Source: Haloferula helveola (GTDB lineage Bacteria > Verrucomicrobiota > Verrucomicrobiia > Verrucomicrobiales > Akkermansiaceae). From it: DNA of 64,000 nt. The notes below the pieces were generated by a model. That model searched no databases. It was not told the DNA's origin and saw only the letters and a program-made list of their open reading frames with translations. The translations under genes and the position numbers were made by a program. This document shows, piece after piece, positions 1 to 64,000 of the stretch; position 1 is the first letter of the stretch; each line of letters starts with the position of its first letter. The stretch spans positions 3,224,001 through 3,288,000 of the forward strand of contig NZ_AP024702.1 of the NCBI RefSeq assembly GCF_037076345.1, in the 5' to 3' direction.

Positions 1-30
1 GTAGTTCCGCCTTCAGGCGGTTGCGGAGCC
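1..30. repeat. REP-like palindrome
   Basis: A short hairpin (CCGCC-TTCA-GGCGG) follows the conserved word GTAGTTCC. The reverse complement matches the REP-like units near 60.4 and 60.6 kb, with a different but still complementary stem. It lies just past the 3' end of the first gene and could act as a transcript end. Confidence 0.5.
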
Positions 31-31
31 T

Positions 32-718
32 TCAAACATCAACCGTTTCTCCGATCCCCGGAAGCAGGAGCTCGACGCCGCGCTGCGCGAATTCGCCCTT
101 GGCCGCTTCGTGATCGATCTTGATCGGCGGGAAGGTGTCGTAGTGAACGCCGACTGCTTTCTTCAGCCCTGCCCACTCGGCGGCGAGTGCAGCGTCGGCT
201 GGGCCCATCGTGAAATTGTCGCCAATGCAGAGCACGCCGAAGTCGAGTTGGAAACGCTCGCCGAGAATCTTCTGGTCGAAGTGCAGCGCGGTGTCGCCCG
301 ACACATAGAACGAGCCGTCATTCGTCTCGACCACGAAGCCGCCCGGGTTGCCGCCGTAGCTGCCATCGGGGAGCGACGAGGAGTGGACGGCGTTGACGTA
401 GGTCACGCGACCGAAGGGAAAGTCGAAGCCGCCGCCATGGTTCATCGGGTGGGCGTTCTCGATGCCCTTGCCGCCGAACCACGAAACGATCTCGAAGTTC
501 GAGATCAGCGTGGCGCCGGTGCGCTTGAGGATGCTTTCCGCATCCGCCACGTGATCGGCATGACCGTGGGTGAGCAGCACGTAGTCGGCTTCGATCGCAT
601 CGACATCGATCTCCTTCGCCAGCTCATTCGGCGTGATGAAGGGGTCGAAGAGAAGCTTGGTGCCGTCGGCGAGTTCGATCGAAAAACAGGCGTGTCCGTA
701 ATAGGTCAGTCGGCTCAT
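32..718 (-). CDS. UPF0173 metal-dependent hydrolase (metallo-beta-lactamase fold)
   Basis: A 228-residue protein with the compact beta-lactamase fold of the UPF0173 family. The N-terminus (MSRLTYYGHACFSIE) and the metal-binding motif THGHADHV near residue 50 are clear, and a later GDTALHFD segment supplies further metal ligands. The family binds one or two metal ions; the physiological substrate is generally unknown. The length is normal. It lies upstream of and on the same strand as nothing obvious, with a terminator between it and the FKBP gene, so it is probably monocistronic. Confidence 0.85.
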   Translation of the reverse strand: MSRLTYYGHACFSIELADGTKLLFDPFITPNELAKEIDVDAIEADYVLLTHGHADHVADAESILKRTGATLISNFEIVSWFGGKGIENAHPMNHGGGFDFPFGRVTYVNAVHSSSLPDGSYGGNPGGFVVETNDGSFYVSGDTALHFDQKILGERFQLDFGVLCIGDNFTMGPADAALAAEWAGLKKAVGVHYDTFPPIKIDHEAAKGEFAQRGVELLLPGIGETVDV

Positions 719-761
719 GGGATCATCCCATAGACGAGGACCCTCGCTGCGGCAACCGACG

Positions 762-795
762 AAAAAGCCCGGAGTGCGATGCAGCTCCGGGCTTT
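762..795 (-). terminator. Rho-independent terminator of the FKBP gene
   Basis: An 11-bp perfect stem (AAAGCCCGGAG / CTCCGGGCTTT) with a 10-base loop. On the minus strand it is followed by a T run (complement of 762-766). It sits 26 bases past the stop of the FKBP gene. Confidence 0.8.
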
Positions 796-820
796 GTGAA
801 AGTCACTCAGACGCGATCGG

Positions 821-1717
821 TCATTCGCCCTCCGGCATTTCCGGCATCGGGAAAGGCAGTCCGCCCGGGTGGGCGGGAGCGTCCTCGATCGAGACGAGCT
901 CGAGTTCGAAAATGAGCACGGTGTTGGGGCCGATCTCGGCGCTGCGGCGCTGGTCGGCATAGGCGAGTTCGCTCGGGATGAAGAGCTTCCACTTGGCGCC
1001 GACCGGCATCTTCTGCAGCGCTTCCTTGAAGCCGTCGATCACTTCGAGGCTCATCGGAACCGTCTCGCCTTCGGGCGATGCGTCGAACTCCGTGCCGTCC
1101 ATCAGAGTGCCCTTGTAGTTCACCATGAACTGCTTGTCGGGCTCGCCTTCCTTCGGCGCGACATAGCCCTTGTCGCCACCCTTGTTGATGACTTGGTACT
1201 GCAGACCGCTGTCGAGCGTGGTGACGCCTGCCTTCTTGCCGTTCGCTTCGAGGAACGCCTTGCCTTCCTCGAGGTTCTTGGTCGCGAGTTCCTCCTCGCG
1301 CTTCTGCAGCATGTCGCCGAGCGCCTGCATCGCGGCGCCGACCTTCTCCTCGGAGAGTTCCGGATCGTCACCCTTGAAGCCGGCGAGGAAGCCCTTGATG
1401 AAACTTTCCATGTCGAGATCGTCGGGCCCCACGCCGAAGTTGCCGTAGCGCTGGCCGAACTCACCTCCGGTGCGGAAGCCAAGGCCGTACGACGAGTCGG
1501 TCTTCACGGTCGCCGGATCGAGCGGTGCTGCCGGAGCTTCGGCTGCGCCTTCCTCGGCAGCCGGTTCGGCGGCAGGGGCGCCACCCTGGGTCGGAATCTC
1601 GACGGGCGGCGTGGTCGCGGTCGCTGCCGGCTTCCCGGAGTCCTCGTTTTGGGCCAATGCCGGGATGGATGCGGCAAGGCTCAGGGCCAGGACGCCGGGA
1701 ATGGAGTGGAGTTTCAT
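821..1717 (-). CDS. Secreted FKBP-type peptidyl-prolyl cis-trans isomerase
   Basis: A 298-residue protein with a Sec signal peptide (about residues 1-22, ending ALAQ). A low-complexity Pro/Ala/Glu linker follows to about residue 70, then a helical Mip/FkpA-like dimerisation region (about 75-160). A C-terminal FKBP domain (about 185-285) carries the typical VNYKGTLMDGTEFDAS and IPSELAYAD segments. It should catalyse proline isomerisation in the periplasm or at the surface and help protein folding. It is divergent from the DUF481 gene across about 100 bases. Confidence 0.88.
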   Translation of the reverse strand: MKLHSIPGVLALSLAASIPALAQNEDSGKPAATATTPPVEIPTQGGAPAAEPAAEEGAAEAPAAPLDPATVKTDSSYGLGFRTGGEFGQRYGNFGVGPDDLDMESFIKGFLAGFKGDDPELSEEKVGAAMQALGDMLQKREEELATKNLEEGKAFLEANGKKAGVTTLDSGLQYQVINKGGDKGYVAPKEGEPDKQFMVNYKGTLMDGTEFDASPEGETVPMSLEVIDGFKEALQKMPVGAKWKLFIPSELAYADQRRSAEIGPNTVLIFELELVSIEDAPAHPGGLPFPMPEMPEGE

Positions 1718-1820
1718 AGCAGGCGGAAGCTAGGGGAAGGCGGCGCCGATGCAAGGGCCGAAGGCGGGGCCAGACGGGAAAGGCTTGCGGTCCGGAGCCT
1801 CATCCTTCAGGCCCCGGGGC

Positions 1821-3254
1821 ATGGCAAATCGATGGAGATTCGCGGCGCTGGCGGCCATTTCGACGACGATCGCGGCCGCTGAGGAGGATCACGGCTGGGA
1901 AATGACGGGGGCTGCCGGGCTTTCCTACTCGGATGGCAATTCGGAGTCGGTGGCCTACTCGGTGCAGGTGCTGGCGTCGCATCTCGACGACAAGAACGAG
2001 ACCTATCTGGGCGCCGACTACTTCTATGCCGAGGACGGAGGCGCCACGAGCACCGACCGCTACAAGTTCTTCGCCCAGCAGAACCGCCGGCTCAACGAGC
2101 GCTGGCACGTCGGCGGATTCGGATCGTGGAGCCGCGACGACATCGCCGGGCTCGACCGACGGATCGAAGGCAACATCCTGCTCGGCTACCGGATCCTCGA
2201 TAGCGAGCGCGCCACCCTGGTGATCGAGGGTGGTCCGGGCTACGCCTGGGAAAAGCAGGGCGGGATCAGCCGCGACTTTGCGACCTTCCGGTTGGCCGAG
2301 CGCTTCGAGTATCGCTTCACCGAGACGACCAAGCTGTGGCAGTCGCTGTCGTGGACACCCAAGGTCAAGGATCCCTCCGACAACCTGATCCACTTCGAAC
2401 TCGGTCTTGAGACTCGGCTGACCGACCGCTGGGCGTTGAGGACCTTCGTCCAGCACCGGACCGACACCTCGCCGGCGCCGGGCCGGGGGCGGACGGATAC
2501 CTCGTTCATCGCGGGTGTTGCCTACGACCTCGGCGGACTCGGCGATCCCGAGGAAGGCGGCGGACGACGCAGTCTGTTCCCGGGCGAGGAAGAAGATGCT
2601 CCGAAGAAGGAAGGGTGGGCTTCGACCGCGGCGATCGGCTTTTCCCTCAACAAGGGCAATGCCGATAGCATGGGTGCGAAGCTCGACTGGAACACCGCCT
2701 ACCGCAGTGCCGACTGCGAGTTCTTCTTCGACCTGTCCCACCACTACGCCGAGAACAACGGCTCGACCTCGCAGGACCGCACCAGCTCGCGTGTCCAGTT
2801 CAACCGCTACCTCAGCGAGCGCTTCTACGTCGGTCCGTCGATCCGCTACCTGCGCGACGGTGCCGCGGACATCGACTACCGAGTAGCGCCGACGGTGGTG
2901 GCCGGCTACTCGCTGATCAAGAACGACGCCACCCGCCTCGCTCTTGAGTTCGGGCCGTCGTACACCTTCGAGAAGGTCGGCCGGCGCACCCGCGACTACG
3001 CGTCACTGGTGGCCGCGGAGCGTTTCAGCCACACCTTCAACTCCCGCGTCTCGCTGGAGCAGGCGGTGGTCTACACCTCGGAGCTGTCGGACTTCGACAA
3101 CTTCGACATCACCGCCACCGCGGCGCTCGATACCCGGCTCAGCGGACGCATGTATCTGCGCGTCGGAGCCGAGTATGCCTACGAGAACCGCCCGGCGGCG
3201 TTGCGGGAGCACCACGACCTCGGACTGTTTTCCTCGGTCGCGGTGAAATTCTGA
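1821..3254 (+). CDS. Outer-membrane protein with two DUF481-like barrels
   Basis: A 477-residue protein. I chose the ATG at 1821 because it gives a signal peptide (MANRWRFAALAAISTTIAAA) directly; an in-frame start at 1749 only adds a basic extension. Two DUF481-like halves are visible (about residues 26-245 and 265-477). They share phrases such as GLSYSDGNSES and GFSLNKGNADS, and both contain YKFFAQQNR or TSSRVQFNRY-type strands. DUF481 proteins (YdiY-like) are outer-membrane barrels of unclear role. An acidic/basic linker (about 250-262) joins the halves. The tandem arrangement suggests internal duplication. Confidence 0.8.
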   Translation: MANRWRFAALAAISTTIAAAEEDHGWEMTGAAGLSYSDGNSESVAYSVQVLASHLDDKNETYLGADYFYAEDGGATSTDRYKFFAQQNRRLNERWHVGGFGSWSRDDIAGLDRRIEGNILLGYRILDSERATLVIEGGPGYAWEKQGGISRDFATFRLAERFEYRFTETTKLWQSLSWTPKVKDPSDNLIHFELGLETRLTDRWALRTFVQHRTDTSPAPGRGRTDTSFIAGVAYDLGGLGDPEEGGGRRSLFPGEEEDAPKKEGWASTAAIGFSLNKGNADSMGAKLDWNTAYRSADCEFFFDLSHHYAENNGSTSQDRTSSRVQFNRYLSERFYVGPSIRYLRDGAADIDYRVAPTVVAGYSLIKNDATRLALEFGPSYTFEKVGRRTRDYASLVAAERFSHTFNSRVSLEQAVVYTSELSDFDNFDITATAALDTRLSGRMYLRVGAEYAYENRPAALREHHDLGLFSSVAVKF

Positions 3255-3259
3255 GCGGG

Positions 3260-4276
3260 TCAGGGCTTGATCAGCTTCAGCTTGGTCACGCGGCCGGTCT
3301 GGTTCCAGTCCTCGACGTAGAGGTTGCCCTCCTTGTCGAACGACAGGCCGTGCGGCGCGGTGAAGATGCCGAGCTTCATGTCCTCCGGCTTCACGCGGAA
3401 GTTCGCCCACTGGCCCTTCACCGGGTTGTCGCCGAGGAAGGCGACCGGTGTGCCGTTCTTGTCGATGATCGTCACGCGGGCTTCGAGTTCGGCCACGGCG
3501 CAAACGTCGCCATGGATCGAGACCGAGCACGGGCGGCGGAGATTGGTGGCGTATTCGCCGATCCAGTTGCCTTCGAGGTCGGTGTGGAAAAGGCGGCGGC
3601 TTTCGCGGTCGCAAACCAGCAGACGGGGCTCGTCATAGCGGGTGTCGACCTTCAGTCCGTGGCTGGTGTTGGTAAGCACCTTCTGGCCCTTGCCGCGACC
3701 GCCGAAGGTCTTGAGGTGCTTGCCGGTGGCGTCGAACTTGTGAATGAACTGCGCGCCGTAGCCCATGGAGCAGAAGATCGAGCCGTCGGGCGCGACGGTC
3801 ACGGAGGTCAGGCCTTTCCAGCCGCCCTGGAGGTCGGGGATTTCCTTCGCGCCGATCTGGAGGAGCAGCTTGCCGTCGGTATCGAGCTTGCAGATCCGGA
3901 GCGGGTTCGGGCCGCCGAGCTGGGCGCCGTAGATGACCGTCTTGCCGTCCTCCACCTGCACGTCCATGGCGTGGAAGCCCTGGCACTCGGGAGCGATGGA
4001 TTTCACGAAGGTGCCGTCCGGCTTCCAGACGAGGATCGCGTGGGCGGCGTCGGTCGAGGCGTAGATCTCGCCGGTTTGCGGGTCGACGATCACGCCGCCG
4101 TGGGTCGGGCCGACGTTCTTGCCGTCGGGCAGCTCGCCCCAGTGCGGGACGGCCTCGTAGGTCCACTGGCCGTTGCCGGTGCGCACGGCGGTCTGCGGTC
4201 CCGTGCCCGGCTCGGTGCCGGCATCCGGGTGCGCGAAGGCGATCGTCGGGAGGAGAAGAAGGATGGCTCGTTTCAT
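3260..4276 (-). CDS. Secreted six-bladed beta-propeller (NHL/peptidylglycine-lyase-like)
   Basis: A 338-residue protein with a signal peptide (about 1-15, ending FAHP) and repeated propeller blades containing phrases such as GEIYASTDAAHAILVWKPDG and HGLSFDKEGNLYVEDWNQTG. Such NHL-like proteins are common in the secretomes of Verrucomicrobiota and Planctomycetota and are often bound to sulfatase or glycan loci. No catalytic assignment is possible here. Its stop is only 5 bases from the convergent DUF481 stop. Divergent from the next gene. Confidence 0.72.
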   Translation of the reverse strand: MKRAILLLLPTIAFAHPDAGTEPGTGPQTAVRTGNGQWTYEAVPHWGELPDGKNVGPTHGGVIVDPQTGEIYASTDAAHAILVWKPDGTFVKSIAPECQGFHAMDVQVEDGKTVIYGAQLGGPNPLRICKLDTDGKLLLQIGAKEIPDLQGGWKGLTSVTVAPDGSIFCSMGYGAQFIHKFDATGKHLKTFGGRGKGQKVLTNTSHGLKVDTRYDEPRLLVCDRESRRLFHTDLEGNWIGEYATNLRRPCSVSIHGDVCAVAELEARVTIIDKNGTPVAFLGDNPVKGQWANFRVKPEDMKLGIFTAPHGLSFDKEGNLYVEDWNQTGRVTKLKLIKP

Positions 4277-4327
4277 CGGCGGCGAGTGAAACGGGGGCCG
4301 GGTTGTATGACAAGCGAGGAAGGTGGG

Positions 4328-4397
4328 GGTGCGCGGACTTCAGTCCGCTTGGCTTTTCGGGCGCTGATTCTCCGGGGCGGACTGAAGTCCGCGCACC
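4328..4397. repeat. Pair of REP-like palindromes forming a 21-bp inverted repeat
   Basis: The 21-mer at 4328-4348 and its exact reverse complement at 4377-4397 flank a 28-base spacer. Each arm is itself a small hairpin around CTTCAG/CTGAAG. This matches bacterial REP doublets (BIME-like). Confidence 0.7.
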
Positions 4398-4451
4398 GGT
4401 GGGGAGTTCTGCCGGGCTTGTGGGGGCGCTGGACTTGCTTAGGCTCGAGAG

Positions 4452-4997
4452 ATGGGAAGGAAGGTTAAGCGGTGGCTCGGGGTTGTGTTGGCGGTGCTTT
4501 TCGTGGTCTTGTGTTACCTCCTGATTCACGCGGCAAACGTGAGGAAAAATCCCCGAGCTGACGACTCGGTGATGGTCGCAGGTTTGGCGAATGCTCTCAG
4601 CAACTTTGCCTCCGAGTATGGGAGGTTGCCCGATCCGGGCCGCTATTGGCTAGAAACCGAGGGGCCGGAGGGAGCTGAATTATTGCAGATTCTGTTGGGG
4701 GAGTCGGGTCCAACCACCACGCCGCAGAATCCTCGTTTGATTCCATTCCTCAATATCAGGGAAGCAAGAGGGAAGAGGGGAGGGCTTTATTATTCTGCCG
4801 AGGATGATCGGCCATACGCTCTTTACGATATCCGTGGTCGGCCCCTGAGGGTCGCGCTTCGGACGACTGACGAGAAAGAGTTCTCAGTCCGATACAGTGG
4901 CCAAGACCTGGTTCTGCAGAACCGAGACTTCGCAGTCTGGGCGCTCGGTGAAGACGGGGTCGAGGGGACGGAGGACGATTTGAAAAGCTGGGAGTAA
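4452..4997 (+). CDS. Pseudopilin-like protein without a prepilin cleavage motif
   Basis: A 181-residue protein with one N-terminal membrane helix (about residues 8-27) and a periplasmic domain. The periplasmic part clearly resembles the pseudopilin at 8903-9478. Both have ASEYGRLPDP/SEYSRLPEV, then LL.ILL, a block of the form IPFLN..E..GKRGGLYY, and a C-terminal GEDGVEGTEDD/GADQELGTKDD calcium-like loop. It lacks the G-F-T-L-I-E prepilin peptidase motif, so it is probably membrane-anchored rather than assembled into a pseudopilus. GC is lower than its neighbours. Confidence 0.65.
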   Translation: MGRKVKRWLGVVLAVLFVVLCYLLIHAANVRKNPRADDSVMVAGLANALSNFASEYGRLPDPGRYWLETEGPEGAELLQILLGESGPTTTPQNPRLIPFLNIREARGKRGGLYYSAEDDRPYALYDIRGRPLRVALRTTDEKEFSVRYSGQDLVLQNRDFAVWALGEDGVEGTEDDLKSWE

Positions 4998-4998
4998 C

Positions 4999-5070
4999 GG
5001 ACCGCGAGCTTTCAGCTCGCCCCGTCGGTCCGGCTGCCGGGGTTCCGGGGCGAGCTGAAGCTCGCGGTCC
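4999..5070. repeat. REP-like palindrome pair
   Basis: Two hairpins (4999-5023 and 5047-5070) that are near-exact inverted copies of each other. Each stem surrounds TTCAG/CTGAAG. The stem bases differ from the pair at 4328 but stay complementary. It lies between two convergent genes and could end transcription from both sides. Confidence 0.65.
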
Positions 5071-5082
5071 ATCTTCGCGGAC

Positions 5083-5640
5083 TCAGGGGCCAAGTTCCTT
5101 CAGAATCTCGTCCAGTCCTTCGAGGCGGTATCGACGACAGGTTTCCCGAATCTCCTCCACATCGATTTCGGGATTCCTTCGTAGCAACTCGAGGATGTCC
5201 GACTTCGACTTCAGGCCGCCGGCGTAGAGTTTGAGCGCGACCAGTTGAGGAATCGGGATGATTCGCAGCGGACTGCTCGGGGAGACCCGAACGTCCTCAC
5301 CAGAGAGCGCGTCGTGGATGGCTGCGGGAAAGCGCTCGTCGAAGTTGACCACCTGCACCAGACCGAACGAGCCGAAGATGTCGATCACGCCCCCCAACGG
5401 ATCATCTCCATCCGGCGTGTGGAACTGCACCTCGAAACCACCTGATCGGAGCTTGTCCACCAGGGCGCGCATCTTTCCCGCATCGGCGACGACTCCCAGA
5501 TCGATGTCCTCCGTGAACCGCACGTATCGGTGTGCGGCGAGTGCGACCGCCCCAATCACGATGGAGGGTATCGCTTCGGAGGCGAGGATCGTTGAGACCT
5601 GCTCGGCGACTTCGAGATTGGTTGGTTCGTCCGCGGGCAT
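5083..5640 (-). CDS. Nucleotidyltransferase (AbiEii/DUF6036-like)
   Basis: A 185-residue protein of the nucleotidyltransferase fold. IGAVALAAHRYVRFTEDID (about residues 28-46) resembles the GG-x-A-x..R.T.DID signature of AbiEii-type and MNT-related enzymes. The second acidic residue comes later (VIDIF about residue 87). It follows a 61-residue protein with a gap of only 3 bases, forming a small two-gene operon like a toxin-antitoxin pair. An antitoxin-toxin role is inferred from the arrangement and not shown. Confidence 0.65.
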   Translation of the reverse strand: MPADEPTNLEVAEQVSTILASEAIPSIVIGAVALAAHRYVRFTEDIDLGVVADAGKMRALVDKLRSGGFEVQFHTPDGDDPLGGVIDIFGSFGLVQVVNFDERFPAAIHDALSGEDVRVSPSSPLRIIPIPQLVALKLYAGGLKSKSDILELLRRNPEIDVEEIRETCRRYRLEGLDEILKELGP

Positions 5641-5643
5641 CGG

Positions 5644-5829
5644 TCACTTGCCGGGAGATGACCGCTCGGCGCTGCCGGTCTTCAGCCAATCGAATCGGTT
5701 GCGCATCGTCAGTGCGGTCATGATCCGCTCCTTGATTGACATCCGCTCGATGCGCTCAAGTTCCGCCCGCAATGCCGCATCCGCCGACGCGCTGGGTCGG
5801 GGAGTGGTCTTCGGAGACGGTTCAGACAT
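5644..5829 (-). CDS. Small protein upstream of the nucleotidyltransferase
   Basis: A 61-residue protein with a Pro/Ser-rich N-terminus and a helical segment AELERIERMSIKERIMTALTM. It is transcribed just before the nucleotidyltransferase gene. Not recognised as a family. The size and operon position fit a cognate partner of that enzyme, possibly an antitoxin. Confidence 0.5.
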   Translation of the reverse strand: MSEPSPKTTPRPSASADAALRAELERIERMSIKERIMTALTMRNRFDWLKTGSAERSSPGK

Positions 5830-5910
5830 GGCGCAAGATTGCCTGAGGGATAGCCGGGTCGCAAGTCGTCAGACGGATCGGCAAGCCCGATGATTGGAGG
5901 GCCGGAGGCC

Positions 5911-6026
5911 TTTGGAGTGCGGTGGCAGAGCCCCGGCAGGGGCGGCGACACCGCTTTTGCGTTGCGGGAGCACTCCGAGAAAGCGGTGTCGCCGGTCGCA
6001 GGCTCCCTCTGCCACCGCACTCCAAA
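5911..6026. repeat. 116-bp nested palindrome (MITE-like)
   Basis: The outer arms are a perfect 20-bp inverted repeat (5911-5930 with 6007-6026). Inside lies a second perfect 14-bp inverted repeat (5943-5956 with 5980-5993). The whole element can fold into one long hairpin. It lies 2 bases past the RNase R stop, so it may also end that transcript. Confidence 0.75.
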
Positions 6027-6028
6027 TC

Positions 6029-8392
6029 TCACTTCTTCCGCTTGCGCTTGTGGGGGAGGGATTTGGGGCGCTTGCGGGAGGACTTTTTGGCCGATCGCCC
6101 GCCGCCGGTTTTGCTCGGTTTCCAATCCCTCGATTTGCCGCGCTGGCCGCGGGACCCGGGAGCCGGAGAGGCATCCTTCGCGTCGCCATCACCGGCGATC
6201 TTGAAGTCGACGAAGCGACGTTCGTGGTCGATTCGGGCGACCTCCATCTCGATGCGTTGGCCGAGCTGGAAGTGCTTTCCACCCGGTCCGCTGAGGCGCT
6301 GCTGAACGGAGTCCATCCTCCACGGGCCACCACCGGGCAGGTCCTCGCGCTTGATCACGCCACGGGTCGAGATCTCGGTGGCTTCGACCATCAGACCCAT
6401 CGACCGGACTTCGGTGATCAGGCCCTTGAAGACGACCGGCTTGTCCGACTGGGCGCACTGGTCGAGGTAGTCGAGCAGCTTGATCTGCTTCGAGTCGTTC
6501 TCGGCATCGGCCGAGGTGCGCTCGGTATCGGAAATGTGGCGCGCGATGTCCGCCAGCTCGGCCTGCTTCGGTGTCGGGTCCGCCTTCTTCGGGGCGTTGT
6601 CGAGGAATGGCTGGAGGCTGCGATGGACGATCAGGTCGGCGTAGCGTCGGATCGGCGAGGTGAAGTGGCAGTAGTCGGACTTCGACAGGCCGTAGTGGCC
6701 GAGCGCGTCGGGGGAATACGCGGCACGCTTGAGTGACTTCAGCAGCCCGATCTTGATCGCGTGCTCGTCCGGCCGGTCCTTGGCCGCGTCGAGGAGCTGC
6801 TGGATGTGCTTCTTGTTCGTCAGGTCGCCGAAGCTGTAGCCGAAGGCCTCCGCCGTCTCCCCGTACTCCTGGAGCCGGCCGAAGTCGGGCTCCTCGTGGA
6901 CGCGGTGGATGGTCGGCTTGTTGCGGATTTTGAGGATGCGCGCCACCGACTCGTTGGCGGCGAGCATGCACTCCTCGATGAGCTGGTGGCTGGCGGTGTG
7001 GATCACGTGTTCGATCCGGTCGGCCTTGCCGTCGTCGCCGAGGTGCACCCGGATCTCCGGCATCTCAAGGTCGAGGGCGCCATTGGCGAAACGGCGCTTG
7101 CGCAGGGTCGAGGCCATCTTCCACGCCTCGCGCACCATGTCCTCGAGCCCCTTGACCGATCCTGCCGGTGCCTTGCCGCCGTCGAGGATCGTCTGGGCCT
7201 GTTCGTAGGAGAGCTTCGACTGCGAGTGGATCAGAGCGTCGCAGAATCGCGACTTCACGACCTTGCCGTTGCGGTCGATGTCGAGTACCGCGCATTTCGT
7301 CAGCCGGTCGACGTCCGGCTTGAGCGAACAGATGCCGTTGCTGAGCTCGACCGGCAGCATCGGGATCACGCGGTCGACGAGATAGGTCGAGTTGCCGCGC
7401 ATCACCGCCTCCTTGTCGAGCGAAGTACGAGGCTTCACGTAGTGGGAGACGTCGGCGATGTGGACGGCGAGCTTCCAACCCTTCTCCGTCCGCTTCACCC
7501 AGATCGCGTCGTCGTGGTCCTTGGCGTCGGCGGGGTCGATGGTAATCACCAGGCGGTCGCGCCAGTCCTCGCGGCGCTGCGCTTCCTGCGGATCGACTTC
7601 GTCGGGGATGTTGCGCGCTTCGGCGAGCACGTCGTCGGGGAACGACGTGCGGATGCCGTTGCGGTGGATGATCGAGAGGATGTCGACGCCGGCGTCGCCG
7701 GGCCAGCCGAGCACCTCGATGATGCGGCCGTGGGGTGTCTTGTGCTGCCAGTTCTCGATCGAAACGACGACCGTCTGCCCGGGGCGGGCGGTCGTGTCGC
7801 CGATCAGTTCGATGTTGCCGTCGATCGCCGGATCGTCGGCGCGCACCCAGGCGTTCTTGCCCTTCTGCTGGTAGGTGCCGACGATGTTTCCCGAGCGGCG
7901 CTCGAGGATCTCCTCGACCACCGCGCGCATCTCGGGCTCCTCGCCCGGCGGGCGCCCGCCGGAGGAGCGGTTGCTGCGGAATTGTTTCGGGCTGATCGGC
8001 GGGGCCTTGAGCGAAGCGAGCACGCGGTCGCCGTTGAGCGCCTTGCCGGAGTCGCGGCGGGAGACGTAGACACGGCCGTTCTTCTGAAGGTCGATGCCGG
8101 TCGCGATGTTGTCCGGGTCGATGGTGTCGGGGAAAAACCACGCGTCGCCCTTGGGCGTGAACTTGATCGAGCCGCGGAGCGCGTCCTTGCGGGCTTCCGG
8201 GAGGGAGAACCTTCCTTTCTTGCCGGCGACGATCTTGCCCTTCCGTTCGAGGCCGGCGAGTTCGTTGCGGAGGTCGGCGCGCTTGCCGGACGGGACTTCG
8301 AGGGCGCGTGCGAACTCGGACTTGTTGAGGGGCTGGTAATCGCGCTGCTGCATCAACTGGAGGATGCGGTCGCGCAGGGTCAAACGGGGCAT
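6029..8392 (-). CDS. rnr: Ribonuclease R (3'-5' exoribonuclease)
   Basis: A 787-residue protein. I chose the ATG at 8392 (MPRLTLRDRILQLM) because the alternative start 66 bases upstream adds a sequence unlike the family. In order there is an N-terminal winged-helix region (about 1-70), cold-shock OB folds, the RNB catalytic domain with the Asp cluster DPADAKDHDDAIWV (about residue 275), an S1 domain (about 650-730) and a Lys/Arg-rich tail. It degrades structured RNA and takes part in RNA quality control in the cytoplasm. No Shine-Dalgarno sequence is evident. Confidence 0.92.
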   Translation of the reverse strand: MPRLTLRDRILQLMQQRDYQPLNKSEFARALEVPSGKRADLRNELAGLERKGKIVAGKKGRFSLPEARKDALRGSIKFTPKGDAWFFPDTIDPDNIATGIDLQKNGRVYVSRRDSGKALNGDRVLASLKAPPISPKQFRSNRSSGGRPPGEEPEMRAVVEEILERRSGNIVGTYQQKGKNAWVRADDPAIDGNIELIGDTTARPGQTVVVSIENWQHKTPHGRIIEVLGWPGDAGVDILSIIHRNGIRTSFPDDVLAEARNIPDEVDPQEAQRREDWRDRLVITIDPADAKDHDDAIWVKRTEKGWKLAVHIADVSHYVKPRTSLDKEAVMRGNSTYLVDRVIPMLPVELSNGICSLKPDVDRLTKCAVLDIDRNGKVVKSRFCDALIHSQSKLSYEQAQTILDGGKAPAGSVKGLEDMVREAWKMASTLRKRRFANGALDLEMPEIRVHLGDDGKADRIEHVIHTASHQLIEECMLAANESVARILKIRNKPTIHRVHEEPDFGRLQEYGETAEAFGYSFGDLTNKKHIQQLLDAAKDRPDEHAIKIGLLKSLKRAAYSPDALGHYGLSKSDYCHFTSPIRRYADLIVHRSLQPFLDNAPKKADPTPKQAELADIARHISDTERTSADAENDSKQIKLLDYLDQCAQSDKPVVFKGLITEVRSMGLMVEATEISTRGVIKREDLPGGGPWRMDSVQQRLSGPGGKHFQLGQRIEMEVARIDHERRFVDFKIAGDGDAKDASPAPGSRGQRGKSRDWKPSKTGGGRSAKKSSRKRPKSLPHKRKRKK

Positions 8393-8902
8393 GATGAAAA
8401 ATGATGGAAATTGACGCGCCGGACAACCGGGATCGGCCGCGATTTCGGGCGGGTCCACCGGTTGGTGCGCAGGTCGCCGGGGGTGCCGGCGGGCGGAAGA
8501 GCGCGCGGGGTTTGAGGATCGGGTAGCCTGCCCGTTTTCGTCTCGCGCGGGCGGCCATCAAAGGCGGCCGCTGGCGGGAGACTGTCCGCGATTGCCGGGA
8601 AAGCAAGGAGGAAACGGGGCTGGAAGGGGATAGGGTCGGGGTTTGAACCGCGAAAATCGCGAAAGGGCGCGAAATCACGAAGAAGCGGAAGACACTGAAA
8701 TGCTTGGATTCTCCGGCTTTGGTGGCGTTTCGCGAGTTTCGCGGTTCCGCATGAAGATCGGCCGCGCTCCGCCCTGCCGCGGCTGCGGACTTGCGGTAGG
8801 GCCGATTGCAGGTTTAGTTGGGAAAACTGCAGCGGGCGCAATGCGCCGTTGTCAGCCGGTGTCCGATCCCGTTGGATGCCGCCGTCCAAACTGTCCAATA
8901 TC
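8393..8902. other. Intergenic region with an inverted repeat
   Basis: A 510-base gap between the divergent rnr and pseudopilin genes. It holds an inverted repeat: GAACCGCGAAAATCGCGAAA near 8645 pairs with sequence at about 8728-8747. This is one of a group of Cys-free AACCGC(A/G)AAA words that recur near 9.55 and 17.47 kb. No convincing coding sequence was seen. Promoters for both genes must lie here but I could not place them. Confidence 0.4.
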
Positions 8903-9478
8903 ATGAAAACCTACTCAAAAATCCGTCGGCCCGGAGGCTTCACGCTGATCGAGCTGCTCGTCGTCATCACGATCGTCGCGGTTCTCGCCGCCATGAGCTT
9001 CGCCGGGGTGAACATCGCGATCAAGCGGGCCCGGACCACCGAAGGCAACGTCGCCGCCTCCGCCATCCACTCCGCGGTGAACAACTTCTACAGCGAATAC
9101 AGCCGCCTTCCGGAAGTTCAGGGCGAGGTGAAGACCGACTCCGGCACCGGAGTGGATCTGCTCCGCATCCTGCTCGCTGACGAAGGTGACGGCTCGGACA
9201 TCGAGAACAGCCGCAAGATCCCGTTCCTCAACACCAAGGAAGGCACCGGCAAGCGCGGTGGCCTCTACTACGGTTCCAACGGCAACACGGTCCAAGGCAT
9301 GTATGACCCCTTCGGTCAGCCCTACACCATCGTGCTGAACACCGACTACGAGGACGTGCTCCGCTTCAGCAAGGGCGGCAAGCAATTCGAACTTCGCGGT
9401 GAGCAGGTCGCGGTCTTCAGCCCGGGTGCTGACCAGGAGCTCGGCACCAAGGACGACATCGCGAGCTTCGCCGACTGA
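8903..9478 (+). CDS. Type II secretion/type IV pilin-like major pseudopilin (GspG-like)
   Basis: A 191-residue protein. The ATG at 8903 gives a short leader MKTYSKIRRPG followed by the prepilin peptidase motif G/FTLIELLVVITIV and a hydrophobic helix. The C-terminal domain has SEYSRLPE, the GKRGGLYY block and a final GADQELGTKDD loop like the calcium loop of GspG. It should be cleaved and methylated by a prepilin peptidase and assembled into a pseudopilus. It has its own terminator, so it is probably monocistronic. A cleavage-less relative is at 4452. Confidence 0.85.
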   Translation: MKTYSKIRRPGGFTLIELLVVITIVAVLAAMSFAGVNIAIKRARTTEGNVAASAIHSAVNNFYSEYSRLPEVQGEVKTDSGTGVDLLRILLADEGDGSDIENSRKIPFLNTKEGTGKRGGLYYGSNGNTVQGMYDPFGQPYTIVLNTDYEDVLRFSKGGKQFELRGEQVAVFSPGADQELGTKDDIASFAD

Positions 9479-9494
9479 TCGGTCCGGATTTTCC

Positions 9495-9528
9495 AAAGCC
9501 CCGCCGCCTCCGGGCCGCGGGGCTTTTT
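9495..9528 (+). terminator. Rho-independent terminator of the pseudopilin gene
   Basis: The stem AAAGCCCCG / CGGGGCTTT encloses a GC-rich loop and runs into TTTTT. It starts 17 bases past the pseudopilin stop. Confidence 0.85.
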
Positions 9529-9549
9529 CGTGTCGAGACGGAAGAGGTC

Positions 9550-9678
9550 GAACCGCAAAGGCGCCAAGACGCAAAGGCCGGACCGACGGAGTTTGAGACT
9601 TTCTCCCCAGCCGCTGCGGGGCCGGCTGAAGTCGGCGGTCCATTTCCGAACCGGAAGCCCTTTGCGCCTTTGCAGTTC
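9550..9678. repeat. Dispersed intergenic repeat with inverted ends
   Basis: The words AACCGCAAAGGCGCCAAGA (about 9550) and its approximate reverse complement TTTGCGCCTTTGCAGTTCC (about 9660) flank a REP-like GCTGAAGTCGGC hairpin. A diverged relative lies near 17467-17550. Function unknown. Confidence 0.45.
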
Positions 9679-9702
9679 CAAAAAGGCAGACCCGGAAGCC
9701 GC

Positions 9703-11427
9703 TTATCTCAGCAGCGTCTCGACGCCCATGGCGGACTTGCGGAGGAACTTCGGCATCGCCTCCTTTTTCCGGGGACGGAAGATCCGGTAGACCAGTCCGA
9801 GGAGGTTGAGCGTGAAGATGTGGTCGATCATCCGGTAGCCGCGTTTGCGCCGGAGCAGGAGTCCCGACAACCAAGCCAGCGTCTGGCGCTTCACCTTGAG
9901 CGGCTCGAAGGAAGTCTTGATGCGGTAGCGCGCGCCCTCGGTGCGCGGCCAGGCAACCTTGTAGGCAGCCTTGGCAGCCTTGATCTGTTGGGCGATCTCG
10001 GGATCGTAGGGGAGGAAGTAGTAGCGTCGCGCGAGGCGGATGATGTGGCAGATGTCGCGCCAGTGGCGGATGTCGCGGACCGGCAGCCGCGCTTCTTCCG
10101 CCAGCTCGATCATCTGGGGAAACAGGTCGCATGCCGCCTCGCCGGCGCGCAACGCCCGTTCGGGATCGCGCACGAAGTGCCGCATGATCTTGCGCACCGC
10201 GTGATTGATGAACAGGCAGTCCCAATACATGTGCAGCAGCGGCGGGATTCGGACCCGCCGGAAGAACAGCTTCTGGCGGGCGAAGTCCTCGATGTAGATC
10301 AGGTCGTGGACGACCGTATCGGCGCAGCGCAGCAACTCGAGCGTGGCGACGGCCCGGTCCTCGCCGACGAAATCCCGGACCGCTTCCTCGACCGGTTGCC
10401 GGTCCCGGAAAACGCGCAGCGCGACGAAGGTGTTGAGCCGGATCCACGTGTCGTCGCCGGCGTTCTTGAGAAATGGCAGCCGGCGGAAGCGGTGCCAGCC
10501 GCCGGTCTGGCACCACACGGACATGCCGACGACATTCTCCGCGCCTTCGAGTTCGCGCGCGAATTTCTCGCAGTCCCAGCCGATGAACGAGGGATACTCG
10601 CCGGCGCCCTCGTACTCGCGTCGGGCCTGTAGCTCGATGATCTTCGGGTGCGGAGTGCGGAAGAACGCGCGGTTGAGGGGCAGGTAGCGGAAGAAGTCGC
10701 TCTCGCCGTGTTTCATCGAAACGATGAACCGGGGCGAGTCGATCCCTTTCAGCGTCTCCGCCAAGGTCTTGCGGTGCCAGATCAGGTCGCCGATGCGGTG
10801 GGCGCCGACCGTCCACGTCCGCAGGATCAGATCGCGCTCCTTTTCCTCGAAAAGCGGCACCATCCGACGCAGCAGCCGGTTGGTCTCGGCGGCGGACGTC
10901 AGGTGCAGCCGGGTGTGAATCGGATCCTTTACGTCCACCCCGTCGCTTTCGCCGATCCGCAGGATGATCCCGGCGATGAGCGGGAAGTCGTCGAGCAGAT
11001 CGGAAACCAGACCGAGGAAGTAGTCCTCCAGTTTCCGGTGATCGCCGCCCATTTCGGCTTCGATCGCCGGGGTCAGCGGGATGATGTCGGAGGTCAGGTA
11101 GATTTTCAGCCCGAACTCGTCGAGAATCGGGAAGATCCGGGAGAATTCCTCGCGAAAGGCCTCGATCCGGCGGGCGATGTCCTCTTCGTGCAGCGGGTGG
11201 GGGGCGAGGTGGGCGAGATCGTCGAGGGTAACGGCGTTGTATCCGATCGCCGAGACCTCGCCGGCGAACTGGCGGAGGTCGTCGCGGATCCGGTCCCACT
11301 GGCGCTGCCGCGCCTCGCCTTCGGTGGCGAGATGGGTGAACGGAATCTTGGACCAGTTGATGCGGCGCTTTTCGTAGCCACGGAAAAACGGGCCGATCGC
11401 GTCGATCAGGAGCAGGCGTGGCGGCAT
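9703..11427 (-). CDS. Conserved protein of unknown function, possibly a TIM-barrel glycosidase-like enzyme
   Basis: A 574-residue protein without a signal peptide. The ATG at 11427 (MPPRLLLIDAIGPFF) is preferred to an upstream TTG. The order of strand-helix units, including YNAVTLDDLAHLAPHP, FGLKIYLTSDI, IAGIILRIGESDGVD and GMSVWCQTGGWHRF, resembles a TIM-barrel such as alpha-glucuronidase-like (GH67) enzymes, with candidate acidic residues in LRIGESDG. That link is only an impression. It is divergent from the GspH operon. Confidence 0.5.
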   Translation of the reverse strand: MPPRLLLIDAIGPFFRGYEKRRINWSKIPFTHLATEGEARQRQWDRIRDDLRQFAGEVSAIGYNAVTLDDLAHLAPHPLHEEDIARRIEAFREEFSRIFPILDEFGLKIYLTSDIIPLTPAIEAEMGGDHRKLEDYFLGLVSDLLDDFPLIAGIILRIGESDGVDVKDPIHTRLHLTSAAETNRLLRRMVPLFEEKERDLILRTWTVGAHRIGDLIWHRKTLAETLKGIDSPRFIVSMKHGESDFFRYLPLNRAFFRTPHPKIIELQARREYEGAGEYPSFIGWDCEKFARELEGAENVVGMSVWCQTGGWHRFRRLPFLKNAGDDTWIRLNTFVALRVFRDRQPVEEAVRDFVGEDRAVATLELLRCADTVVHDLIYIEDFARQKLFFRRVRIPPLLHMYWDCLFINHAVRKIMRHFVRDPERALRAGEAACDLFPQMIELAEEARLPVRDIRHWRDICHIIRLARRYYFLPYDPEIAQQIKAAKAAYKVAWPRTEGARYRIKTSFEPLKVKRQTLAWLSGLLLRRKRGYRMIDHIFTLNLLGLVYRIFRPRKKEAMPKFLRKSAMGVETLLR

Positions 11428-11580
11428 CTGGCCCGGGAGGGAACGGATTCTCAACGATTTAGGGAACTCCGGTCGGTTGACGGGATCGTCACATTCGCCG
11501 CTTTGTGGCGCAGCCCGTGCTGGGTGATGGAGAGACGGTTTTTTTGCGGGCAGCGCAGCTTTTCCGCTCCTATTTTGTTG

Positions 11581-12219
11581 ATGTCCATGGTGCGGGGAAT
11601 TGCGCGATCCAAATGCCGAACGTCAGGGTTCACCCTGGTCGAGCTCGTGGCCGTGATCGCGATCGTGATCGTCCTGCTGACGATCGCCGTGAGCCTGCTC
11701 GGGAACACCCGTGGCGAGGCGCTCCGCAGCGGGTCCGAGCAGTTCTCGTCCTTGGTCGAGCAGGCCCGGACCTCGGCCATCACGCGGCGGCGGCCGGTCG
11801 CGATGGCGATCGCCGAGCCCGGAACCGCGGGCTTCGACGACGACCAGTGCCGGATCGGGCTGTTCGAATTGGACGAATGGAAGGAAGGCGAGGCCGTGTC
11901 GGGACGTTTGATCCAGCGATGGCATTCCCTTCCGGACGGTATCGTGTTTTTCGGCGGCGAGGTCGACTCGCTGGCCAATGTGAAGGATGCGGCCAGCGTC
12001 AATTTGACGTGGAAGAACGGCAGCGAGAGCGCGGAGTTTCCCGCCTTGGTCTTCAGCGCCCGGGGCGGCCTGCTTGCGCCGCCGGGGTCGGAGTCGGTGG
12101 TGGTGGCGCTCGGAAACGGGACCTATCGCAACGGCGAGGCGGTCCGTACGGGATCAAGCGGCGACCGGACGATCCGGATCGGCCGCGTGGTGGCGCGGGC
12201 ATGGAATCTCGAGTCATGA
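11581..12219 (+). CDS. GspH-like pseudopilin
   Basis: A 212-residue minor pseudopilin. Its leader ends TSG and is followed by FTLVELVAVIAIVIVLLTIAV, fitting prepilin cleavage at G/F. The mature part has a GspH-like beta-rich domain with ITRRRPVAMAI (about residue 65). A second ATG six bases later (11587) is possible. First gene of an overlapping operon with the I-, J- and K-like genes. Confidence 0.8.
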   Translation: MSMVRGIARSKCRTSGFTLVELVAVIAIVIVLLTIAVSLLGNTRGEALRSGSEQFSSLVEQARTSAITRRRPVAMAIAEPGTAGFDDDQCRIGLFELDEWKEGEAVSGRLIQRWHSLPDGIVFFGGEVDSLANVKDAASVNLTWKNGSESAEFPALVFSARGGLLAPPGSESVVVALGNGTYRNGEAVRTGSSGDRTIRIGRVVARAWNLES

Positions 12220-12707
12220 CCCAGCGCCGACCGACATCCCGCCCGTCAGGCGTCTCGTTGCTCGAAACGGTGATCGCCATCGGCGTGCTCGCAATCGTGA
12301 TCCCGCTGGCACTTGCCGCCATGGGGAAAGCGGGCGATACCGGTGGCACAGCCCGCGCCGAGTCCCGCGCACCGGCGATCGCCGAGTGGTGCCTCATGGA
12401 GCTCGAAGCGGCGAGGAAGGGCGAGTCGCCGGTGCTCGACGAGATCGAGGCCGACCAGGCGTTTCCCTCGGCCGGCCAGGTGATCGCGCTCGCCTTCGAC
12501 CGCGAAGGGGAACTCATTTCGGACCTCAATGGCGCCGAGTACGAGGACGGAATCAACAAGCTCGAGGGAGAGCGGATTTTCTACATTGCGACGCTGTCGG
12601 GCCGCCCGGAGGACACCGGCGTGACGATCACCGTGAAAGTCGAGCACCCCGCCGTGCTCCCGGCCGAACGCCGCGATTCGGTGGCCTTCCACACGATTCT
12701 GCCATGA
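12216..12707 (+). CDS. GspI-like pseudopilin
   Basis: A 163-residue protein with the prepilin motif SG/VSLLETVIAIGVLAIVI. The ATG overlaps the upstream stop (ATGA), which supports this start and translational coupling. It takes the place of GspI in the H-I-J-K order and would form the pseudopilus tip complex. Confidence 0.78.
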   Translation: MTQRRPTSRPSGVSLLETVIAIGVLAIVIPLALAAMGKAGDTGGTARAESRAPAIAEWCLMELEAARKGESPVLDEIEADQAFPSAGQVIALAFDREGELISDLNGAEYEDGINKLEGERIFYIATLSGRPEDTGVTITVKVEHPAVLPAERRDSVAFHTILP

Positions 12708-13441
12708 TGCGCCGCGCCGGATTCACCCTCGTCGAGCTGATGGTCTCGATGGCCCTCGGGATGCTCGTGCTGCTCCTCGGAGTCGCGGGCTTGCGCGCGG
12801 TCGGGGAAGGCTACGGGCGGGGGACCGACGGGGTCGCGTCGGAGCGCGAGGCGCGGGCGATCCTGACCCAGGCGGCCGAGGATCTTTCGAAGGCGGTCCG
12901 GGGACGGGAGATGGTCTTCGGCGGATCGACCGACGCGTGGCGCAAGGACCGGCTCGGATTCCTCTGCCTCCAACCGGATGACGCGCAGTCAGACAGCGAA
13001 CGGGTCGGTGACCTGTGTGCCGTCGTTTACTACATCAAGGACCTGAAGATCGGCCGCGACACGGTGCGCTGTCTGCTGCGTGGATTCCGTGGCAGTGACG
13101 AGACTTTCGAAGCGCTCCGGACCGGCAACGAGTCATCGTTGTTCGTCGGTGAGCCGGCGGACGAGCCGGTGGCCTTCGGGGTGCTTGCGTTCAAGGTCGA
13201 GCCCAGCGTGCGGGGCGCCGACGGCGAGTGGGAGGACTGGCAGCAAACGGCTGATCCCGACTGGGTCGGACCCGACGCGGTCCGGCTGGTGCTGGTGGTC
13301 GCCCGCCGCGAGCTGGTCGCCAAACTCCGGGACACCGGCGCGTGGGACAACAGCCCTCTGCTCGGCGATCCGGACGACGCGGAGTTTTCCGACCAACTCG
13401 AGACTTACGAGATTTTCCAACCCTTCGGGCATGACTCCTAA
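12704..13441 (+). CDS. GspJ-like pseudopilin
   Basis: A 245-residue protein beginning MMRRAG/FTLVELMVSMALGMLV, a typical prepilin leader. It overlaps the preceding gene by ATGA. The large beta-rich mature domain and its place before the K-like gene fit GspJ. Confidence 0.78.
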   Translation: MMRRAGFTLVELMVSMALGMLVLLLGVAGLRAVGEGYGRGTDGVASEREARAILTQAAEDLSKAVRGREMVFGGSTDAWRKDRLGFLCLQPDDAQSDSERVGDLCAVVYYIKDLKIGRDTVRCLLRGFRGSDETFEALRTGNESSLFVGEPADEPVAFGVLAFKVEPSVRGADGEWEDWQQTADPDWVGPDAVRLVLVVARRELVAKLRDTGAWDNSPLLGDPDDAEFSDQLETYEIFQPFGHDS

Positions 13442-16391
13442 ACGTTCCACGTCGCGTTCGCGAAAGGGCTTCACGCTGGCCGCGGTCCTCGTGGTCATGG
13501 CGGCGATCCTGCTGCTCTCGGTCGGCGTGCTGGCGGTGGTCGGCATCGAGCGCAAGACGGCGCGCTCGTACGTCGATGTGAAACGCGCCGAGTGGATCGC
13601 CCGTGCCGGCGTCGAGCAGGTCCGCACGCTGCTTCGCGAGGAGGCCGACAACGACGACTTCCTCATCTTCGCCAAGCCGGGCGAAGCCGAGGCGGGCTCG
13701 ACGAAGGATGTGCTCGACTACCTCTACCTCGCCCGAGGCGAAGGCGGTGGCGAGGATACCCGCTACACGATCTTTCCGCTCTTCACCGCGGATGAGGAAT
13801 CGCGCGAGGTGAGCGATCTCGACGCGCTTCCCGATCCCGCGAGCTGGGTTTCGGAGGCGGCTGAGGATTTCCAGCCGCGGAAGTGGGGCCAGGATGCGCG
13901 GGTCGCGTGGATCCCGGTCGAAGACGACGACGGTCGCCTGGTCGGACGCTACGCGATGTGGGTCGAGGACCTGCAGGCGAAGATCGACGGTCGCACGGCC
14001 GGCAACGACAACGACGAAGGAAAGCACGCGCGGGCGGCCTACCCGTTGCCGGCGCCGGGAGTCGATCTCGATGAGACCGTCGAGCGCACCGAGGTCGCGG
14101 CCTTTGCTCTGGATCCGCAAGTCGAGGGCGACGTCGACACCAGCCAGCTCGATGACCGTGTGATCGATGGCGAGCGGGTGCTCATTTCGCCGGAGTCGAT
14201 TCTCGCAGCGGCCGAGTTCCAGCCGCCGCTTGAGCGCGATGACGACGGTCGGCTTGAGGACTTGCAGGCGCGGGCGATCGAGGAGTCGATGAACTCCGGT
14301 ACGGAGCCGTATTTTGAGCGTCCGACCGTGCCGTTCGCACCGGGGATCGATGTCGCCGCGGCGGGTCAGCCCAAGCTCAACCTCAACGCCCTGCTGGCCA
14401 AGGAGCGGGAGAGCGCGATCAGCGACTTCGCCGAATGGGTCGAGACCGCCTTGCCGGAATTCGAGGAACGCAAGGGCGGGTTTCCCGACAACTATCTGAA
14501 GACGCTGGCGGCGAACGCCTTTGACTATGCCGACGAAGATAGCGACGGAACGGTCGTGGCCGACAGCCACCGCGGTCTCGATGCCTACCCACTGGTCAGC
14601 GAGCACCTCGTTCGTTTCCGCTGGGAGGACATCGAGGTCGAGGACGGTCGCAAGTATCTCGTCCTCAGCGGAACGGTCTTTGCCGAACTCTGGAACATGA
14701 GCGACCAGCCGGTTTCGGGTGAGTTCGAGATCAGCTACGAGACGAACTACTCGTTCGATCTTGGCGTGGTGCCCGACCTCAACCTCGGCAGCCCCGACTT
14801 CCTCGAGGACCCCGACATTGCGTCGCCCCAACTGAAGAAGGAAGGCGGCTACTACTGGCTGCCCGCCCAGAGCATCACGCTGGAGCCGAACCAGTACAAG
14901 CTGATCAACTGCGGCAAGGTCGTGTATACGATCGATTCGGGGCCGTCGTCGGTCTTCATCCCGAGTCCGATCGCGCTGCGCGGCGAGGACGAGGGCGAGG
15001 TCGGCTACCGGATGAAGTGGAACGGGACCATCGTCGATCAGGCGCGGGGCAACGTGAAGCATCCGGACCTGATCATGAACTACCCGCGCGACACCCAGAG
15101 CCAGCCGCGGCAGGGGATCTGGACTACGATTCCCGGGCACAGCTACTCGATCGGGCGTTTCGATTACGTCAACAACATGGGCGACCCGCGGATCGCCTAC
15201 TACGTCGGCATCGCGCAGGACCCGAACGACTATCCCGACAACTACAGCCCGAACCGCAGGACGATTCGCTGGGGCAACGTTTACTTCGGCGACTCGTCGA
15301 CCAAGCCGAAGGTCTACGGCCGCGTGATGCCGTCGGAATGGCCGGATTGCGGGCACAACACGTCGTATGGCTATCTGCCTCCAGCGGTCCAGGCCGGTCG
15401 GGCGGGAAGCCGGGGCGACGAACGGATTGATCCCGACGACCCGCAGTTCTTCCGCAACCTGCCGGACGTCGAGCCTCTCAAGGCGCCGATGCGGATCTCG
15501 AACCGCGGCCGCTTTTTCAGCGCGACCGAACTCGGCCGGGTCTACGACCCCGTGATGTGGGTGCCGACCTACGATCGCTCAAGCGATACTGCGCAGATTC
15601 GCGACGGCCGGATGCCGAGCAGCCAGACCCGCTGGCCGCTGGTCGAACTCGGATCACCGGTGAACGACCACTATGGTGGCGGCAACTCGCTGAGGATCGG
15701 CCGTCCGGAGCACCCGCGGTTCGTCGAACCCGGGTTGCACGCCGCGCACCTGCTCGACCTCTTCCACACCGGGGTCGGAAACGCGGTCGATCGCGAGGAT
15801 GTCGAAGGCAACCTCGCATGGATGGAAGGCCGGGTGAATCTGAACACCGCAGGTCGCGACGCGCTGAGGGCGCTCGCGGTCGGGCTACTTCAGCAGGACC
15901 CCGAGCTTTCGCGCCGACTGAGCAATTCCCACCGGCCCACCGACCAAATGGCGCCTCCGATCCAACCGCTCGAACTTGGAACTCCGGCGGTTTCGCGCGC
16001 CGCCGACGTGATTGCCGACGCGATCATCCGCGAAAGGCCGATCGTTTCCGCCGCTCAGCTTGCGGCGGTCGAGAACGTCCAGGAGGAACCGGTTTTCGGA
16101 AATGAGGAGCTCTATTCGATCGGTGACCGCGTCGAGTGGAGCGACTCCGCCGCCGAAGAGGTCTTCGCCCGCGTTTACAACAGCTCGACCCTTCGTTCGC
16201 GGAACTTCCGCGTGTGGGTCGTCGGTCAGGCACTCACGCCACTCGCACCCGGTTCCAACGCCGTGCCCGAAGTGCTGGCCGAGTCGCGGAAGGTCTTCAA
16301 CGTGTTCGCCGATCCCGGGGAACGGCTCGCCGATGGCGGCATCGATTCCCGCAACTTCCGTCCCGTCATTCTCCATGAAAACGATTTCTAA
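13431..16391 (+). CDS. Oversized GspK-like pseudopilin
   Basis: A 986-residue protein, much longer than proteobacterial GspK (about 320). The leader ends RKG and is followed by FTLAAVLVVMAAILLLSVGVLA, with KTARSYVDVKRAEWIARAGVEQVRTLL as in GspK/PilX. The C-terminal part contains MEGRVNLNTAGRDALRAL, a helix-hairpin-helix-like element seen in GspK. The middle (about 250-800) is a large insertion with no recognised domain. It starts inside the J-like gene (11-base overlap). Confidence 0.75.
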   Translation: MTPKRSTSRSRKGFTLAAVLVVMAAILLLSVGVLAVVGIERKTARSYVDVKRAEWIARAGVEQVRTLLREEADNDDFLIFAKPGEAEAGSTKDVLDYLYLARGEGGGEDTRYTIFPLFTADEESREVSDLDALPDPASWVSEAAEDFQPRKWGQDARVAWIPVEDDDGRLVGRYAMWVEDLQAKIDGRTAGNDNDEGKHARAAYPLPAPGVDLDETVERTEVAAFALDPQVEGDVDTSQLDDRVIDGERVLISPESILAAAEFQPPLERDDDGRLEDLQARAIEESMNSGTEPYFERPTVPFAPGIDVAAAGQPKLNLNALLAKERESAISDFAEWVETALPEFEERKGGFPDNYLKTLAANAFDYADEDSDGTVVADSHRGLDAYPLVSEHLVRFRWEDIEVEDGRKYLVLSGTVFAELWNMSDQPVSGEFEISYETNYSFDLGVVPDLNLGSPDFLEDPDIASPQLKKEGGYYWLPAQSITLEPNQYKLINCGKVVYTIDSGPSSVFIPSPIALRGEDEGEVGYRMKWNGTIVDQARGNVKHPDLIMNYPRDTQSQPRQGIWTTIPGHSYSIGRFDYVNNMGDPRIAYYVGIAQDPNDYPDNYSPNRRTIRWGNVYFGDSSTKPKVYGRVMPSEWPDCGHNTSYGYLPPAVQAGRAGSRGDERIDPDDPQFFRNLPDVEPLKAPMRISNRGRFFSATELGRVYDPVMWVPTYDRSSDTAQIRDGRMPSSQTRWPLVELGSPVNDHYGGGNSLRIGRPEHPRFVEPGLHAAHLLDLFHTGVGNAVDREDVEGNLAWMEGRVNLNTAGRDALRALAVGLLQQDPELSRRLSNSHRPTDQMAPPIQPLELGTPAVSRAADVIADAIIRERPIVSAAQLAAVENVQEEPVFGNEELYSIGDRVEWSDSAAEEVFARVYNSSTLRSRNFRVWVVGQALTPLAPGSNAVPEVLAESRKVFNVFADPGERLADGGIDSRNFRPVILHENDF

Positions 16392-17058
16392 GCTTGTCGC
16401 CAGCCTGTGCCTCTTCGCCTTCGTCCACGCGCAGGACGGACCGCCGCAGGTCGGCTTCATTCGCCTCGTCAATGCCGTCGGACCGGGCGAAGGCAACACC
16501 CACCTGAAGGTCGATGGAGAGGATCTATACGCGAAGGGTTACAAGCTCGGGCAGCGGACCGGAGGCATCGGATTGAAGTCCGGCAGCCACAAGATTGCCG
16601 TGACCAAGGACGGAGTGGAAACCGGCGAGACGTCGGTCAACGTGGCAACCGGAGAAACGACCACCCTGATCGGCTTCGCGGAAAAGGTGGAGACCGAGGA
16701 CGAGGAAGAGCCGTTCAAATGGCAGGCGCGGATCCTCAAGCTCAAGCAGAAGGACGCCGAGCGCGGCTATCGTCTGACGGTTGTCAGTGTCTGCGCGTTG
16801 CCTGAGGTCACCTTTCGTATCGCGACCGAGGCGCGGCAGTCACTCGAGACGAAGTCGGTGAAGCGGTTCAATACGACAACCGTCGACCTTGGCGAGGCAC
16901 GTGGCGATGTCGAGATCCGGCTGCAAGGAGCGGAGGAAGCCCTGTGCGGAATGTCTTTCGACGAACCCGGCAGCTACGTCGCGGTCTTCTATGACGACGG
17001 CGAGGGCAAGATCCGCGCCATGACCTTCTACGATCCGAAGTTCGTGATCGCCGGTTGA
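16375..17058 (+). CDS. Secreted protein encoded with the pseudopilins
   Basis: A 227-residue protein with a signal peptide (about 1-20, ending VHAQD). The body has FIRLVNAVGPGEGNTHLKV and repeated beta-strand segments, similar to DUF4397-like immunoglobulin folds that bind nothing known. It overlaps the K-like gene by 17 bases, so the two are co-translated. Function unknown; a role in the secretion apparatus is inferred only from position. Confidence 0.6.
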   Translation: MKTISKLVASLCLFAFVHAQDGPPQVGFIRLVNAVGPGEGNTHLKVDGEDLYAKGYKLGQRTGGIGLKSGSHKIAVTKDGVETGETSVNVATGETTTLIGFAEKVETEDEEEPFKWQARILKLKQKDAERGYRLTVVSVCALPEVTFRIATEARQSLETKSVKRFNTTTVDLGEARGDVEIRLQGAEEALCGMSFDEPGSYVAVFYDDGEGKIRAMTFYDPKFVIAG

Positions 17059-17114
17059 GCCGGACATTCCCGCTGGTCGGACCGGCGGATTTGTTGCGTC
17101 TTGGGGTCGCCGCA

Positions 17115-17435
17115 ATGAAGGAACTTATCCGCGACTCCGACCTTACCAAGGTCACCTATTTCCGGAACCTGTTGGAAGGCGAGGGGATCGCGACGATGAT
17201 GCGCAACGAACATCTCCAGTCGTCCGGTCTGGCGGAGATCCCAATCCCCGAATTCTTCCCCGCGTTGTGCGTGATGGCTGACGAAGACTACGAGCGCGCC
17301 CTCGGCATCATCCGGGATCACATCGAGTCGAACCGGGAGCGCTCCGACGAGGAGGTCGCATGCAAGGGATGCGGTGAGATGAATCCGGGCAACTTCGACA
17401 TCTGCTGGTCCTGCGGTGGAGAGATCTCAGGCTAA
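17115..17435 (+). CDS. DUF2007 domain protein with C-terminal zinc ribbon
   Basis: A 106-residue protein. Residues 1-75 match the DUF2007 type (signal-transducing PII-like fold; KVTYFRNLLEGEGIATMMRNEH), and the C-terminus has CKGCGEMNPGNFDICWSCG, a CxxC-CxxC zinc ribbon. The start at 17115 gives the family N-terminus. Possibly the last gene of the pseudopilin operon. Role unknown. Confidence 0.75.
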   Translation: MKELIRDSDLTKVTYFRNLLEGEGIATMMRNEHLQSSGLAEIPIPEFFPALCVMADEDYERALGIIRDHIESNRERSDEEVACKGCGEMNPGNFDICWSCGGEISG

Positions 17436-17562
17436 GCCGACTGATCCGCGTTCTGGCCACGCGACAATTGACCGAACCGTAAAAGCGCAAAGCAGAGGAA
17501 TTTCAAAACCTGCGTCCGCCCGGCCTTCGCGTCTTGGCGACTTTGCGGTTCATTCCGGCGCC

Positions 17563-17650
17563 GAAGGCGCTGTGGAGAGCGGCTTTGTAAGCCGCGCATT
17601 TGATTGAGAATCCAGGTATGATGCCGCGGCTTGCAAAGCCGCTCTCCATA
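17563..17650. repeat. REP-like palindromes
   Basis: GGAGAGCGGCTTTGTAAGCCGC and its partner GCGGCTTGCAAAGCCGCTCTCC face each other across about 35 bases, near the end of the DUF2254 gene. Another pair of the same family lies at 19084-19167. The pair resembles a REP doublet. Confidence 0.6.
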
Positions 17651-17690
17651 CTATGCCCACGTCGGGCGAGCCAATGCTGCCGAGTCGACC

Positions 17691-19010
17691 TCAGCTCCGG
17701 CCAAGGGCCTCCATGACCCGCCGGTGGGCCGCTTCGACCGGCTCGCGGTCGCAGCCGTCGACGCTCGATGCGCAGGCGAGCACGGCATCGGCATGTTCGG
17801 CGATGGCATCCCGGTGGGTGTCGAGCATCGCCCGGTCTCCGATTTCTTCCAGCACGTCCAGTAACCGGATCGCGATGTCCGCACGGTCCGCCGCGGCCTG
17901 GCGGATCTGATGGAACGCCGCACCGAGGAGATCGGCGAAGACGGTCGGACGGACGCGGACCCGCGGAACCTTTTCGGCATCGCTGAAGGTGCGCTTCGGA
18001 AGCTTGCGGGTCGCCACTTTGCCCAGCGCATCGCCCAGATAGTCGATGCAGTTCATCGCGGTGAACGGATCGTTGATACCGGGCGAAAGGGCGCGCAAGG
18101 CGACTTCGACGAGTTGGCGGAGGCAGAATTCGAAGTCCTGCTCGGCGGTGCGGATCCTGTCGAGAAGGACGTCGCGGCGCAGTCTCTGAAGCTCTGCATC
18201 CTCCAGGTCGCCATCGTGGCTCACCGCGAGCAAGGTGCTGCCTTCCTGCACGAACTGTCCCGGACGAAGCAAGACGCGGCAACGCACCCCGAGTTCCGCA
18301 CAGGTCTCGACCAGTCCTTCGACATTGATCGCGGCGATGTAGCCGCTGCGGTTCGCATTGATCGGGATTTCGTTCTCGATCGTCTCCCACTCCGACTTCT
18401 CCTGGTCGGCCTTGCGTTCGTCCGGGTCCTCCGGCCGGCAGTCGGGGAAGAACCGCTCGATCGCCTGGTCGAGCTCGGAGTGGATCGACGAGATGATCCG
18501 GTCCGCCTGCAGCGAGACGGAAATGTGATGCACGAAGTGGATGAAGGTCGCCAGGCTGGTGAGCGTGGCGAGGAAGGCGCCGAGGGTGGCGATGTGCGGG
18601 ATGAACTCGCCTTCCTCCGCGCTGCGCACCGCGCGCAGGACGATCAGGCAGAATACGAAGTTGCCCAGCAGCATGCCGAGCGCGAACTGGTTGGGCAGCG
18701 AGCGGATGAAGTTGCGGAGGATCCGGCTGCCGAACTGGCTCGATGCCAGCGTCAGCGCGACCAGCGTGGCCGAGAAGGTCAAGCCGGCCAGCGTCAGCAC
18801 CGCGGTGGCGGCGGTCGAAAGCAGCGACCGGACTCCGTCGGCGGAAACCGCCTCCGGTTGAAGCCACTGGGTGAAGCTGTCGCTGGCATCCGAACGGTCG
18901 AATGCGATGATGGCATGCGCGATCACTGCGGAAAGCACGACCAGCGACCCCGGAACGAACCAGAAGCTCGTCCGCAACCTCGACCAGAAGTGTTCGAGCC
19001 AGGTTCTCAT
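17691..19010 (-). CDS. DUF2254 membrane protein
   Basis: A 439-residue protein, taking the ATG at 19010 (MRTWLEHFWSRLRTSFWFVP). Four hydrophobic helices are visible in the first 180 residues, followed by a large cytoplasmic part with GINDPFTAMNCIDYLGDAL, the hallmark of DUF2254. The function of the family is unknown. It is flanked by REP-like pairs on both sides and reads toward the pseudopilin operon. Confidence 0.82.
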   Translation of the reverse strand: MRTWLEHFWSRLRTSFWFVPGSLVVLSAVIAHAIIAFDRSDASDSFTQWLQPEAVSADGVRSLLSTAATAVLTLAGLTFSATLVALTLASSQFGSRILRNFIRSLPNQFALGMLLGNFVFCLIVLRAVRSAEEGEFIPHIATLGAFLATLTSLATFIHFVHHISVSLQADRIISSIHSELDQAIERFFPDCRPEDPDERKADQEKSEWETIENEIPINANRSGYIAAINVEGLVETCAELGVRCRVLLRPGQFVQEGSTLLAVSHDGDLEDAELQRLRRDVLLDRIRTAEQDFEFCLRQLVEVALRALSPGINDPFTAMNCIDYLGDALGKVATRKLPKRTFSDAEKVPRVRVRPTVFADLLGAAFHQIRQAAADRADIAIRLLDVLEEIGDRAMLDTHRDAIAEHADAVLACASSVDGCDREPVEAAHRRVMEALGRS

Positions 19011-19083
19011 CGGTGCGGCGCCTCGGTCATCTCGCGGATGTTGGACTCCATCGCACAGTGATAGCGAGAACCAAGCGCGAGCG

Positions 19084-19167
19084 TGGGGAAAGCGGCTTTG
19101 CAAGCCGCTGGTTCAGTCTGGTATCCGATCTCCGACGCAGCGGCTTTCAAAGCCGCTCTCCCCATTT
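19084..19167. repeat. REP-like palindromes
   Basis: GGGGAAAGCGGCTTTGCAAGCC and AGCGGCTTTCAAAGCCGCTCTC form two hairpins in opposite orientation between comM and the DUF2254 gene. Same family as 17563-17650. Confidence 0.6.
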
Positions 19168-19179
19168 CAGGTGTCGCTG

Positions 19180-20712
19180 TTAGTTGAACAGATTCCGGTC
19201 GAGGCTGCGGTACTGGATGGCTTCGAGCACGTGATGGGTGGCGATCCGTTCCGAGTCCTCGAGATCGGCCAGGGTCCGGGCGACTTTCAGAATCCGGTCG
19301 TGGGCGCGGGCCGAGAAGTTGAGGGTCTCCATCGCCTGCTCGAGGTAGGACGACCCTTCGGCATCCAGTTCGCAGAAGGCGCGCACCTGCCGTGGCCCCA
19401 TGCCGGAGTTGGTGCGGGTCGCGGTGCCGGCGAACCGCCGCCGCTGAAGCTCCCGTGCCGTGACGATCCGCTGGCGGATGCTTGCCGAACTCTCACCCCG
19501 CTCCTTTCCCGAAAGTTCCCGGTAGTCGACCAGCGGCACGTCGACGTGGAGATCGATGCGATCGAGCAACGGCCCGGAGATCCGCTGCCGGTACTGCTCG
19601 ATCTTCCGCGGTGAGCAGCGGCAGTCCCTCTTACTGTCTCCATAGTAGCCACAGGGACACGGATTGAGCGCGGCCACGAGCATCGACGATGCGGGGAAGG
19701 TGAGGGAGCCGGCGGCGCGGGAAATCGTGACGTGACCGTCCTCGAGCGGCTGGCGCATCACCTCGAGCGTCTGGCGACGGAACTCCGGAAGTTCGTCGAG
19801 AAAGAGCACGCCGCGGTGAGCCAGTGACACCTCTCCGGGACCGGGGTTGGTGCCGCCACCGAGCAGGCCTGCGTCGGAAATCGTGTGATGCGGCGACCGG
19901 AATGGCCGGGTGGTGAGAAAGGAGCGCTTGGGATCGAGCAGGCCGGAGATCGAGTGGATCTTGGTGACCTCGATCGCCTCGTCCTCGCTCATGTCCGGCA
20001 TGATCGTCGGCAGCCGCTTGGCGAGCATCGACTTGCCGGTGCCCGGAGGTCCGACCATCAGAAGGTTGTGGCCGCCGGCGACCGCGACCTCCAGCGCGCG
20101 CTTCACGTGGTGCTGGCCTTTCACCTCGTCGAAGTCGACCTCGTAGCTCCGGCTTTCTCCGAAGAAGCGGGTGCGGTCGATACGGACCGGCTCGATCGTT
20201 TCCTCGCCGATCAGGAACCGCCATGCCTGATAGAGATTTCGGATCGGGTAGATGTCGACGCCTTCGATGACGGCGGCTTCAGGGGCGTTCGCCTCGGGAA
20301 CCAGCACCCGCCGCCGGCCGCGGGCCTTCGCTTCCAGCGCGATCGAGAGCACGCCTTTCACCGGCCTCACCGAGCCGTCGAGCGCCAGTTCTCCTACGAT
20401 GCAGCAGTCCTCCCCGGGCAACTCGACTTCTTCGGAGGCCGACGCCATCGCCAGGGCGATCGGCAGGTCGAAGGACGGCCCTTCCTTCTTCACGTCCGCA
20501 GGGGCGAGGTTGACCGTCTTGGTCCCGTCCGCCATCCGCAGCGGGGAGGCGGAGACGGCGGAAATCACCCGCTGTGAGGATTCGCGAACCGCCGCATCCG
20601 GCAGCCCGACGACCACCACGGTGGGAGTCTCGGAGTTGCGCACATTGACCTCCACTTCCACCTCGAGGGCCTCGACACCCCGAAGCGCTGCGGAATACAG
20701 ACGACTGATCAT
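19180..20712 (-). CDS. comM: YifB/ComM-type Mg-chelatase-like AAA+ ATPase
   Basis: A 510-residue protein. The N-terminal ChlI-like domain (about 1-170; [15 protein letters not shown]) is followed by an AAA+ module with Walker [16 protein letters not shown] (about residue 220), Walker B and a [15 protein letters not shown] zinc-type cluster. A C-terminal Mg-chelatase domain ends the protein. ComM homologues promote branch migration of DNA during natural transformation. The length is normal. Confidence 0.9.
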
Positions 20713-20784
20713 GCGAACAGTATTAGCGGTAAGCCCGGCCTTTCGTCAATGCCAAGCCTTCCGGGGAGGCAGCCCGTCTCCGAC

Positions 20785-20826
20785 AAAAACGGCGGCCTCC
20801 CGTCAGGAAGGCCGCCGCAGGTTTTT
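20785..20826. terminator. Rho-independent terminator (bidirectional)
   Basis: A stem of CGGCGGCCT with AGGCCGCCG. It is flanked by AAAAA on the left and TTTTTT on the right, so it can work on both strands. It ends the 1550-residue surface protein gene. Confidence 0.82.
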
Positions 20827-20846
20827 TCGGGTGATCGATCGGAAGA

Positions 20847-23800
20847 TCAGTTCTCGGTGGCGCTCAGGCGACCGAAGAGGGTGCCGTTGCCGGAGGCGAA
20901 GCTGTCGGGGATCTTGACCGTCACGGAGTCCGTCGGGCTGCCGTCGACCACTTCCACCACGACGCCGCTGCCGAGCGTCTGGCTGGTCAGCGGAATCACG
21001 TCGGTGTTTCCGAAGCCGAGGTCGCCGCTGTAGTCGATGCTCAGCACCACCGGAGCGATGCCGTCGAGGCGCTCGAAGCTCAGCGTCAGGAAGCCGGGTT
21101 CGGTTCCCGGTTGCGGAAGCAGGCCGGCGGCGTTGGCATTCACATCGGCCGCGCCGAGGATGAAGGCCATGCCGTTCGAGATCCCGTCGCCGTTGGCGTC
21201 GTCTTCGAACAACGCGCCACCGCTCCAGATCGTGTAAGGCGTGCCCGCCGTGACCGTGATGGTGGTGTCGTCCTGAAGCGCCGAGGTCGTGTCGAGCGCG
21301 TTGCCGGCAAGATCCTCGATCACCGCACCGGAGGCGATCTGAAGAATCAGGTCACCGGCCACACCGGGCGAAACCGTCACCTCGAAGACCGCCGGGTCGC
21401 CCGTGGTGGCGACGCTGTCGATGGTTGCGGCGGACGTGCCACCGTCTTCGAAGTCCCCGGTTTCAACGGTGCCGTCGTTGATCGGCTCGTCGAAGGTCAC
21501 GGTGTAGACCACCGTGTCGGAGGTGGTGATCGGACCGCCACCGACGTCGTCGGCGATCGAGACGAGCGTCGGGTCCGTGGTGTCCGGCGGGCCGGCAGCA
21601 CTTACGGTCAGCACCTCGGAGAGCCCGTAGAGGGCGGCCTCGGTTGCTTGGCCGGATGTCCCGCGGCTTTCCCAGAACTTCGTCTCGGCGCTGAAGATGC
21701 CGAAGCGCGGGCTGGCAACGCCGAGGGCGGCGTTGGCGGTCCCGTTGTCATTGGTGCCGGTCCATACACCTCCGTAGGGATTGAACAACGGAATGGTATT
21801 GGTGGGACGTGCGGCGTTCTCCTCGTCGCGGTTGATGTGGTTGTTCGTCACTCCGTCCCAAAGATCGCTGTAGTCGTTGGCAGCGATCGTGGTTCCGTTC
21901 ATGAGGTAGATCGGCTCGCCTGTGCCGTCGACACCGGGATTGGTGGAGGTGTTGGTGCGTGCGTCAACGGCCGGGATTCCTCCGCCATCTCCCGCGGCCG
22001 ATGCGATCGCGAACCAGCTTGCCGACCCGAGACCGAGGGAACTCGCGTTGGCGGCGTTCTGCACGAGGGTGTTGTAGGTGGCGATGTCGTTCGAGGTCGC
22101 GTCGGTCGTTCCGCTGGTGACGAAGGCGAGACGGTAGTTGTCGCCGATCTGCCACAGGTTTCCGGTCGCCGGGTTGATCCCGTTGTTGTTAGTGAGGCTG
22201 AGAACCCCGAGCTGCGTGCTGAGGTCGCCAATGTCGCGGACGGTCACGGTGCTGTCGTCGAGCACAGGCCCGGTCAGGCTGTTGCCGAACAGGTCGTCGA
22301 ATGACGCGCTGCCGTCAGCCTGCAGGGCGATGGTGCCCGTGCCGCTGGCGGTCACCACCACTTCGATCACGTTGAGATCGGTCTGGGTGACGCTGTCGAT
22401 CGTCACCGGAGCCGAGCCGCTGCTCGAGAAGTCTGCGGTGGTCGCCGAGGTCGTGATCGCTTCGTCGAAGGTGAACGAGAAGGTGACCGACGGCTGGAGG
22501 GAGAGGAAGACCTCGCCGTTGACCGAGTCGTCGGTGACCGTCGCCACCGGCGCTGCGGCGTCGGCGGGCGCGCTGGTCACGGTGAGCACGCTGTCGCCGC
22601 TCATCCAGGCAGCTTCGTAGTCGACGGTGGCCGGTGTTCCGACCCGGCCGTAGGTGCCGGCGGGGAACGGGAAGCCCTGGATGTTGAGCAGGTTAATTGT
22701 GTTGTCAGCGTCCATCTGAATCCGGTTGGAGCCGTCGCCGGACGGTCCCTTGGCGTCGATGTTGAGCGTCCCGGCGGCGTCCATCGCTCCGGATGCGTCG
22801 AACTCGAGTTTGAGCGTCGCATCGTTGCTTGCCGCGGACTCGAGAGTCACGTTGCCCGCTCCCAAGGAGCCGGCCGCGCTTGCCCGCACCGTACCGTGGC
22901 TGCCGCCGCGTCCGTTGATGCCACGGATCACCAGATGGCTGAAGGTGTTGTTGGCGTCGAAGACCACGGTCGGGCCGCTGGCGTTGGACTGCAGCGTGAA
23001 CTGGTGCGCTCCGGTGATCGGTTCGCCGAAGTTCGGGCTGGCCGGTGTCTGGGTCGATTCACCGCAGCTGAAGGTGACGTCTCCCTGGAGCACGATCGCT
23101 GGCACATCGGGGGTTCCGCTGGTGCGACCTTTGATCAGGACACCGTCACCCATCGTGATCGTGGTCGATCCGGCGGTGCCGAGGCAGTTCCAGGACTCGA
23201 CGAAGTTGTTCGTCCAGCCGACCTGGATGGTCGTGTTCGGTTCCATCGTCAGGTCGCCGGTGTAGGTCGGCGTGCTGGCGCTCCAGACGGTCACCCACGG
23301 GTTGGCCGCCGCGATGGTCGGGCTGAGTCCTCCAGAAGGAACTCCCACGTCCCAGTTGGCCGGGTTGTTCCAGCGGTCGTTCTTGTTGTTGTTGTCGCCG
23401 ATGTAGAGCGTCGAAGAAGCCGTCGAGAAACTCCACGTCGTGTCGTCGGCGATGCCGGCGAAATCGAGATCGTTGTAGTTGCGGATTGCCGTCGAGCCGA
23501 TGCGCACCGCGTAGTTGACCGCCGCCGTCAGCGGATCGGTCGGGGTGATGGTGACAGTCGAACCGCTGACCGAGACCTGTGAGGCATCGTCGATCGGGAT
23601 GACCGTGTCGACACCGTCGGTGAGGTTCTTGAGCGTGATCGCGTTCGCGCCGTCGATTCCGGTGACGAGCAGGTCGTCGATATACAGACCGATGTAGAGG
23701 TTGCTGGTGCCCACATATCGGAATTCGAAATACACGTTGTGTCCGACGGCGTCGGAGATGTCGAATGGCCCGTAGGTCGCCCAGTCGGAGGTCACCGGCG

Positions 23801-25499
23801 GAGTCAGCGAGCTGGCAGGTACCGTGTAGAGCAGGGTGTCGGTTCCGACTTCTTTGACGAGGACCTCGATGGTGTCACCGTCGACCGAGTCCACCGCGGC
23901 GGCGAACTGCAGTTGGGCGGATGCCACGCCGGTGAGATCGACGCCACTGCCGGCCGCGTCGGGGCCTTGGAGGATCGAATCGGCAGCAGTGTTGATCGTG
24001 CCCGAAGGCGTGCCGCCGGCGCCGAGTGCTGTCGCCCAGCAGTTGGTCGAGCCATTGTTGCCGGTGGTGATGATCAGGCCGGCGTCGTTGTCCGAGTTCG
24101 GAGCGCCCCATGCCCAGTCGTTGGGCGTGCCAACGGTCGTGAAGTTGCCGCCATCGGCTTCGAAGTCCTCGTCGAGAAGCACCAGTGAGGCGCCGGAGTT
24201 CAGGAGGACGTCTTCGTCAAAGGTGACAGTGAGGGTGGTGTCGAGCAGCACTTCGGTCGAGTCGTCAACCGGATCGAAGGTGGTCGTTACCGGGGCGGTC
24301 CCATCCACCGCGACGGTGGTGAAGGTCCATTGACCCGCCGAGGTGCCGTCGAAGTCATTCGGAGTGTCGGCGGTGTCGGTCACGACCCCCGATGGAATCT
24401 GCACTTCGTATTCGGTGCCGAACGCCAGATTGGAACTCAGATCGATCGAGAGTTCCTTGCCCGAGATCGTGATCTGCGAATCACCAATCGCAATCGGCGT
24501 CGAGGTGGCGGCGCCCGAAGGATCCTCGATGATCGTGATGCTGCCGGTGCCGGCCTGGATAACTTCGTTGAAGGTCGCGACGAGCACCGCACCTGGATAG
24601 ATGCCGGTCGCATCGTCGGTCGGATCGGTCGAGCTGATGGTCGGGGCTGCGGTGTCAGGACCGGAAAGCGCCTGGTAGTTCGCGAGAACCTCGCCCGCGG
24701 TGAGCGCCTGCGAGCCGTAAACCCGGAAAATCGATATGTCGCCGTCGAACTCGCCGTCACTTGCGGTTTCCGCCAAACTGTTGTTGGCGTTTCCAAGACC
24801 GGTTCCGTCACCGCCGCAGTAGTCGTCGAGTGCGGTATTGTCGTTGTCGTTCGAGGCGTCGTCGAAAGCGGTCGCCGTCAGGTTGTCGTCCACCAGCGCT
24901 CCATCGACGTAGATTTCCATGCTGTCGATCGAGCCGCCGCCCGCAGCCTCGTCATATACCAGAACGATCTGGCGAAACTCGGTGGTGTCGATCACCGCGC
25001 TGACGGTTTCGATCGATGCGCCACTGCCGCCGTCGATGGTGAAATGAACGGTACCCGAGTCGTCGGACGCGGTGCCGGTCTCATACCAGATGGCGAAACC
25101 GGTTCCGGATCCTCCGCTTTCGTAGATCACTTGGTTGGCGTCACCCGTGTCGGTCGGTTTCAGCCAGAACTCCCAGGTCGTCGCGTCGCCTTCTCCGAAA
25201 AGGCCGTTCCAGGTCAAGTTGTCGGAGTCACCACCGCCGCCGGTAAAGCGGTAGGCATTCGTGATGCCCGACAGTCCGGTGGTCACTGACTCAAGGCTCA
25301 CATCGCCGCCGAAGCCAAAGTCATGGCTGGAGTTGGCGGTCGTCGAAATCCAGCTCGCACTGCTGATCGCGCTCGCGGGATTCTGGGCATCGAAGTTGAG
25401 TTCGAAGCCCGGAGTGACCTGAGCCTGCAGCGCGGGCAGGGAGAGAAGGGCCGGGATCAGGATCCGGCCCCAGACGGTTCGGGGTTTTGATGGTATCAT
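20847..25499 (-). CDS. Giant secreted multidomain surface protein (LamG, Ig-like)
   Basis: A 1550-residue protein. A signal peptide (about 1-26, ending LQAQ) is followed by a LamG/concanavalin-like domain (about 30-275), two SbsA/Big_5-type Ig-like domains (about 285-395 and 400 onward, with TFDEDVLL) and a region like autotransporter passengers (WNNPANWDVGVPSGG). Further Ig-like SwmB-type repeats and a DANGDGISNGMAF calcium-binding-type end follow. Exported and probably on the cell surface or released. GC and codon use are like the host. It is divergent from the GntR regulator, which may control it. Confidence 0.8.
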   Translation of the reverse strand: MIPSKPRTVWGRILIPALLSLPALQAQVTPGFELNFDAQNPASAISSASWISTTANSSHDFGFGGDVSLESVTTGLSGITNAYRFTGGGGDSDNLTWNGLFGEGDATTWEFWLKPTDTGDANQVIYESGGSGTGFAIWYETGTASDDSGTVHFTIDGGSGASIETVSAVIDTTEFRQIVLVYDEAAGGGSIDSMEIYVDGALVDDNLTATAFDDASNDNDNTALDDYCGGDGTGLGNANNSLAETASDGEFDGDISIFRVYGSQALTAGEVLANYQALSGPDTAAPTISSTDPTDDATGIYPGAVLVATFNEVIQAGTGSITIIEDPSGAATSTPIAIGDSQITISGKELSIDLSSNLAFGTEYEVQIPSGVVTDTADTPNDFDGTSAGQWTFTTVAVDGTAPVTTTFDPVDDSTEVLLDTTLTVTFDEDVLLNSGASLVLLDEDFEADGGNFTTVGTPNDWAWGAPNSDNDAGLIITTGNNGSTNCWATALGAGGTPSGTINTAADSILQGPDAAGSGVDLTGVASAQLQFAAAVDSVDGDTIEVLVKEVGTDTLLYTVPASSLTPPVTSDWATYGPFDISDAVGHNVYFEFRYVGTSNLYIGLYIDDLLVTGIDGANAITLKNLTDGVDTVIPIDDASQVSVSGSTVTITPTDPLTAAVNYAVRIGSTAIRNYNDLDFAGIADDTTWSFSTASSTLYIGDNNNKNDRWNNPANWDVGVPSGGLSPTIAAANPWVTVWSASTPTYTGDLTMEPNTTIQVGWTNNFVESWNCLGTAGSTTITMGDGVLIKGRTSGTPDVPAIVLQGDVTFSCGESTQTPASPNFGEPITGAHQFTLQSNASGPTVVFDANNTFSHLVIRGINGRGGSHGTVRASAAGSLGAGNVTLESAASNDATLKLEFDASGAMDAAGTLNIDAKGPSGDGSNRIQMDADNTINLLNIQGFPFPAGTYGRVGTPATVDYEAAWMSGDSVLTVTSAPADAAAPVATVTDDSVNGEVFLSLQPSVTFSFTFDEAITTSATTADFSSSGSAPVTIDSVTQTDLNVIEVVVTASGTGTIALQADGSASFDDLFGNSLTGPVLDDSTVTVRDIGDLSTQLGVLSLTNNNGINPATGNLWQIGDNYRLAFVTSGTTDATSNDIATYNTLVQNAANASSLGLGSASWFAIASAAGDGGGIPAVDARTNTSTNPGVDGTGEPIYLMNGTTIAANDYSDLWDGVTNNHINRDEENAARPTNTIPLFNPYGGVWTGTNDNGTANAALGVASPRFGIFSAETKFWESRGTSGQATEAALYGLSEVLTVSAAGPPDTTDPTLVSIADDVGGGPITTSDTVVYTVTFDEPINDGTVETGDFEDGGTSAATIDSVATTGDPAVFEVTVSPGVAGDLILQIASGAVIEDLAGNALDTTSALQDDTTITVTAGTPYTIWSGGALFEDDANGDGISNGMAFILGAADVNANAAGLLPQPGTEPGFLTLSFERLDGIAPVVLSIDYSGDLGFGNTDVIPLTSQTLGSGVVVEVVDGSPTDSVTVKIPDSFASGNGTLFGRLSATEN

Positions 25500-25566
25500 G
25501 CGTTTTATCGGTTTCGGGATAGAGAGCCAAACCGTATCCGTCGCAGGTCCGGCAATCTGAATCTGG

Positions 25567-26673
25567 TTGCCATCTATTCCATATTATGGAACACATGAAG
25601 CCTTGAAGCAGGGCGGTTTTCTTAGCATTTCCGAACAAATTGCCGATCACCTGCGGGAGGAGATCGCCCGCGGCAAGTGGGGCGGCGGCTTGCCCGGCGT
25701 GCATGCCTTGGCTTCGGAGATCGGGGTCAATTTCAAGACGGTCACGGCAGCGCTGCGGAAGCTGGAGGAAGAGGGTCTCGTAGTGCGCCCCGGGTCGGGG
25801 AAGCGGCGTCAGATCGCCATCCACGGGACAAGAGGGTCCAAGACCCTCGTCATCGGAATCTTGCACGCGGATGAGGCGGATATCCGGCTCCACTACCTTG
25901 TGGAACTGCAGCACCTGCTGATGAATGCCGGGCACTCGGTCCGGGTCGTGAGGTGTCCGTTGATGAACCGCGCCGGAGGAGATGGCCGGACCAACCGGAT
26001 CATCCGCGGCGCCGAGGTCAACGCGTGGATCGTGCTCGCCGGATCCCAGGAGTTGCTCAAGTGGATGATCGGGCGCGGCTTCCCGACCTTCGCGATGTTC
26101 GGCCGGCGCCGGCGTTTGCAGATCGCGGGGGTGGGTCCGGACAAGCTGCCGGCGGTTGCACAGGCGACGCGCAAGCTGATCGAGCTCGGTCACCGCAGGG
26201 TGGCGATGATCTGCCGGCCGGCGCGTCGACTTCCTCAACCCGGTGCTGCCGAGCGCGTTTTTCTCGAGGAACTCGGGAAGGGCGGCATCGAACCGAGTTC
26301 CTACCACCTGCCGCACTGGGAAGATAATCCGGAGAGCCTGCACCAGTCATTGTCGTCGCTCTTCGCGCTGACTCCGCCGACCGCGTTGCTGGTCGACGAA
26401 GTCGAACTCTACACCGCGGTGCAGCACTTTCTCAGCAACCGGGGCATCCGGGTGCCGGCGGACGTTTCGCTCATCTGCACGGACTCGGACCCGTCATTCG
26501 AATGGTGCCGACCAAAGGTCACACGCATCGCGTGGGACAGTGGCCCGGTGGTCCGGCGCATCGTCCGCTGGGCCGACAACATCAGCCGTGGGAAAAAGGA
26601 CCTCCGGCAAACGGCCACCACCGCCCGCTTTGTCGAGGGCGAGACGATCGGTCCGCCGAAACCCGGAATCTAG
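25567..26673 (+). CDS. GntR/LacI-hybrid transcriptional regulator
   Basis: A 368-residue protein with no ATG start. TTG at 25567 gives the longest form; TTG at 25603 gives MKQGGFLSISEQIADHL, closer to the GntR start. The winged helix (about 17-75; GVNFKTVTAALRKLEEEGLVV) is joined to a periplasmic-binding/LacI-like sensor (about 95-350). This layout is common in verrucomicrobial regulators near carbohydrate loci. It is transcribed away from the surface protein gene and may regulate both. Confidence 0.75.
   Translation: MPSIPYYGTHEALKQGGFLSISEQIADHLREEIARGKWGGGLPGVHALASEIGVNFKTVTAALRKLEEEGLVVRPGSGKRRQIAIHGTRGSKTLVIGILHADEADIRLHYLVELQHLLMNAGHSVRVVRCPLMNRAGGDGRTNRIIRGAEVNAWIVLAGSQELLKWMIGRGFPTFAMFGRRRRLQIAGVGPDKLPAVAQATRKLIELGHRRVAMICRPARRLPQPGAAERVFLEELGKGGIEPSSYHLPHWEDNPESLHQSLSSLFALTPPTALLVDEVELYTAVQHFLSNRGIRVPADVSLICTDSDPSFEWCRPKVTRIAWDSGPVVRRIVRWADNISRGKKDLRQTATTARFVEGETIGPPKPGI
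25577..25591. promoter_or_regulatory. Putative operator palindrome
   Basis: A perfect 15-bp palindrome, TTCCATATTATGGAA, in the 100 bases between the divergent surface protein and GntR genes. If the regulator starts at TTG 25603, it lies just upstream of it. Candidate autoregulatory site; not tested. Confidence 0.5.
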
Positions 26674-26687
26674 GTGTTCCGGCTTCC

Positions 26688-28157
26688 TTACGCCAGAACC
26701 CCGTCGACCACCTTGCCATGGACATCGGTCAGGCGGAACTGGCGGCCTTGGTAGCGGAAGGTCAGGCGCTCGTGGTCGATGCCGAGCAGGTGCAGTAGGG
26801 TGGCATTGAAATCATGCACGTGCACCGGATCGCGCGCGACGTTGTAGCCGAGTTCGTCCGACGCTCCGTGAATGTGGCCGGGCTTGGTTCCACCACCGGC
26901 CATCCACACGGTGTAGGCCTCCTTGTGGTGGTCGCGGCCGATCGCCGTCGATTGTCCTGAGCCGTTATTCGTCTGCGCCATCGGCGTGCGTCCGAACTCG
27001 GCGTTCCACACGACGAGGGTGTCGTCGAGCATGCCGCGCTGCTTGAGGTCCTTGATCAGTGCGGCGATCGGTTGGTCGACCTGCTTGGCCTTGTTCGGCA
27101 GGTTCTTGAATACGCTGTTGTGGTGGTCCCAGCCTTGGTCGAAGAGCTGGACGAAGCGCACCCCGCGCTCGACGAGCCGGCGCGCGAGCAGGCAGTTGTT
27201 GGCGAAACTCGTCTTGCCCGGCTGGGTGCCGTACATCTCGTGGATCGACTCGGGCTCGGAGTCGATCTCCATCAGTTCCGGCACCGATGCCTGCATGCGG
27301 TAGGCCATTTCATACTGCGCGATGCGGGTCGCGATTTCGGGATCGCCGACGTCGTCGAGGTGCATGCCGTTGAGATCCTTGACCGCATCGACCACCTTCC
27401 GGCGGTCGCCGCGAGTCATGCCGTTCGGGTCGGAAAGGTAAAGCACCGGGTCGCCCTGCGAGCGGAACTCGACGCCTTGGTGGACGGTCGGCAGGAAACC
27501 GGATCCCCACGCCGAGTTGCCGGCGCCGAGGACCTGGCCGGTGATCAGCACGACGAATCCCGGCAGGTTCCGGTTCTCACTGCCGATCCCGTAGGTCACC
27601 CACGAGCCGATGCTCGGGCGGCCGAAGCGGTTGAAACCGGTCAGCGAGAACAGCTGTGCCGGCGCGTGGTTGAACTGCTCGGTGTGGAGCGACTTGATGA
27701 AGCACAGGTCGTCGGCCACGCCCTGCAGATGCGGGAGCAGGTTGGAGATTTCGACACCCGACTGCCCGCAGCGCTTGAACGCGAACCGGTCCTCGGCAGG
27801 CGTGCCTTGCAGGTTCGGTTGCTCGCGGATGAAGGCGAGCTTCTTGCCGGCGAAGAACTCGTCCGGACACAGCTCGCCACTGCGCTTCTGCAACTCGGGC
27901 TTGAAGTCGAAGAGGTCGAGGTGTGACGGCGCGCCGACCATATGGATGAAGATCACGCTCTTCGCCTTCGGTGCGTGGTGCAGGCCGAGACGGGAAAGCG
28001 GGTCGGCTCCGGCGCCGAGGGCGTCGCTGCTCATCATCGAACCGAGCGCGGCACCGCCGAGTCCGAAGCCCGCCCGTTGGAAGAAGGTCCGTCGGGTCAG
28101 GTCGCGCAGCAGCGCCTGGCGGATTGCGGGAGGAGTCTGTGAAAACGGGTCGCTCAT
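26688..28157 (-). CDS. DUF1501 protein, Tat-exported
   Basis: A 489-residue protein. The ATG at 28157 overlaps the stop of the upstream DUF1549 gene (ATGA). The N-terminus has the twin-arginine motif [15 protein letters not shown]. The body is a typical DUF1501 (alkaline-phosphatase-superfamily-like) with [20 protein letters not shown], a metal-like set of Asp and His residues ([27 protein letters not shown]). DUF1501 proteins occur in pairs with DUF1549/1553 proteins in Verrucomicrobiota and Planctomycetota; the substrate is unknown. Confidence 0.85.
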
Positions 28158-31100
28158 GGCCTCGTCATGGTTTCGTCGAGGTTCAGGATCGTACTGGTCA
28201 CGTAGTACCACGCGGCCAACTCGGTCTTGTGCGCGTGTTTCGGACGGTAGGCGATCGACTTGTCGTCGAGCAGCGCCGCGGCGGCCTTCGGGTCGGCGGC
28301 GAGGCGAGCGCGCTGTCCGGCGAGGAGCTCGAGCAGGCGGTCCGACTCGGCCTGCGATGGCTTTCGCGCCAGCGCGAACCCGAATGCGCTCGCGATGCGC
28401 TCGGTGTCGGTGCCGGCTTCTCCGAGCACGCGGTCGGCGAAGGCAACGGCCATCTCGACGAAGGCCGGGTCGTTCATCAGCGTCAACGCCTGCAGGGGAG
28501 TGTTGGTGCGCGGGCGGTCGACGGTGCACGCGGCCCTGTCGGGCGCATCGAAGTTGACCATGCTGGGGTAGGGGGCGGCGCGGCGGTAAACGACATAGAT
28601 TCCACGGCGCCAGCGGTCTTCGTCGCGGTTCTCGATCCACTTCGGCTCATTGCGGCCGACCTGCCGCCAGACACCCGGAGGTTGGTAGGGCATGACCGGC
28701 GGGCCGTGCATTTTCCCGGAAAGCAGGCCGCTGAAGGCGAGGGCGTTGTCGCGCACCCGCTCGGCATTCAGTCGGAACCGCGGCGCCCGGGCGTAGAGGC
28801 GGTTGTCGGGATCGATCTCCCGGTCGACCGAGCTGATCCGCGACGACTGCTTGTAGGTGTCGGACGTCACCATCGAGCGCAGCACGTGCTTGCGATTCCA
28901 GCCGGAGTCCATGAGCTCGACCGCGAGCCAGTCGAGAAGCTCGGGGTGGGTCGGCGGTTCGCACTGGGTCCCGAAGTCCTCGAGGGTGGCGACCAGTCCG
29001 CGGCCGAAGAGGGCGGACCACCAACGGTTCACCGCGACGCGCGCGGTCAGCGGATTGTCGCGTCGCACCAGCCAACGCGCGAGATCGAGACGGTCGGGTG
29101 TAGCGCCGGTGGTCTTGAGACCGGGCAGGGTGGCCGGGGTGTTCGGTCCGACTTCGTCACCCGGGCTCAGGTAGTTGCCGCGATCGAAGATCCGCGTTTC
29201 CCGCGGTTCGTTCATTTCCACCATCACCAGGGCCTGGTCCGGCTTGAGCTTCGAGAGGCGCTTCTGGAGTTCCTCCAGCTTCGACTGCATCGCGAGGCGC
29301 TCCGGATTGCTGGTGTTGAAATGGTCGCGTAGCTGTTTCTTCTCGGCCTTGGTCAGGGCGCCGGGCTCCTTCGTGAGAATCCGGACTACCGGCTCCGGCA
29401 GCGGTTCCTGACCGTCGGGGCTGACGAGCCCGAGGATCCGGACCCTGCCCAAAGTACGGCCCCGGCCGTAGTTCTGGGTCAGTTCGACACTCAGCACGCT
29501 GCCCGGCGACACCGGCGAGCGGGTGAGGAAGGTCGCGTGGTGCGGCTTTCCGAACTTGGGGGCAATGGCCCAGCCGGTGCGCGGTTCACCGTCGATCGCG
29601 TGGGCGACCGGCCACTTGTCCTGAGAGAAATCGGCCTTGGCGTTGAAAAGCTCGACCGCTGCCGCCTTGTCCGAGCCGGTCGGCGCTGCCTGCACCTCGA
29701 ATTCGTTGAGCACGAAGTTCGGTCGTTCCTCGTCGCCCCGTCCCGGACCTTTGCCGGGAAGCTCGGGGTGGGTGAGGGTTTCGAGACGGAAGCCCCACAG
29801 CGGCTCCGACGGGCTCTCGAGCTTCACCGTGTAAACGGTGGTGCCGGGAAGGTTGCCGGAGATCAGCACCGAGTGGTCTTCGAGCACCTGATGGTCCTCG
29901 CCACCGGTCGATTCGAATCCCGCGACTTCCAGCGGCGCCCAGCGGGGAGGGTCCGCGAGGGATGCCCGGGCTTCCTTCGCCCATTGTTCGAAGGACGGGC
30001 CGGCATCGCGGCTGTTCAACTGCTTGCGCAGCTCCTCGATTTCCTTGGTCAACCGCTGCTGTTCCTCCTTTTTCCCACCGGCGAGCGGCAGGTCGAGGAA
30101 GGGGCCGACGAAGTCGTGCGACACGTCCGTCTTGCCGCTCGGCAGTTCGACCTCGAGCGGCGTGTTGTTGAAGAACGCGAAGAACGAATAGTAGTCCTCC
30201 ATCGAGAGTGCGTCGTACTTGTGATCGTGGCACTGGGCGCATTCGAGAGTGAGGCCGAGCCAGACCGTGGCCGTCGTGTTGACGCGGTCGACGACCTGGT
30301 TCACCCGGTTTTCCTCGGGATCCACACCGGCTTCGACGTTGCACGGCACGGTGCGGTGGAAGCCGGTCGCGATCCGGTTTGCCAAAGTCGGCTCGGGCAG
30401 CAGGTCACCGGCGATCTGCTCGATGGTGAAGCGGTCGTAGGGAAGGTTCGCGTTGATCGCGTCGATCACCCAGTCGCGATACGGCCATGAGTCGCGGAGC
30501 TGGTCGGCTTGGAACCCGTTCGAGTCGGCGTAGCGCGCGAGATCGAGCCACGGCCGCGCCCAACGTTCGCCGAAGCGGGGGGAGGCGAGCAGGCGATCGA
30601 CCAACGCGGTGTAGGCCGCGTCCGGACCGTTGGCGAACTCGGTGAGGAATGCCGCCGTCTCCTCCGGCGTCGGCGGCAGGCCGATCAGATCGAGCGATAC
30701 TCGGCGGATCAGCACTTCGGGCGGTGCTTCCGGGCTCGGTTCGAGAGAAGTGCCCTTGAGCTTCTCCCGGACGAAATGATCCACCGGGTGGGAGTCGCCG
30801 AAGTCCGCGTCGGCCCGCTCCGGAGGGAGGTAGGCCCAGTGCTTCTCGTACTTCGCGCCGGAATCGATCCAGCGTTCGAGCAATTGCTTCTGCGCGTCGG
30901 TGAGTACCCGGTTCGACTTCGGCGGCGGCATGCGCTCGGTGCGGTCGGTGCTGTGGATCATCTCGACCAGCAGGCTCTCGGACGCTCTCCCCGGAACGAT
31001 CGCCGGTCCGGTGTCGCCGCCCTCGACCGCACCCTCGAAGGTGTCGAGCCGCAACCCGGATTCCCGGGCGGCCGAGTCGGGCCCGTGGCAATGGAAGCAA

Positions 31101-31210
31101 TTCTCCGAGAGGATCGGCCGGATGTCCCGGTTGAAGGAGATTTCCGCACTCTCCTCGCCCTGCCCGAGAAGGGGCAGCGCCAGAAACAACGCGGACAGGG
31201 AACGCTTCAT
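28154..31210 (-). CDS. PSCyt1-DUF1549-DUF1553 protein
   Basis: A 1018-residue exported protein. A signal peptide (about 1-18) is followed by the PSCyt1 heme-binding region ([20 protein letters not shown], CxxCH near residue 38), then DUF1549 (about 140-350) and DUF1553 at the C-terminus ([26 protein letters not shown]). The carbohydrate-binding-like middle is about 430-600. Likely a periplasmic or surface c-type cytochrome used with its DUF1501 partner. The upstream gene of a two-gene operon. Confidence 0.88.
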
Positions 31211-31263
31211 GCCGGTGGGCCTACGTGCAGCCGTTGCAGGCTATTTCAGGACGCGCACGGTGG

Positions 31264-31429
<166 letters not shown>

Positions 31430-31550
31430 ACAGCCCCGAAGGGGCGACGGCATTTAGCCACGGGGTTCACCCCGTGGATTCAGAGTGGTGGTTGATTCGG
31501 AGCCCCGGAGGGGCGCAGGCGGACGTGGCTCCATCCCAGAAACCCCGCCT
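31430..31550. repeat. REP-like palindromes
   Basis: Short hairpins GCCCCGAAGGGGC, CACGGGGTTCACCCCGTG and GCCCCGGAGGGGC follow the microsatellites, just past the end of intI. Confidence 0.5.
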
Positions 31551-31582
31551 CACGCGGCATCTCGTGGGACCTCCAAGACTTC

Positions 31583-32923
<1,341 letters not shown>

Positions 32924-32945
32924 GTGAACACTGTTCACTTGAAAC
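32924..32945. promoter_or_regulatory. Possible LexA-like operator at the start of intI
   Basis: GTGAACA-C-TGTTCAC is a perfect 15-bp palindrome with a one-base centre, directly upstream of the intI ATG on the minus strand. The downstream part also reads TGTTC-ACTT-GAAAC, similar to the TGTTC-N4-GAACA motif I recall for verrucomicrobial LexA. intI is often SOS-controlled in other phyla. The site is an inference. Confidence 0.35.
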
Positions 32946-33169
32946 CTATTTGCAGTCCAGAGAGAAATCGATACTTCGTTTATGTTCGTATTCCAAGGTT
33001 GTGCAGCATCGGTGCTATCGGTGGCGCCATCGATCCCGATTCGCGACGCATATCGGTTGCCACGCACCTCCAGAAAATTCAAAGCTCTGAACGAAACAAG
33101 ATCCTCAATGCAGCTCCCCCGAAACCGCCGTTCCCCCTTGATCTTCCAACGTCTGGGGGTTCCATTGGG

Positions 33170-33236
33170 CCTCAAGACAGAAGCGATTGCCATCCCGGCA
33201 TATCACCCTCCCGTCTGACTAATAACACTGTTGTGC
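33170..33236 (+). other. attI: attI recombination site
   Basis: The intI-proximal cassette junction reads ACTG^TTGTGC. Cassette 1 begins TTGTGCAAAG here and begins the same way at its second location (42726), so the G at 33230 is the last base of attI. Bases 32940-33230 carry no convincing gene. A promoter for the cassettes (Pc) should be here but I could not place it reliably. Confidence 0.75.
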
Positions 33237-33243
33237 AAAGAAT

Positions 33244-33660
33244 ATGACGGATGCTGAAGTCGAAGAACTGACCGCCGAGAGGCATCGCAGATCGACGGCC
33301 CACGATCCTCGATTCTCGGCTGACGATACCGCCAAGATTCTTGAAGCGTTCGGAGCGGATCTTCCCCCTGAATTCATCGCGTTCAGGAAGCTGCTCCCAT
33401 TCTACAACGTCACCGGGGACCATCTCCCAGCCAATGAGATGACCGCCACCTACGACTGGGAGGCCGCCAACAACCCGAATTTCACCGAGGATTTCATTCC
33501 GTTCTATGCGATCGGCAATGGGGATTTCCTGTGCCTGTCCAGGTCGGCAGGTCGGCCTTCTCCTGTCCTTTACGTGGCTCACGATGATCCTGAAGTGGCC
33601 GTGCTTCACCCCAGCTTTTCGGATTACTTGCGGAATGCCGAGTGGTATTCGGAGCAGTGA
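33244..33660 (+). CDS. Cassette 1: SMI1/KNR4 (SUKH)-like protein
   Basis: A 138-residue soluble protein. Segments such as LPPEFIAFRKLLPFYN, AIGNGDFLCLSRS and PVLYVAHDD fit the SUKH (SMI1/KNR4) fold. That fold is found in immunity proteins that neutralise contact-dependent toxins, and also in other roles. No toxin partner is present in the cassette. It begins 13 bases after the G^TT junction, without a Shine-Dalgarno sequence. First in the array, so probably the best expressed. Identical copy at 42739 (cassette 17). Confidence 0.7.
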   Translation: MTDAEVEELTAERHRRSTAHDPRFSADDTAKILEAFGADLPPEFIAFRKLLPFYNVTGDHLPANEMTATYDWEAANNPNFTEDFIPFYAIGNGDFLCLSRSAGRPSPVLYVAHDDPEVAVLHPSFSDYLRNAEWYSEQ

Positions 33661-33683
33661 GCCTCCAAGCAAAACGAAGAAAG

Positions 33684-33809
33684 GCACAACAAGCCGCCGC
33701 ACCGAACCGCTGCCCCGCCTCTAGTTCCAGCCGCTATGATCGTTCAACCTTCAACCCACAGTCGAAGCCTCGCTCCCGGGCAGCGGTCCGGTGGGCTTTG
33801 ACGTTGGCC
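33684..33809 (+). repeat. attC1
   Basis: R'' GCACAAC to R' GTTGGCC. Ends cassette 1; the cut is after G33803. Confidence 0.85.
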
Positions 33810-33830
33810 CAAAAATTAGACTCCCCTGCG

Positions 33831-34325
33831 ATGCGCCTTTGCACCTTGGCCGCGATTCTCTCATCGGGCCTGATCACTTCATGCACCAAGAGCGAGCTGC
33901 GATACGAATCGGCGAGCATGGAGCCGTCAATCACGCGAGGCGAACTGATTACGATCGAGCCAGCAGCATACCGTGGCTCGAAGCCTGCACGATGGGACGT
34001 TGTGTTGTTCGAGGCACCCACCGGAAGTGGTGGTAGTTGGGCGTCGAGGATTGCCGGCTTGCCGGGAGAGACTGTCAACTTCCGCGACGGATCCCTTTTG
34101 ATCGACGGAGAGCTTGTGGAGCGTCCAGCCCACGTAGCGATAGCAGGTTACCACGCCCCTGATGGTGACTTGAGTCCTGCAGCACCGGGTCCGGTGTCGT
34201 TCCCATTCAAGATCCCTGCCGGGAGCTACTTTGTCCTCGGCGACAACGTTGATAACGCTCTGGACAGTCGCTACTGGGGCGGGCTCGATGAAGCCAAGAT
34301 CCTGGGCAAGGTTGCGGGCAAGTAG
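33831..34325 (+). CDS. Cassette 2: lipoprotein with signal-peptidase-like (S26) fold lacking the catalytic lysine
   Basis: A 164-residue protein. A lipobox (LITSC, Cys18) is followed by signal-peptidase I boxes: SMEPSI (Ser29), the box GLPGE (residues 76-80) and GDNVDNALDSRYWG. In LepB the second box is preceded by the general-base lysine, normally K-R; here the pair reads S-R (Ser72-Arg73). The Ser/Lys dyad would therefore be broken. It may not act as a classical signal peptidase. Identical copy at 43969 (cassette 19). Confidence 0.7.
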   Translation: MRLCTLAAILSSGLITSCTKSELRYESASMEPSITRGELITIEPAAYRGSKPARWDVVLFEAPTGSGGSWASRIAGLPGETVNFRDGSLLIDGELVERPAHVAIAGYHAPDGDLSPAAPGPVSFPFKIPAGSYFVLGDNVDNALDSRYWGGLDEAKILGKVAGK

Positions 34326-34338
34326 CTAGACCAACCAA

Positions 34339-34470
34339 GGCCAACAAGTCGGAGCAGGACGACGCCTACCAGCGGCCTTGTTGAAAATCGGTTTTGGTGA
34401 TTCATTGCCTTCAACAGAGTTCGGGAGCGCCGCTTTAAGGCCCGGCGCCGCCTGTCCTCAAACGTTCTGC
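34339..34470 (+). repeat. attC2
   Basis: R'' GGCCAAC to R' GTTCTGC. Ends cassette 2; cut after G34464. Confidence 0.85.
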
Positions 34471-34483
34471 TGAATATTTCAGA

Positions 34484-34933
34484 ATGAAGCATGCTCTAGC
34501 TATTTTCTTCGCTGTCTTGGCGCTACTTGCAATGGTGGATGCGAAGCCGAAGGCTGAGAAGAAGGGCGTTACTTTTTTCGAGCTTGAGTTTCAAGAGAAG
34601 CGAGAAGCTATCCGCATCTACAAGATCAAAGGAACGAAGGAGCTCAATCCCACCAATTCTGATCGTATCCGCCGAGCATTTGATGCCAAGGAGCTCGAGC
34701 CGCCTGAGCTACTCGATGTGCTTGTCGACTACTTTGCAGTTCGTATTGATGGAGAGCTCCTGTTTGTCGTCGAGATGGAGCATCGGGGCTTTACGGTTTT
34801 CCCTGCCAAGGAGTCTGAAGGAGGCATTGAACGACCCATTGCTGGGGCGAGATTACTCGGGAAGCTCCCGAACGTTAAGGATCTTCTGAAGCGTGATTTT
34901 CGAGAAGGTGAACCTAAGGATCGGGACAAATGA
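34484..34933 (+). CDS. Cassette 3: secreted 149-residue protein
   Basis: A signal peptide (about 1-20, ending VDAKP) precedes a mixed, mildly charged domain containing ELEFQEKREAIRIYKIKGTK. Not recognised as a family. It starts 20 bases after the cassette junction. Identical copy at 41124 (cassette 14). Confidence 0.6.
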   Translation: MKHALAIFFAVLALLAMVDAKPKAEKKGVTFFELEFQEKREAIRIYKIKGTKELNPTNSDRIRRAFDAKELEPPELLDVLVDYFAVRIDGELLFVVEMEHRGFTVFPAKESEGGIERPIAGARLLGKLPNVKDLLKRDFREGEPKDRDK

Positions 34934-34935
34934 AT

Positions 34936-35066
34936 GCAGAACAAGTCGGAGATGGCGACACCTTACAGCGGCCTTGTCGAAAATCCGATTTGATGGTTCG
35001 TTAGCCTTAATCAGGAAGGGGTGCCGATTTCAGTTCACCGGTGCCGCCATTCCTCTGACGTTCTGC
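34936..35066 (+). repeat. attC3
   Basis: R'' GCAGAAC to R' GTTCTGC. Ends cassette 3; cut after G35060. Confidence 0.85.
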
Positions 35067-35071
35067 TGAGA

Positions 35072-35683
35072 ATGAGACAAGCGCTCCTCATCATCGGTTG
35101 CTGCTGTAGCGTGTCGCTTGCCCCGTTCGTCGTTGCTGAGCTGGAGGGCGAGTATCCGCCCCAACCACTTTGTGTCTACACGCTGGCCGACGACGACTAC
35201 ATCCGGGCGGGAGCGCCGAGAATTCCAGTTGTCGTCACTGTCCTCAATGCCAACGGCAAGCCAATCGAAGGTGCCGCCGTCGCGCTGATGCGACTTGGCG
35301 AGGGCGGATTCACCGAGAGCGATGTTCAGGGACCGGCGAATCCACGAACTGATGGATCCGGAACAGCGGTGCTCCAGTATCCGGCAACCACGACGATGAA
35401 CTACCTTCTTGATTTGCCTGAGGTCCATCTCGATCTGATTGGCGCCATTACTGCCGTTCATCCGGATCTCGGGACGGCCAGTGTTGAACTCGGCGATCTC
35501 TACAAAGAGCCCTTGAAGCTATTTGACACCGCTATGACACCTTGGGTCACGGTCCGCTTCGGCCCAGAGCCCAAAACCAACAATGCAGAACAAGGCGGCG
35601 CTGGAGAACCCGCTACCCGCTCCGAGTCGGATTCGGAGGGTGGCCAGAAACCTCAACCAGAAGCGGAGGGGCGCTCCCGGTAG
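35072..35683 (+). CDS. Cassette 4: secreted protein with an attC-encoded tail
   Basis: A 203-residue protein with a signal peptide (about 1-22) and a beta-sandwich-like domain (VVVTVLNANGKPIEGAAVALMR) resembling carboxypeptidase-regulatory/Ig-like folds. Residues 172-203 are translated from attC4 and resemble the tails of cassettes 6 and 37, although the proteins are otherwise unrelated. Function unknown. Identical copy at 43310 (cassette 18). Confidence 0.6.
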   Translation: MRQALLIIGCCCSVSLAPFVVAELEGEYPPQPLCVYTLADDDYIRAGAPRIPVVVTVLNANGKPIEGAAVALMRLGEGGFTESDVQGPANPRTDGSGTAVLQYPATTTMNYLLDLPEVHLDLIGAITAVHPDLGTASVELGDLYKEPLKLFDTAMTPWVTVRFGPEPKTNNAEQGGAGEPATRSESDSEGGQKPQPEAEGRSR

Positions 35684-35709
35684 CGGGTCCCAGGCCTTCA
35701 ACGTTCGCT
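35585..35709 (+). repeat. attC4
   Basis: R'' GCAGAAC to R' GTTCGCT. Its first part is read as the C-terminal tail of cassette 4. Cut after G35703. Confidence 0.85.
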
Positions 35710-35715
35710 AAAAAA

Positions 35716-36351
35716 ATGAGCACCAAAGTCCCGTGCACGAAATGTGGAGCGCTCATCCTGCCGACGACAGCGCAGGCTACTGGAGGTGTCTGCATGCCCT
35801 GCAAGCAGGGGAATCGCGAGAACTTGGAAAGAGCCAAAGAATATTATAAGAAGCAGAAAGAGTATAACCCGGTCAGGGAGCTCTGGAAGTCACTCGTTCT
35901 TCGAGTCCACAAAACCGAAGAGGGCTATAAGGGGCTAAATCCTGCGGAGCGCACCTATTGGTGCATCGGAATCCTTGAAGGAGAAGTTTACAACGGCGGG
36001 TTTCATCAGTTCTTCACCAATAGCTCGGGCGAGCATTACAGTGATGTCATTGATGCACTGCTTGAGGTGAACGCATTTGAGAGCTTGAGACTACTTCGCG
36101 AGGCTGCCGAACTCTTATTCGAAGATGGTCAGGTGCCAACGGACAGAGCTCTTCGGAATTCTCTGATTAAGGACTACCCAAAAGAGGGATACAAAGAGGC
36201 TGCGTGGTGCATTCGGCTTGACGAGCTTGACAAGGCCTACTGGTCGAATCCCGACGCGCTGGCAGAAAAGCTTGAGAGGTATGCGGAAGAACATGACCTC
36301 GTAACACCATTCAAACAGGAAGCGAACAAGTCGGTGGACTCAACGCGCTAA
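35716..36351 (+). CDS. Cassette 5: zinc-ribbon DUF4375 protein
   Basis: A 211-residue protein. Residues 7-29 form a zinc-ribbon-like CxxC...CxxC set (CTKCG and CMPCK). The main part has YNGGFHQFFTNSSGEHYSD (about residue 95), the signature of DUF4375, a family often encoded near polymorphic toxin immunity genes. The last about 10 residues come from attC5. Function unknown; immunity-like by association. Identical copy at 45617 (cassette 22). Confidence 0.68.
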   Translation: MSTKVPCTKCGALILPTTAQATGGVCMPCKQGNRENLERAKEYYKKQKEYNPVRELWKSLVLRVHKTEEGYKGLNPAERTYWCIGILEGEVYNGGFHQFFTNSSGEHYSDVIDALLEVNAFESLRLLREAAELLFEDGQVPTDRALRNSLIKDYPKEGYKEAAWCIRLDELDKAYWSNPDALAEKLERYAEEHDLVTPFKQEANKSVDSTR

Positions 36352-36379
36352 CGCGCGCGAGTCACCTTTGACGTTCGGC
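36321..36379 (+). repeat. attC5 (short type)
   Basis: R'' AGCGAAC to R' GTTCGGC, only 59 bases, with a strong GCG-rich hairpin. Most sites in the array are 119-133 bases. The copy after cassette 22 has the same length. Confidence 0.8.
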
Positions 36380-36403
36380 AGAGATCGCCATGCTTCGTTC
36401 GTA

Positions 36404-36979
36404 ATGAAAACCAGCTCCCGATTCGTAGCCTTGTTCGTGCTCACCTTGGTTAGCATGGCCGCGCTCAATGCCTCGGCACAGTCGCTCAAGCCAGCAAATG
36501 CCGATGCTGAACCCTTTGCGAAGGACCTGATCATCCTCGCCTACAGCAATGATGACTCCAACTGGGGTGTCGGGCTTAGTTTGACGGATCAGTTTCGTTT
36601 TGATGGCACACCGACCGTTGGCGTCTCAATTGGAAGCGTTCACAGCGCAAGCCCATTCTTCGACGGCCTTATGCTACTGCACAAGAACGAGGAAGAGCAT
36701 CAGATCGCGCCGAGTGGGCACGGAATGGTCTGGTTGGCCAATTCAAAGACTCTTGAGAGCATGGAGATTACGATAGATGCCACCTACAAGCATCGCCCGG
36801 TCTCTGTAACAGTTCGATTCGTAGTGCAGGATGGCAAGCCCACGGGTTACGAAGTAGCTCTCAATGACGATATGCCGGAAGCCGAACAAGGCGGCGCTGG
36901 ACGACCCGCTACCAGCCGCGAGTCGGATTCGGAAGGTGCTGACAAATCTCAACCAGAAGCGGAGGGGTCTTCCCGGTAG
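36404..36979 (+). CDS. Cassette 6: secreted protein with attC tail
   Basis: A 191-residue protein with a signal peptide (about 1-25, ending NASAQ) and a beta-rich domain. Residues 160-191 come from attC6 and match the pattern of the tails on cassettes 4 and 37 (Ser/Glu/Gly/Gln-rich). Not recognised. Only cassette 6 is single copy within the first eight. Confidence 0.55.
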   Translation: MKTSSRFVALFVLTLVSMAALNASAQSLKPANADAEPFAKDLIILAYSNDDSNWGVGLSLTDQFRFDGTPTVGVSIGSVHSASPFFDGLMLLHKNEEEHQIAPSGHGMVWLANSKTLESMEITIDATYKHRPVSVTVRFVVQDGKPTGYEVALNDDMPEAEQGGAGRPATSRESDSEGADKSQPEAEGSSR

Positions 36980-37006
36980 CGGGTCGCCAGGCCTTCAACG
37001 TTCGCT
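36881..37006 (+). repeat. attC6
   Basis: R'' GCCGAAC to R' GTTCGCT. Cut after G37000. Confidence 0.85.
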
Positions 37007-37012
37007 AAAGAA

Positions 37013-37411
37013 ATGTTACCAGGTGTTCCAACGGGCATATTTGCGAGCATCGCCCGATCATCGAAACTTGGTGATCTGCCCGCTATCGTTGCGAGCATCC
37101 TCCTTCCGTCCCTCGCGGTCTCCATCTGGATCTCATGGCGAGGAGGGTTGGCGGGCCGAGGTCTCGGGAGGACTTGCACGGAAGCATGGGGTGCATCGCT
37201 GCTTTGTGGCTGGGTTTGTGTCTATTTGGTATTGGCCGACTTCCGGAGGACTTCGGACATCATCCTGTCTATCCCGATTGCGGGACTGGTCGCAGGCCTC
37301 GGGAGCCTGATTCCTGCTTTCGGCTTTGCACTGATCGGGTATGCTTTCGGCGCCCGGAGGCGGACGTCGATCCACGTCTCGAGGACAGATCCCTCTGAGC
37401 ACTCTCCCTAG
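37013..37411 (+). CDS. Cassette 7: 132-residue membrane protein
   Basis: Three or four hydrophobic helices (about 21-41, 58-76, 84-115) and a basic C-terminal end. No family recognised. Identical copy at 46287 (cassette 23); a slightly diverged copy at 54706 (cassette 32; V36 to A and H130 to R among the changes). Confidence 0.6.
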   Translation: MLPGVPTGIFASIARSSKLGDLPAIVASILLPSLAVSIWISWRGGLAGRGLGRTCTEAWGASLLCGWVCVYLVLADFRRTSDIILSIPIAGLVAGLGSLIPAFGFALIGYAFGARRRTSIHVSRTDPSEHSP

Positions 37412-37423
37412 GGCAAACGACAA

Positions 37424-37555
37424 AGCGAACAAGGCGCTGGTGGACGACCCCTATCAGCGGTTTTGTTGCGTTCTTGCCGCCAGCATCGGAACCTGATTGA
37501 TTGTCCGTGGCTGCACTGGCGAGGTTACCGGGTCGCCACAGCTTTTACGTTCGCT
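37424..37555 (+). repeat. attC7
   Basis: R'' AGCGAAC to R' GTTCGCT. Cut after G37549. Confidence 0.85.
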
Positions 37556-37561
37556 GAAGAG

Positions 37562-37903
37562 ATGTTCTGGAACGGCTTTCGTAACCCTTTGACCGTCGCT
37601 TTACTTCTGCAGTTTGCGGTGATCTGCGGAGGGACGCTGATCACCATGGCCATGCTCAAAGTTCATGGCTACCCGGATGCCCCTCATTACATCTGGAATC
37701 CGGTTTCAGTGTTCATCAGGAGCTGGGGTTGGTGGGCGATCCTGATTCCGCCCATCTGGCTAGGCGTTCTACTTTGGCGGGGGGCCGATCTAGATGGCCT
37801 TCGTGCTGCAATCATCGCCTCGATTGTCGTGGTCGCGTTGATTGCATTCTATTGGTGGACGGCAGCAACCGCTGGGGCGTTCTATTGGACGGCGGGCCGT
37901 TGA
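37562..37903 (+). CDS. Cassette 8: 113-residue membrane protein (first of three copies)
   Basis: Three hydrophobic helices (about 10-30, 52-70, 83-102) separated by short loops; MFWNGFRNPLTVALLLQF is the N-terminus. Not recognised. The cassette is exactly 500 bases, as are cassettes 10 and 21. Confidence 0.62.
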   Translation: MFWNGFRNPLTVALLLQFAVICGGTLITMAMLKVHGYPDAPHYIWNPVSVFIRSWGWWAILIPPIWLGVLLWRGADLDGLRAAIIASIVVVALIAFYWWTAATAGAFYWTAGR

Positions 37904-37922
37904 GGTGTCGGACAATAGACGA

Positions 37923-38055
37923 AGCGAACAAGCTACTGGAGGGCGACCCCTATCAGCGGCCGTGTTGCGCGCTTGCCGCCACCTTTGGGTGCTGATTGAT
38001 TGCTCGCAGCGCTCCCGGTGCGGTTACCGGGGTCGCCTCAGTTTTGACGTTCTCC
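37923..38055 (+). repeat. attC8
   Basis: R'' AGCGAAC to R' GTTCTCC. Cut after G38049. Confidence 0.85.
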
Positions 38056-38060
38056 AGAAA

Positions 38061-38630
38061 ATGTTCTCTCAATTGGGCGTCATCACAATTTCCTTCGTGA
38101 CGCTTTGCGGCTGCGACAAGCCGAGTCACTCTACATCGCAAGAGTCCACCACCATGTCCGAATGGCACAAGCGCATCGTCGCATTTCACAAGCTCGACAA
38201 CGCTGACGATCCGGATTCGCTCGTCCTCGGTTCTCCCGCGTCGGCAGCATCGATCGCAGAGTTCGAGAAGGCGATTGGCTACTCGATGCCGGATGAGTTC
38301 AAGGAGCTGTATTCGGAATACGACGGTTTTGGCACCTCCCGAGATGGCGAGACCGATTGGTTCTTCCTGCCGATCTCGAAGCTTCCCGAACACGCGTCCG
38401 AGATCCGAGATTGGTTCCAGGAGACTCACCCCGAGCTTGCCAAGCGCTTCGTGCCGTTTGTCGATTGGGGCAACGGCGACGCCAGCGGATACGTCTTTTC
38501 GGAGACCGGCACTCTTTTGCCGGGGATCTTCATTTTCGAGCACGAGAGCTACGAGTTTGAAGAGGATCAGGGCTGGGAGGAGTTCCTGATTCCGGTCGAT
38601 TCCTCGATTCGCGCCTTTCTGACCGAATAA
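38061..38630 (+). CDS. Cassette 9: lipoprotein with SUKH (SMI1/KNR4) domain
   Basis: A 189-residue protein. A lipobox near residues 15-18 (TLCGC) precedes an SMI1/KNR4 domain with PDEFKELYSEYDGFG, WFFLPISKL and FVDWGNGDASGYVF. A lipid-anchored SUKH protein suggests immunity to a toxin entering or acting at the envelope. Second SUKH member in the array. Confidence 0.72.
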   Translation: MFSQLGVITISFVTLCGCDKPSHSTSQESTTMSEWHKRIVAFHKLDNADDPDSLVLGSPASAASIAEFEKAIGYSMPDEFKELYSEYDGFGTSRDGETDWFFLPISKLPEHASEIRDWFQETHPELAKRFVPFVDWGNGDASGYVFSETGTLLPGIFIFEHESYEFEEDQGWEEFLIPVDSSIRAFLTE

Positions 38631-38637
38631 TCCAATC

Positions 38638-38770
38638 GGAGAACAAGTCGCTGGTGGACGACCCCTATCAGCGGCTTTGTTGCGTTCTTGCCGCCAGCTT
38701 CGGGAGCTGCTTGGTTGTTCCTGGCTGCCCTGGTGAGGTCACCGGGGTCGCCACAGCTTTGACGTTCGCT
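38638..38770 (+). repeat. attC9
   Basis: R'' GGAGAAC to R' GTTCGCT. Cut after G38764. Confidence 0.82.
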
Positions 38771-38776
38771 GAAGAG

Positions 38777-39118
38777 ATGTTCTGGAACGGCTTTCGTAAC
38801 CCTTTGACCGTCGCTTTACTTCTGCAGTTTGCGGTGATCTGCGGAGGGACGCTGATCACCATGGCCATGCTCAAAGTTCATGGCTACCCGGATGCCCCTC
38901 ATTACATCTGGAATCCGGTTTCAGTGTTCATCAGGAGCTGGGGTTGGTGGGCGATCCTGATTCCGCCCATCTGGCTAGGCGTTCTACTTTGGCGGGGGGC
39001 CGATCTAGATGGCCTTCGTGCTGCAATCATCGCCTCGATTGTCGTGGTCGCGTTGATTGCATTCTATTGGTGGACGGCAGCAACCGCTGGGGCGTTCTAT
39101 TGGACGGCGGGCCGTTGA
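38777..39118 (+). CDS. Cassette 10: second copy of the 113-residue membrane protein
   Basis: Same protein as cassettes 8 and 21, in a 500-base cassette. It starts 12 bases after the junction, like the other two. Separated from cassette 8 by a single cassette. Confidence 0.62.
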   Translation: MFWNGFRNPLTVALLLQFAVICGGTLITMAMLKVHGYPDAPHYIWNPVSVFIRSWGWWAILIPPIWLGVLLWRGADLDGLRAAIIASIVVVALIAFYWWTAATAGAFYWTAGR

Positions 39119-39137
39119 GGTGTCGGACAATAGACGA

Positions 39138-39270
39138 AGCGAACAAGCTACTGGAGGGCGACCCCTATCAGCGGCCGTGTTGCGCGCTTGCCGCCACCTT
39201 TGGGTGCTGATTGATTGCTCGCAGCGCTCCCGGTGCGGTTACCGGGGTCGCCTCAGTTTTGACGTTCTGC
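39138..39270 (+). repeat. attC10
   Basis: R'' AGCGAAC to R' GTTCTGC. Cut after G39264. Confidence 0.85.
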
Positions 39271-39278
39271 TGAAATGG

Positions 39279-39770
39279 ATGAGCAACCAGCTGTCATTTG
39301 TGGTGCGCTCGTCACCGATTTGCGAGGGTGAGCCAGACGCCATCGTGGACTTCGAGATCGATTCCGAGTCCGTTTGGCAGCGTATGAGGCGGCTGGAGCC
39401 CCAGCTGATGGCGAGTCCACAAGCGAGCAACCCTGATGGAACATTTGTTGGTGTTTCCGCCTGGATTGTCCGTGGGCGTGAGGATGCCTATCGCACTGGC
39501 CACCATCCCGGATACCGAGGGCGCTGGGCTGGCCTACTACCGCTCTTGGCGTGCAGCGACTGCGGTTGGGAGGGCTGCGGCGGGATCTGGACACGAATAT
39601 TCGTTGGACCGAAGAGGGTGTTCTGGTCCGGGCTAGGCTTCTCCGGCGCTGGAGAGGGATTTAAACCTGTCTATGATCCGACCACGTTCGTCTTCGATCG
39701 CAGTGACTACGATGCTACCTTCACGGCGCTCTTGGAGCGTATCCGCTTGGCGGAGTCCGCAGCCGAATAG
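39279..39770 (+). CDS. Cassette 11: hypothetical protein with a C..CGW..C motif
   Basis: A 163-residue soluble protein; start ATG at 39279. Residues about 90-115 carry LLACSDCGWEGCGGIWTRI, a Cys-rich turn followed by strand. This layout resembles a common actinobacterial and proteobacterial hypothetical family with CxCG..GC, but I cannot name it. Function unknown. Confidence 0.5.
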   Translation: MSNQLSFVVRSSPICEGEPDAIVDFEIDSESVWQRMRRLEPQLMASPQASNPDGTFVGVSAWIVRGREDAYRTGHHPGYRGRWAGLLPLLACSDCGWEGCGGIWTRIFVGPKRVFWSGLGFSGAGEGFKPVYDPTTFVFDRSDYDATFTALLERIRLAESAAE

Positions 39771-39775
39771 TCAAA

Positions 39776-39900
39776 GCAGAACAAGGCGGTGGAGGATCGA
39801 CGCCGATCAGCGCCCGTGTTGAATCGGAGTCGCCAGACGCGGCCGGATCTGATTGATTCCTACCGGGCGCGGCTTGCGCGTCTCACCTTCAACGTTCGCT
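39776..39900 (+). repeat. attC11
   Basis: R'' GCAGAAC to R' GTTCGCT. Cut after G39894. Confidence 0.85.
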
Positions 39901-39904
39901 ACAA

Positions 39905-40258
39905 ATGACTAAGATCACCGGGGAGGACCGTTCTGGTGATGGGTTGATCGCCAGCCTGCTCCAGAAGGTCGAGGGTCATCCACTGCTCGACGAGGCGCGC
40001 CGCCAGAAGATTTGCCGAGGACCAGATCTGATTCCCTTTGGTCGACAGACGATCGAGCGGATGCTGATCGAGGACGAACACAAGGAGACCATTCTCGCGT
40101 TTGTCAACGGCCCTGAGGACGAGTGCCCGACGTTGAGCTTCTTCACCGCCTCCGAGCAGTTTGAGCCGCTGTCCGGCAGTGGTCGTCACTACATGTTCTT
40201 CTTCTCCCCCGACCACAGCAGGCTTCTCTACGCCGGTGTCGGAACCTGGAAGGCGTAG
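39905..40258 (+). CDS. Cassette 12: hypothetical soluble protein
   Basis: A 117-residue protein with a helical N-terminus (LIASLLQKVEGHPLLDEARRQ) and a beta-rich end. Not recognised. It starts 10 bases after the junction. Confidence 0.55.
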   Translation: MTKITGEDRSGDGLIASLLQKVEGHPLLDEARRQKICRGPDLIPFGRQTIERMLIEDEHKETILAFVNGPEDECPTLSFFTASEQFEPLSGSGRHYMFFFSPDHSRLLYAGVGTWKA

Positions 40259-40280
40259 CCATCCGGTGAAGAAATCAAAA

Positions 40281-40411
40281 AGCGAACAAGCCGAAGCAGG
40301 GCGACCCCTTACAGCGGCCTTGTCGAATTTCCGTTTTGGTGGTCCCATCCGGCAACGGGAATCGGGAGCGCCGCCATGAGGGTCGGGGTCGCCTGTTCTC
40401 TGACGTTCGAT
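40281..40411 (+). repeat. attC12
   Basis: R'' AGCGAAC to R' GTTCGAT. Cut after G40405. Confidence 0.85.
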
Positions 40412-40416
40412 TCAGA

Positions 40417-40980
40417 ATGAGATTCCTCATTGCGATTGGGGCCTTGACGTTAGCTTCCTGCGACAAGCACAGCGACGCTATCAAGCAATCGCCGGAGCAT
40501 CAGGAGGCTCCTTGGGATGAATCCCACCCGTTAGCGTCGCTGTTTTCGTCAGGCGAGGCCATCTACATTGCGCCGGCTGATTCGATTGCCGAGCTTCTTG
40601 AGGCGAACGATCTTTTCACGTTTGTCTCTCGGCAGGGACAACTCGCCGGTATGGATTCCGATACAGCGATCATATTTCGATCTGACGGAACCGTAACGCT
40701 GTCCGAGATGGGAATGGGCTCGAACGACTATTCGGGAAAGGTGGTCATACAGCCTGACGGCATCATTGATCTCCATCTGCCCCGATACCCAGGTAAGTGG
40801 CCGTCAATGAGATTTGAGCGGGTTGGCGACTCCTGTTTTCTCCACCGCGTAGACGGCAAGACGGGGTTCGTTTTTGGCGGGCGATCTGGAGCAGTCACTT
40901 CGGGGGACATGAATCCATTCTGGCCTTTCGCACTGCTTGACCACGAGTTCCCGCGCCGGCTGCAACCCAAAGATCAATAA
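40417..40980 (+). CDS. Cassette 13: lipoprotein of unknown function
   Basis: A 187-residue protein with a lipobox (TLASC, Cys15) and a globular part. No family recognised. The start fits the usual 10-12 base distance from the junction. Confidence 0.6.
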   Translation: MRFLIAIGALTLASCDKHSDAIKQSPEHQEAPWDESHPLASLFSSGEAIYIAPADSIAELLEANDLFTFVSRQGQLAGMDSDTAIIFRSDGTVTLSEMGMGSNDYSGKVVIQPDGIIDLHLPRYPGKWPSMRFERVGDSCFLHRVDGKTGFVFGGRSGAVTSGDMNPFWPFALLDHEFPRRLQPKDQ

Positions 40981-41110
40981 TCGAACAAGCCGAAGCAGGG
41001 CGACCCCTCACAGCGGCCTTGTCGAATTTCCGCTCAGGTGGTTCCATCAGCTAAGGAGAATCGGGGCCGCCGCCATGAGGGTCGGGGCCGCCTGTTCTCT
41101 GACGTTCTGC
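40980..41110 (+). repeat. attC13
   Basis: R'' ATCGAAC to R' GTTCTGC. Cut after G41104. Confidence 0.83.
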
Positions 41111-41123
41111 TGAATATTTCAGA

Positions 41124-41573
41124 ATGAAGCATGCTCTAGCTATTTTCTTCGCTGTCTTGGCGCTACTTGCAATGGTGGATGCGAAGCCGAAGGCTGAGAA
41201 GAAGGGCGTTACTTTTTTCGAGCTTGAGTTTCAAGAGAAGCGAGAAGCTATCCGCATCTACAAGATCAAAGGAACGAAGGAGCTCAATCCCACCAATTCT
41301 GATCGTATCCGCCGAGCATTTGATGCCAAGGAGCTCGAGCCGCCTGAGCTACTCGATGTGCTTGTCGACTACTTTGCAGTTCGTATTGATGGAGAGCTCC
41401 TGTTTGTCGTCGAGATGGAGCATCGGGGCTTTACGGTTTTCCCTGCCAAGGAGTCTGAAGGAGGCATTGAACGACCCATTGCTGGGGCGAGATTACTCGG
41501 GAAGCTCCCGAACGTTAAGGATCTTCTGAAGCGTGATTTTCGAGAAGGTGAACCTAAGGATCGGGACAAATGA
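41124..41573 (+). CDS. Cassette 14: second copy of the secreted 149-residue protein
   Basis: Same protein as cassette 3. The cassette is 596 bases, exactly as cassette 3. Confidence 0.6.
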   Translation: MKHALAIFFAVLALLAMVDAKPKAEKKGVTFFELEFQEKREAIRIYKIKGTKELNPTNSDRIRRAFDAKELEPPELLDVLVDYFAVRIDGELLFVVEMEHRGFTVFPAKESEGGIERPIAGARLLGKLPNVKDLLKRDFREGEPKDRDK

Positions 41574-41575
41574 AT

Positions 41576-41706
41576 GCAGAACAAGTCGGAGATGGCGACA
41601 CCTTACAGCGGCCTTGTCGAAAATCCGATTTGATGGTTCGTTAGCCTTAATCAGGAAGGGGTGCCGATTTCAGTTCACCGGTGCCGCCATTCCTCTGACG
41701 TTCGCT
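41576..41706 (+). repeat. attC14
   Basis: R'' GCAGAAC to R' GTTCGCT. Cut after G41700. Confidence 0.85.
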
Positions 41707-41713
41707 CTAAAAC

Positions 41714-42133
41714 ATGAAGCGGCTACTCCAGATTTTGGCCGCGCTGGTGGTAATCACGATCATCGGCATGATTGTCCTGCTTGCCCCCAGATTCCGCAAT
41801 ATGAGCTCCGAGTATGGGACGGCGCAGGCGATTCGCGATTTGAAGGATTACGTGGCCGCGCACGAGGGTCAGTGGCCGAGTCATCCAGACGATCTCGGCG
41901 GGAGCTACCCAACTGGCGGAGACGTGGTGATCGACTACACCATTAGCTCCGGGGAGATCGTTGGGCATCGAGAGCTACTCAAGACTGCCGTGCGACCTCG
42001 ATCCGGAAAGTTTTACACCTATCCACACTACGATGAGCTGCTCGATGAACTGTATGCGATCGTCCTCGAAGAAAGCCAAAGCGAACAAGGCGTGGGTGGA
42101 CAACCCGCTACCCGGCCGCGAGTCGGAGATTGA
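41714..42133 (+). CDS. Cassette 15: membrane-anchored protein with attC tail
   Basis: A 139-residue protein. One hydrophobic helix (about 8-25) precedes LKDYVAAHEGQWPSHPDDL, a phrase also common in pseudopilin-like proteins (no cleavage motif here). The last 17 residues come from attC15. Role unknown. Confidence 0.55.
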   Translation: MKRLLQILAALVVITIIGMIVLLAPRFRNMSSEYGTAQAIRDLKDYVAAHEGQWPSHPDDLGGSYPTGGDVVIDYTISSGEIVGHRELLKTAVRPRSGKFYTYPHYDELLDELYAIVLEESQSEQGVGGQPATRPRVGD

Positions 42134-42207
42134 ACCATGATTAGAACCCTTTACCCTGAGTCGGACTGGCGCTCCCGGTAGCGGGTGCCACCACTTCGAC
42201 GTTCGCC
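42080..42207 (+). repeat. attC15
   Basis: R'' AGCGAAC to R' GTTCGCC. Cut after G42201. Confidence 0.85.
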
Positions 42208-42244
42208 AAAGAATCCCGATAGAGCGCAGGTTGCTGCGGATTCC

Positions 42245-42589
42245 ATGACGATCGACCCACATCTTTCGAAGCCGCAGCACGGTCTCGCGCTGCTCGTTCA
42301 TTTCGTCCTGCTCGCTTTCCTTGCGTGGCGGCTCACCCGCCACTCGGCGGACTTGTCGTATGGCCTGCTCGGCACCCTCTGTTGCATCGGTCAGATGATC
42401 TTGATCTTCGCCTTTGCGGCGGATCACCTCGGCTACCTTGTCCTGGCGTCGGTCATCTACTGCTGGGTCAGCTGGCGATTCATCGGATACATTGCAGAGG
42501 TCGATAGGTCAGACCTACTCAAGCTCGCCGTCTCCAACCCGATTTTTGCGCTGATCGGGGTCTATTCCATATTCGTCGCAACGAGGTGA
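42245..42589 (+). CDS. Cassette 16: four-helix membrane protein
   Basis: A 114-residue protein with hydrophobic helices at about 14-31, 41-58, 62-83 and 96-113. Not recognised. It begins later (43 bases) after the junction than most cassette genes. Confidence 0.6.
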   Translation: MTIDPHLSKPQHGLALLVHFVLLAFLAWRLTRHSADLSYGLLGTLCCIGQMILIFAFAADHLGYLVLASVIYCWVSWRFIGYIAEVDRSDLLKLAVSNPIFALIGVYSIFVATR

Positions 42590-42602
42590 GAGCACCACCA
42601 AC

Positions 42603-42731
42603 GGCGAACAAGGCGCGGCTGACCGACCCCTTACAGCGGCCTTGTTGCTCACCGCTCCCGATGGTAGAGACTCTCCGATGAATCGCGCTGGCCGCCACGA
42701 GGGTCGGGTCGGCAGTGCTTCGACGTTGTGC
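42603..42731 (+). repeat. attC16
   Basis: R'' GGCGAAC to R' GTTGTGC. Cut after G42725. Confidence 0.85.
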
Positions 42732-42738
42732 AAAGAAT

Positions 42739-43155
42739 ATGACGGATGCTGAAGTCGAAGAACTGACCGCCGAGAGGCATCGCAGATCGACGGCCCACGA
42801 TCCTCGATTCTCGGCTGACGATACCGCCAAGATTCTTGAAGCGTTCGGAGCGGATCTTCCCCCTGAATTCATCGCGTTCAGGAAGCTGCTCCCATTCTAC
42901 AACGTCACCGGGGACCATCTCCCAGCCAATGAGATGACCGCCACCTACGACTGGGAGGCCGCCAACAACCCGAATTTCACCGAGGATTTCATTCCGTTCT
43001 ATGCGATCGGCAATGGGGATTTCCTGTGCCTGTCCAGGTCGGCAGGTCGGCCTTCTCCTGTCCTTTACGTGGCTCACGATGATCCTGAAGTGGCCGTGCT
43101 TCACCCCAGCTTTTCGGATTACTTGCGGAATGCCGAGTGGTATTCGGAGCAGTGA
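42739..43155 (+). CDS. Cassette 17: second copy of the SUKH-like protein
   Basis: Same 138-residue protein as cassette 1 in a 573-base cassette, including the first bases TTGTGCAAAG. Cassette 18 then 19 follow; their order differs from that of cassettes 1-4. Confidence 0.7.
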   Translation: MTDAEVEELTAERHRRSTAHDPRFSADDTAKILEAFGADLPPEFIAFRKLLPFYNVTGDHLPANEMTATYDWEAANNPNFTEDFIPFYAIGNGDFLCLSRSAGRPSPVLYVAHDDPEVAVLHPSFSDYLRNAEWYSEQ

Positions 43156-43178
43156 GCCTCCAAGCAAAACGAAGAAAG

Positions 43179-43304
43179 GCACAACAAGCCGCCGCACCGA
43201 ACCGCTGCCCCGCCTCTAGTTCCAGCCGCTATGATCGTTCAACCTTCAACCCACAGTCGAAGCCTCGCTCCCGGGCAGCGGTCCGGTGGGCTTTGACGTT
43301 CTGC
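43179..43304 (+). repeat. attC17
   Basis: R'' GCACAAC to R' GTTCTGC. Cut after G43298. Confidence 0.85.
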
Positions 43305-43309
43305 TGAGA

Positions 43310-43921
43310 ATGAGACAAGCGCTCCTCATCATCGGTTGCTGCTGTAGCGTGTCGCTTGCCCCGTTCGTCGTTGCTGAGCTGGAGGGCGAGTATCCGCCCC
43401 AACCACTTTGTGTCTACACGCTGGCCGACGACGACTACATCCGGGCGGGAGCGCCGAGAATTCCAGTTGTCGTCACTGTCCTCAATGCCAACGGCAAGCC
43501 AATCGAAGGTGCCGCCGTCGCGCTGATGCGACTTGGCGAGGGCGGATTCACCGAGAGCGATGTTCAGGGACCGGCGAATCCACGAACTGATGGATCCGGA
43601 ACAGCGGTGCTCCAGTATCCGGCAACCACGACGATGAACTACCTTCTTGATTTGCCTGAGGTCCATCTCGATCTGATTGGCGCCATTACTGCCGTTCATC
43701 CGGATCTCGGGACGGCCAGTGTTGAACTCGGCGATCTCTACAAAGAGCCCTTGAAGCTATTTGACACCGCTATGACACCTTGGGTCACGGTCCGCTTCGG
43801 CCCAGAGCCCAAAACCAACAATGCAGAACAAGGCGGCGCTGGAGAACCCGCTACCCGCTCCGAGTCGGATTCGGAGGGTGGCCAGAAACCTCAACCAGAA
43901 GCGGAGGGGCGCTCCCGGTAG
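43310..43921 (+). CDS. Cassette 18: second copy of the secreted protein with attC tail
   Basis: Same as cassette 4 (203 residues) in a 643-base cassette. Its attC18 likewise supplies the last 32 residues. Confidence 0.6.
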   Translation: MRQALLIIGCCCSVSLAPFVVAELEGEYPPQPLCVYTLADDDYIRAGAPRIPVVVTVLNANGKPIEGAAVALMRLGEGGFTESDVQGPANPRTDGSGTAVLQYPATTTMNYLLDLPEVHLDLIGAITAVHPDLGTASVELGDLYKEPLKLFDTAMTPWVTVRFGPEPKTNNAEQGGAGEPATRSESDSEGGQKPQPEAEGRSR

Positions 43922-43947
43922 CGGGTCCCAGGCCTTCAACGTTGGCC
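43823..43947 (+). repeat. attC18
   Basis: R'' GCAGAAC to R' GTTGGCC. Cut after G43941. Confidence 0.85.
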
Positions 43948-43968
43948 CAAAAATTAGACTCCCCTGCG

Positions 43969-44463
43969 ATGCGCCTTTGCACCTTGGCCGCGATTCTCTC
44001 ATCGGGCCTGATCACTTCATGCACCAAGAGCGAGCTGCGATACGAATCGGCGAGCATGGAGCCGTCAATCACGCGAGGCGAACTGATTACGATCGAGCCA
44101 GCAGCATACCGTGGCTCGAAGCCTGCACGATGGGACGTTGTGTTGTTCGAGGCACCCACCGGAAGTGGTGGTAGTTGGGCGTCGAGGATTGCCGGCTTGC
44201 CGGGAGAGACTGTCAACTTCCGCGACGGATCCCTTTTGATCGACGGAGAGCTTGTGGAGCGTCCAGCCCACGTAGCGATAGCAGGTTACCACGCCCCTGA
44301 TGGTGACTTGAGTCCTGCAGCACCGGGTCCGGTGTCGTTCCCATTCAAGATCCCTGCCGGGAGCTACTTTGTCCTCGGCGACAACGTTGATAACGCTCTG
44401 GACAGTCGCTACTGGGGCGGGCTCGATGAAGCCAAGATCCTGGGCAAGGTTGCGGGCAAGTAG
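43969..44463 (+). CDS. Cassette 19: second copy of the S26-like lipoprotein
   Basis: Same as cassette 2 (164 residues) in a 661-base cassette. It also has the Ser-Arg pair in place of Lys-Arg. Confidence 0.7.
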   Translation: MRLCTLAAILSSGLITSCTKSELRYESASMEPSITRGELITIEPAAYRGSKPARWDVVLFEAPTGSGGSWASRIAGLPGETVNFRDGSLLIDGELVERPAHVAIAGYHAPDGDLSPAAPGPVSFPFKIPAGSYFVLGDNVDNALDSRYWGGLDEAKILGKVAGK

Positions 44464-44476
44464 CTAGACCAACCAA

Positions 44477-44608
44477 GGCCAACAAGTCGGAGCAGGACGA
44501 CGCCTACCAGCGGCCTTGTTGAAAATCGGTTTTGGTGATTCATTGCCTTCAACAGAGTTCGGGAGCGCCGCTTTAAGGCCCGGCGCCGCCTGTCCTCAAA
44601 CGTTCTGC
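44477..44608 (+). repeat. attC19
   Basis: R'' GGCCAAC to R' GTTCTGC. Cut after G44602. Confidence 0.85.
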
Positions 44609-44622
44609 AAAGAAAGGAACCC

Positions 44623-44982
44623 ATGACCAGCTACATCGCTAGATCGGGAGGCCAGAAGAAGAAGAACATCCTCCACCAAAGGGAACTGGCTCTCATAGGG
44701 GACATCCGTCGCGGCGTTGATGCTGAGAAGTTACAGAAAAGCGCCGAGAAGGTTCGATTAGCCCAGCTTGGCGTGATCAAAGCGCTTCTGCATGAATCCG
44801 AGCCTGCGCGAAGAGAAGACGAGGATAGTGTAGCCGGGACTCTACTGAGACTTGGAGAGGCGAGAGACTATTGGACAGACGTCCTCGCCGAAGAAATTAT
44901 CGAGATGTATTCGACGGAGAGCGACGAGGACATTTTCATTGATCGCAAGAAGTGGTGGGATTCCCGTCCGAGACGAAACTAA
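44623..44982 (+). CDS. Cassette 20: hypothetical helical protein
   Basis: A 119-residue charged soluble protein. It is helix-rich with RELALIGDIRRGVDAEKLQK and a C-terminal acidic/aromatic end (DRKKWWDSRPRRN). Not recognised. A purine-rich AAAGAAAGGAA lies just before the start, one of few plausible ribosome-binding sites in the array. Confidence 0.55.
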   Translation: MTSYIARSGGQKKKNILHQRELALIGDIRRGVDAEKLQKSAEKVRLAQLGVIKALLHESEPARREDEDSVAGTLLRLGEARDYWTDVLAEEIIEMYSTESDEDIFIDRKKWWDSRPRRN

Positions 44983-44985
44983 GAA

Positions 44986-45110
44986 GCAGAACAAGGCGGC
45001 GCTCCTAACACCAGCCCCGCCGCGAGTTCAATTTCCCATGGCCATTCAAACCTCAACCCGCAGTCGACGCCTCGCCCAAGGGCAGGTGTAGGAGGCCTTC
45101 GACGTTCGCT
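44986..45110 (+). repeat. attC20
   Basis: R'' GCAGAAC to R' GTTCGCT. Cut after G45104. Confidence 0.85.
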
Positions 45111-45116
45111 GAAGAG

Positions 45117-45458
45117 ATGTTCTGGAACGGCTTTCGTAACCCTTTGACCGTCGCTTTACTTCTGCAGTTTGCGGTGATCTGCGGAGGGACGCTGATCACC
45201 ATGGCCATGCTCAAAGTTCATGGCTACCCGGATGCCCCTCATTACATCTGGAATCCGGTTTCAGTGTTCATCAGGAGCTGGGGTTGGTGGGCGATCCTGA
45301 TTCCGCCCATCTGGCTAGGCGTTCTACTTTGGCGGGGGGCCGATCTAGATGGCCTTCGTGCTGCAATCATCGCCTCGATTGTCGTGGTCGCGTTGATTGC
45401 ATTCTATTGGTGGACGGCAGCAACCGCTGGGGCGTTCTATTGGACGGCGGGCCGTTGA
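45117..45458 (+). CDS. Cassette 21: third copy of the 113-residue membrane protein
   Basis: Same as cassettes 8 and 10 (500-base cassette). It precedes the DUF4375 (22) and membrane (23) copies. In the first block these types lie in the order DUF4375, cassette 6, membrane, then this one. Confidence 0.62.
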   Translation: MFWNGFRNPLTVALLLQFAVICGGTLITMAMLKVHGYPDAPHYIWNPVSVFIRSWGWWAILIPPIWLGVLLWRGADLDGLRAAIIASIVVVALIAFYWWTAATAGAFYWTAGR

Positions 45459-45477
45459 GGTGTCGGACAATAGACGA

Positions 45478-45610
45478 AGCGAACAAGCTACTGGAGGGCG
45501 ACCCCTATCAGCGGCCGTGTTGCGCGCTTGCCGCCACCTTTGGGTGCTGATTGATTGCTCGCAGCGCTCCCGGTGCGGTTACCGGGGTCGCCTCAGTTTT
45601 GACGTTCGCT
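45478..45610 (+). repeat. attC21
   Basis: R'' AGCGAAC to R' GTTCGCT. Cut after G45604. Confidence 0.85.
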
Positions 45611-45616
45611 AAAAAA

Positions 45617-46252
45617 ATGAGCACCAAAGTCCCGTGCACGAAATGTGGAGCGCTCATCCTGCCGACGACAGCGCAGGCTACTGGAGGTGTCTGCATGCCC
45701 TGCAAGCAGGGGAATCGCGAGAACTTGGAAAGAGCCAAAGAATATTATAAGAAGCAGAAAGAGTATAACCCGGTCAGGGAGCTCTGGAAGTCACTCGTTC
45801 TTCGAGTCCACAAAACCGAAGAGGGCTATAAGGGGCTAAATCCTGCGGAGCGCACCTATTGGTGCATCGGAATCCTTGAAGGAGAAGTTTACAACGGCGG
45901 GTTTCATCAGTTCTTCACCAATAGCTCGGGCGAGCATTACAGTGATGTCATTGATGCACTGCTTGAGGTGAACGCATTTGAGAGCTTGAGACTACTTCGC
46001 GAGGCTGCCGAACTCTTATTCGAAGATGGTCAGGTGCCAACGGACAGAGCTCTTCGGAATTCTCTGATTAAGGACTACCCAAAAGAGGGATACAAAGAGG
46101 CTGCGTGGTGCATTCGGCTTGACGAGCTTGACAAGGCCTACTGGTCGAATCCCGACGCGCTGGCAGAAAAGCTTGAGAGGTATGCGGAAGAACATGACCT
46201 CGTAACACCATTCAAACAGGAAGCGAACAAGTCGGTGGACTCAACGCGCTAA
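45617..46252 (+). CDS. Cassette 22: second copy of the DUF4375 protein
   Basis: Same as cassette 5 (211 residues) in a 670-base cassette, with the same short attC. Confidence 0.68.
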   Translation: MSTKVPCTKCGALILPTTAQATGGVCMPCKQGNRENLERAKEYYKKQKEYNPVRELWKSLVLRVHKTEEGYKGLNPAERTYWCIGILEGEVYNGGFHQFFTNSSGEHYSDVIDALLEVNAFESLRLLREAAELLFEDGQVPTDRALRNSLIKDYPKEGYKEAAWCIRLDELDKAYWSNPDALAEKLERYAEEHDLVTPFKQEANKSVDSTR

Positions 46253-46280
46253 CGCGCGCGAGTCACCTTTGACGTTCGCT
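46222..46280 (+). repeat. attC22 (short type)
   Basis: R'' AGCGAAC to R' GTTCGCT, 59 bases. Cut after G46274. Confidence 0.8.
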
Positions 46281-46286
46281 AAAGAA

Positions 46287-46685
46287 ATGTTACCAGGTGT
46301 TCCAACGGGCATATTTGCGAGCATCGCCCGATCATCGAAACTTGGTGATCTGCCCGCTATCGTTGCGAGCATCCTCCTTCCGTCCCTCGCGGTCTCCATC
46401 TGGATCTCATGGCGAGGAGGGTTGGCGGGCCGAGGTCTCGGGAGGACTTGCACGGAAGCATGGGGTGCATCGCTGCTTTGTGGCTGGGTTTGTGTCTATT
46501 TGGTATTGGCCGACTTCCGGAGGACTTCGGACATCATCCTGTCTATCCCGATTGCGGGACTGGTCGCAGGCCTCGGGAGCCTGATTCCTGCTTTCGGCTT
46601 TGCACTGATCGGGTATGCTTTCGGCGCCCGGAGGCGGACGTCGATCCACGTCTCGAGGACAGATCCCTCTGAGCACTCTCCCTAG
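46287..46685 (+). CDS. Cassette 23: second copy of the 132-residue membrane protein
   Basis: Same protein as cassette 7, in a 549-base cassette. It follows cassette 22 directly; in the first block cassette 6 lies between them. Confidence 0.6.
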   Translation: MLPGVPTGIFASIARSSKLGDLPAIVASILLPSLAVSIWISWRGGLAGRGLGRTCTEAWGASLLCGWVCVYLVLADFRRTSDIILSIPIAGLVAGLGSLIPAFGFALIGYAFGARRRTSIHVSRTDPSEHSP

Positions 46686-46697
46686 GGCAAACGACAA

Positions 46698-46829
46698 AGC
46701 GAACAAGGCGCTGGTGGACGACCCCTATCAGCGGTTTTGTTGCGTTCTTGCCGCCAGCATCGGAACCTGATTGATTGTCCGTGGCTGCACTGGCGAGGTT
46801 ACCGGGTCGCCACAGCTTTTACGTTCGCT
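46698..46829 (+). repeat. attC23
   Basis: R'' AGCGAAC to R' GTTCGCT. Cut after G46823. Confidence 0.85.
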
Positions 46830-46835
46830 TCAGAA

Positions 46836-47360
46836 ATGGAAACTGCTACCAGCTTTGGAGGTCCGTTCATTCTGCTACCAAAGAAGCTCGCCGACGAGTG
46901 GTCCAAGGCTATTGGCGACGACCCCAGGCCCGATAGTGGCCTATACGGTGAGGTCTGTCAGTTCGGGAGCTTCATGCATCCAATTTCGTTCGGCGGTGTC
47001 ACCGTGGTTAGAATCGGAGACGAGCCTAGCGACTTGTTTTGGGTCCCCAGTAATGACGGTGGACTGATCCTCCAGTGGGTTGGCGCTGATTCACTCGACG
47101 ATCTCGTCTCGTTTGGCCAGAGGGTTGCAGACGGGGATGACTGGCAAGAGACGCTCGAGCTGACGTTGTCCGAGGGCGAGATCAGGATTATGGATTCGTG
47201 CGGATTCGAGGGGGACAATCAGCCGAAGATCGACGCGTCCCTTTCTCCAGGCAAGTATCGGATCGACGCTGCCTACGCGGAAGACGAGAACACCATGGCG
47301 ACCGTCTTCCGGCTAACTAAAAACGAACAAGCGAACAAGCCATGGAAGATCGACGCTTAA
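46836..47360 (+). CDS. Cassette 24: Imm21-like immunity protein
   Basis: A 174-residue soluble protein. SFGGPFILLPKKLADEWSKA at the N-terminus and WVPSNDGGLILQWVGADS resemble the Imm21 family of polymorphic-toxin immunity proteins. The match is from memory of the family pattern. The last about 10 residues are from attC24. No toxin gene is next to it. Confidence 0.5.
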   Translation: METATSFGGPFILLPKKLADEWSKAIGDDPRPDSGLYGEVCQFGSFMHPISFGGVTVVRIGDEPSDLFWVPSNDGGLILQWVGADSLDDLVSFGQRVADGDDWQETLELTLSEGEIRIMDSCGFEGDNQPKIDASLSPGKYRIDAAYAEDENTMATVFRLTKNEQANKPWKIDA

Positions 47361-47457
47361 CCGCCGTCTTGTTGAAAGCCCCACTGGGGACTCGCACCGT
47401 TTCCATTTCCTCAGCGCGCGGCCTTGCGCTCGCGCGTCTTCACTAAGACGTTCGGCA
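47330..47457 (+). repeat. attC24
   Basis: R'' AGCGAAC (a second GAACAAG word lies just before) to R' GTTCGGC. Cut after G47451. Confidence 0.82.
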
Positions 47458-47520
47458 AGAATCTGGAGCCGTCAGAGAAAAACCGCCCAGAGGAGATGCC
47501 CTGATGAGGCCAGTAAACGC

Positions 47521-47769
47521 ATGACGTCACCCAATCCGCATAGAGGAGGTGTTATTGCGTTCGCGTTGGCAGGTGTTGCGTTCCTAGCGGTCGGGACCTT
47601 GGTGATCGTTAAGCCGATTTCTTTCGCAACCTCCGGTGGGGTTGGCGCGCATGGCAGTAATGCGGTATTCAACATCTATGGGGAGAGCCAGTCGGTGGCC
47701 TTCGGTGTGGTGTTCGTCCTGATCTCGGTGTTTCTCTTTGCTGTGGCCCGCCGTCTGTCAAAAGACTAG
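47521..47769 (+). CDS. Cassette 25: small two-helix membrane protein
   Basis: An 82-residue protein with hydrophobic helices at about 10-32 and 57-76 and a Gly/Ser-rich loop between. Not recognised. It begins about 70 bases after the junction, farther than usual; no good upstream start was found. Confidence 0.55.
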   Translation: MTSPNPHRGGVIAFALAGVAFLAVGTLVIVKPISFATSGGVGAHGSNAVFNIYGESQSVAFGVVFVLISVFLFAVARRLSKD

Positions 47770-47774
47770 CAAGT

Positions 47775-47905
47775 GCCGAACAAGGCGAAGCAGGGGCGAC
47801 CCCTTACAGCGGTCTTGTCGGAGTTCCGCTCAGGTGATTCCATCCAGCAACGAGAATCGAACCGCCGCCACGGAGGTCGGGGTCGCCTGTTCTCGAACGT
47901 TCTGC
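47775..47905 (+). repeat. attC25
   Basis: R'' GCCGAAC to R' GTTCTGC. Cut after G47899. Confidence 0.85.
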
Positions 47906-47911
47906 AGAAAA

Positions 47912-48283
47912 ATGAGAGCCGCTTACATGTTACTCACATCACTGCTGTTGGCTCTTCCATTGAGTGCGGTGACGCCTGCACCTCAGGACGAGCCGAAAAC
48001 CAAATTGGTCGAGGCGATTGAACTAGCGAAGGCCTTCACCCAAAAGCACCAGATCGATCTCTCCAGACACTACATGGATAGCGTTTGGATCAGACCGGCA
48101 GAGGGAGATTCGGAGCGCTGTTGGATCGTCTCTTGGTCCCCAAAGCCCGAAGATGCTGACAAGACCGAGGGTAGGATCGCAATCACGGTTGCATTCGATG
48201 GCACTGCGGCAAAGCTCGACCACGGCGCCAAGACTAAGAGCATCAGGCAGCGAGTGATTGTGCCACCCCAGCGGGCGGACTAG
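47912..48283 (+). CDS. Cassette 26: secreted 123-residue protein
   Basis: A signal peptide (about 1-20, ending LSAVTPAP) and a mostly alpha/beta domain with RCWIVSWSPKPEDAD. Not recognised. Its attC is interrupted by an IS. Confidence 0.58.
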   Translation: MRAAYMLLTSLLLALPLSAVTPAPQDEPKTKLVEAIELAKAFTQKHQIDLSRHYMDSVWIRPAEGDSERCWIVSWSPKPEDADKTEGRIAITVAFDGTAAKLDHGAKTKSIRQRVIVPPQRAD

Positions 48284-48330
48284 CGAACAAGCAGAACAAG
48301 TCGGAGATCGCGACGCTCCACCGCGGTCTT

Positions 48331-48784
48331 CCATGAGAAGGCAGTCAACTGGGAATTGAGGTTTGCCTCAACATTCGTTCTGGAGTGTTAGGATTGGAAG
48401 ATGTCCCCCCGCTCCCCGGGGGGACGGGAGGGGCGAAGCCCCCGGATGGGGGTTTGGGGGGGAACCGAGTGTGGTCGAGCTGACCCCAGCTCGGCGGGGT
48501 GCGGGGCGGCAGCCCCGTGTCGTTACCGAGCGAGTGCTGCTGCGGCGGTCACGGAATGAAACAAGGCTCCGGGCTTCCATTCGCATTTGTCCGGCCCGCT
48601 TCCGTTTGGGGCCGGGTGCATGATTCGATCCTTGCTTCGTTGTTCTCATGGAGAGGGGTGGGACGCTGCCATCTTGTTAGCGCACTCGGGGCCTCTCGGC
48701 CTGGTGCTGCCGCGGTGCCGCAGTCGTCCCGAATCTGTTGGGAAGTCGTTTCATCGTGGGAAAAGGGTCGCCGTGCGCGGCGGG
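48331..48784 (-). ncRNA. Candidate bridge/seek RNA region of the IS
   Basis: A 454-base GC-rich noncoding stretch downstream of the transposase, with many strong hairpins (CCCC/GGGG around 48410-48450). In IS1111-type members a guide RNA for target and donor recognition is encoded downstream of the transposase. Two short matches support this: ATCTTGTT (48671-48678) equals part of the target flank, and TTCTCATG (48643-48650) resembles the element end. Exact RNA ends are not visible. Confidence 0.4.
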
Positions 48785-49852
48785 TCAGGCCGCTTCGGCG
48801 GGTTGTCCGGAATGGTGGAAGGGATCGTAGTCGAGTTCTCCGCGCCAGAGGGTGAGCATCAGGACCGCCAGCTTGCGGGCGACAGCGACGACGGCTTTCT
48901 TCTTCGCCCTGGGGCCACCCATGGCGGCAAGTTTCTCCCCGTGGCGTCTGAGCTCGCAGTCGATGCCGAAGTGACCGAGCAAGTATTGTGCGCAACCGAT
49001 GAGCAGGCGTCTGAGGTAGGCGTTGCCGGCTTTGGAGATGCGCAGTTGCTTGTCGATGTCTCCGGACTGCTCGCGCCGCGGCACAAGTCCGAGGTAGGCG
49101 GCGACGTTGCGGTTGGAGGTGAAGCGTTCCGGATCACCGACGACGAGGACGAAGGTCAGGGCGGTGATGGGGCCGACTCCACGAATCTTCATGAGCCGGG
49201 CCGTGGCGGGATAGCGTGCGCAGGTCTCCTCGATGGACTTGTCGAGGCGATTGATGCCGGCGTTTAGCGAATCAAGGACCTCCAGTGAGGGTTCGATCAT
49301 GGCGAGGATCTCCGCGTGTTCTCCGGCCAGGAACTCGCGGCAGCGTCTCGCCACGGCGGGTGTGCTGGATTTCGGAACGCGGATGCCGAGACTCTTGAGG
49401 GTCATGCGCACCGAGTTGAGGATGTCGACTCGGCGGGCAACGAGATTGTCACGCAACTTGACCTGAAGGAGGTCGCGCTGCGCCTGCTCGCTACCATGCT
49501 CGATGGGGTGGAGCAGCTCGCGGTCGGCGCGTGCGAGGCGGGCGAGCATGCGGGCGTCGTGGCGGTCGGACTTGCGGGTGTTGGCGTAGATGGCGCGAAG
49601 CTTGCGCGGGTTGGCGACGATGACCTCGTGACCACGCGAGGCGAGGAAGCGGCTCGTCCACGGACTGTGGGTTCCGACCTCCATGGCGATGGTGGCACCG
49701 GGGTGTTTTTCGGAGAGCCTGCGCAGTGACTCGCGATGGTTGGTGATCGTGCGCTCGTCGAGGATCGTGGCTGAGGCGTCGAGCGCGCAGATCGAGTGCT
49801 TCCGGTCTCCGAGGTCGATTCCGATGATGGTGGTCGATGATGTGGTATTCAT
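48785..49852 (-). CDS. IS110-family DEDD transposase
   Basis: A 355-residue protein. The N-terminal DEDD domain begins MNTTSSTTIIGIDLGDRKHS (first Asp near 13), with MEVGTHSPW (Glu near 58) and KSDRHDARMLARL (D-x-x-D near 95). The Tnp_20 domain (about 195-300) has MKIRGVGPITALTFVL, YLGLVPRREQSG and RISKAGNAYLRRLL with the catalytic Ser. Complete and with normal length. It moves a DNA circle into a target chosen by a guide RNA. Confidence 0.9.
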   Translation of the reverse strand: MNTTSSTTIIGIDLGDRKHSICALDASATILDERTITNHRESLRRLSEKHPGATIAMEVGTHSPWTSRFLASRGHEVIVANPRKLRAIYANTRKSDRHDARMLARLARADRELLHPIEHGSEQAQRDLLQVKLRDNLVARRVDILNSVRMTLKSLGIRVPKSSTPAVARRCREFLAGEHAEILAMIEPSLEVLDSLNAGINRLDKSIEETCARYPATARLMKIRGVGPITALTFVLVVGDPERFTSNRNVAAYLGLVPRREQSGDIDKQLRISKAGNAYLRRLLIGCAQYLLGHFGIDCELRRHGEKLAAMGGPRAKKKAVVAVARKLAVLMLTLWRGELDYDPFHHSGQPAEAA

Positions 49853-50005
49853 GGCAGCAAGAGCTTACCCTTCTGGCGCTTCCGCGCCCTGCTGCCTTCT
49901 CATCTAATCTTGTTGAAGATCCGCCGGGGTGCTAGGAATCTGCATGAGCAATCGGACCCGCCGTCACACGGACCCGGGTCGCCACAGCTCAGACGTTCGG
50001 CAGAA

Positions 50006-50374
50006 ATGAGCGCCTCCAGGTCCGTACTGCTGCTTACTCTTTTGGTTGCTGTCTCGTGCAGGAACTCAGAGGACGAGAGCGCGAGGGCCCAAGTTGTAAC
50101 GCCCGAGGAAACACCACGGCCAGTCATAACAATTCTGAATCCTGACTTTACTCCAATTCCGGATGCCAAGGTCACACTTGCCTTCGCCGATCAACCGTTT
50201 CCGCCGGAGTTCATTACCGATGAAGAAGGCATCGCGGTGTTACCAACCGAGATGGCGGAGAAGGGCGGTTGGGAGTCGATTGACATTCGATTCTTCGACG
50301 ACGAGGGAGTCGAGCACCAGATGTCGCACTTCGATAGCCATCCGACTTTTCCCCTGGAACTGACCGTCCCTTGA
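50006..50374 (+). CDS. Cassette 27: lipoprotein with Ig-like domain
   Basis: A 122-residue protein with a lipobox (VAVSC, Cys18) and a beta-sandwich-like segment (VITILNPDFTPIPDAKVTLAF). The same strand arrangement is seen in cassette 4. Not recognised. It starts 11 bases after the junction. Confidence 0.6.
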   Translation: MSASRSVLLLTLLVAVSCRNSEDESARAQVVTPEETPRPVITILNPDFTPIPDAKVTLAFADQPFPPEFITDEEGIAVLPTEMAEKGGWESIDIRFFDDEGVEHQMSHFDSHPTFPLELTVP

Positions 50375-50388
50375 ACGTCAAAGAAGAA

Positions 50389-50514
50389 GCCGAACAAGCC
50401 GTGGGAGATCGACGCTTACCCGCCGCCTTGTTGCATGCAGTCGCCAAGATTCGTTTCCACTCGGTTTCCCGACCCGCGGCCTTGTGTTCGAGCGTCTCCA
50501 CTCTATCGTTCTGC
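50389..50514 (+). repeat. attC27
   Basis: R'' GCCGAAC to R' GTTCTGC; the base before GTT is C of TATC rather than AAC. Cut after G50508. Confidence 0.8.
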
Positions 50515-50525
50515 TAAGAGATCCG

Positions 50526-51053
50526 ATGCCCTGGTTTTCGATGACAGCGGTCTACCACTGGGAGCAGATGGGCAGCACCCTTCCCAAGTTTGAGCGCCGG
50601 ACGACGGTCTGTTCGGCGCCGAATGAAGCCCAAGCGACCGAGCGCCTGCTGGCTGAGGCGAAGGAGTATCCTGCGACCGAGCAAATCAAGTTCTTGGGAG
50701 ACTACCTTGTTCAAGAACTCGATGATTCTCCGGGTGACCTCCCGGTCGAAGTTGCTCATGAGATGACCATAGGAGTTCACCCCGAGTCGGGAGCCATCAT
50801 CGACCCGAAGGCGTTCGTCGACCAACATTGGGGAAGGTCGAAGATTGCCTCATGCGACGCGCTTGGATTCGAGCACGTTTGGTACAATCTCGATGGCATG
50901 AGCAGCGGGTGCTACAACTGCGAAGCGGTGCGGGAGGGTCGTTTGTGGGAGCGCGCTGCCGAAACGAAACGGGCAGAACAAGGCGGTGGAGGATCGACGC
51001 CGATCAGCGGCCGTGTTGGATCGGACTCGTCAGACGCGGCCGACCCTGATTGA
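50526..51053 (+). CDS. Cassette 28: hypothetical soluble protein with attC tail
   Basis: A 175-residue protein; another in-frame ATG lies at 50541. The core contains WGRSKIASCDALGFEHVWYNLDG. The last 26 residues come from attC28. Not recognised. Confidence 0.52.
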   Translation: MPWFSMTAVYHWEQMGSTLPKFERRTTVCSAPNEAQATERLLAEAKEYPATEQIKFLGDYLVQELDDSPGDLPVEVAHEMTIGVHPESGAIIDPKAFVDQHWGRSKIASCDALGFEHVWYNLDGMSSGCYNCEAVREGRLWERAAETKRAEQGGGGSTPISGRVGSDSSDAADPD

Positions 51054-51097
51054 GTGATCGGGAGCGCGGTTTGCGCGTCTCACCTTCAACGTTAGGT
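50973..51097 (+). repeat. attC28
   Basis: R'' GCAGAAC to R' GTTAGGT, one of the few that fit the classical GTTRRRY. Cut after G51091. Confidence 0.85.
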
Positions 51098-51104
51098 CAA
51101 GAAT

Positions 51105-52370
51105 ATGGAAGACGAACTCAAAGAACTCACCACCGCATACGACCATCTCAAGTTCGAGAAGGTGGAGAGGAATTTCGTCACGTCGGAAGGCGAGGAAACT
51201 TACGTTTACTATTATATCAAAGGCCTCCGAGGAATTCCCGACCTCCAGGTGCAGGTTTTCCGAGAAGAGGACGTCAGTCGACTGAGGCGCGTTGCCGAAG
51301 CGGGATGCCAACTACTCAGTGACCTCCTTGGCTATCGTGACGACGATGGTGTGCAGATTCTTGCGCGTGCGGAGATTCCGTATTCCATGAGGTGGGAGCG
51401 GGAGCGAGTCGAGCCCTTGGAGGTCCAATTATCCTACGGCAGCAAGGCGATCAGCGTGTCGATCGAGCTTACGGATCTCTCGGAGGAAGAATCGTTGATT
51501 GGTGACGTCGCGAATTTGGTCTCCCGTCGGCGCGGGCCTTACCTCAGACGTGCATTCAAGATTACGGTCCGCGGCCTTGGCGCAAGGCGCTACCTTCAAG
51601 ACACACTTGAACAGGATATCGAAGCCATTCTCGATTCGGTCCTCTATGATCTTGACCTCACCTACGGATTTGGGCTGCTACCCATGCGTGTTGAGGCGAT
51701 GAGGCGAATCGTGCGGAGAAGGGGGCGCCCCCGACTTCCGCTTCCGACCGAACCACTGTCGCTAATCTTCAAAGAGTATTCACCCGAGTTGCTGCAGTAT
51801 TACCGCCTAGCGAAGCGCACCGACTACCTTCCCTTTCAGTTTCTGTGCTACTTCCACATTCTTGAGTTCTTCGCGGATCGCTCGGCATTCCGAGCGGTTA
51901 CGGAAGCAGTGAGACGAATGCTGGCGAAGCACGACTTCCACGCCAAATCTGAGAAATACGTTCGAGAATGTGTCCAGATTCTACGGAAGGAGTCGGACAA
52001 GCACGCATCAGACAAAATCAAGATTCAACGTGTTCTCTCGCAGTTCGTGTCCCTTGAGGAAGTTAAGGGGGCACTTGATGAGTTGGATGTGCTTGACCAC
52101 TTTGAGCAGGACTGTGTTCTCGATTGCGCGAAGCCTCTAAAGCTAGCTGCGGTTTCGTTTGAGTCTGATTCCCAGTTTCTACAGACACTGACCACCCGCA
52201 TCTACGCACTGCGCTGTTCCATCGTTCATTCGAATCCCGACTTCGATGAGTCCAAGGCGATTCCCTTTGTGGCTTCACCAGAGAATCTCGAGATGCTTCG
52301 CACTGAGATCCTAATCGCGAGTGAGGTTGCGAGACAGATCATCGCGGGCGCAGCGGCAATAAAGACCTAA
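51105..52370 (+). CDS. Cassette 29: large protein with HEPN-like C-terminus
   Basis: A 421-residue protein in a 1392-base cassette, the second longest of the array. The N-terminal half is beta-rich. The C-terminal half (about 230-410) is helical and contains RCSIVHSNPD, an R-x4-H motif (R370, H375) typical of HEPN RNases. Some antiphage (for example ApeA-like) and toxin proteins carry such a domain. No family name for the N-terminus. A defence role is inferred. Confidence 0.6.
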   Translation: MEDELKELTTAYDHLKFEKVERNFVTSEGEETYVYYYIKGLRGIPDLQVQVFREEDVSRLRRVAEAGCQLLSDLLGYRDDDGVQILARAEIPYSMRWERERVEPLEVQLSYGSKAISVSIELTDLSEEESLIGDVANLVSRRRGPYLRRAFKITVRGLGARRYLQDTLEQDIEAILDSVLYDLDLTYGFGLLPMRVEAMRRIVRRRGRPRLPLPTEPLSLIFKEYSPELLQYYRLAKRTDYLPFQFLCYFHILEFFADRSAFRAVTEAVRRMLAKHDFHAKSEKYVRECVQILRKESDKHASDKIKIQRVLSQFVSLEEVKGALDELDVLDHFEQDCVLDCAKPLKLAAVSFESDSQFLQTLTTRIYALRCSIVHSNPDFDESKAIPFVASPENLEMLRTEILIASEVARQIIAGAAAIKT

Positions 52371-52489
52371 CAAGGCGTCGCTCTAAACACCTGCCCCGCC
52401 GCGAGTTCATTCCGTCATGACCATTCCACCTTCAACTCACAGTCGAAGCCTCGCCCTCGGGCAGGTGTGAGAGGACTTCGACGTTATGC
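52365..52489 (+). repeat. attC29
   Basis: R'' ACCTAAC (a full RYYYAAC) to R' GTTATGC. The stop codon of the HEPN gene lies inside R''. Cut after G52483. Confidence 0.87.
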
Positions 52490-52493
52490 AAAA

Positions 52494-52529
52494 ATGAACC
52501 GCACTGAATATTCTGTAAGCGCAACATGA
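52494..52529 (+). CDS. Cassette 30: short leader peptide
   Basis: Eleven codons (MNRTEYSVSAT) and a TGA that overlaps the ATG of the next gene (ATGA). Its start lies 10 bases after the junction, the usual position for a cassette gene. It would couple translation of the downstream gene to the cassette's standard start site. Confidence 0.4.
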   Translation: MNRTEYSVSAT

Positions 52530-53464
52530 ATACCGTCGGACTACTGACAGGCTACCAACGCGAAAGCCAGGTAGAGTCTGTTCTGCAGCAGCTTTGTGGA
52601 GCTCTAGATTTCAAGCTGGAGACGCTCTCGAATTTCCAACAATTGGACTCCTTCGCACATGCTGTGTGGGGATTGATCAATATTTCGGACGTCCTGATCG
52701 CAGACCTGACCAATCTGACTAACAACCTCTGCTATGAGATTGGTTTGGCCCACGGGGCAGGGAAGCCAGTAGTTCTCGTCGCCGACAATTATTCGGATGT
52801 CCCCGCTGATCTCGCAGGTCAGCACATAATTGCTCTTCATTCGAACAAATACCCTGACGATAACACCCTGTTCCGATTGGAGACCGCGCTTAGGCGAGCG
52901 CTGGCTGGAAGAGATTCAGCCGGATTTAGCGGCCCTCGCGATCGCCCTGAGGGGGTCTATCGACCGCCGGCTAATGATTCACTTAGCCACGACTTTCGAA
53001 GCCTCTTTGCTTACGAGGGTTTCGCCCGAAGCAGAAGATTCGAAGAGTGGATTCATGAGGCCTTTTCAGGCATTCCTGGCTGGGAGGTGATTGATTCGGC
53101 GAAGGGAATGCATGGCGATCGGCAGTTCGACTTTATGTTGTGGAATTCCCTCGATGATCCGGAGTTGGTTGCTCTAGGCAACCCCATTGGTGTCGAAGTG
53201 AAGTCCATTCGCGCGTTCAATCGCTCAAGGTTGTCGTGGCTGCTTCATAGCGCACGGCAGAGCGGCTTGAAGTCAGTCATTCTGATGACGACGGGAAGCA
53301 ACCCTCCGAGCGCAAAAAGGCGCCTTGCCCAATTGCGGCATGAAGAAGGGATTAACGCGATCGCTTTGGATCGGGATGATCTTCTTGAGGTTCACAGCTC
53401 GACTGACTTGCTTCGCGCTCTGAAGAGTCGAGTTCGGCAAGCACTTTACCACGACGAATTCTGA
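52526..53464 (+). CDS. Cassette 30: TIR-like/deoxyribosyltransferase-type domain fused to a PD-(D/E)XK nuclease
   Basis: A 312-residue protein. Residues 1-130 contain LIADLTNLTNNLCYEIGLA and HGAGKPVVLV, the pattern of the nucleoside-deoxyribosyltransferase/TIR-like superfamily, with candidate catalytic Glu71. The C-terminal part (about 165-310) has RQFDFMLWN (Asp202) and GVEVKS (E224, K226), fitting a PD-(D/E)XK nuclease. This is a sensor- or NAD-hydrolase-like plus nuclease architecture, suggestive of antiviral defence. It overlaps the next gene by one base. Confidence 0.6.
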   Translation: MNTVGLLTGYQRESQVESVLQQLCGALDFKLETLSNFQQLDSFAHAVWGLINISDVLIADLTNLTNNLCYEIGLAHGAGKPVVLVADNYSDVPADLAGQHIIALHSNKYPDDNTLFRLETALRRALAGRDSAGFSGPRDRPEGVYRPPANDSLSHDFRSLFAYEGFARSRRFEEWIHEAFSGIPGWEVIDSAKGMHGDRQFDFMLWNSLDDPELVALGNPIGVEVKSIRAFNRSRLSWLLHSARQSGLKSVILMTTGSNPPSAKRRLAQLRHEEGINAIALDRDDLLEVHSSTDLLRALKSRVRQALYHDEF

Positions 53465-53994
53465 TGTTCGACGCAACCCAGCTTGCGGCGCGCATTGCGA
53501 GTGTCGATGCCGCCACCACCAACCATCAAAAGGGTCAGAGCTTCGAGCAGTTAGCTATGTATCTCTTTGAGCATCTGGATGGAGTGGAGATTTCAGAGCA
53601 CAACGCCATGATGGACTCCGAAGAGATTGATATCGTCCTTTGGAATGCACAGACCGAGGCCATTCTCAGGCCGTGGGAAGCGGTAATCTTAGTGGAATGC
53701 AAGAATTGGAACTCGCGGGTGGGCGCTCAAGCTCTAGACGCATTTATTTCGAAGCTTCGACGGAGGTTCCTCCGAACCGGTATTTTTATTGCGGCAGAGG
53801 GAGTCACAGGCGATTTCGTTGACGGGACTGGAACGGAGGTCGGCGCAGCCGGAATCATCAGAAGCGCCCTCCAAGAGGGGATCCGAGTGGTAGTTATCAC
53901 CATGGACGACATTCGTGGATTCGGGTCGTTGGATGACATTCGGAATTTGATCAAGCAGCGATACTGCAAGCTCTACGTCCACAAGATATTCTAA
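53464..53994 (+). CDS. Cassette 30: Mrr-like PD-(D/E)XK endonuclease
   Basis: A 176-residue protein. E28 (HQKGQSFEQLAMYLF), EEID (D56) and ILVECKNW (E78, K80) form the E-D-ExK set of Mrr/RecB-like nucleases. It is translated from an ATG overlapping the previous stop (TGATG), so the two are coupled. Together they form the only two-nuclease cassette. Confidence 0.7.
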   Translation: MFDATQLAARIASVDAATTNHQKGQSFEQLAMYLFEHLDGVEISEHNAMMDSEEIDIVLWNAQTEAILRPWEAVILVECKNWNSRVGAQALDAFISKLRRRFLRTGIFIAAEGVTGDFVDGTGTEVGAAGIIRSALQEGIRVVVITMDDIRGFGSLDDIRNLIKQRYCKLYVHKIF

Positions 53995-54119
53995 GCATAA
54001 CAAGGCGTCGCTCTCAGCACCTGCCCCGCTCCGAGTTCAATCCGCCATGACAATTCAACCTTCAAACCACAGTCGAAGCCGCGCCCTCGGGCAGGTGTGA
54101 GAGGACTTCGACGTTCGGC
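53995..54119 (+). repeat. attC30
   Basis: R'' GCATAAC to R' GTTCGGC. Cut after G54113. Confidence 0.85.
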
Positions 54120-54124
54120 AAAGA

Positions 54125-54604
54125 ATGAAACCTCTCACTGCAAAGCAAGCCGCCGAGTGGTGTCGCAATCTAGGGGTTCCTGCTGAACCAAGCTCTGGCC
54201 CATCGAGGGAGATTCTGGCGGACCACTTTGGACTCCCCGAAGATTCCACAGGCCGGGTAGCCGTTGCAGCAGAGCGACTTGCCCAGTTCGACGGTGCTTC
54301 TCGGATACTGATTTGGATTACCGGTTGGGGTGTCTGGCCGTCGGTGGACAGGTCAGATGACTTTCGAGAGATTCGTGCAGAGCTCGGTGAACCTCGCTGG
54401 CTTGACGAGATTCCCGCTCACCTTGCTTCGAAGGCTGATTTTGACTATCTCTGCCGTATGGTGAAGTGCGCGGTATCCTCACTTTGGGATCTTTATCTGG
54501 TCGGTCCCAAGGGGCGCAAGATTCTCCATTTCTCCCACGACGAGTGGGGTGGCTCGCGTGGGATTCCAACAATGCCGAACAAGGCGCAGCACCCAACCGC
54601 CTGA
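54125..54604 (+). CDS. Cassette 31: hypothetical soluble protein
   Basis: A 159-residue protein containing LIWITGWGVWPSVDRSDDF and DEWGG. The last about 9 residues (NKAQHPTA) are from attC31. Not recognised; possibly an immunity-type protein from its size and context only. Confidence 0.52.
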   Translation: MKPLTAKQAAEWCRNLGVPAEPSSGPSREILADHFGLPEDSTGRVAVAAERLAQFDGASRILIWITGWGVWPSVDRSDDFREIRAELGEPRWLDEIPAHLASKADFDYLCRMVKCAVSSLWDLYLVGPKGRKILHFSHDEWGGSRGIPTMPNKAQHPTA

Positions 54605-54699
54605 GCCGCTCCGAGCCGATTTTTCATCGTGATTACAACCCTCAACCCACAGTCAACGCGCGGCTTCCGTCAGGCGGTTGGTGTGCTATGACGTTCGCT
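54574..54699 (+). repeat. attC31
   Basis: R'' GCCGAAC to R' GTTCGCT. Cut after G54693. Confidence 0.85.
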
Positions 54700-54705
54700 A
54701 AAAAA

Positions 54706-55104
54706 ATGTTACCAGGTGTTCCAACGGGCATATTTGCGAGCATCGCCCGATCATCGAAACTTGGTGATCTGCCCGCTATCGTTGCGAGCATCCTCCTTCC
54801 GTCCCTCGCGGCCTCCATCTGGATCTCATGGCGAGGAGGGTTGGCGGGCCGAGGTCTCGGGAGGACTTGCACGGAAGCATGGGGTGCATCGCTGCTTTGT
54901 GGCTGGGTTTGCGTCTATTTGGTATTGGCCGACTTCCGGAGGACTTCGGACATCATCCTGTCTATCCCGATTGCGGGACTGGTCGCAGGCCTCGGGAGCC
55001 TGATTCCTGCTTTCGGCTTTGCATTGATCGGGTATGCTTTCGGTGCCCGGAGGCGGACGTCGATCCACGTCTCGAGGACAGATCCCTCTGAGCGCTCTCC
55101 CTAG
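54706..55104 (+). CDS. Cassette 32: diverged third copy of the 132-residue membrane protein
   Basis: Same length as cassettes 7 and 23, in a 549-base cassette. Several base changes, among them V36 to A and H130 to R, and more in its attC. So this copy is older or came from another source than the identical pair. Confidence 0.6.
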   Translation: MLPGVPTGIFASIARSSKLGDLPAIVASILLPSLAASIWISWRGGLAGRGLGRTCTEAWGASLLCGWVCVYLVLADFRRTSDIILSIPIAGLVAGLGSLIPAFGFALIGYAFGARRRTSIHVSRTDPSERSP

Positions 55105-55116
55105 GGCAAACGACAA

Positions 55117-55248
55117 AGCGAACAAGGCGCTGGTGGACGACCCCTATCAGCGGCTTTGTTGCGTCCTTGCCGCCAGCTTCGGAAGGTGATTGATTGTCCG
55201 TGGCCGCTCCGGTGAGTTACCGGGGTCGCCACAGCTTTTACGTTGGCC
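55117..55248 (+). repeat. attC32
   Basis: R'' AGCGAAC to R' GTTGGCC. Diverged from attC7 and attC23. Cut after G55242. Confidence 0.83.
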
Positions 55249-55324
55249 AGAAAATAGCGGTTCGGAGTGTATCCTGAGATTGGGGTTGCGGGCGTGCGCC
55301 AATGGCGTATGGTGGTGCCTGGGG

Positions 55325-55642
55325 ATGATCTTCTATGAGACCGACGTTTTCACAGCGCGCATCGTCGAACTCATCGATGACGAATCATACTCTGCACTGC
55401 AGGCCGTGCTGGTCGCAGATCCCGAGGCGGGGGACATCATTCCCCGGTCGAAGGGATTGCGGAAGATTCGTTGGATGGGCAGCGGACGAGGCAAGCGGGG
55501 TGGATTACGAGTGATCTATTACTTGGTCCACCACGAGGCGATCTTCATGCTTTACGCCTACCCGAAGAACCGAGAATCCGACCTGACACAACGCCATCTC
55601 CAGATCCTCAGAGAGCTGGTTGAACAACACCTGAACCAATGA
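55325..55642 (+). CDS. Cassette 33: RelE/HigB-type toxin
   Basis: A 105-residue RelE-fold toxin. The segment GLRKIRWMGSGRGKRGGLRV and IYYLVHHEAIFMLYAY resemble the HigB2 toxin group, which is also found in vibrio superintegrons. The toxin gene precedes the antitoxin and overlaps it (ATGA), as in HigBA. A possible promoter (TTGCGG with TATGGT 16 bases later) precedes it. It would cleave mRNA at the ribosome. Confidence 0.78.
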   Translation: MIFYETDVFTARIVELIDDESYSALQAVLVADPEAGDIIPRSKGLRKIRWMGSGRGKRGGLRVIYYLVHHEAIFMLYAYPKNRESDLTQRHLQILRELVEQHLNQ

Positions 55643-55929
55643 ACGACGAAGATTTCGAACTGCTTTGCGAGAGCATCCGCCAAGCCGGTGAGATCCGGCA
55701 GGGGAAGCGGAAGCCATCTAGAACCTTCAAGGTGGGGGATCCCGACGCGAAGGCGATCCGGGAGCGCCTGGGTCTTTCCCAGTCCCGATTCGCCGCGATC
55801 ATTGGAGTCAGCGTTCGCACGCTGCAGAATTGGGAGCAGGGTCGGCGCGAGCCCGAAGGTCCCGCGAAGGCGTTGCTCCGCGTCGTCGACCGAGAGCCGC
55901 AAGCTGTGCTCCAAGCACTCCACGCCTGA
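55639..55929 (+). CDS. Cassette 33: XRE-family antitoxin (HigA-like)
   Basis: A 96-residue protein with a helix-turn-helix (about 42-80; LGLSQSRFAAIIGVSVRTLQ, then NWEQGRREP). It neutralises the preceding toxin and should repress the operon. Confidence 0.82.
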   Translation: MNDEDFELLCESIRQAGEIRQGKRKPSRTFKVGDPDAKAIRERLGLSQSRFAAIIGVSVRTLQNWEQGRREPEGPAKALLRVVDREPQAVLQALHA

Positions 55930-55943
55930 TCGGAACAAGACAA

Positions 55944-56070
55944 GGCCAACAAGCCGTGGAAGATCGACGCCTAACCGCCGCATTGTTGGACGCCGTGCTG
56001 GCGGTTCGCCCCGTGATCATTTCGCCGCCGTGCGGCTTTTTGTTCGCGCGTGTTCACTGAGACGTTCGGC
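55944..56070 (+). repeat. attC33
   Basis: R'' GGCCAAC to R' GTTCGGC. Cut after G56064. Confidence 0.83.
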
Positions 56071-56092
56071 TAAAATCAGGTTGCCGAGCCCC

Positions 56093-56114
56093 GAGTGATA
56101 CTTTAGTGTCACTC
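56093..56114. promoter_or_regulatory. Putative antitoxin operator
   Basis: The inverted repeat GAGTGA...TCACTC (56093-56098 and 56109-56114) directly precedes the Phd-like antitoxin start, a usual place for antitoxin autoregulation. Confidence 0.45.
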
Positions 56115-56115
56115 C

Positions 56116-56373
56116 ATGCGAACCGAACTGGTCACGACCCTAAAGCGGAAGGCGACGGATCTCATTAGCGAGATTGCGACCGACCACGAACCTGTGTTGA
56201 TCACCCAGCACGGACTCCCGGCAGCCTACCTCGTGGACGTGGAGAGCTACGAAGCAATGAGGGCGAGGATCGGGCTTCTTGAGGGAATCGCAAAGGGTGA
56301 GAAGGCGATCGAGGAGGGACGAGTGCTCACCCACGCCGAAGCGAAGAAGCGGATGTCCCGATGGCTCGATTGA
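56116..56373 (+). CDS. Cassette 34: Phd/YefM-type antitoxin
   Basis: An 85-residue protein with ISEIATDHEPVLITQHGLPA and AYLVDVESYEAM, the Phd/YefM fold. It overlaps the following ParE toxin by 13 bases. N-terminal DNA-binding part and C-terminal toxin-binding tail. Confidence 0.82.
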   Translation: MRTELVTTLKRKATDLISEIATDHEPVLITQHGLPAAYLVDVESYEAMRARIGLLEGIAKGEKAIEEGRVLTHAEAKKRMSRWLD

Positions 56374-56672
56374 TTTGGACCGAGCCGGCGCTTCAAGATC
56401 TCGAGCAGATCGCCGACTACATCGCACTCGATGATCACCATGCGGCCTGCCGCCTGATTAGAACCGTCTTTGAGAAGGCCGAGCTGCTGGAGACATTCCC
56501 CGAGATGTGTCCAGTCCCCCACGATCTTCCTGATTCGCGATACCGTCATCTCATTGTCGGTCCGTTGCGGATCTTCCATCGGGTCGAGGGAGAGAAGGTA
56601 TTCATCGTGTACGTCATGAGATCCGAACGTCGCCTTGATCTGTCGGACCTCGAAGGGCGAGACAAAGAATAA
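56361..56672 (+). CDS. Cassette 34: ParE/RelE-type toxin
   Basis: A 103-residue protein with WTEPALQDLEQIADYIALDD and YRHLIVGPLRIFHRVEGEKVFI, the ParE pattern. ParE toxins inhibit gyrase; RelE relatives cut mRNA; I prefer ParE. Confidence 0.8.
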   Translation: MARLIWTEPALQDLEQIADYIALDDHHAACRLIRTVFEKAELLETFPEMCPVPHDLPDSRYRHLIVGPLRIFHRVEGEKVFIVYVMRSERRLDLSDLEGRDKE

Positions 56673-56673
56673 T

Positions 56674-56803
56674 GCAGAACAAGTCGGTGGTTCCGACGCC
56701 TGACAGCGGCCTTGTTGCAGGCTTGCCGCCAGCTTCGGGTGCTGCTTGCTTGTGGAAGCCGGGTCGCCGAGTAGCCGGCGCCTGCACACCTGTTACGTTC
56801 GTC
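56674..56803 (+). repeat. attC34
   Basis: R'' GCAGAAC to R' GTTCGTC. Cut after G56797. Confidence 0.83.
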
Positions 56804-56849
56804 AGAAAAATCTGCTTGCGGCGCAGTTTCTGTACGCGATCCTGTCCAC

Positions 56850-57107
56850 ATGAAGGCAATTTCGTACACAGCCGCCCGAGAGACCTTGGCGGCAACCATG
56901 CAGTCAGTGTGTGATGACAGGGAGCCGGTAATTATCACGCGGAAGCGGGATCAGGCAGTTGTGATGATGTCGCTCGACGACTTCGAGTCGATGCAGGAGA
57001 CGGCTTATTTGAGGCGCTCTCCGGCGAATGCGGAGAGATTGGATTCTGCAGTAGCCCAGCTTGAGTCCGGGCGCGGGCAAGAGAGGAATCTCCCGCCTGC
57101 AGAATGA
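56850..57107 (+). CDS. yefM: Cassette 35: YefM-type antitoxin
   Basis: An 85-residue protein with ISYTAARETLAATMQSVCDD and REPVIITRKRDQAVVMMSL, the YefM/Phd signature. Its stop overlaps the toxin start (ATGA). Confidence 0.85.
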   Translation: MKAISYTAARETLAATMQSVCDDREPVIITRKRDQAVVMMSLDDFESMQETAYLRRSPANAERLDSAVAQLESGRGQERNLPPAE

Positions 57108-57370
57108 AGCTCAGGCTGATTTTCGCAGACCAGGCTTGGGAGGATGTCTGCCACTGGGTATCGACCGACAAGAAGGTGCTGAAGCGTTTGATCCGATTGA
57201 TTGACGAGTGTCGGTCGACTCCATTTGAAGGGATCGGCAAGCCTGAACCTTTGCGCGAGAACCTGTCCGGCTACTGGTCACGACGGATTACTGACGAGCA
57301 CCGTTTGGTCTACAAGGTGTCGGGCGACGAACTCTGGATTGCCCAAGCCCGCTACCACTACACCAAATAG
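57104..57370 (+). CDS. yoeB: Cassette 35: YoeB-type toxin
   Basis: An 88-residue Txe/YoeB toxin: IFADQAWEDVCHWVSTDKK, GKPEPLRENLSGYWSRRIT and C-terminal YHYTK. It cleaves mRNA at translating ribosomes. Third toxin-antitoxin cassette in a row. Confidence 0.87.
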   Translation: MKLRLIFADQAWEDVCHWVSTDKKVLKRLIRLIDECRSTPFEGIGKPEPLRENLSGYWSRRITDEHRLVYKVSGDELWIAQARYHYTK

Positions 57371-57430
57371 CGAGGAATAAGTGGGAGATGCCGCCGTGTG
57401 GCCCGGTGCCCCATTCCTCTAACGTTAGCC
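57371..57430 (+). repeat. attC35 (short, degenerate)
   Basis: About 60 bases. GAGGAAT (57372) pairs with ATTCCTC before the R' GTTAGCC, but the left side lacks the AAC of R''. Cut after G57424. Confidence 0.6.
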
Positions 57431-57435
57431 TCAGA

Positions 57436-58014
57436 ATGAGAATACTCCTCGTCGCTCCGATGCTGTTCGTATTTGCCTCTTGTGCGAGCACTCCGAAAAT
57501 CGAGTCGCCCGTTTCCCTTTCGGATGCGATAACGACACTTCCGTCCAAGGCTGTTGCAGGGATGAGTCCGAAGGGACGTCAGCAGTATCTTGAGGTGAAG
57601 CCAGGTGATTACGACGAACTGAATCGGAGGATACACTTGTTTGGGGATTCCTCCGAAGGCGGAGACGCTGAATCCATGTTGTTTCTGAGGCTTTTCGAGG
57701 ACTCCGATGGCAAGACGATTGCGGCTTCCCACTCAGCACGACCATTCGCGGACGGAGGCGCCCCGAGCAAGGTGGATACCTATGTCTATCGTCTCGAGTC
57801 TGGCAGATGGCTGGATGTCACGGATGCCGTATTGCCCCCAGAAGTCCCGAGGAGTTCATGGTTCCGCTTCAATTCGCCCGGAGACTCTATTCCCTGCGGG
57901 ACCTACAAGAGCTGTCCGGGGCGCGATGGTCGAGGAGAGGCTTACGAGTTCGGGGAGGCTTCCGGCGTGATTTTCTGGCGAGACGGTCGCTTCCACTATA
58001 AACCAAAAGGCTAG
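57436..58014 (+). CDS. Cassette 36: lipoprotein of unknown function
   Basis: A 192-residue protein with a lipobox (VFASC, Cys16) and a beta-rich domain containing RLFEDSDGKTIAASHSARPF. Not recognised. It starts 11 bases after the junction. Confidence 0.58.
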   Translation: MRILLVAPMLFVFASCASTPKIESPVSLSDAITTLPSKAVAGMSPKGRQQYLEVKPGDYDELNRRIHLFGDSSEGGDAESMLFLRLFEDSDGKTIAASHSARPFADGGAPSKVDTYVYRLESGRWLDVTDAVLPPEVPRSSWFRFNSPGDSIPCGTYKSCPGRDGRGEAYEFGEASGVIFWRDGRFHYKPKG

Positions 58015-58134
58015 CAAGGCGTCGCTCCAAGGAGATGCCCCGCCGTGAGTTCAACTCCGCCGTGACCATTCAACCCTCAATCCACAGTCGAAGTCTCGCC
58101 CATGGGCAGGTGTGAGGGGCCTTCGGCGTTCGAC
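58009..58134 (+). repeat. attC36
   Basis: R'' GGCTAGC (AGC in place of AAC) to R' GTTCGAC. Cut after G58128. Confidence 0.7.
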
Positions 58135-58139
58135 TAGAA

Positions 58140-58868
58140 ATGAAAACCGCCACCAGTATTATTTTCGCCTTCGTGCTGGCGAGTCCGCTCAGTGCGGACG
58201 AAATGTGCACAAGGGTGCATCAGGATCTGGAACAAGCGGACGGGAGCTACAGCGACTTGTGGCGGCTCACGGTGGAACCTCAAGATGGGCAACTGGTGTT
58301 GGCAACGTTTTCGATCGATGTCGATGAAGAGCCAGACACCGCAGGCATCCCCCCTGGCCGAAGAGTTGAAACCATCCACTACGCTCCTTCCGGACGGCAC
58401 ACCGAGAAGGTTGGATACGTTAAGTTCCCCAACGACGAGGATCGCAAGGGAGTGGATGGGTTCTACTACAAGAAGTGGATTGTTTCTGGATTCGGGCAGG
58501 AAATCAAATTTGGTCCCATGTTCAGGCTAGGTGGCGGAGGTGGTTCGGCCAGGGTTGAAGGCGAAGTCCCTTTCCGTCACCAATCGGTGAGGCGGCGCTT
58601 CCGATTTGGAGATCGAGAAGAGAATCCGACCAAGGAATTCCGATTTGTATTGTCGCTTGAGACGATTGAATTTCACGAAGCTGCAGCCAAAGCAGCTACA
58701 GCCAAGGTCGAACTTCCCGAGAGGAAGGATAGATCTTGGTCGATAGAGTTGCCCGCTAGGAAGCAATCGGCCGAACCAGACGGTGCTGACCAACCCGCGA
58801 TCCGTTCGAAGCCGGATTCCGAGGGTGGCGACAGGCCTCAATCAAAGTCGGAGGAGGGCTCCCGCTAG
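58140..58868 (+). CDS. Cassette 37: secreted protein with attC tail
   Basis: A 242-residue protein with a signal peptide (about 1-19, ending LSADE). Residues 211-242 come from attC37 and are the same length and frame as the tails of cassettes 4 and 6. Not recognised. Last clear cassette. Confidence 0.58.
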   Translation: MKTATSIIFAFVLASPLSADEMCTRVHQDLEQADGSYSDLWRLTVEPQDGQLVLATFSIDVDEEPDTAGIPPGRRVETIHYAPSGRHTEKVGYVKFPNDEDRKGVDGFYYKKWIVSGFGQEIKFGPMFRLGGGGGSARVEGEVPFRHQSVRRRFRFGDREENPTKEFRFVLSLETIEFHEAAAKAATAKVELPERKDRSWSIELPARKQSAEPDGADQPAIRSKPDSEGGDRPQSKSEEGSR

Positions 58869-58888
58869 CGGGTCGCCAGGTGTTTGAT
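58770..58888 (+). repeat. attC37 (terminal, degenerate)
   Basis: R'' GCCGAAC is followed by CAGACG rather than AAGGCG, and R' reads GTTTGAT. It marks the distal limit of the array. Cut, if used, after G58882. Confidence 0.65.
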
Positions 58889-59336
58889 GACGACCAAGTC
58901 GATGACCTCGATTCGAATTCGCGAGGCTGACGATGGAGATGCCGAGTCCATTTCCTCCCTCTTGATGGAGTTGGGCTACGAACTCGGTCCGGTGGAAGTG
59001 AAGAAGCGTATCGGGGTTTATCGGGAGTCTTCCGACACGGTGCTTGTCGCGGATGAAGTCGGGGAGGTCGTGGGATTTGTCAGCTTCCACGTGATTCCCC
59101 TGTTTCACGCTTCCGGGAACCTCGGACGCATCACCGCGATGTGCATTCGCTCGGACCGGCAGCGGCAAGGCGTCGGTAGGGCGCTTCTCGCGGGCCTCGA
59201 TGGTTTCGCGCGGGCGAGAGGTTGCGGACGGATCGAGGTGTCCAGTGGGGATCAGCGGGCGCAAGATGCGCATTTGTTCTACCAGGCGTGTGGCTATGCC
59301 ATCGACAGCCGGAGGTTTCAGAAGATGCTTCACTGA
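58887..59336 (+). CDS. GNAT-family N-acetyltransferase
   Basis: A 149-residue protein. Start ATG 58884 or 58887 (MM). The GNAT core is clear: ITAMCIRSDRQRQGVGRALL (acetyl-CoA loop, Q/R-x-x-G-x-G/A) and LFYQACGYAID. It sits right after the last attC with no attC behind it, so it is either the first chromosomal gene or a cassette that lost its site. The substrate is not known. Confidence 0.8.
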   Translation: MTTKSMTSIRIREADDGDAESISSLLMELGYELGPVEVKKRIGVYRESSDTVLVADEVGEVVGFVSFHVIPLFHASGNLGRITAMCIRSDRQRQGVGRALLAGLDGFARARGCGRIEVSSGDQRAQDAHLFYQACGYAIDSRRFQKMLH

Positions 59337-59428
59337 GAAGAGCGGGCGGTCGAGGTGGGCCTGCAACCGCTCCAGCCGTCTTTTCATGCTCGCGGCTCGC
59401 GCGTCGCACCTGCAACGATGGCCGGAGT

Positions 59429-60361
59429 ATGAAGAGGCATCGGAAGAAGCGGGCGTTGCTCATCGGTACCGCCGTGCTGGTGGTGCTCGTGGTGGCGGTC
59501 AACCAGTGGAAGAAGCGGAAGGCGGTTGCGGTGTTGCGCGAGTACTCGGCCCGGTTTTCACAGGAGGGCACCCCGAACGCGACCGCGCTTTCGATGCAGC
59601 ACGTTTACTTCGGTGTGGAGAAGAAGCCCCACGGGGTGCTTCTCATCCATGGCATCCCTTCATCGACCTCGACCTTCTCCGGGCTGTGCGACCGTCTTGA
59701 GAAAGAGGGGATTCCCCATGTCGCGCCGATGCTCACGGGCTTCGGGAATACCGAACTGAATCTGCTTCCGAACGTCGCCTACGAAGACTGGCTGCGGGAT
59801 GCGCTGAATGCCTACGACACGCTGGCCGAGTGTGCCGAGAAGGTCAGCATCGTCAGCACCTCGACCGGGTCGTTGGTGGCGACATGGTTGTCCGGCCAGC
59901 GGCAGGTCGAGCATCTGGTGCTGGTGGTGCCGAACTTCTCGCCCGGGCCTTCCGCCGCTCGCTTCAAGCGGATCCTCGAAACGCCGGTGGCGTCGCAGGC
60001 GCTTCGCGGCGTCATGCCCTACAAGTTCTCCGACCCGGAGGATTATGCGGACCAGAGCCGCTTCCGCTACCCGTTCCATGAGGTGAATTCGACCCGTCAG
60101 ATGTTCCTGCTGCAGGATGAGATCGGGCCGGAGCAGATCCGGGTGGAGGCGGGGATTTTCCTGATGTTCGGGGCCGATGATTCGACGGTGTCCACCGGAG
60201 AGTTGGGGGCGCTACTCGAGAAAAAGGCGAGTGAGGAGGGAGTCCTTTACGAGGCGTTCGAGTATGAGGCCGCGCACCGCCTGCTCCAAGGGGCTGTGGC
60301 GGAAGAGGTCCGTTCCCAGATCGTTGAGCTTCTTGGTCGGCGGCCGGTGGCGGCGCGCTGA
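59429..60361 (+). CDS. Alpha/beta hydrolase
   Basis: A 310-residue protein with an N-terminal membrane anchor (about 8-24, after KRHRKKRA) and a hydrolase domain. HGVLLIHGIPSSTSTF is the oxyanion region, STSTGS carries the nucleophile Ser (the usual first Gly is Ser), MFGADDSTV the acid and YEAAHRLL the His. Esterase- or lipase-like; the substrate is unknown. Confidence 0.75.
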   Translation: MKRHRKKRALLIGTAVLVVLVVAVNQWKKRKAVAVLREYSARFSQEGTPNATALSMQHVYFGVEKKPHGVLLIHGIPSSTSTFSGLCDRLEKEGIPHVAPMLTGFGNTELNLLPNVAYEDWLRDALNAYDTLAECAEKVSIVSTSTGSLVATWLSGQRQVEHLVLVVPNFSPGPSAARFKRILETPVASQALRGVMPYKFSDPEDYADQSRFRYPFHEVNSTRQMFLLQDEIGPEQIRVEAGIFLMFGADDSTVSTGELGALLEKKASEEGVLYEAFEYEAAHRLLQGAVAEEVRSQIVELLGRRPVAAR

Positions 60362-60452
60362 GTCGGTTCGCCGGGGTTGTGCAGCCCCCTGAAGGGGGAA
60401 CTACGAACCCCAGTGGCCGGCCAGTGTGGTTTGTAGTTCCCTGTTTACGGGG
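60349..60452. repeat. 104-bp direct repeat, copy 1 (with REP-like palindromes)
   Basis: Contains the end of the hydrolase gene (GCGGCGCGCTGAG), then CCCCCTGAAGGGGGAACTAC and the converse GTAGTTCC half. One base differs from copy 2 (CTGTTTACGG versus CCGTTTACGG). Confidence 0.75.
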
Positions 60453-60593
60453 TTCGGGTTCGGTTCCGTCTACGCCCTGACTTGTCCGGAAGCGTGGCCG
60501 AGCGGCTGGTTGAATTGCGTCCCGGTGGCGAGTTGGAGGCGTGCCGGGAAAGCCTCGCGCAGTTGGTGGAGGCGGCGCGCTGAGTCGGTTCGC
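60453..60593 (+). pseudogene. Remnant of a coding 3' end
   Basis: An open stretch ending VELRPGGELEACRESLAQLV and EAAR before TGA. It has no start and no upstream body, so it looks like a fragment captured with the repeated REP region. Unknown origin. Confidence 0.4.
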
Positions 60594-60674
60594 CGGGGTT
60601 GTGCAGCCCCCTGAAGGGGGAACTACGAACCCCAGTGGCCGGCCAGTGTGGTTTGTAGTTCCCCGTTTACGGGG
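60571..60674. repeat. 104-bp direct repeat, copy 2
   Basis: Nearly identical to 60349-60452. The 222-base spacing includes the remnant, so the pair may reflect a segmental duplication of a gene end plus its REP element. Confidence 0.75.
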
Positions 60675-60691
60675 CTCTTCGAAGCGATGAG

Positions 60692-60904
60692 TTAGACCGC
60701 TTGCCAAAAGTCCTTGCCGAAACGGGGTCGTTCTTTGGTTAGAAGGATAGCCGCTTCGCGGATCGGTTCTTGGGGTTCCGGCCTGCGGGAGCCGATCCCA
60801 GCGTTGCTCGTCGGTTGTGGATCTCGATCCACGCCCTCCTCGCGCCTTGGCCTTGGCTCCCCCAGGCTCGGCCGTTTCGGCAACTACTTTTGGCAAACGG
60901 TCTA
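60692..60904. mobile_element. MITE-like element with 32-bp inverted ends
   Basis: The ends AGACCGCTTGCCAAAAGT (60692) and ACTTTTGGCAAACGGTCT (60887-60904), extended inward to 32 bases, pair with about 29 of 32 matches. The 213-base interior is noncoding. The IS5-family element starts at the very next base. Confidence 0.65.
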
Positions 60905-60912
60905 GGATCTGT

Positions 60913-61317
60913 TCACGAATTGCGTGCGATGATGAATGCCGCTACCAGATAGACCGCAGAGAAAAAGGTCTGAGAAAGCTTGTCGTAGCGCGTGGCAATG
61001 CGTCGGAAGTGTTTGATCTTGTTGAAGAACCGTTCGACCCGGTTTCGGCGGCGGTAGCGATTCCGGTCATACCGGATGACGCCTGCCCTTGAGTTGATCG
61101 GCGGGATCACCGCTTCAATGCCCTCGAAGTTCAGGCGCTCGCGGATGCGATTGGCGTCGTAACCCTTGTCGAGCATGGCTGCTTCCAGAACGTTCTCCGG
61201 CTGGAGGCTTTCGAAGAGTGTCTCGAACTGCCTGCCATCATGGGCCTGGCCAGGGGTAAGATGCAGCGCCACGCTACAGTTCTCATCAATGGTTGCTGCG
61301 TGAATCTTGGTGCTCAA
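60913..61317 (-). CDS. IS5-family transposase, OrfB part
   Basis: Frame B of the transposase. STKIHAATIDENCSVALHLT, AAMLDKGYDANRIRERL (second Asp of DDE) and YRRRNRVERFFNKIKHFRR (Glu of DDE). It is joined to OrfA by a -1 frameshift at an eight-base A run on the coding strand (complement of T8 at about 61355-61362). Confidence 0.85.
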   Translation of the reverse strand: MSTKIHAATIDENCSVALHLTPGQAHDGRQFETLFESLQPENVLEAAMLDKGYDANRIRERLNFEGIEAVIPPINSRAGVIRYDRNRYRRRNRVERFFNKIKHFRRIATRYDKLSQTFFSAVYLVAAFIIARNS

Positions 61318-61709
61318 TCCCCCTCGAGAGCGTCCGAGAGCCTGATCGGAAGAGTTTTTTTTGGCGCTCCGGCCGCATGCTGATGAGCTCGGACTGTGGT
61401 GGAGTCCATCATCAGTTCACGAGCTCCGGCAAAGTGCCCGCCTTGCATTTCCTGCCAAAGGCGCTTCCACACACCACGCTCCTGCCACCGCCGGAAACGC
61501 ATGTAGACGGCATGCCAATAGCCCAGTTCAGGAGGTAGATCGCGCCACGGGCAACCTGTCCGGTTCAGATAAAGAACCGCCTCCATGAATTCGCGATCAC
61601 TCATGGCCGGTGGAGCTCCCGCACGCGAATGCTTCGCCTTGGTCAGAGCACTTTCAATCTGCTCCCAAATCTCGTCGGTGATCATGCTTCGAGGATGTCC
61701 AGCTGGCAT
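61314..61709 (-). CDS. IS5-family transposase, OrfA part
   Basis: 131 residues. Starts MPAGHPRSMITDEIWEQIES and contains DREFMEAVLYLNRTGCPWRD and MMDSTTVRAHQHAAG (first Asp). After the A8 slip its frame leaves the family sequence, so the fused product needs the -1 frameshift. Confidence 0.85.
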   Translation of the reverse strand: MPAGHPRSMITDEIWEQIESALTKAKHSRAGAPPAMSDREFMEAVLYLNRTGCPWRDLPPELGYWHAVYMRFRRWQERGVWKRLWQEMQGGHFAGARELMMDSTTVRAHQHAAGAPKKTLPIRLSDALEGD

Positions 61710-61766
61710 CCGAAGCTTGAAACAAACGCTTCAGGAAAAGTACAGATTTAATTCGTGAACAGATCC

Positions 61767-61880
61767 TAGTCCGGGAGGTGGATGCCGGGTGGAAGGTCGA
61801 CATGGTCCAATTCCGGCTCGAGAAGACCCGCCGCGAGTTGGAAGAAGCTTTCCGAAGGCACTACCCGGACGCCGAGTAGG
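61767..61880 (+). pseudogene. 3' remnant of a gene cut by the IS
   Basis: An open frame VREVDAGWKVDMVQF, followed by RLEKTRRELEEAFRRHYPDA and E, ends at TAG near 61880. There is no start downstream of the IS. It is likely the tail of a gene truncated by the insertion. No matching 5' part was found on the other side. Confidence 0.4.
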
Positions 61881-62029
61881 CGGGCGGGCTTACGGCGGTG
61901 GTCCGTCGTCAGTCGATGGACACTTGCGGTGGCGGCCGGGGATTGCTTGAGTATGGATGATCAAGGCAGCGCGCGGACCGGGTTCGCAAACGCTGCGCCC
62001 CAAGCACCGAATCCGAGCCACCCGAAACC

Positions 62030-62404
62030 ATGCGCCTTCTTCTGACCCTTCCGTTTCTCGCCGTCCTTGCCAGCTGCGCGAACTCCGCCTCGCAGTCGCA
62101 GATCCTGAACCGTGCCAAGGCCGAGGTGGCCTACCGTGAGTCGTGGTCGGACGCCGCCTACATCCGCGTCGATGAGAAGCCGGGTCACGGCTGCCGTCTC
62201 TGGAAAGTCACGGCCGGTGCCTTCGACTACTCGAGCTATCCGGATTACCAAGGCATCGAGCTGGTCCCGGGGACCGAGCGTCGGATGTGCTTCACCAAGG
62301 ACGGCTGCCTGCTGCGCTACGTCGACGAGTCGAGCCGCTGCATCGTGCCGCCACAACCGTATGTGGCGCCGGTGACCGACTCGAAGTCGGGCATGGGCAA
62401 ATAA
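62030..62404 (+). CDS. Small lipoprotein
   Basis: A 124-residue protein with a lipobox (VLASC, Cys16). It is otherwise not recognised; it has four further Cys residues (CRLWK, CFTKDGC, CIVPP) that may form disulfides. It is 7 bases from the convergent glycosidase stop. Confidence 0.65.
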   Translation: MRLLLTLPFLAVLASCANSASQSQILNRAKAEVAYRESWSDAAYIRVDEKPGHGCRLWKVTAGAFDYSSYPDYQGIELVPGTERRMCFTKDGCLLRYVDESSRCIVPPQPYVAPVTDSKSGMGK

Positions 62405-62411
62405 AGCGGCG

Positions 62412-64000
62412 TCAGGGCCGGATCACGGCGAGCCAGTCGTCCTTGTCAGGTGCCTCGAGCTTGCGGCCTTCGAGGGGTTTCGCTGCCGAAGTTTCACCGG
62501 TGCGCGGGTTGAACCACGCGAGCTTGAACTTGCCTTCGGGAAGCCGGATCGAGGTGCTACCGCCGTCGGGCAGGTAGACGAGGTAGGGGCCGCCGGCGCG
62601 GGCGAGGCAGAACTTCGAGTTGTCGTTGCGCGGGTTGCCGATGAGTTCGTCGCGGCAGGTCATTTCCTCGAACGGGATCTCGGCATCGCGGAAAAACTCC
62701 AGCGCGATGCGGGCGTATTTCCATGACATTTCGCGCGAGCGCCAGTCCTCGGCGAGCAGGTCGTTCTGGGCGAGCTGGTAGCCGAAGTAGTATTCCACGC
62801 CGGCGCCGCCGGCCATCAGGTTGCCCCAGAGCGTGAGCTTGCGGATATCGTCGATCGAGTACGGGGCTTCCGTCTTGCCCGGGTAGCCCGGATCGGGTGG
62901 GACCCCGAGACCCGCCGGGTTCTGTTCGTCGTTGGCGCAGACCCACGGGTGGCCGGCCTTGGCGGATTCGCGACGCCACTTGGCTGTCAGCGAGTGGACC
63001 TGATTCCACGGATTCTGCAGGGAAAGCCCCGTCAGGGTGTCCTTGCCGAGGAAGGGCGTGTAGCGTCGGTCCTGCTGGTTCGGATAGGTGTGGAGGACGA
63101 TCGGGTGGTCGTAGGGGTCGAGCTCCCGGATGAAGGTGGCCATCGGTTTCAGCTCGGCGACGATCTGGGTGTTTTCCTCGCCGAGGTTCCAGTTCAGGGC
63201 GAGGGCGTGGCCGAAACGGGCGATGAGTTCGCGGCAGTAGAGCTTGCGTTCGATCTCCAGCTCGCCGCCGTCGAGCGAGGCTTCGATCTTGCCCTTCTTG
63301 TCGCCGAGGCCCTTGCGGTTGTCGTCGATCTCGTTCTCCTGCATTTTGAAATGCAGGTGCAGCCCGCGGGCGGTGGCGTGATCGAACACGACGGCCCACT
63401 GGTCCAATTTACTACAATCGTAGTGGAGCTTGTCGCGCGGCCCGGTGAACGGCCAGACGTTCGAGCCGTCGCCATCGACGTTGTAGGGGAGGAACGAGAA
63501 GGAGTTCATTCCCTGGGCCGACAGGTAGTTGAGCGCGCCGATCAGGCCCTTGCCCTTGTCCTTCTGCCAGACGGGGTCGCCTTCCTTCCAATCGCGGACG
63601 TGCGGCTCCCAGGTTTTGAGCGGGACCTTCGGTTTGAGTGCCTTGGTGCCGTCGAAGTCGGCGTAGGCGAGCAGGGTCTCGGGGGCGTCGGCGCCGGCCT
63701 TGAGGAAGTAGCTTTGGTCGCCGAGGAAGCGGAGGTGGTGCTTGCCGACGTAGGCGAGCCGGCCGCGGGCGCGGAAGTCGGGAGCGGCCTTGTCGCTTTC
63801 CTCGATGGTGAACGAGCCTTTCTTCCCGTGCAGCAGCGGCTCGATGATCGCGTCGGCCCGGTCGGCCTCGGATGCGATGATGGCCTCGCCGCGCCGGCAA
63901 TCGACCTCGTAGTCCCAGCGGCCGGTGCGGTCGGGGGAAAAATGGACGCGCCACTGGTCGCCTTCCTCCGCCGAGGTCTCGGCCGCGTCGCCGTCGGCCG
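62412..64000 (-). CDS. DUF5060 / apiosidase-like glycoside hydrolase (5' end beyond window)
   Basis: The frame stays open to the window edge, so at least 529 residues are seen. The N-terminal part seen is DUF5060-like (DQWRVHFSPDRTGRWDYEVD). A TIM-barrel DUF4038-type catalytic region follows (NSFSFLPYNVDGDGSNVWPF, with HLHFKMQENEID and ALNWNLGEEN), and a C-terminal collagen-binding-like beta domain (YLVYLPDGGSTSIRLPEGKF). Probably cuts plant or algal polysaccharide outside the cell. Confidence 0.8.
   Translation of the reverse strand, partial: ADGDAAETSAEEGDQWRVHFSPDRTGRWDYEVDCRRGEAIIASEADRADAIIEPLLHGKKGSFTIEESDKAAPDFRARGRLAYVGKHHLRFLGDQSYFLKAGADAPETLLAYADFDGTKALKPKVPLKTWEPHVRDWKEGDPVWQKDKGKGLIGALNYLSAQGMNSFSFLPYNVDGDGSNVWPFTGPRDKLHYDCSKLDQWAVVFDHATARGLHLHFKMQENEIDDNRKGLGDKKGKIEASLDGGELEIERKLYCRELIARFGHALALNWNLGEENTQIVAELKPMATFIRELDPYDHPIVLHTYPNQQDRRYTPFLGKDTLTGLSLQNPWNQVHSLTAKWRRESAKAGHPWVCANDEQNPAGLGVPPDPGYPGKTEAPYSIDDIRKLTLWGNLMAGGAGVEYYFGYQLAQNDLLAEDWRSREMSWKYARIALEFFRDAEIPFEEMTCRDELIGNPRNDNSKFCLARAGGPYLVYLPDGGSTSIRLPEGKFKLAWFNPRTGETSAAKPLEGRKLEAPDKDDWLAVIRP

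What the first reader, a model, noticed from the sequence alone, without database searches (positions are those of the whole stretch)
33831..34325. Signal-peptidase-like lipoprotein without the catalytic lysine
Boxes SMEPS and GDNVDNALDSRYWG are kept, but Lys-Arg is Ser-Arg (residues 72-73), and the protein is a lipoprotein. It may be a dead relative used as a binder or inhibitor. Present in two identical copies.
Basis: partly seen in the sequence, partly recalled or inferred. Interest (0 to 1): 0.55.

Follow-up and report, generated by a model that had tools for sequence, protein, structure and literature searches.

The report
Mobile lipoprotein resembling a dead signal peptidase
A small membrane-anchored protein built like the enzyme that trims exported proteins, but without the lysine that enzyme needs to cut, sits on a mobile gene cassette; most relatives found lack the same residue, so it probably holds peptides instead of cutting them.

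Summary
Confirmed. Window 33831-34325 encodes a 164-residue signal peptidase I homologue (Pfam Peptidase_S26, 110.7 bits) with a lipobox (ITSC). The nucleophile Ser29 is kept; the general-base lysine is Ser72. The gene is a cassette (33804-34464) in an integron array beside an integron integrase. A second, identical cassette lies at 43942-44602, and a third copy (one base different) at 1.28 Mb.

The lysine loss is a family trait. Of 21 distinct family sequences found, 20 carry a lipobox-like motif and 18 lack the lysine (F, S, M, L, G or R instead); four of these 18 also lost the serine. The residue equivalent to E. coli Ser278, which supports the lysine, is Ala in 13 of 18; all 85 lysine-bearing S26 rows counted have Ser. 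No replacement lysine is evident. AlphaFold2 (pLDDT 91.6) gives the signal peptidase fold; the best PDB match is SipA of Streptococcus pyogenes, a peptidase-inactive homologue.

Best explanation: a non-cleaving, lipid-anchored pseudo-signal-peptidase that binds extended peptides and is carried by integrons. Loss of activity is well supported by sequence; peptide binding is inferred. New variant of a known kind: the dead fold has precedents, but I found no report of the lipid anchor, the integron carriage or the family.

The parts
31583..33193 (-). integron integrase IntI (ORF of 536 aa; the match covers residues 197-502, so about 190 N-terminal residues are extra or mis-started)
   Evidence: TIGR02249 342.4 bits, cut-off 265
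33684..33809 (+). attC site of the preceding (first) cassette
   Evidence: model R1, 88.1 bits
33804..34464 (+). gene cassette carrying the pseudo-signal-peptidase (starts G|TTGGCC, own R'' box GGCCAAC at 34339)
   Evidence: matching core sites; identical to 43942-44602
33831..34325 (+). S26 (signal peptidase I-like) lipoprotein without the catalytic lysine
33831..33884 (+). lipoprotein signal peptide, MRLCTLAAILSSGLITSC, lipid Cys18 codon at 33882-33884
   Evidence: lipobox pattern ITSC; lipobox-like motif in 20 of 21 family sequences
33915..33917 (+). Ser29, equivalent of the E. coli Ser90 nucleophile (kept)
   Evidence: alignment A5
34044..34046 (+). Ser72 (TCG), at the position of the E. 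coli Lys145 general base (lost)
34257..34259 (+). Ala143 (GCT), at the position of E. coli Ser278, which supports Lys145
   Evidence: role of Ser278 from PMC4049620
34339..34470 (+). attC site of this cassette
   Evidence: model R1, 99.9 bits (this site is one of the 22 the model was built from)
43942..44602 (+). second, identical cassette
43969..44463 (+). second copy of the S26 lipoprotein gene
44477..44608 (+). attC site of the second copy
   Evidence: model R1, 99.9 bits
33231..58882 (+). integron cassette array, about 38 cassettes as I cut them by core sites and attC hits, a few of the latter weak; the longest ATG ORF is on the + strand in 34 of 38

Best explanation
A catalytically dead signal peptidase I homologue whose transmembrane anchor has been replaced by a lipid anchor, carried on a mobile integron cassette. 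The lipidated Cys18 would hold the S26 domain on the periplasmic face of a membrane. With no general-base lysine and a decayed lysine pocket it should not cleave. It would work by holding an extended peptide segment in the remains of the substrate groove, as proposed for SipA: adaptor, chaperone or competitor. Shown: homology, predicted fold, lysine loss in most of the family found, loss of supporting residues along with it, cassette context. Inferred: absence of activity, lipidation, peptide binding, and what the peptide is.
For: S26 homology. AlphaFold2 pLDDT 91.6, pTM 0.85; best PDB match SipA 4n31_B, Z 19.2, rmsd 1.7 over 128 residues, ahead of E. coli LepB 1t7d_A, Z 16.4 (also first by Foldseek). 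Family survey: 18 of 21 K-less; Ser278 position Ala in 13 of 18; Gly272 position Ser in 2 of 18; nucleophile lost in 4 of 18; against this, 85 of 85 K-bearing rows counted keep Ser278 and Gly272. In the 59-row alignment A5, 39 of 39 K-bearing rows keep the nucleophile and 38 of 39 Ser278 (one Thr), against 14 of 20 and 8 of 20 K-less. SipA shows the same pattern (Gly85 for Lys145, Arg145 for Ser278, Asn140 for Gly272) with no detectable peptidase activity (PMC4049620, section 8). The fold is predicted even for L012, which has Ile for Ser and Met for Lys (pLDDT 89.1; best match again SipA, Z 17.4). Purifying selection: dN/dS 0.25 at dS 0.45 for the two G266 copies; about 0.2 for P0001-L007, near saturation.
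Against: Ser29 is kept, as in 14 of 18 K-less members, so residual or unusual chemistry is not excluded. Outside the family the Ser278 link is weak: 13 of 17 other K-less rows keep Ser278. Groove residues of P0001 differ from E. coli LepB (Ile86 to Tyr25, Pro87 to Glu26, Ile144 to Ala71; groove assignment recalled), so signal-peptide-type binding is not established. Three family members keep the full dyad (L068, L103, L104), so the family is not uniformly dead, and the tree cannot say whether lysine was lost several times or regained. SipA itself showed no peptide or pilin binding in vitro. No pilus or sortase gene turned up among the 10 cassette products (9 distinct, of about 38) that I scanned with Pfam.
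Confidence: 0.58

Rival explanations
1. Still an active peptidase that uses Ser29 with another base, or substrate-assisted catalysis, on a special substrate.
For: Ser29 and box E are kept; Ser is retained in 14 of 18 K-less family members; three relatives keep the full dyad.
Against: Among the charged, His, Tyr, Ser and Thr positions of P0001 that I checked, the ones kept in 12 or more of 14 K-less family rows (Arg54, Asp56, Arg73, Asp138, Asp145, Ser146, Arg147) are general S26 positions, also in the consensus or near-invariant list of the mixed alignment, so no new base stands out. The lysine-support residue is lost in 13 of 18 and the nucleophile in 4 of 18.
Confidence: 0.15
2. Decoy or inhibitor: the dead domain binds an SPase-directed lipopeptide (arylomycin type), or competes with the housekeeping LepB for substrates, and so protects or tunes the secretory pathway.
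For: Integrons carry adaptive cargo (general knowledge). The SipA groove binds a peptide in the arylomycin mode (PMC4049620 section 9). A canonical LepB is present in the same genome (L005). K-bearing and K-less paralogues share one array in G594.
Against: No direct evidence. Groove residues have changed. If the lipoprotein goes to the outer membrane (Thr at +2 suggests this by the E. coli rule, recalled) it would not meet inner-membrane preproteins.
Confidence: 0.17
3. A decaying former signal peptidase with no function, copied passively with the array.
For: Cassettes in this array are often duplicated whatever they encode; one relative in G029 is a fragment with an in-frame TGA.
Against: Open frames in 21 distinct sequences; dN/dS about 0.1-0.25 in the pairs with enough changes; box E, Arg73, Asp56 and the predicted fold are kept.
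Confidence: 0.07

Closest known systems
SipA/LepA of Streptococcus pyogenes (PDB 4n31, 4k8w; PMC4049620)
   Same: SPase I fold with the small cap; catalytic Lys replaced; Ser278 and (in two relatives of P0001) Gly272 equivalents changed; best structural match
   Different: SipA also lacks the Ser (Asp48), is TM-anchored, lies in a Gram-positive pilus operon and is needed for pilus polymerisation. P0001 keeps Ser, has a lipobox and sits on an integron cassette
E. coli LepB, type I signal peptidase (PDB 1b12, 1t7d)
   Same: Boxes B to E, fold (Z 16.4 to 1t7d_A), Ser nucleophile, DSR motif
   Different: No Lys145, Ala for Ser278, no TM helix, no large cap insertion, altered groove residues
SpsA of Staphylococcus aureus
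   Same: SPase homologue called inactive, lacking two conserved catalytic residues (PMC12445088, passages)
   Different: Gram-positive, paired with active SpsB. Its sequence and gene context were not examined here
ER and archaeal-type signal peptidase (Sec11)
   Same: S26 clan in which Lys is replaced by another residue (His; recalled)
   Different: P0001 has Ser, and none of the 18 K-less family members has His there; weaker structural match (7p2q_A, Z 7.5)
Lipobox-bearing S26 with intact Ser-Lys (L068, L103, L104)
   Same: Same short lipoprotein architecture; L103 and L104 have attC sites beside them and an integrase in the same stretch or contig
   Different: They keep Lys and Ser278, so they are probably active

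Membership tests
Type I signal peptidase (S26A) as an active enzyme | S26 homology and fold | tested here: met
   PF10502 110.7 bits, TIGR02227 108.3 bits; predicted fold Z 16.4 to E. coli LepB
Type I signal peptidase (S26A) as an active enzyme | Ser nucleophile in box B | tested here: met
   Ser29, SASMEPS
Type I signal peptidase (S26A) as an active enzyme | general-base Lys in box D | tested here: not met
   Ser72
Type I signal peptidase (S26A) as an active enzyme | Ser278 equivalent that positions the Lys | tested here: not met
   Ala143; Ser in 85 of 85 K-bearing rows counted, 38 of 39 plus one Thr in A5
Type I signal peptidase (S26A) as an active enzyme | N-terminal transmembrane anchor | tested here: not met
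   18-residue lipoprotein-type signal peptide ending in ITSC instead (pattern only)
Type I signal peptidase (S26A) as an active enzyme | cleaves preproteins | not testable with these tools
   needs an assay
SipA-type non-catalytic SPase homologue | SPase fold with the catalytic apparatus lost | tested here: met
   Lys and Ser278 equivalents lost; Ser kept, unlike SipA
SipA-type non-catalytic SPase homologue | location in a pilus operon with a class-B sortase | tested here: inconclusive
   integron array; no pilin or sortase among the 10 cassette products (9 distinct, of about 38) scanned with Pfam
SipA-type non-catalytic SPase homologue | conserved peptide-binding groove | tested here: inconclusive
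   hydrophobic Met30, Ile34, Ile40 and Val58 kept; Ile86, Pro87 and Ile144 equivalents changed
Bacterial lipoprotein | lipobox with invariant Cys after a short hydrophobic segment | tested here: met
   ITSC; 20 of 21 family sequences match a lenient pattern, some weakly at -3; lipidation itself not tested
Integron gene cassette | flanking attC with R'' complementary to the cassette's own first bases, in an array beside IntI | tested here: met
   GTTGGCC / GGCCAAC; attC 99.9 bits; IntI 342.4 bits
ER-type (Sec11) S26B Ser-His peptidase | His at the Lys position | tested here: not met
   Ser72; F, S, M, L, G or R in the 18 K-less family members

The most novel reading that the evidence does not exclude
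A family of lipid-anchored signal peptidase pseudoenzymes, found here in genomes of one phylum (the nearest named relative is a Verrucomicrobiaceae MAG), has repeatedly lost the Ser-Lys machinery and is traded between bacteria as integron cassettes. It acts as a periplasmic peptide-capture module, for instance a decoy for SPase-directed lipopeptides or a trap for exported peptides of rivals or phages: an integron cargo function that protects or redirects the secretory pathway.
Probability: 0.2. Interest if true: 0.75.

Novelty: new variant of a known kind. Interest (0 to 1): 0.52.

Why it matters
Signal peptidase I is usually an essential enzyme, and its known dead homologues (SipA, SpsA) are few and poorly understood. 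A diverse lipoprotein family without the lysine, in several genera and families and partly on mobile cassettes, suggests that bacteria keep this fold for something other than cutting. It also provides a natural experiment: K-bearing and K-less relatives of the same short architecture, in one case in the same array (G594), make the question of what a non-cutting signal peptidase does directly testable. It adds a cargo type to integrons, whose cassettes are mostly of unknown function (general knowledge).

Tried and rejected
Compensating lysine: checked the six Lys of P0001 across 14 K-less family rows. Only Lys160 is common (10 of 14), and a Lys there is also in the consensus of the mixed alignment A5, so it is not a substitute. 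His as base (ER type): rejected. Single-window accident: rejected, because relatives from several genomes lack the lysine too.

Plasmid or phage cargo: tblastn found 294 plasmid and 14 phage records, all under 60% identity; of the 20 plasmid and 14 phage rows listed, the highest identity is 37.0%, and the annotated ones carry signal peptidase names. The genome-contig scan gave one relative, L007.

Literature searches showed, in the rows listed, no paper on S26 integron cassettes or K-less lipoprotein signal peptidases. I saw listings and starts of abstracts only, except: PMC4049620 (passages plus sections 8, 9 and part 1 of 2 of section 12), PMC12445088, PMC7923331 and PMC9668308 (passages).

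Groove conservation: mixed, not decisive. Number of lysine losses: unresolved (minimum 3 changes). attC in the other ten family loci (L009, L010, L039, L040, L041, L043, L052, L105, L154, L155): none at E 0.1 with the window-built model, which may miss divergent attC.

Full report
Observation. ORF 33831-34325 encodes 164 residues that match Pfam Peptidase_S26 (110.7 bits) and NCBIfam signal peptidase I (108.3 bits, cut-off 47). HMMER aligns SWASRIAGLPGE with DYIKRAVGLPGD of E. coli signal peptidase I, placing Ser72 on Lys145. Ser29 occupies the nucleophile position. The N-terminus ends in ITSC|TK, a lipobox by pattern.

Context. An integron integrase (TIGR02249, 342.4 bits, cut-off 265) lies at 31583-33193 on the minus strand. 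To its right an array of about 38 cassettes follows, as cut by core sites and attC hits; the longest ATG ORF is on the plus strand in 34 of 38. A covariance model built from 22 window attC sites, with only 5 base pairs and so mostly a sequence model, gives 38 hits in the window at E 0.01, including by construction those 22. The S26 cassette is 33804-34464: it begins G|TTGGCC and carries its own GGCCAAC R'' box at 34339. A second cassette, 43942-44602, is identical over all 661 bases; a third copy at G000:C1:1283737 differs by one base and lies in an attC cluster whose nearest above-cut-off integrase is about 0.3 Mb away. 'Present in two identical copies' is therefore cassette duplication, common in this array.

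Relatives. Searches covered 97 relatives, 387 genomes of the phylum, 285 of the class and 386 of the order; these sets overlap, and of each search I read at most the 30 loci returned. Viral contigs gave L068 and genome contigs L007, a Verrucomicrobiaceae MAG, 57% identical. With an HMM of 11 family members (which favours those 11), 21 distinct sequences score above 140 bits, the lowest at 144.8 and the next row at 124. Of the 21, 20 carry a lipobox-like motif and 18 lack the lysine: F 7, S 4, M 3, L 2, G 1, R 1. P0001 and its one-residue variant count as two rows. The three with lysine are L068, L103 and L104.

The lysine pocket has decayed. In SipA the losses of Lys145, Ser278 and Gly272 go together (PMC4049620 section 8: Ser278 stabilises Lys145; a side chain at Gly272 would clash with it). 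In the survey all 85 K-bearing rows counted have Ser at 278 and Gly at 272; of the 18 K-less family rows 13 have Ala at 278 and 2 have Ser at 272; of 17 other K-less rows only 4 have Ala at 278 and 13 keep Ser (Fisher p 2e-11 over all rows, inflated by relatedness). In the 59-row alignment A5 the nucleophile is Ser in 39 of 39 K-bearing and 14 of 20 K-less rows, and position 278 is Ser in 38 of 39 (one Thr) and 8 of 20. In the family the nucleophile is N, I, G or A in 4 of 18. Among the charged, His, Tyr, Ser and Thr positions checked, no new base or lysine stands out in the K-less rows.

Structure. AlphaFold2 with a 59-row alignment gives pLDDT 91.6, pTM 0.85. Foldseek's first hit is SipA 4n31_B (E 1.8e-9). 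VIA-align puts SipA at Z 19.2, rmsd 1.7 over 128 residues, and E. coli LepB 1t7d_A at Z 16.4. L012, with Ile for Ser and Met for Lys, is still predicted with this fold (pLDDT 89.1; SipA Z 17.4). The small cap shared with SipA may by itself raise that match. Coordinates are not released, so distances in the site were not measured.

Evolution. The tree puts 15 K-less rows and the three K-bearing family rows in one clade (92/81), with L103/L104 (94/88) and L068 (91/65) nested among K-less rows; at least 3 changes are needed. Repeated loss is more plausible to me than regain, but the data do not decide. dN/dS is 0.25 at dS 0.45 for two copies in G266, and about 0.2 but near saturation for P0001 against L007 and L009, consistent with purifying selection; the pairs L041/L137 (0.51) and L103/L104 (0.67) rest on few changes.

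Integron link. On loci of similar size, the attC model hits 9 of 19 family loci (L002, L003, L004, L007, L012, L103, L104, L149, L153), against 0 of 51 other S26 loci, 170 kb. Of the nine, L002-L004 are the three copies of this genome, two of them inside the window that gave the model, and L007 and L149 hold the same sequence, so five independent cases remain outside this genome. Integrase genes at 43-45% identity lie near L103 and in the contig of L104. L068 has only a weak hit downstream (19.8 bits). Ten family loci have no hit (L009, L010, L039, L040, L041, L043, L052, L105, L154, L155); L010 has a core-like GTTGGCC upstream and a one-base-off R'' downstream, seen by eye.

Function. Most likely a non-cleaving, lipid-anchored pseudo-signal-peptidase that binds peptide segments. 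What it binds is unknown. SipA is the best model of how it may work, and even there binding was not shown in vitro. Groove residues are partly kept (Met30, Ile34, Ile40, Val58) and partly changed (Tyr25, Glu26, Ala71) (groove assignments recalled, the positions from the alignment), so a specificity other than Ala-X-Ala is likely.

Novelty. Dead SPase homologues are known (SipA; SpsA, called inactive in PMC12445088). Cassettes for secreted and membrane proteins are also known as a class (PMC9668308, passage). The lipid-anchored, lysine-less S26 family and its integron carriage I did not find in print (searches in Tried and rejected).

Noticed in passing
G000:C1:972093-973034, 3255688-3256605 (window) and 3457223-3458161: Three integron integrases above the TIGR02249 cut-off in one genome, each with attC hits beside it, plus attC clusters without a nearby integrase at about 1.28, 1.95 and 2.24 Mb (the attC search scored 150 of 4979 candidates, so its 70 hits are a lower bound).
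   Followed up: partly
window 55243-57424: Toxin-like cassettes: RelE (55325), ParE (56361) and YoeB (57104) domains by Pfam.
   Followed up: partly
window 33231-58882: Several cassettes are present two or three times at 96-100% identity over 300-nt stretches (for example 37550, 38765 and 45105; 37001, 46275 and 54694); many products look secreted, lipoprotein-like or membrane-bound by eye.
   Followed up: partly
L001 (G000:C1:4575240-4575725): The same genome has another lysine-less S26 paralogue, apparently TM-anchored, with Gly for the nucleophile and Gln for the lysine.
   Followed up: partly
L014, L016, L024, L042, L047, L066, L108, L111, L114, L156, L159, L161, L163, L166: Further lysine-less S26 proteins outside the family (17 rows in all, one with a lipobox-like match), with Q, F, M, E, H or W for the lysine in these: degenerate S26 paralogues look common in these genomes.
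   Followed up: partly
L004:2780-3460 (-), near the third copy: ORF that looks like a group II intron reverse transcriptase next to the attC cluster; recognised by eye only.
   Followed up: no
window 33244-33657 and 42739-43152: SMI1/KNR4 (SUKH) domain protein, a fold often found in toxin immunity proteins (that link recalled), in the first cassette and duplicated.
   Followed up: no
window 31225-31700: G-rich short repeats (translated as [20 protein letters not shown] repeats) next to the end of the integrase gene.
   Followed up: no
L131 (G594:C46), 5979-6470 and 8632-9141: A lysine-bearing and a lysine-less lipoprotein S26 gene in the same integron array.
   Followed up: partly
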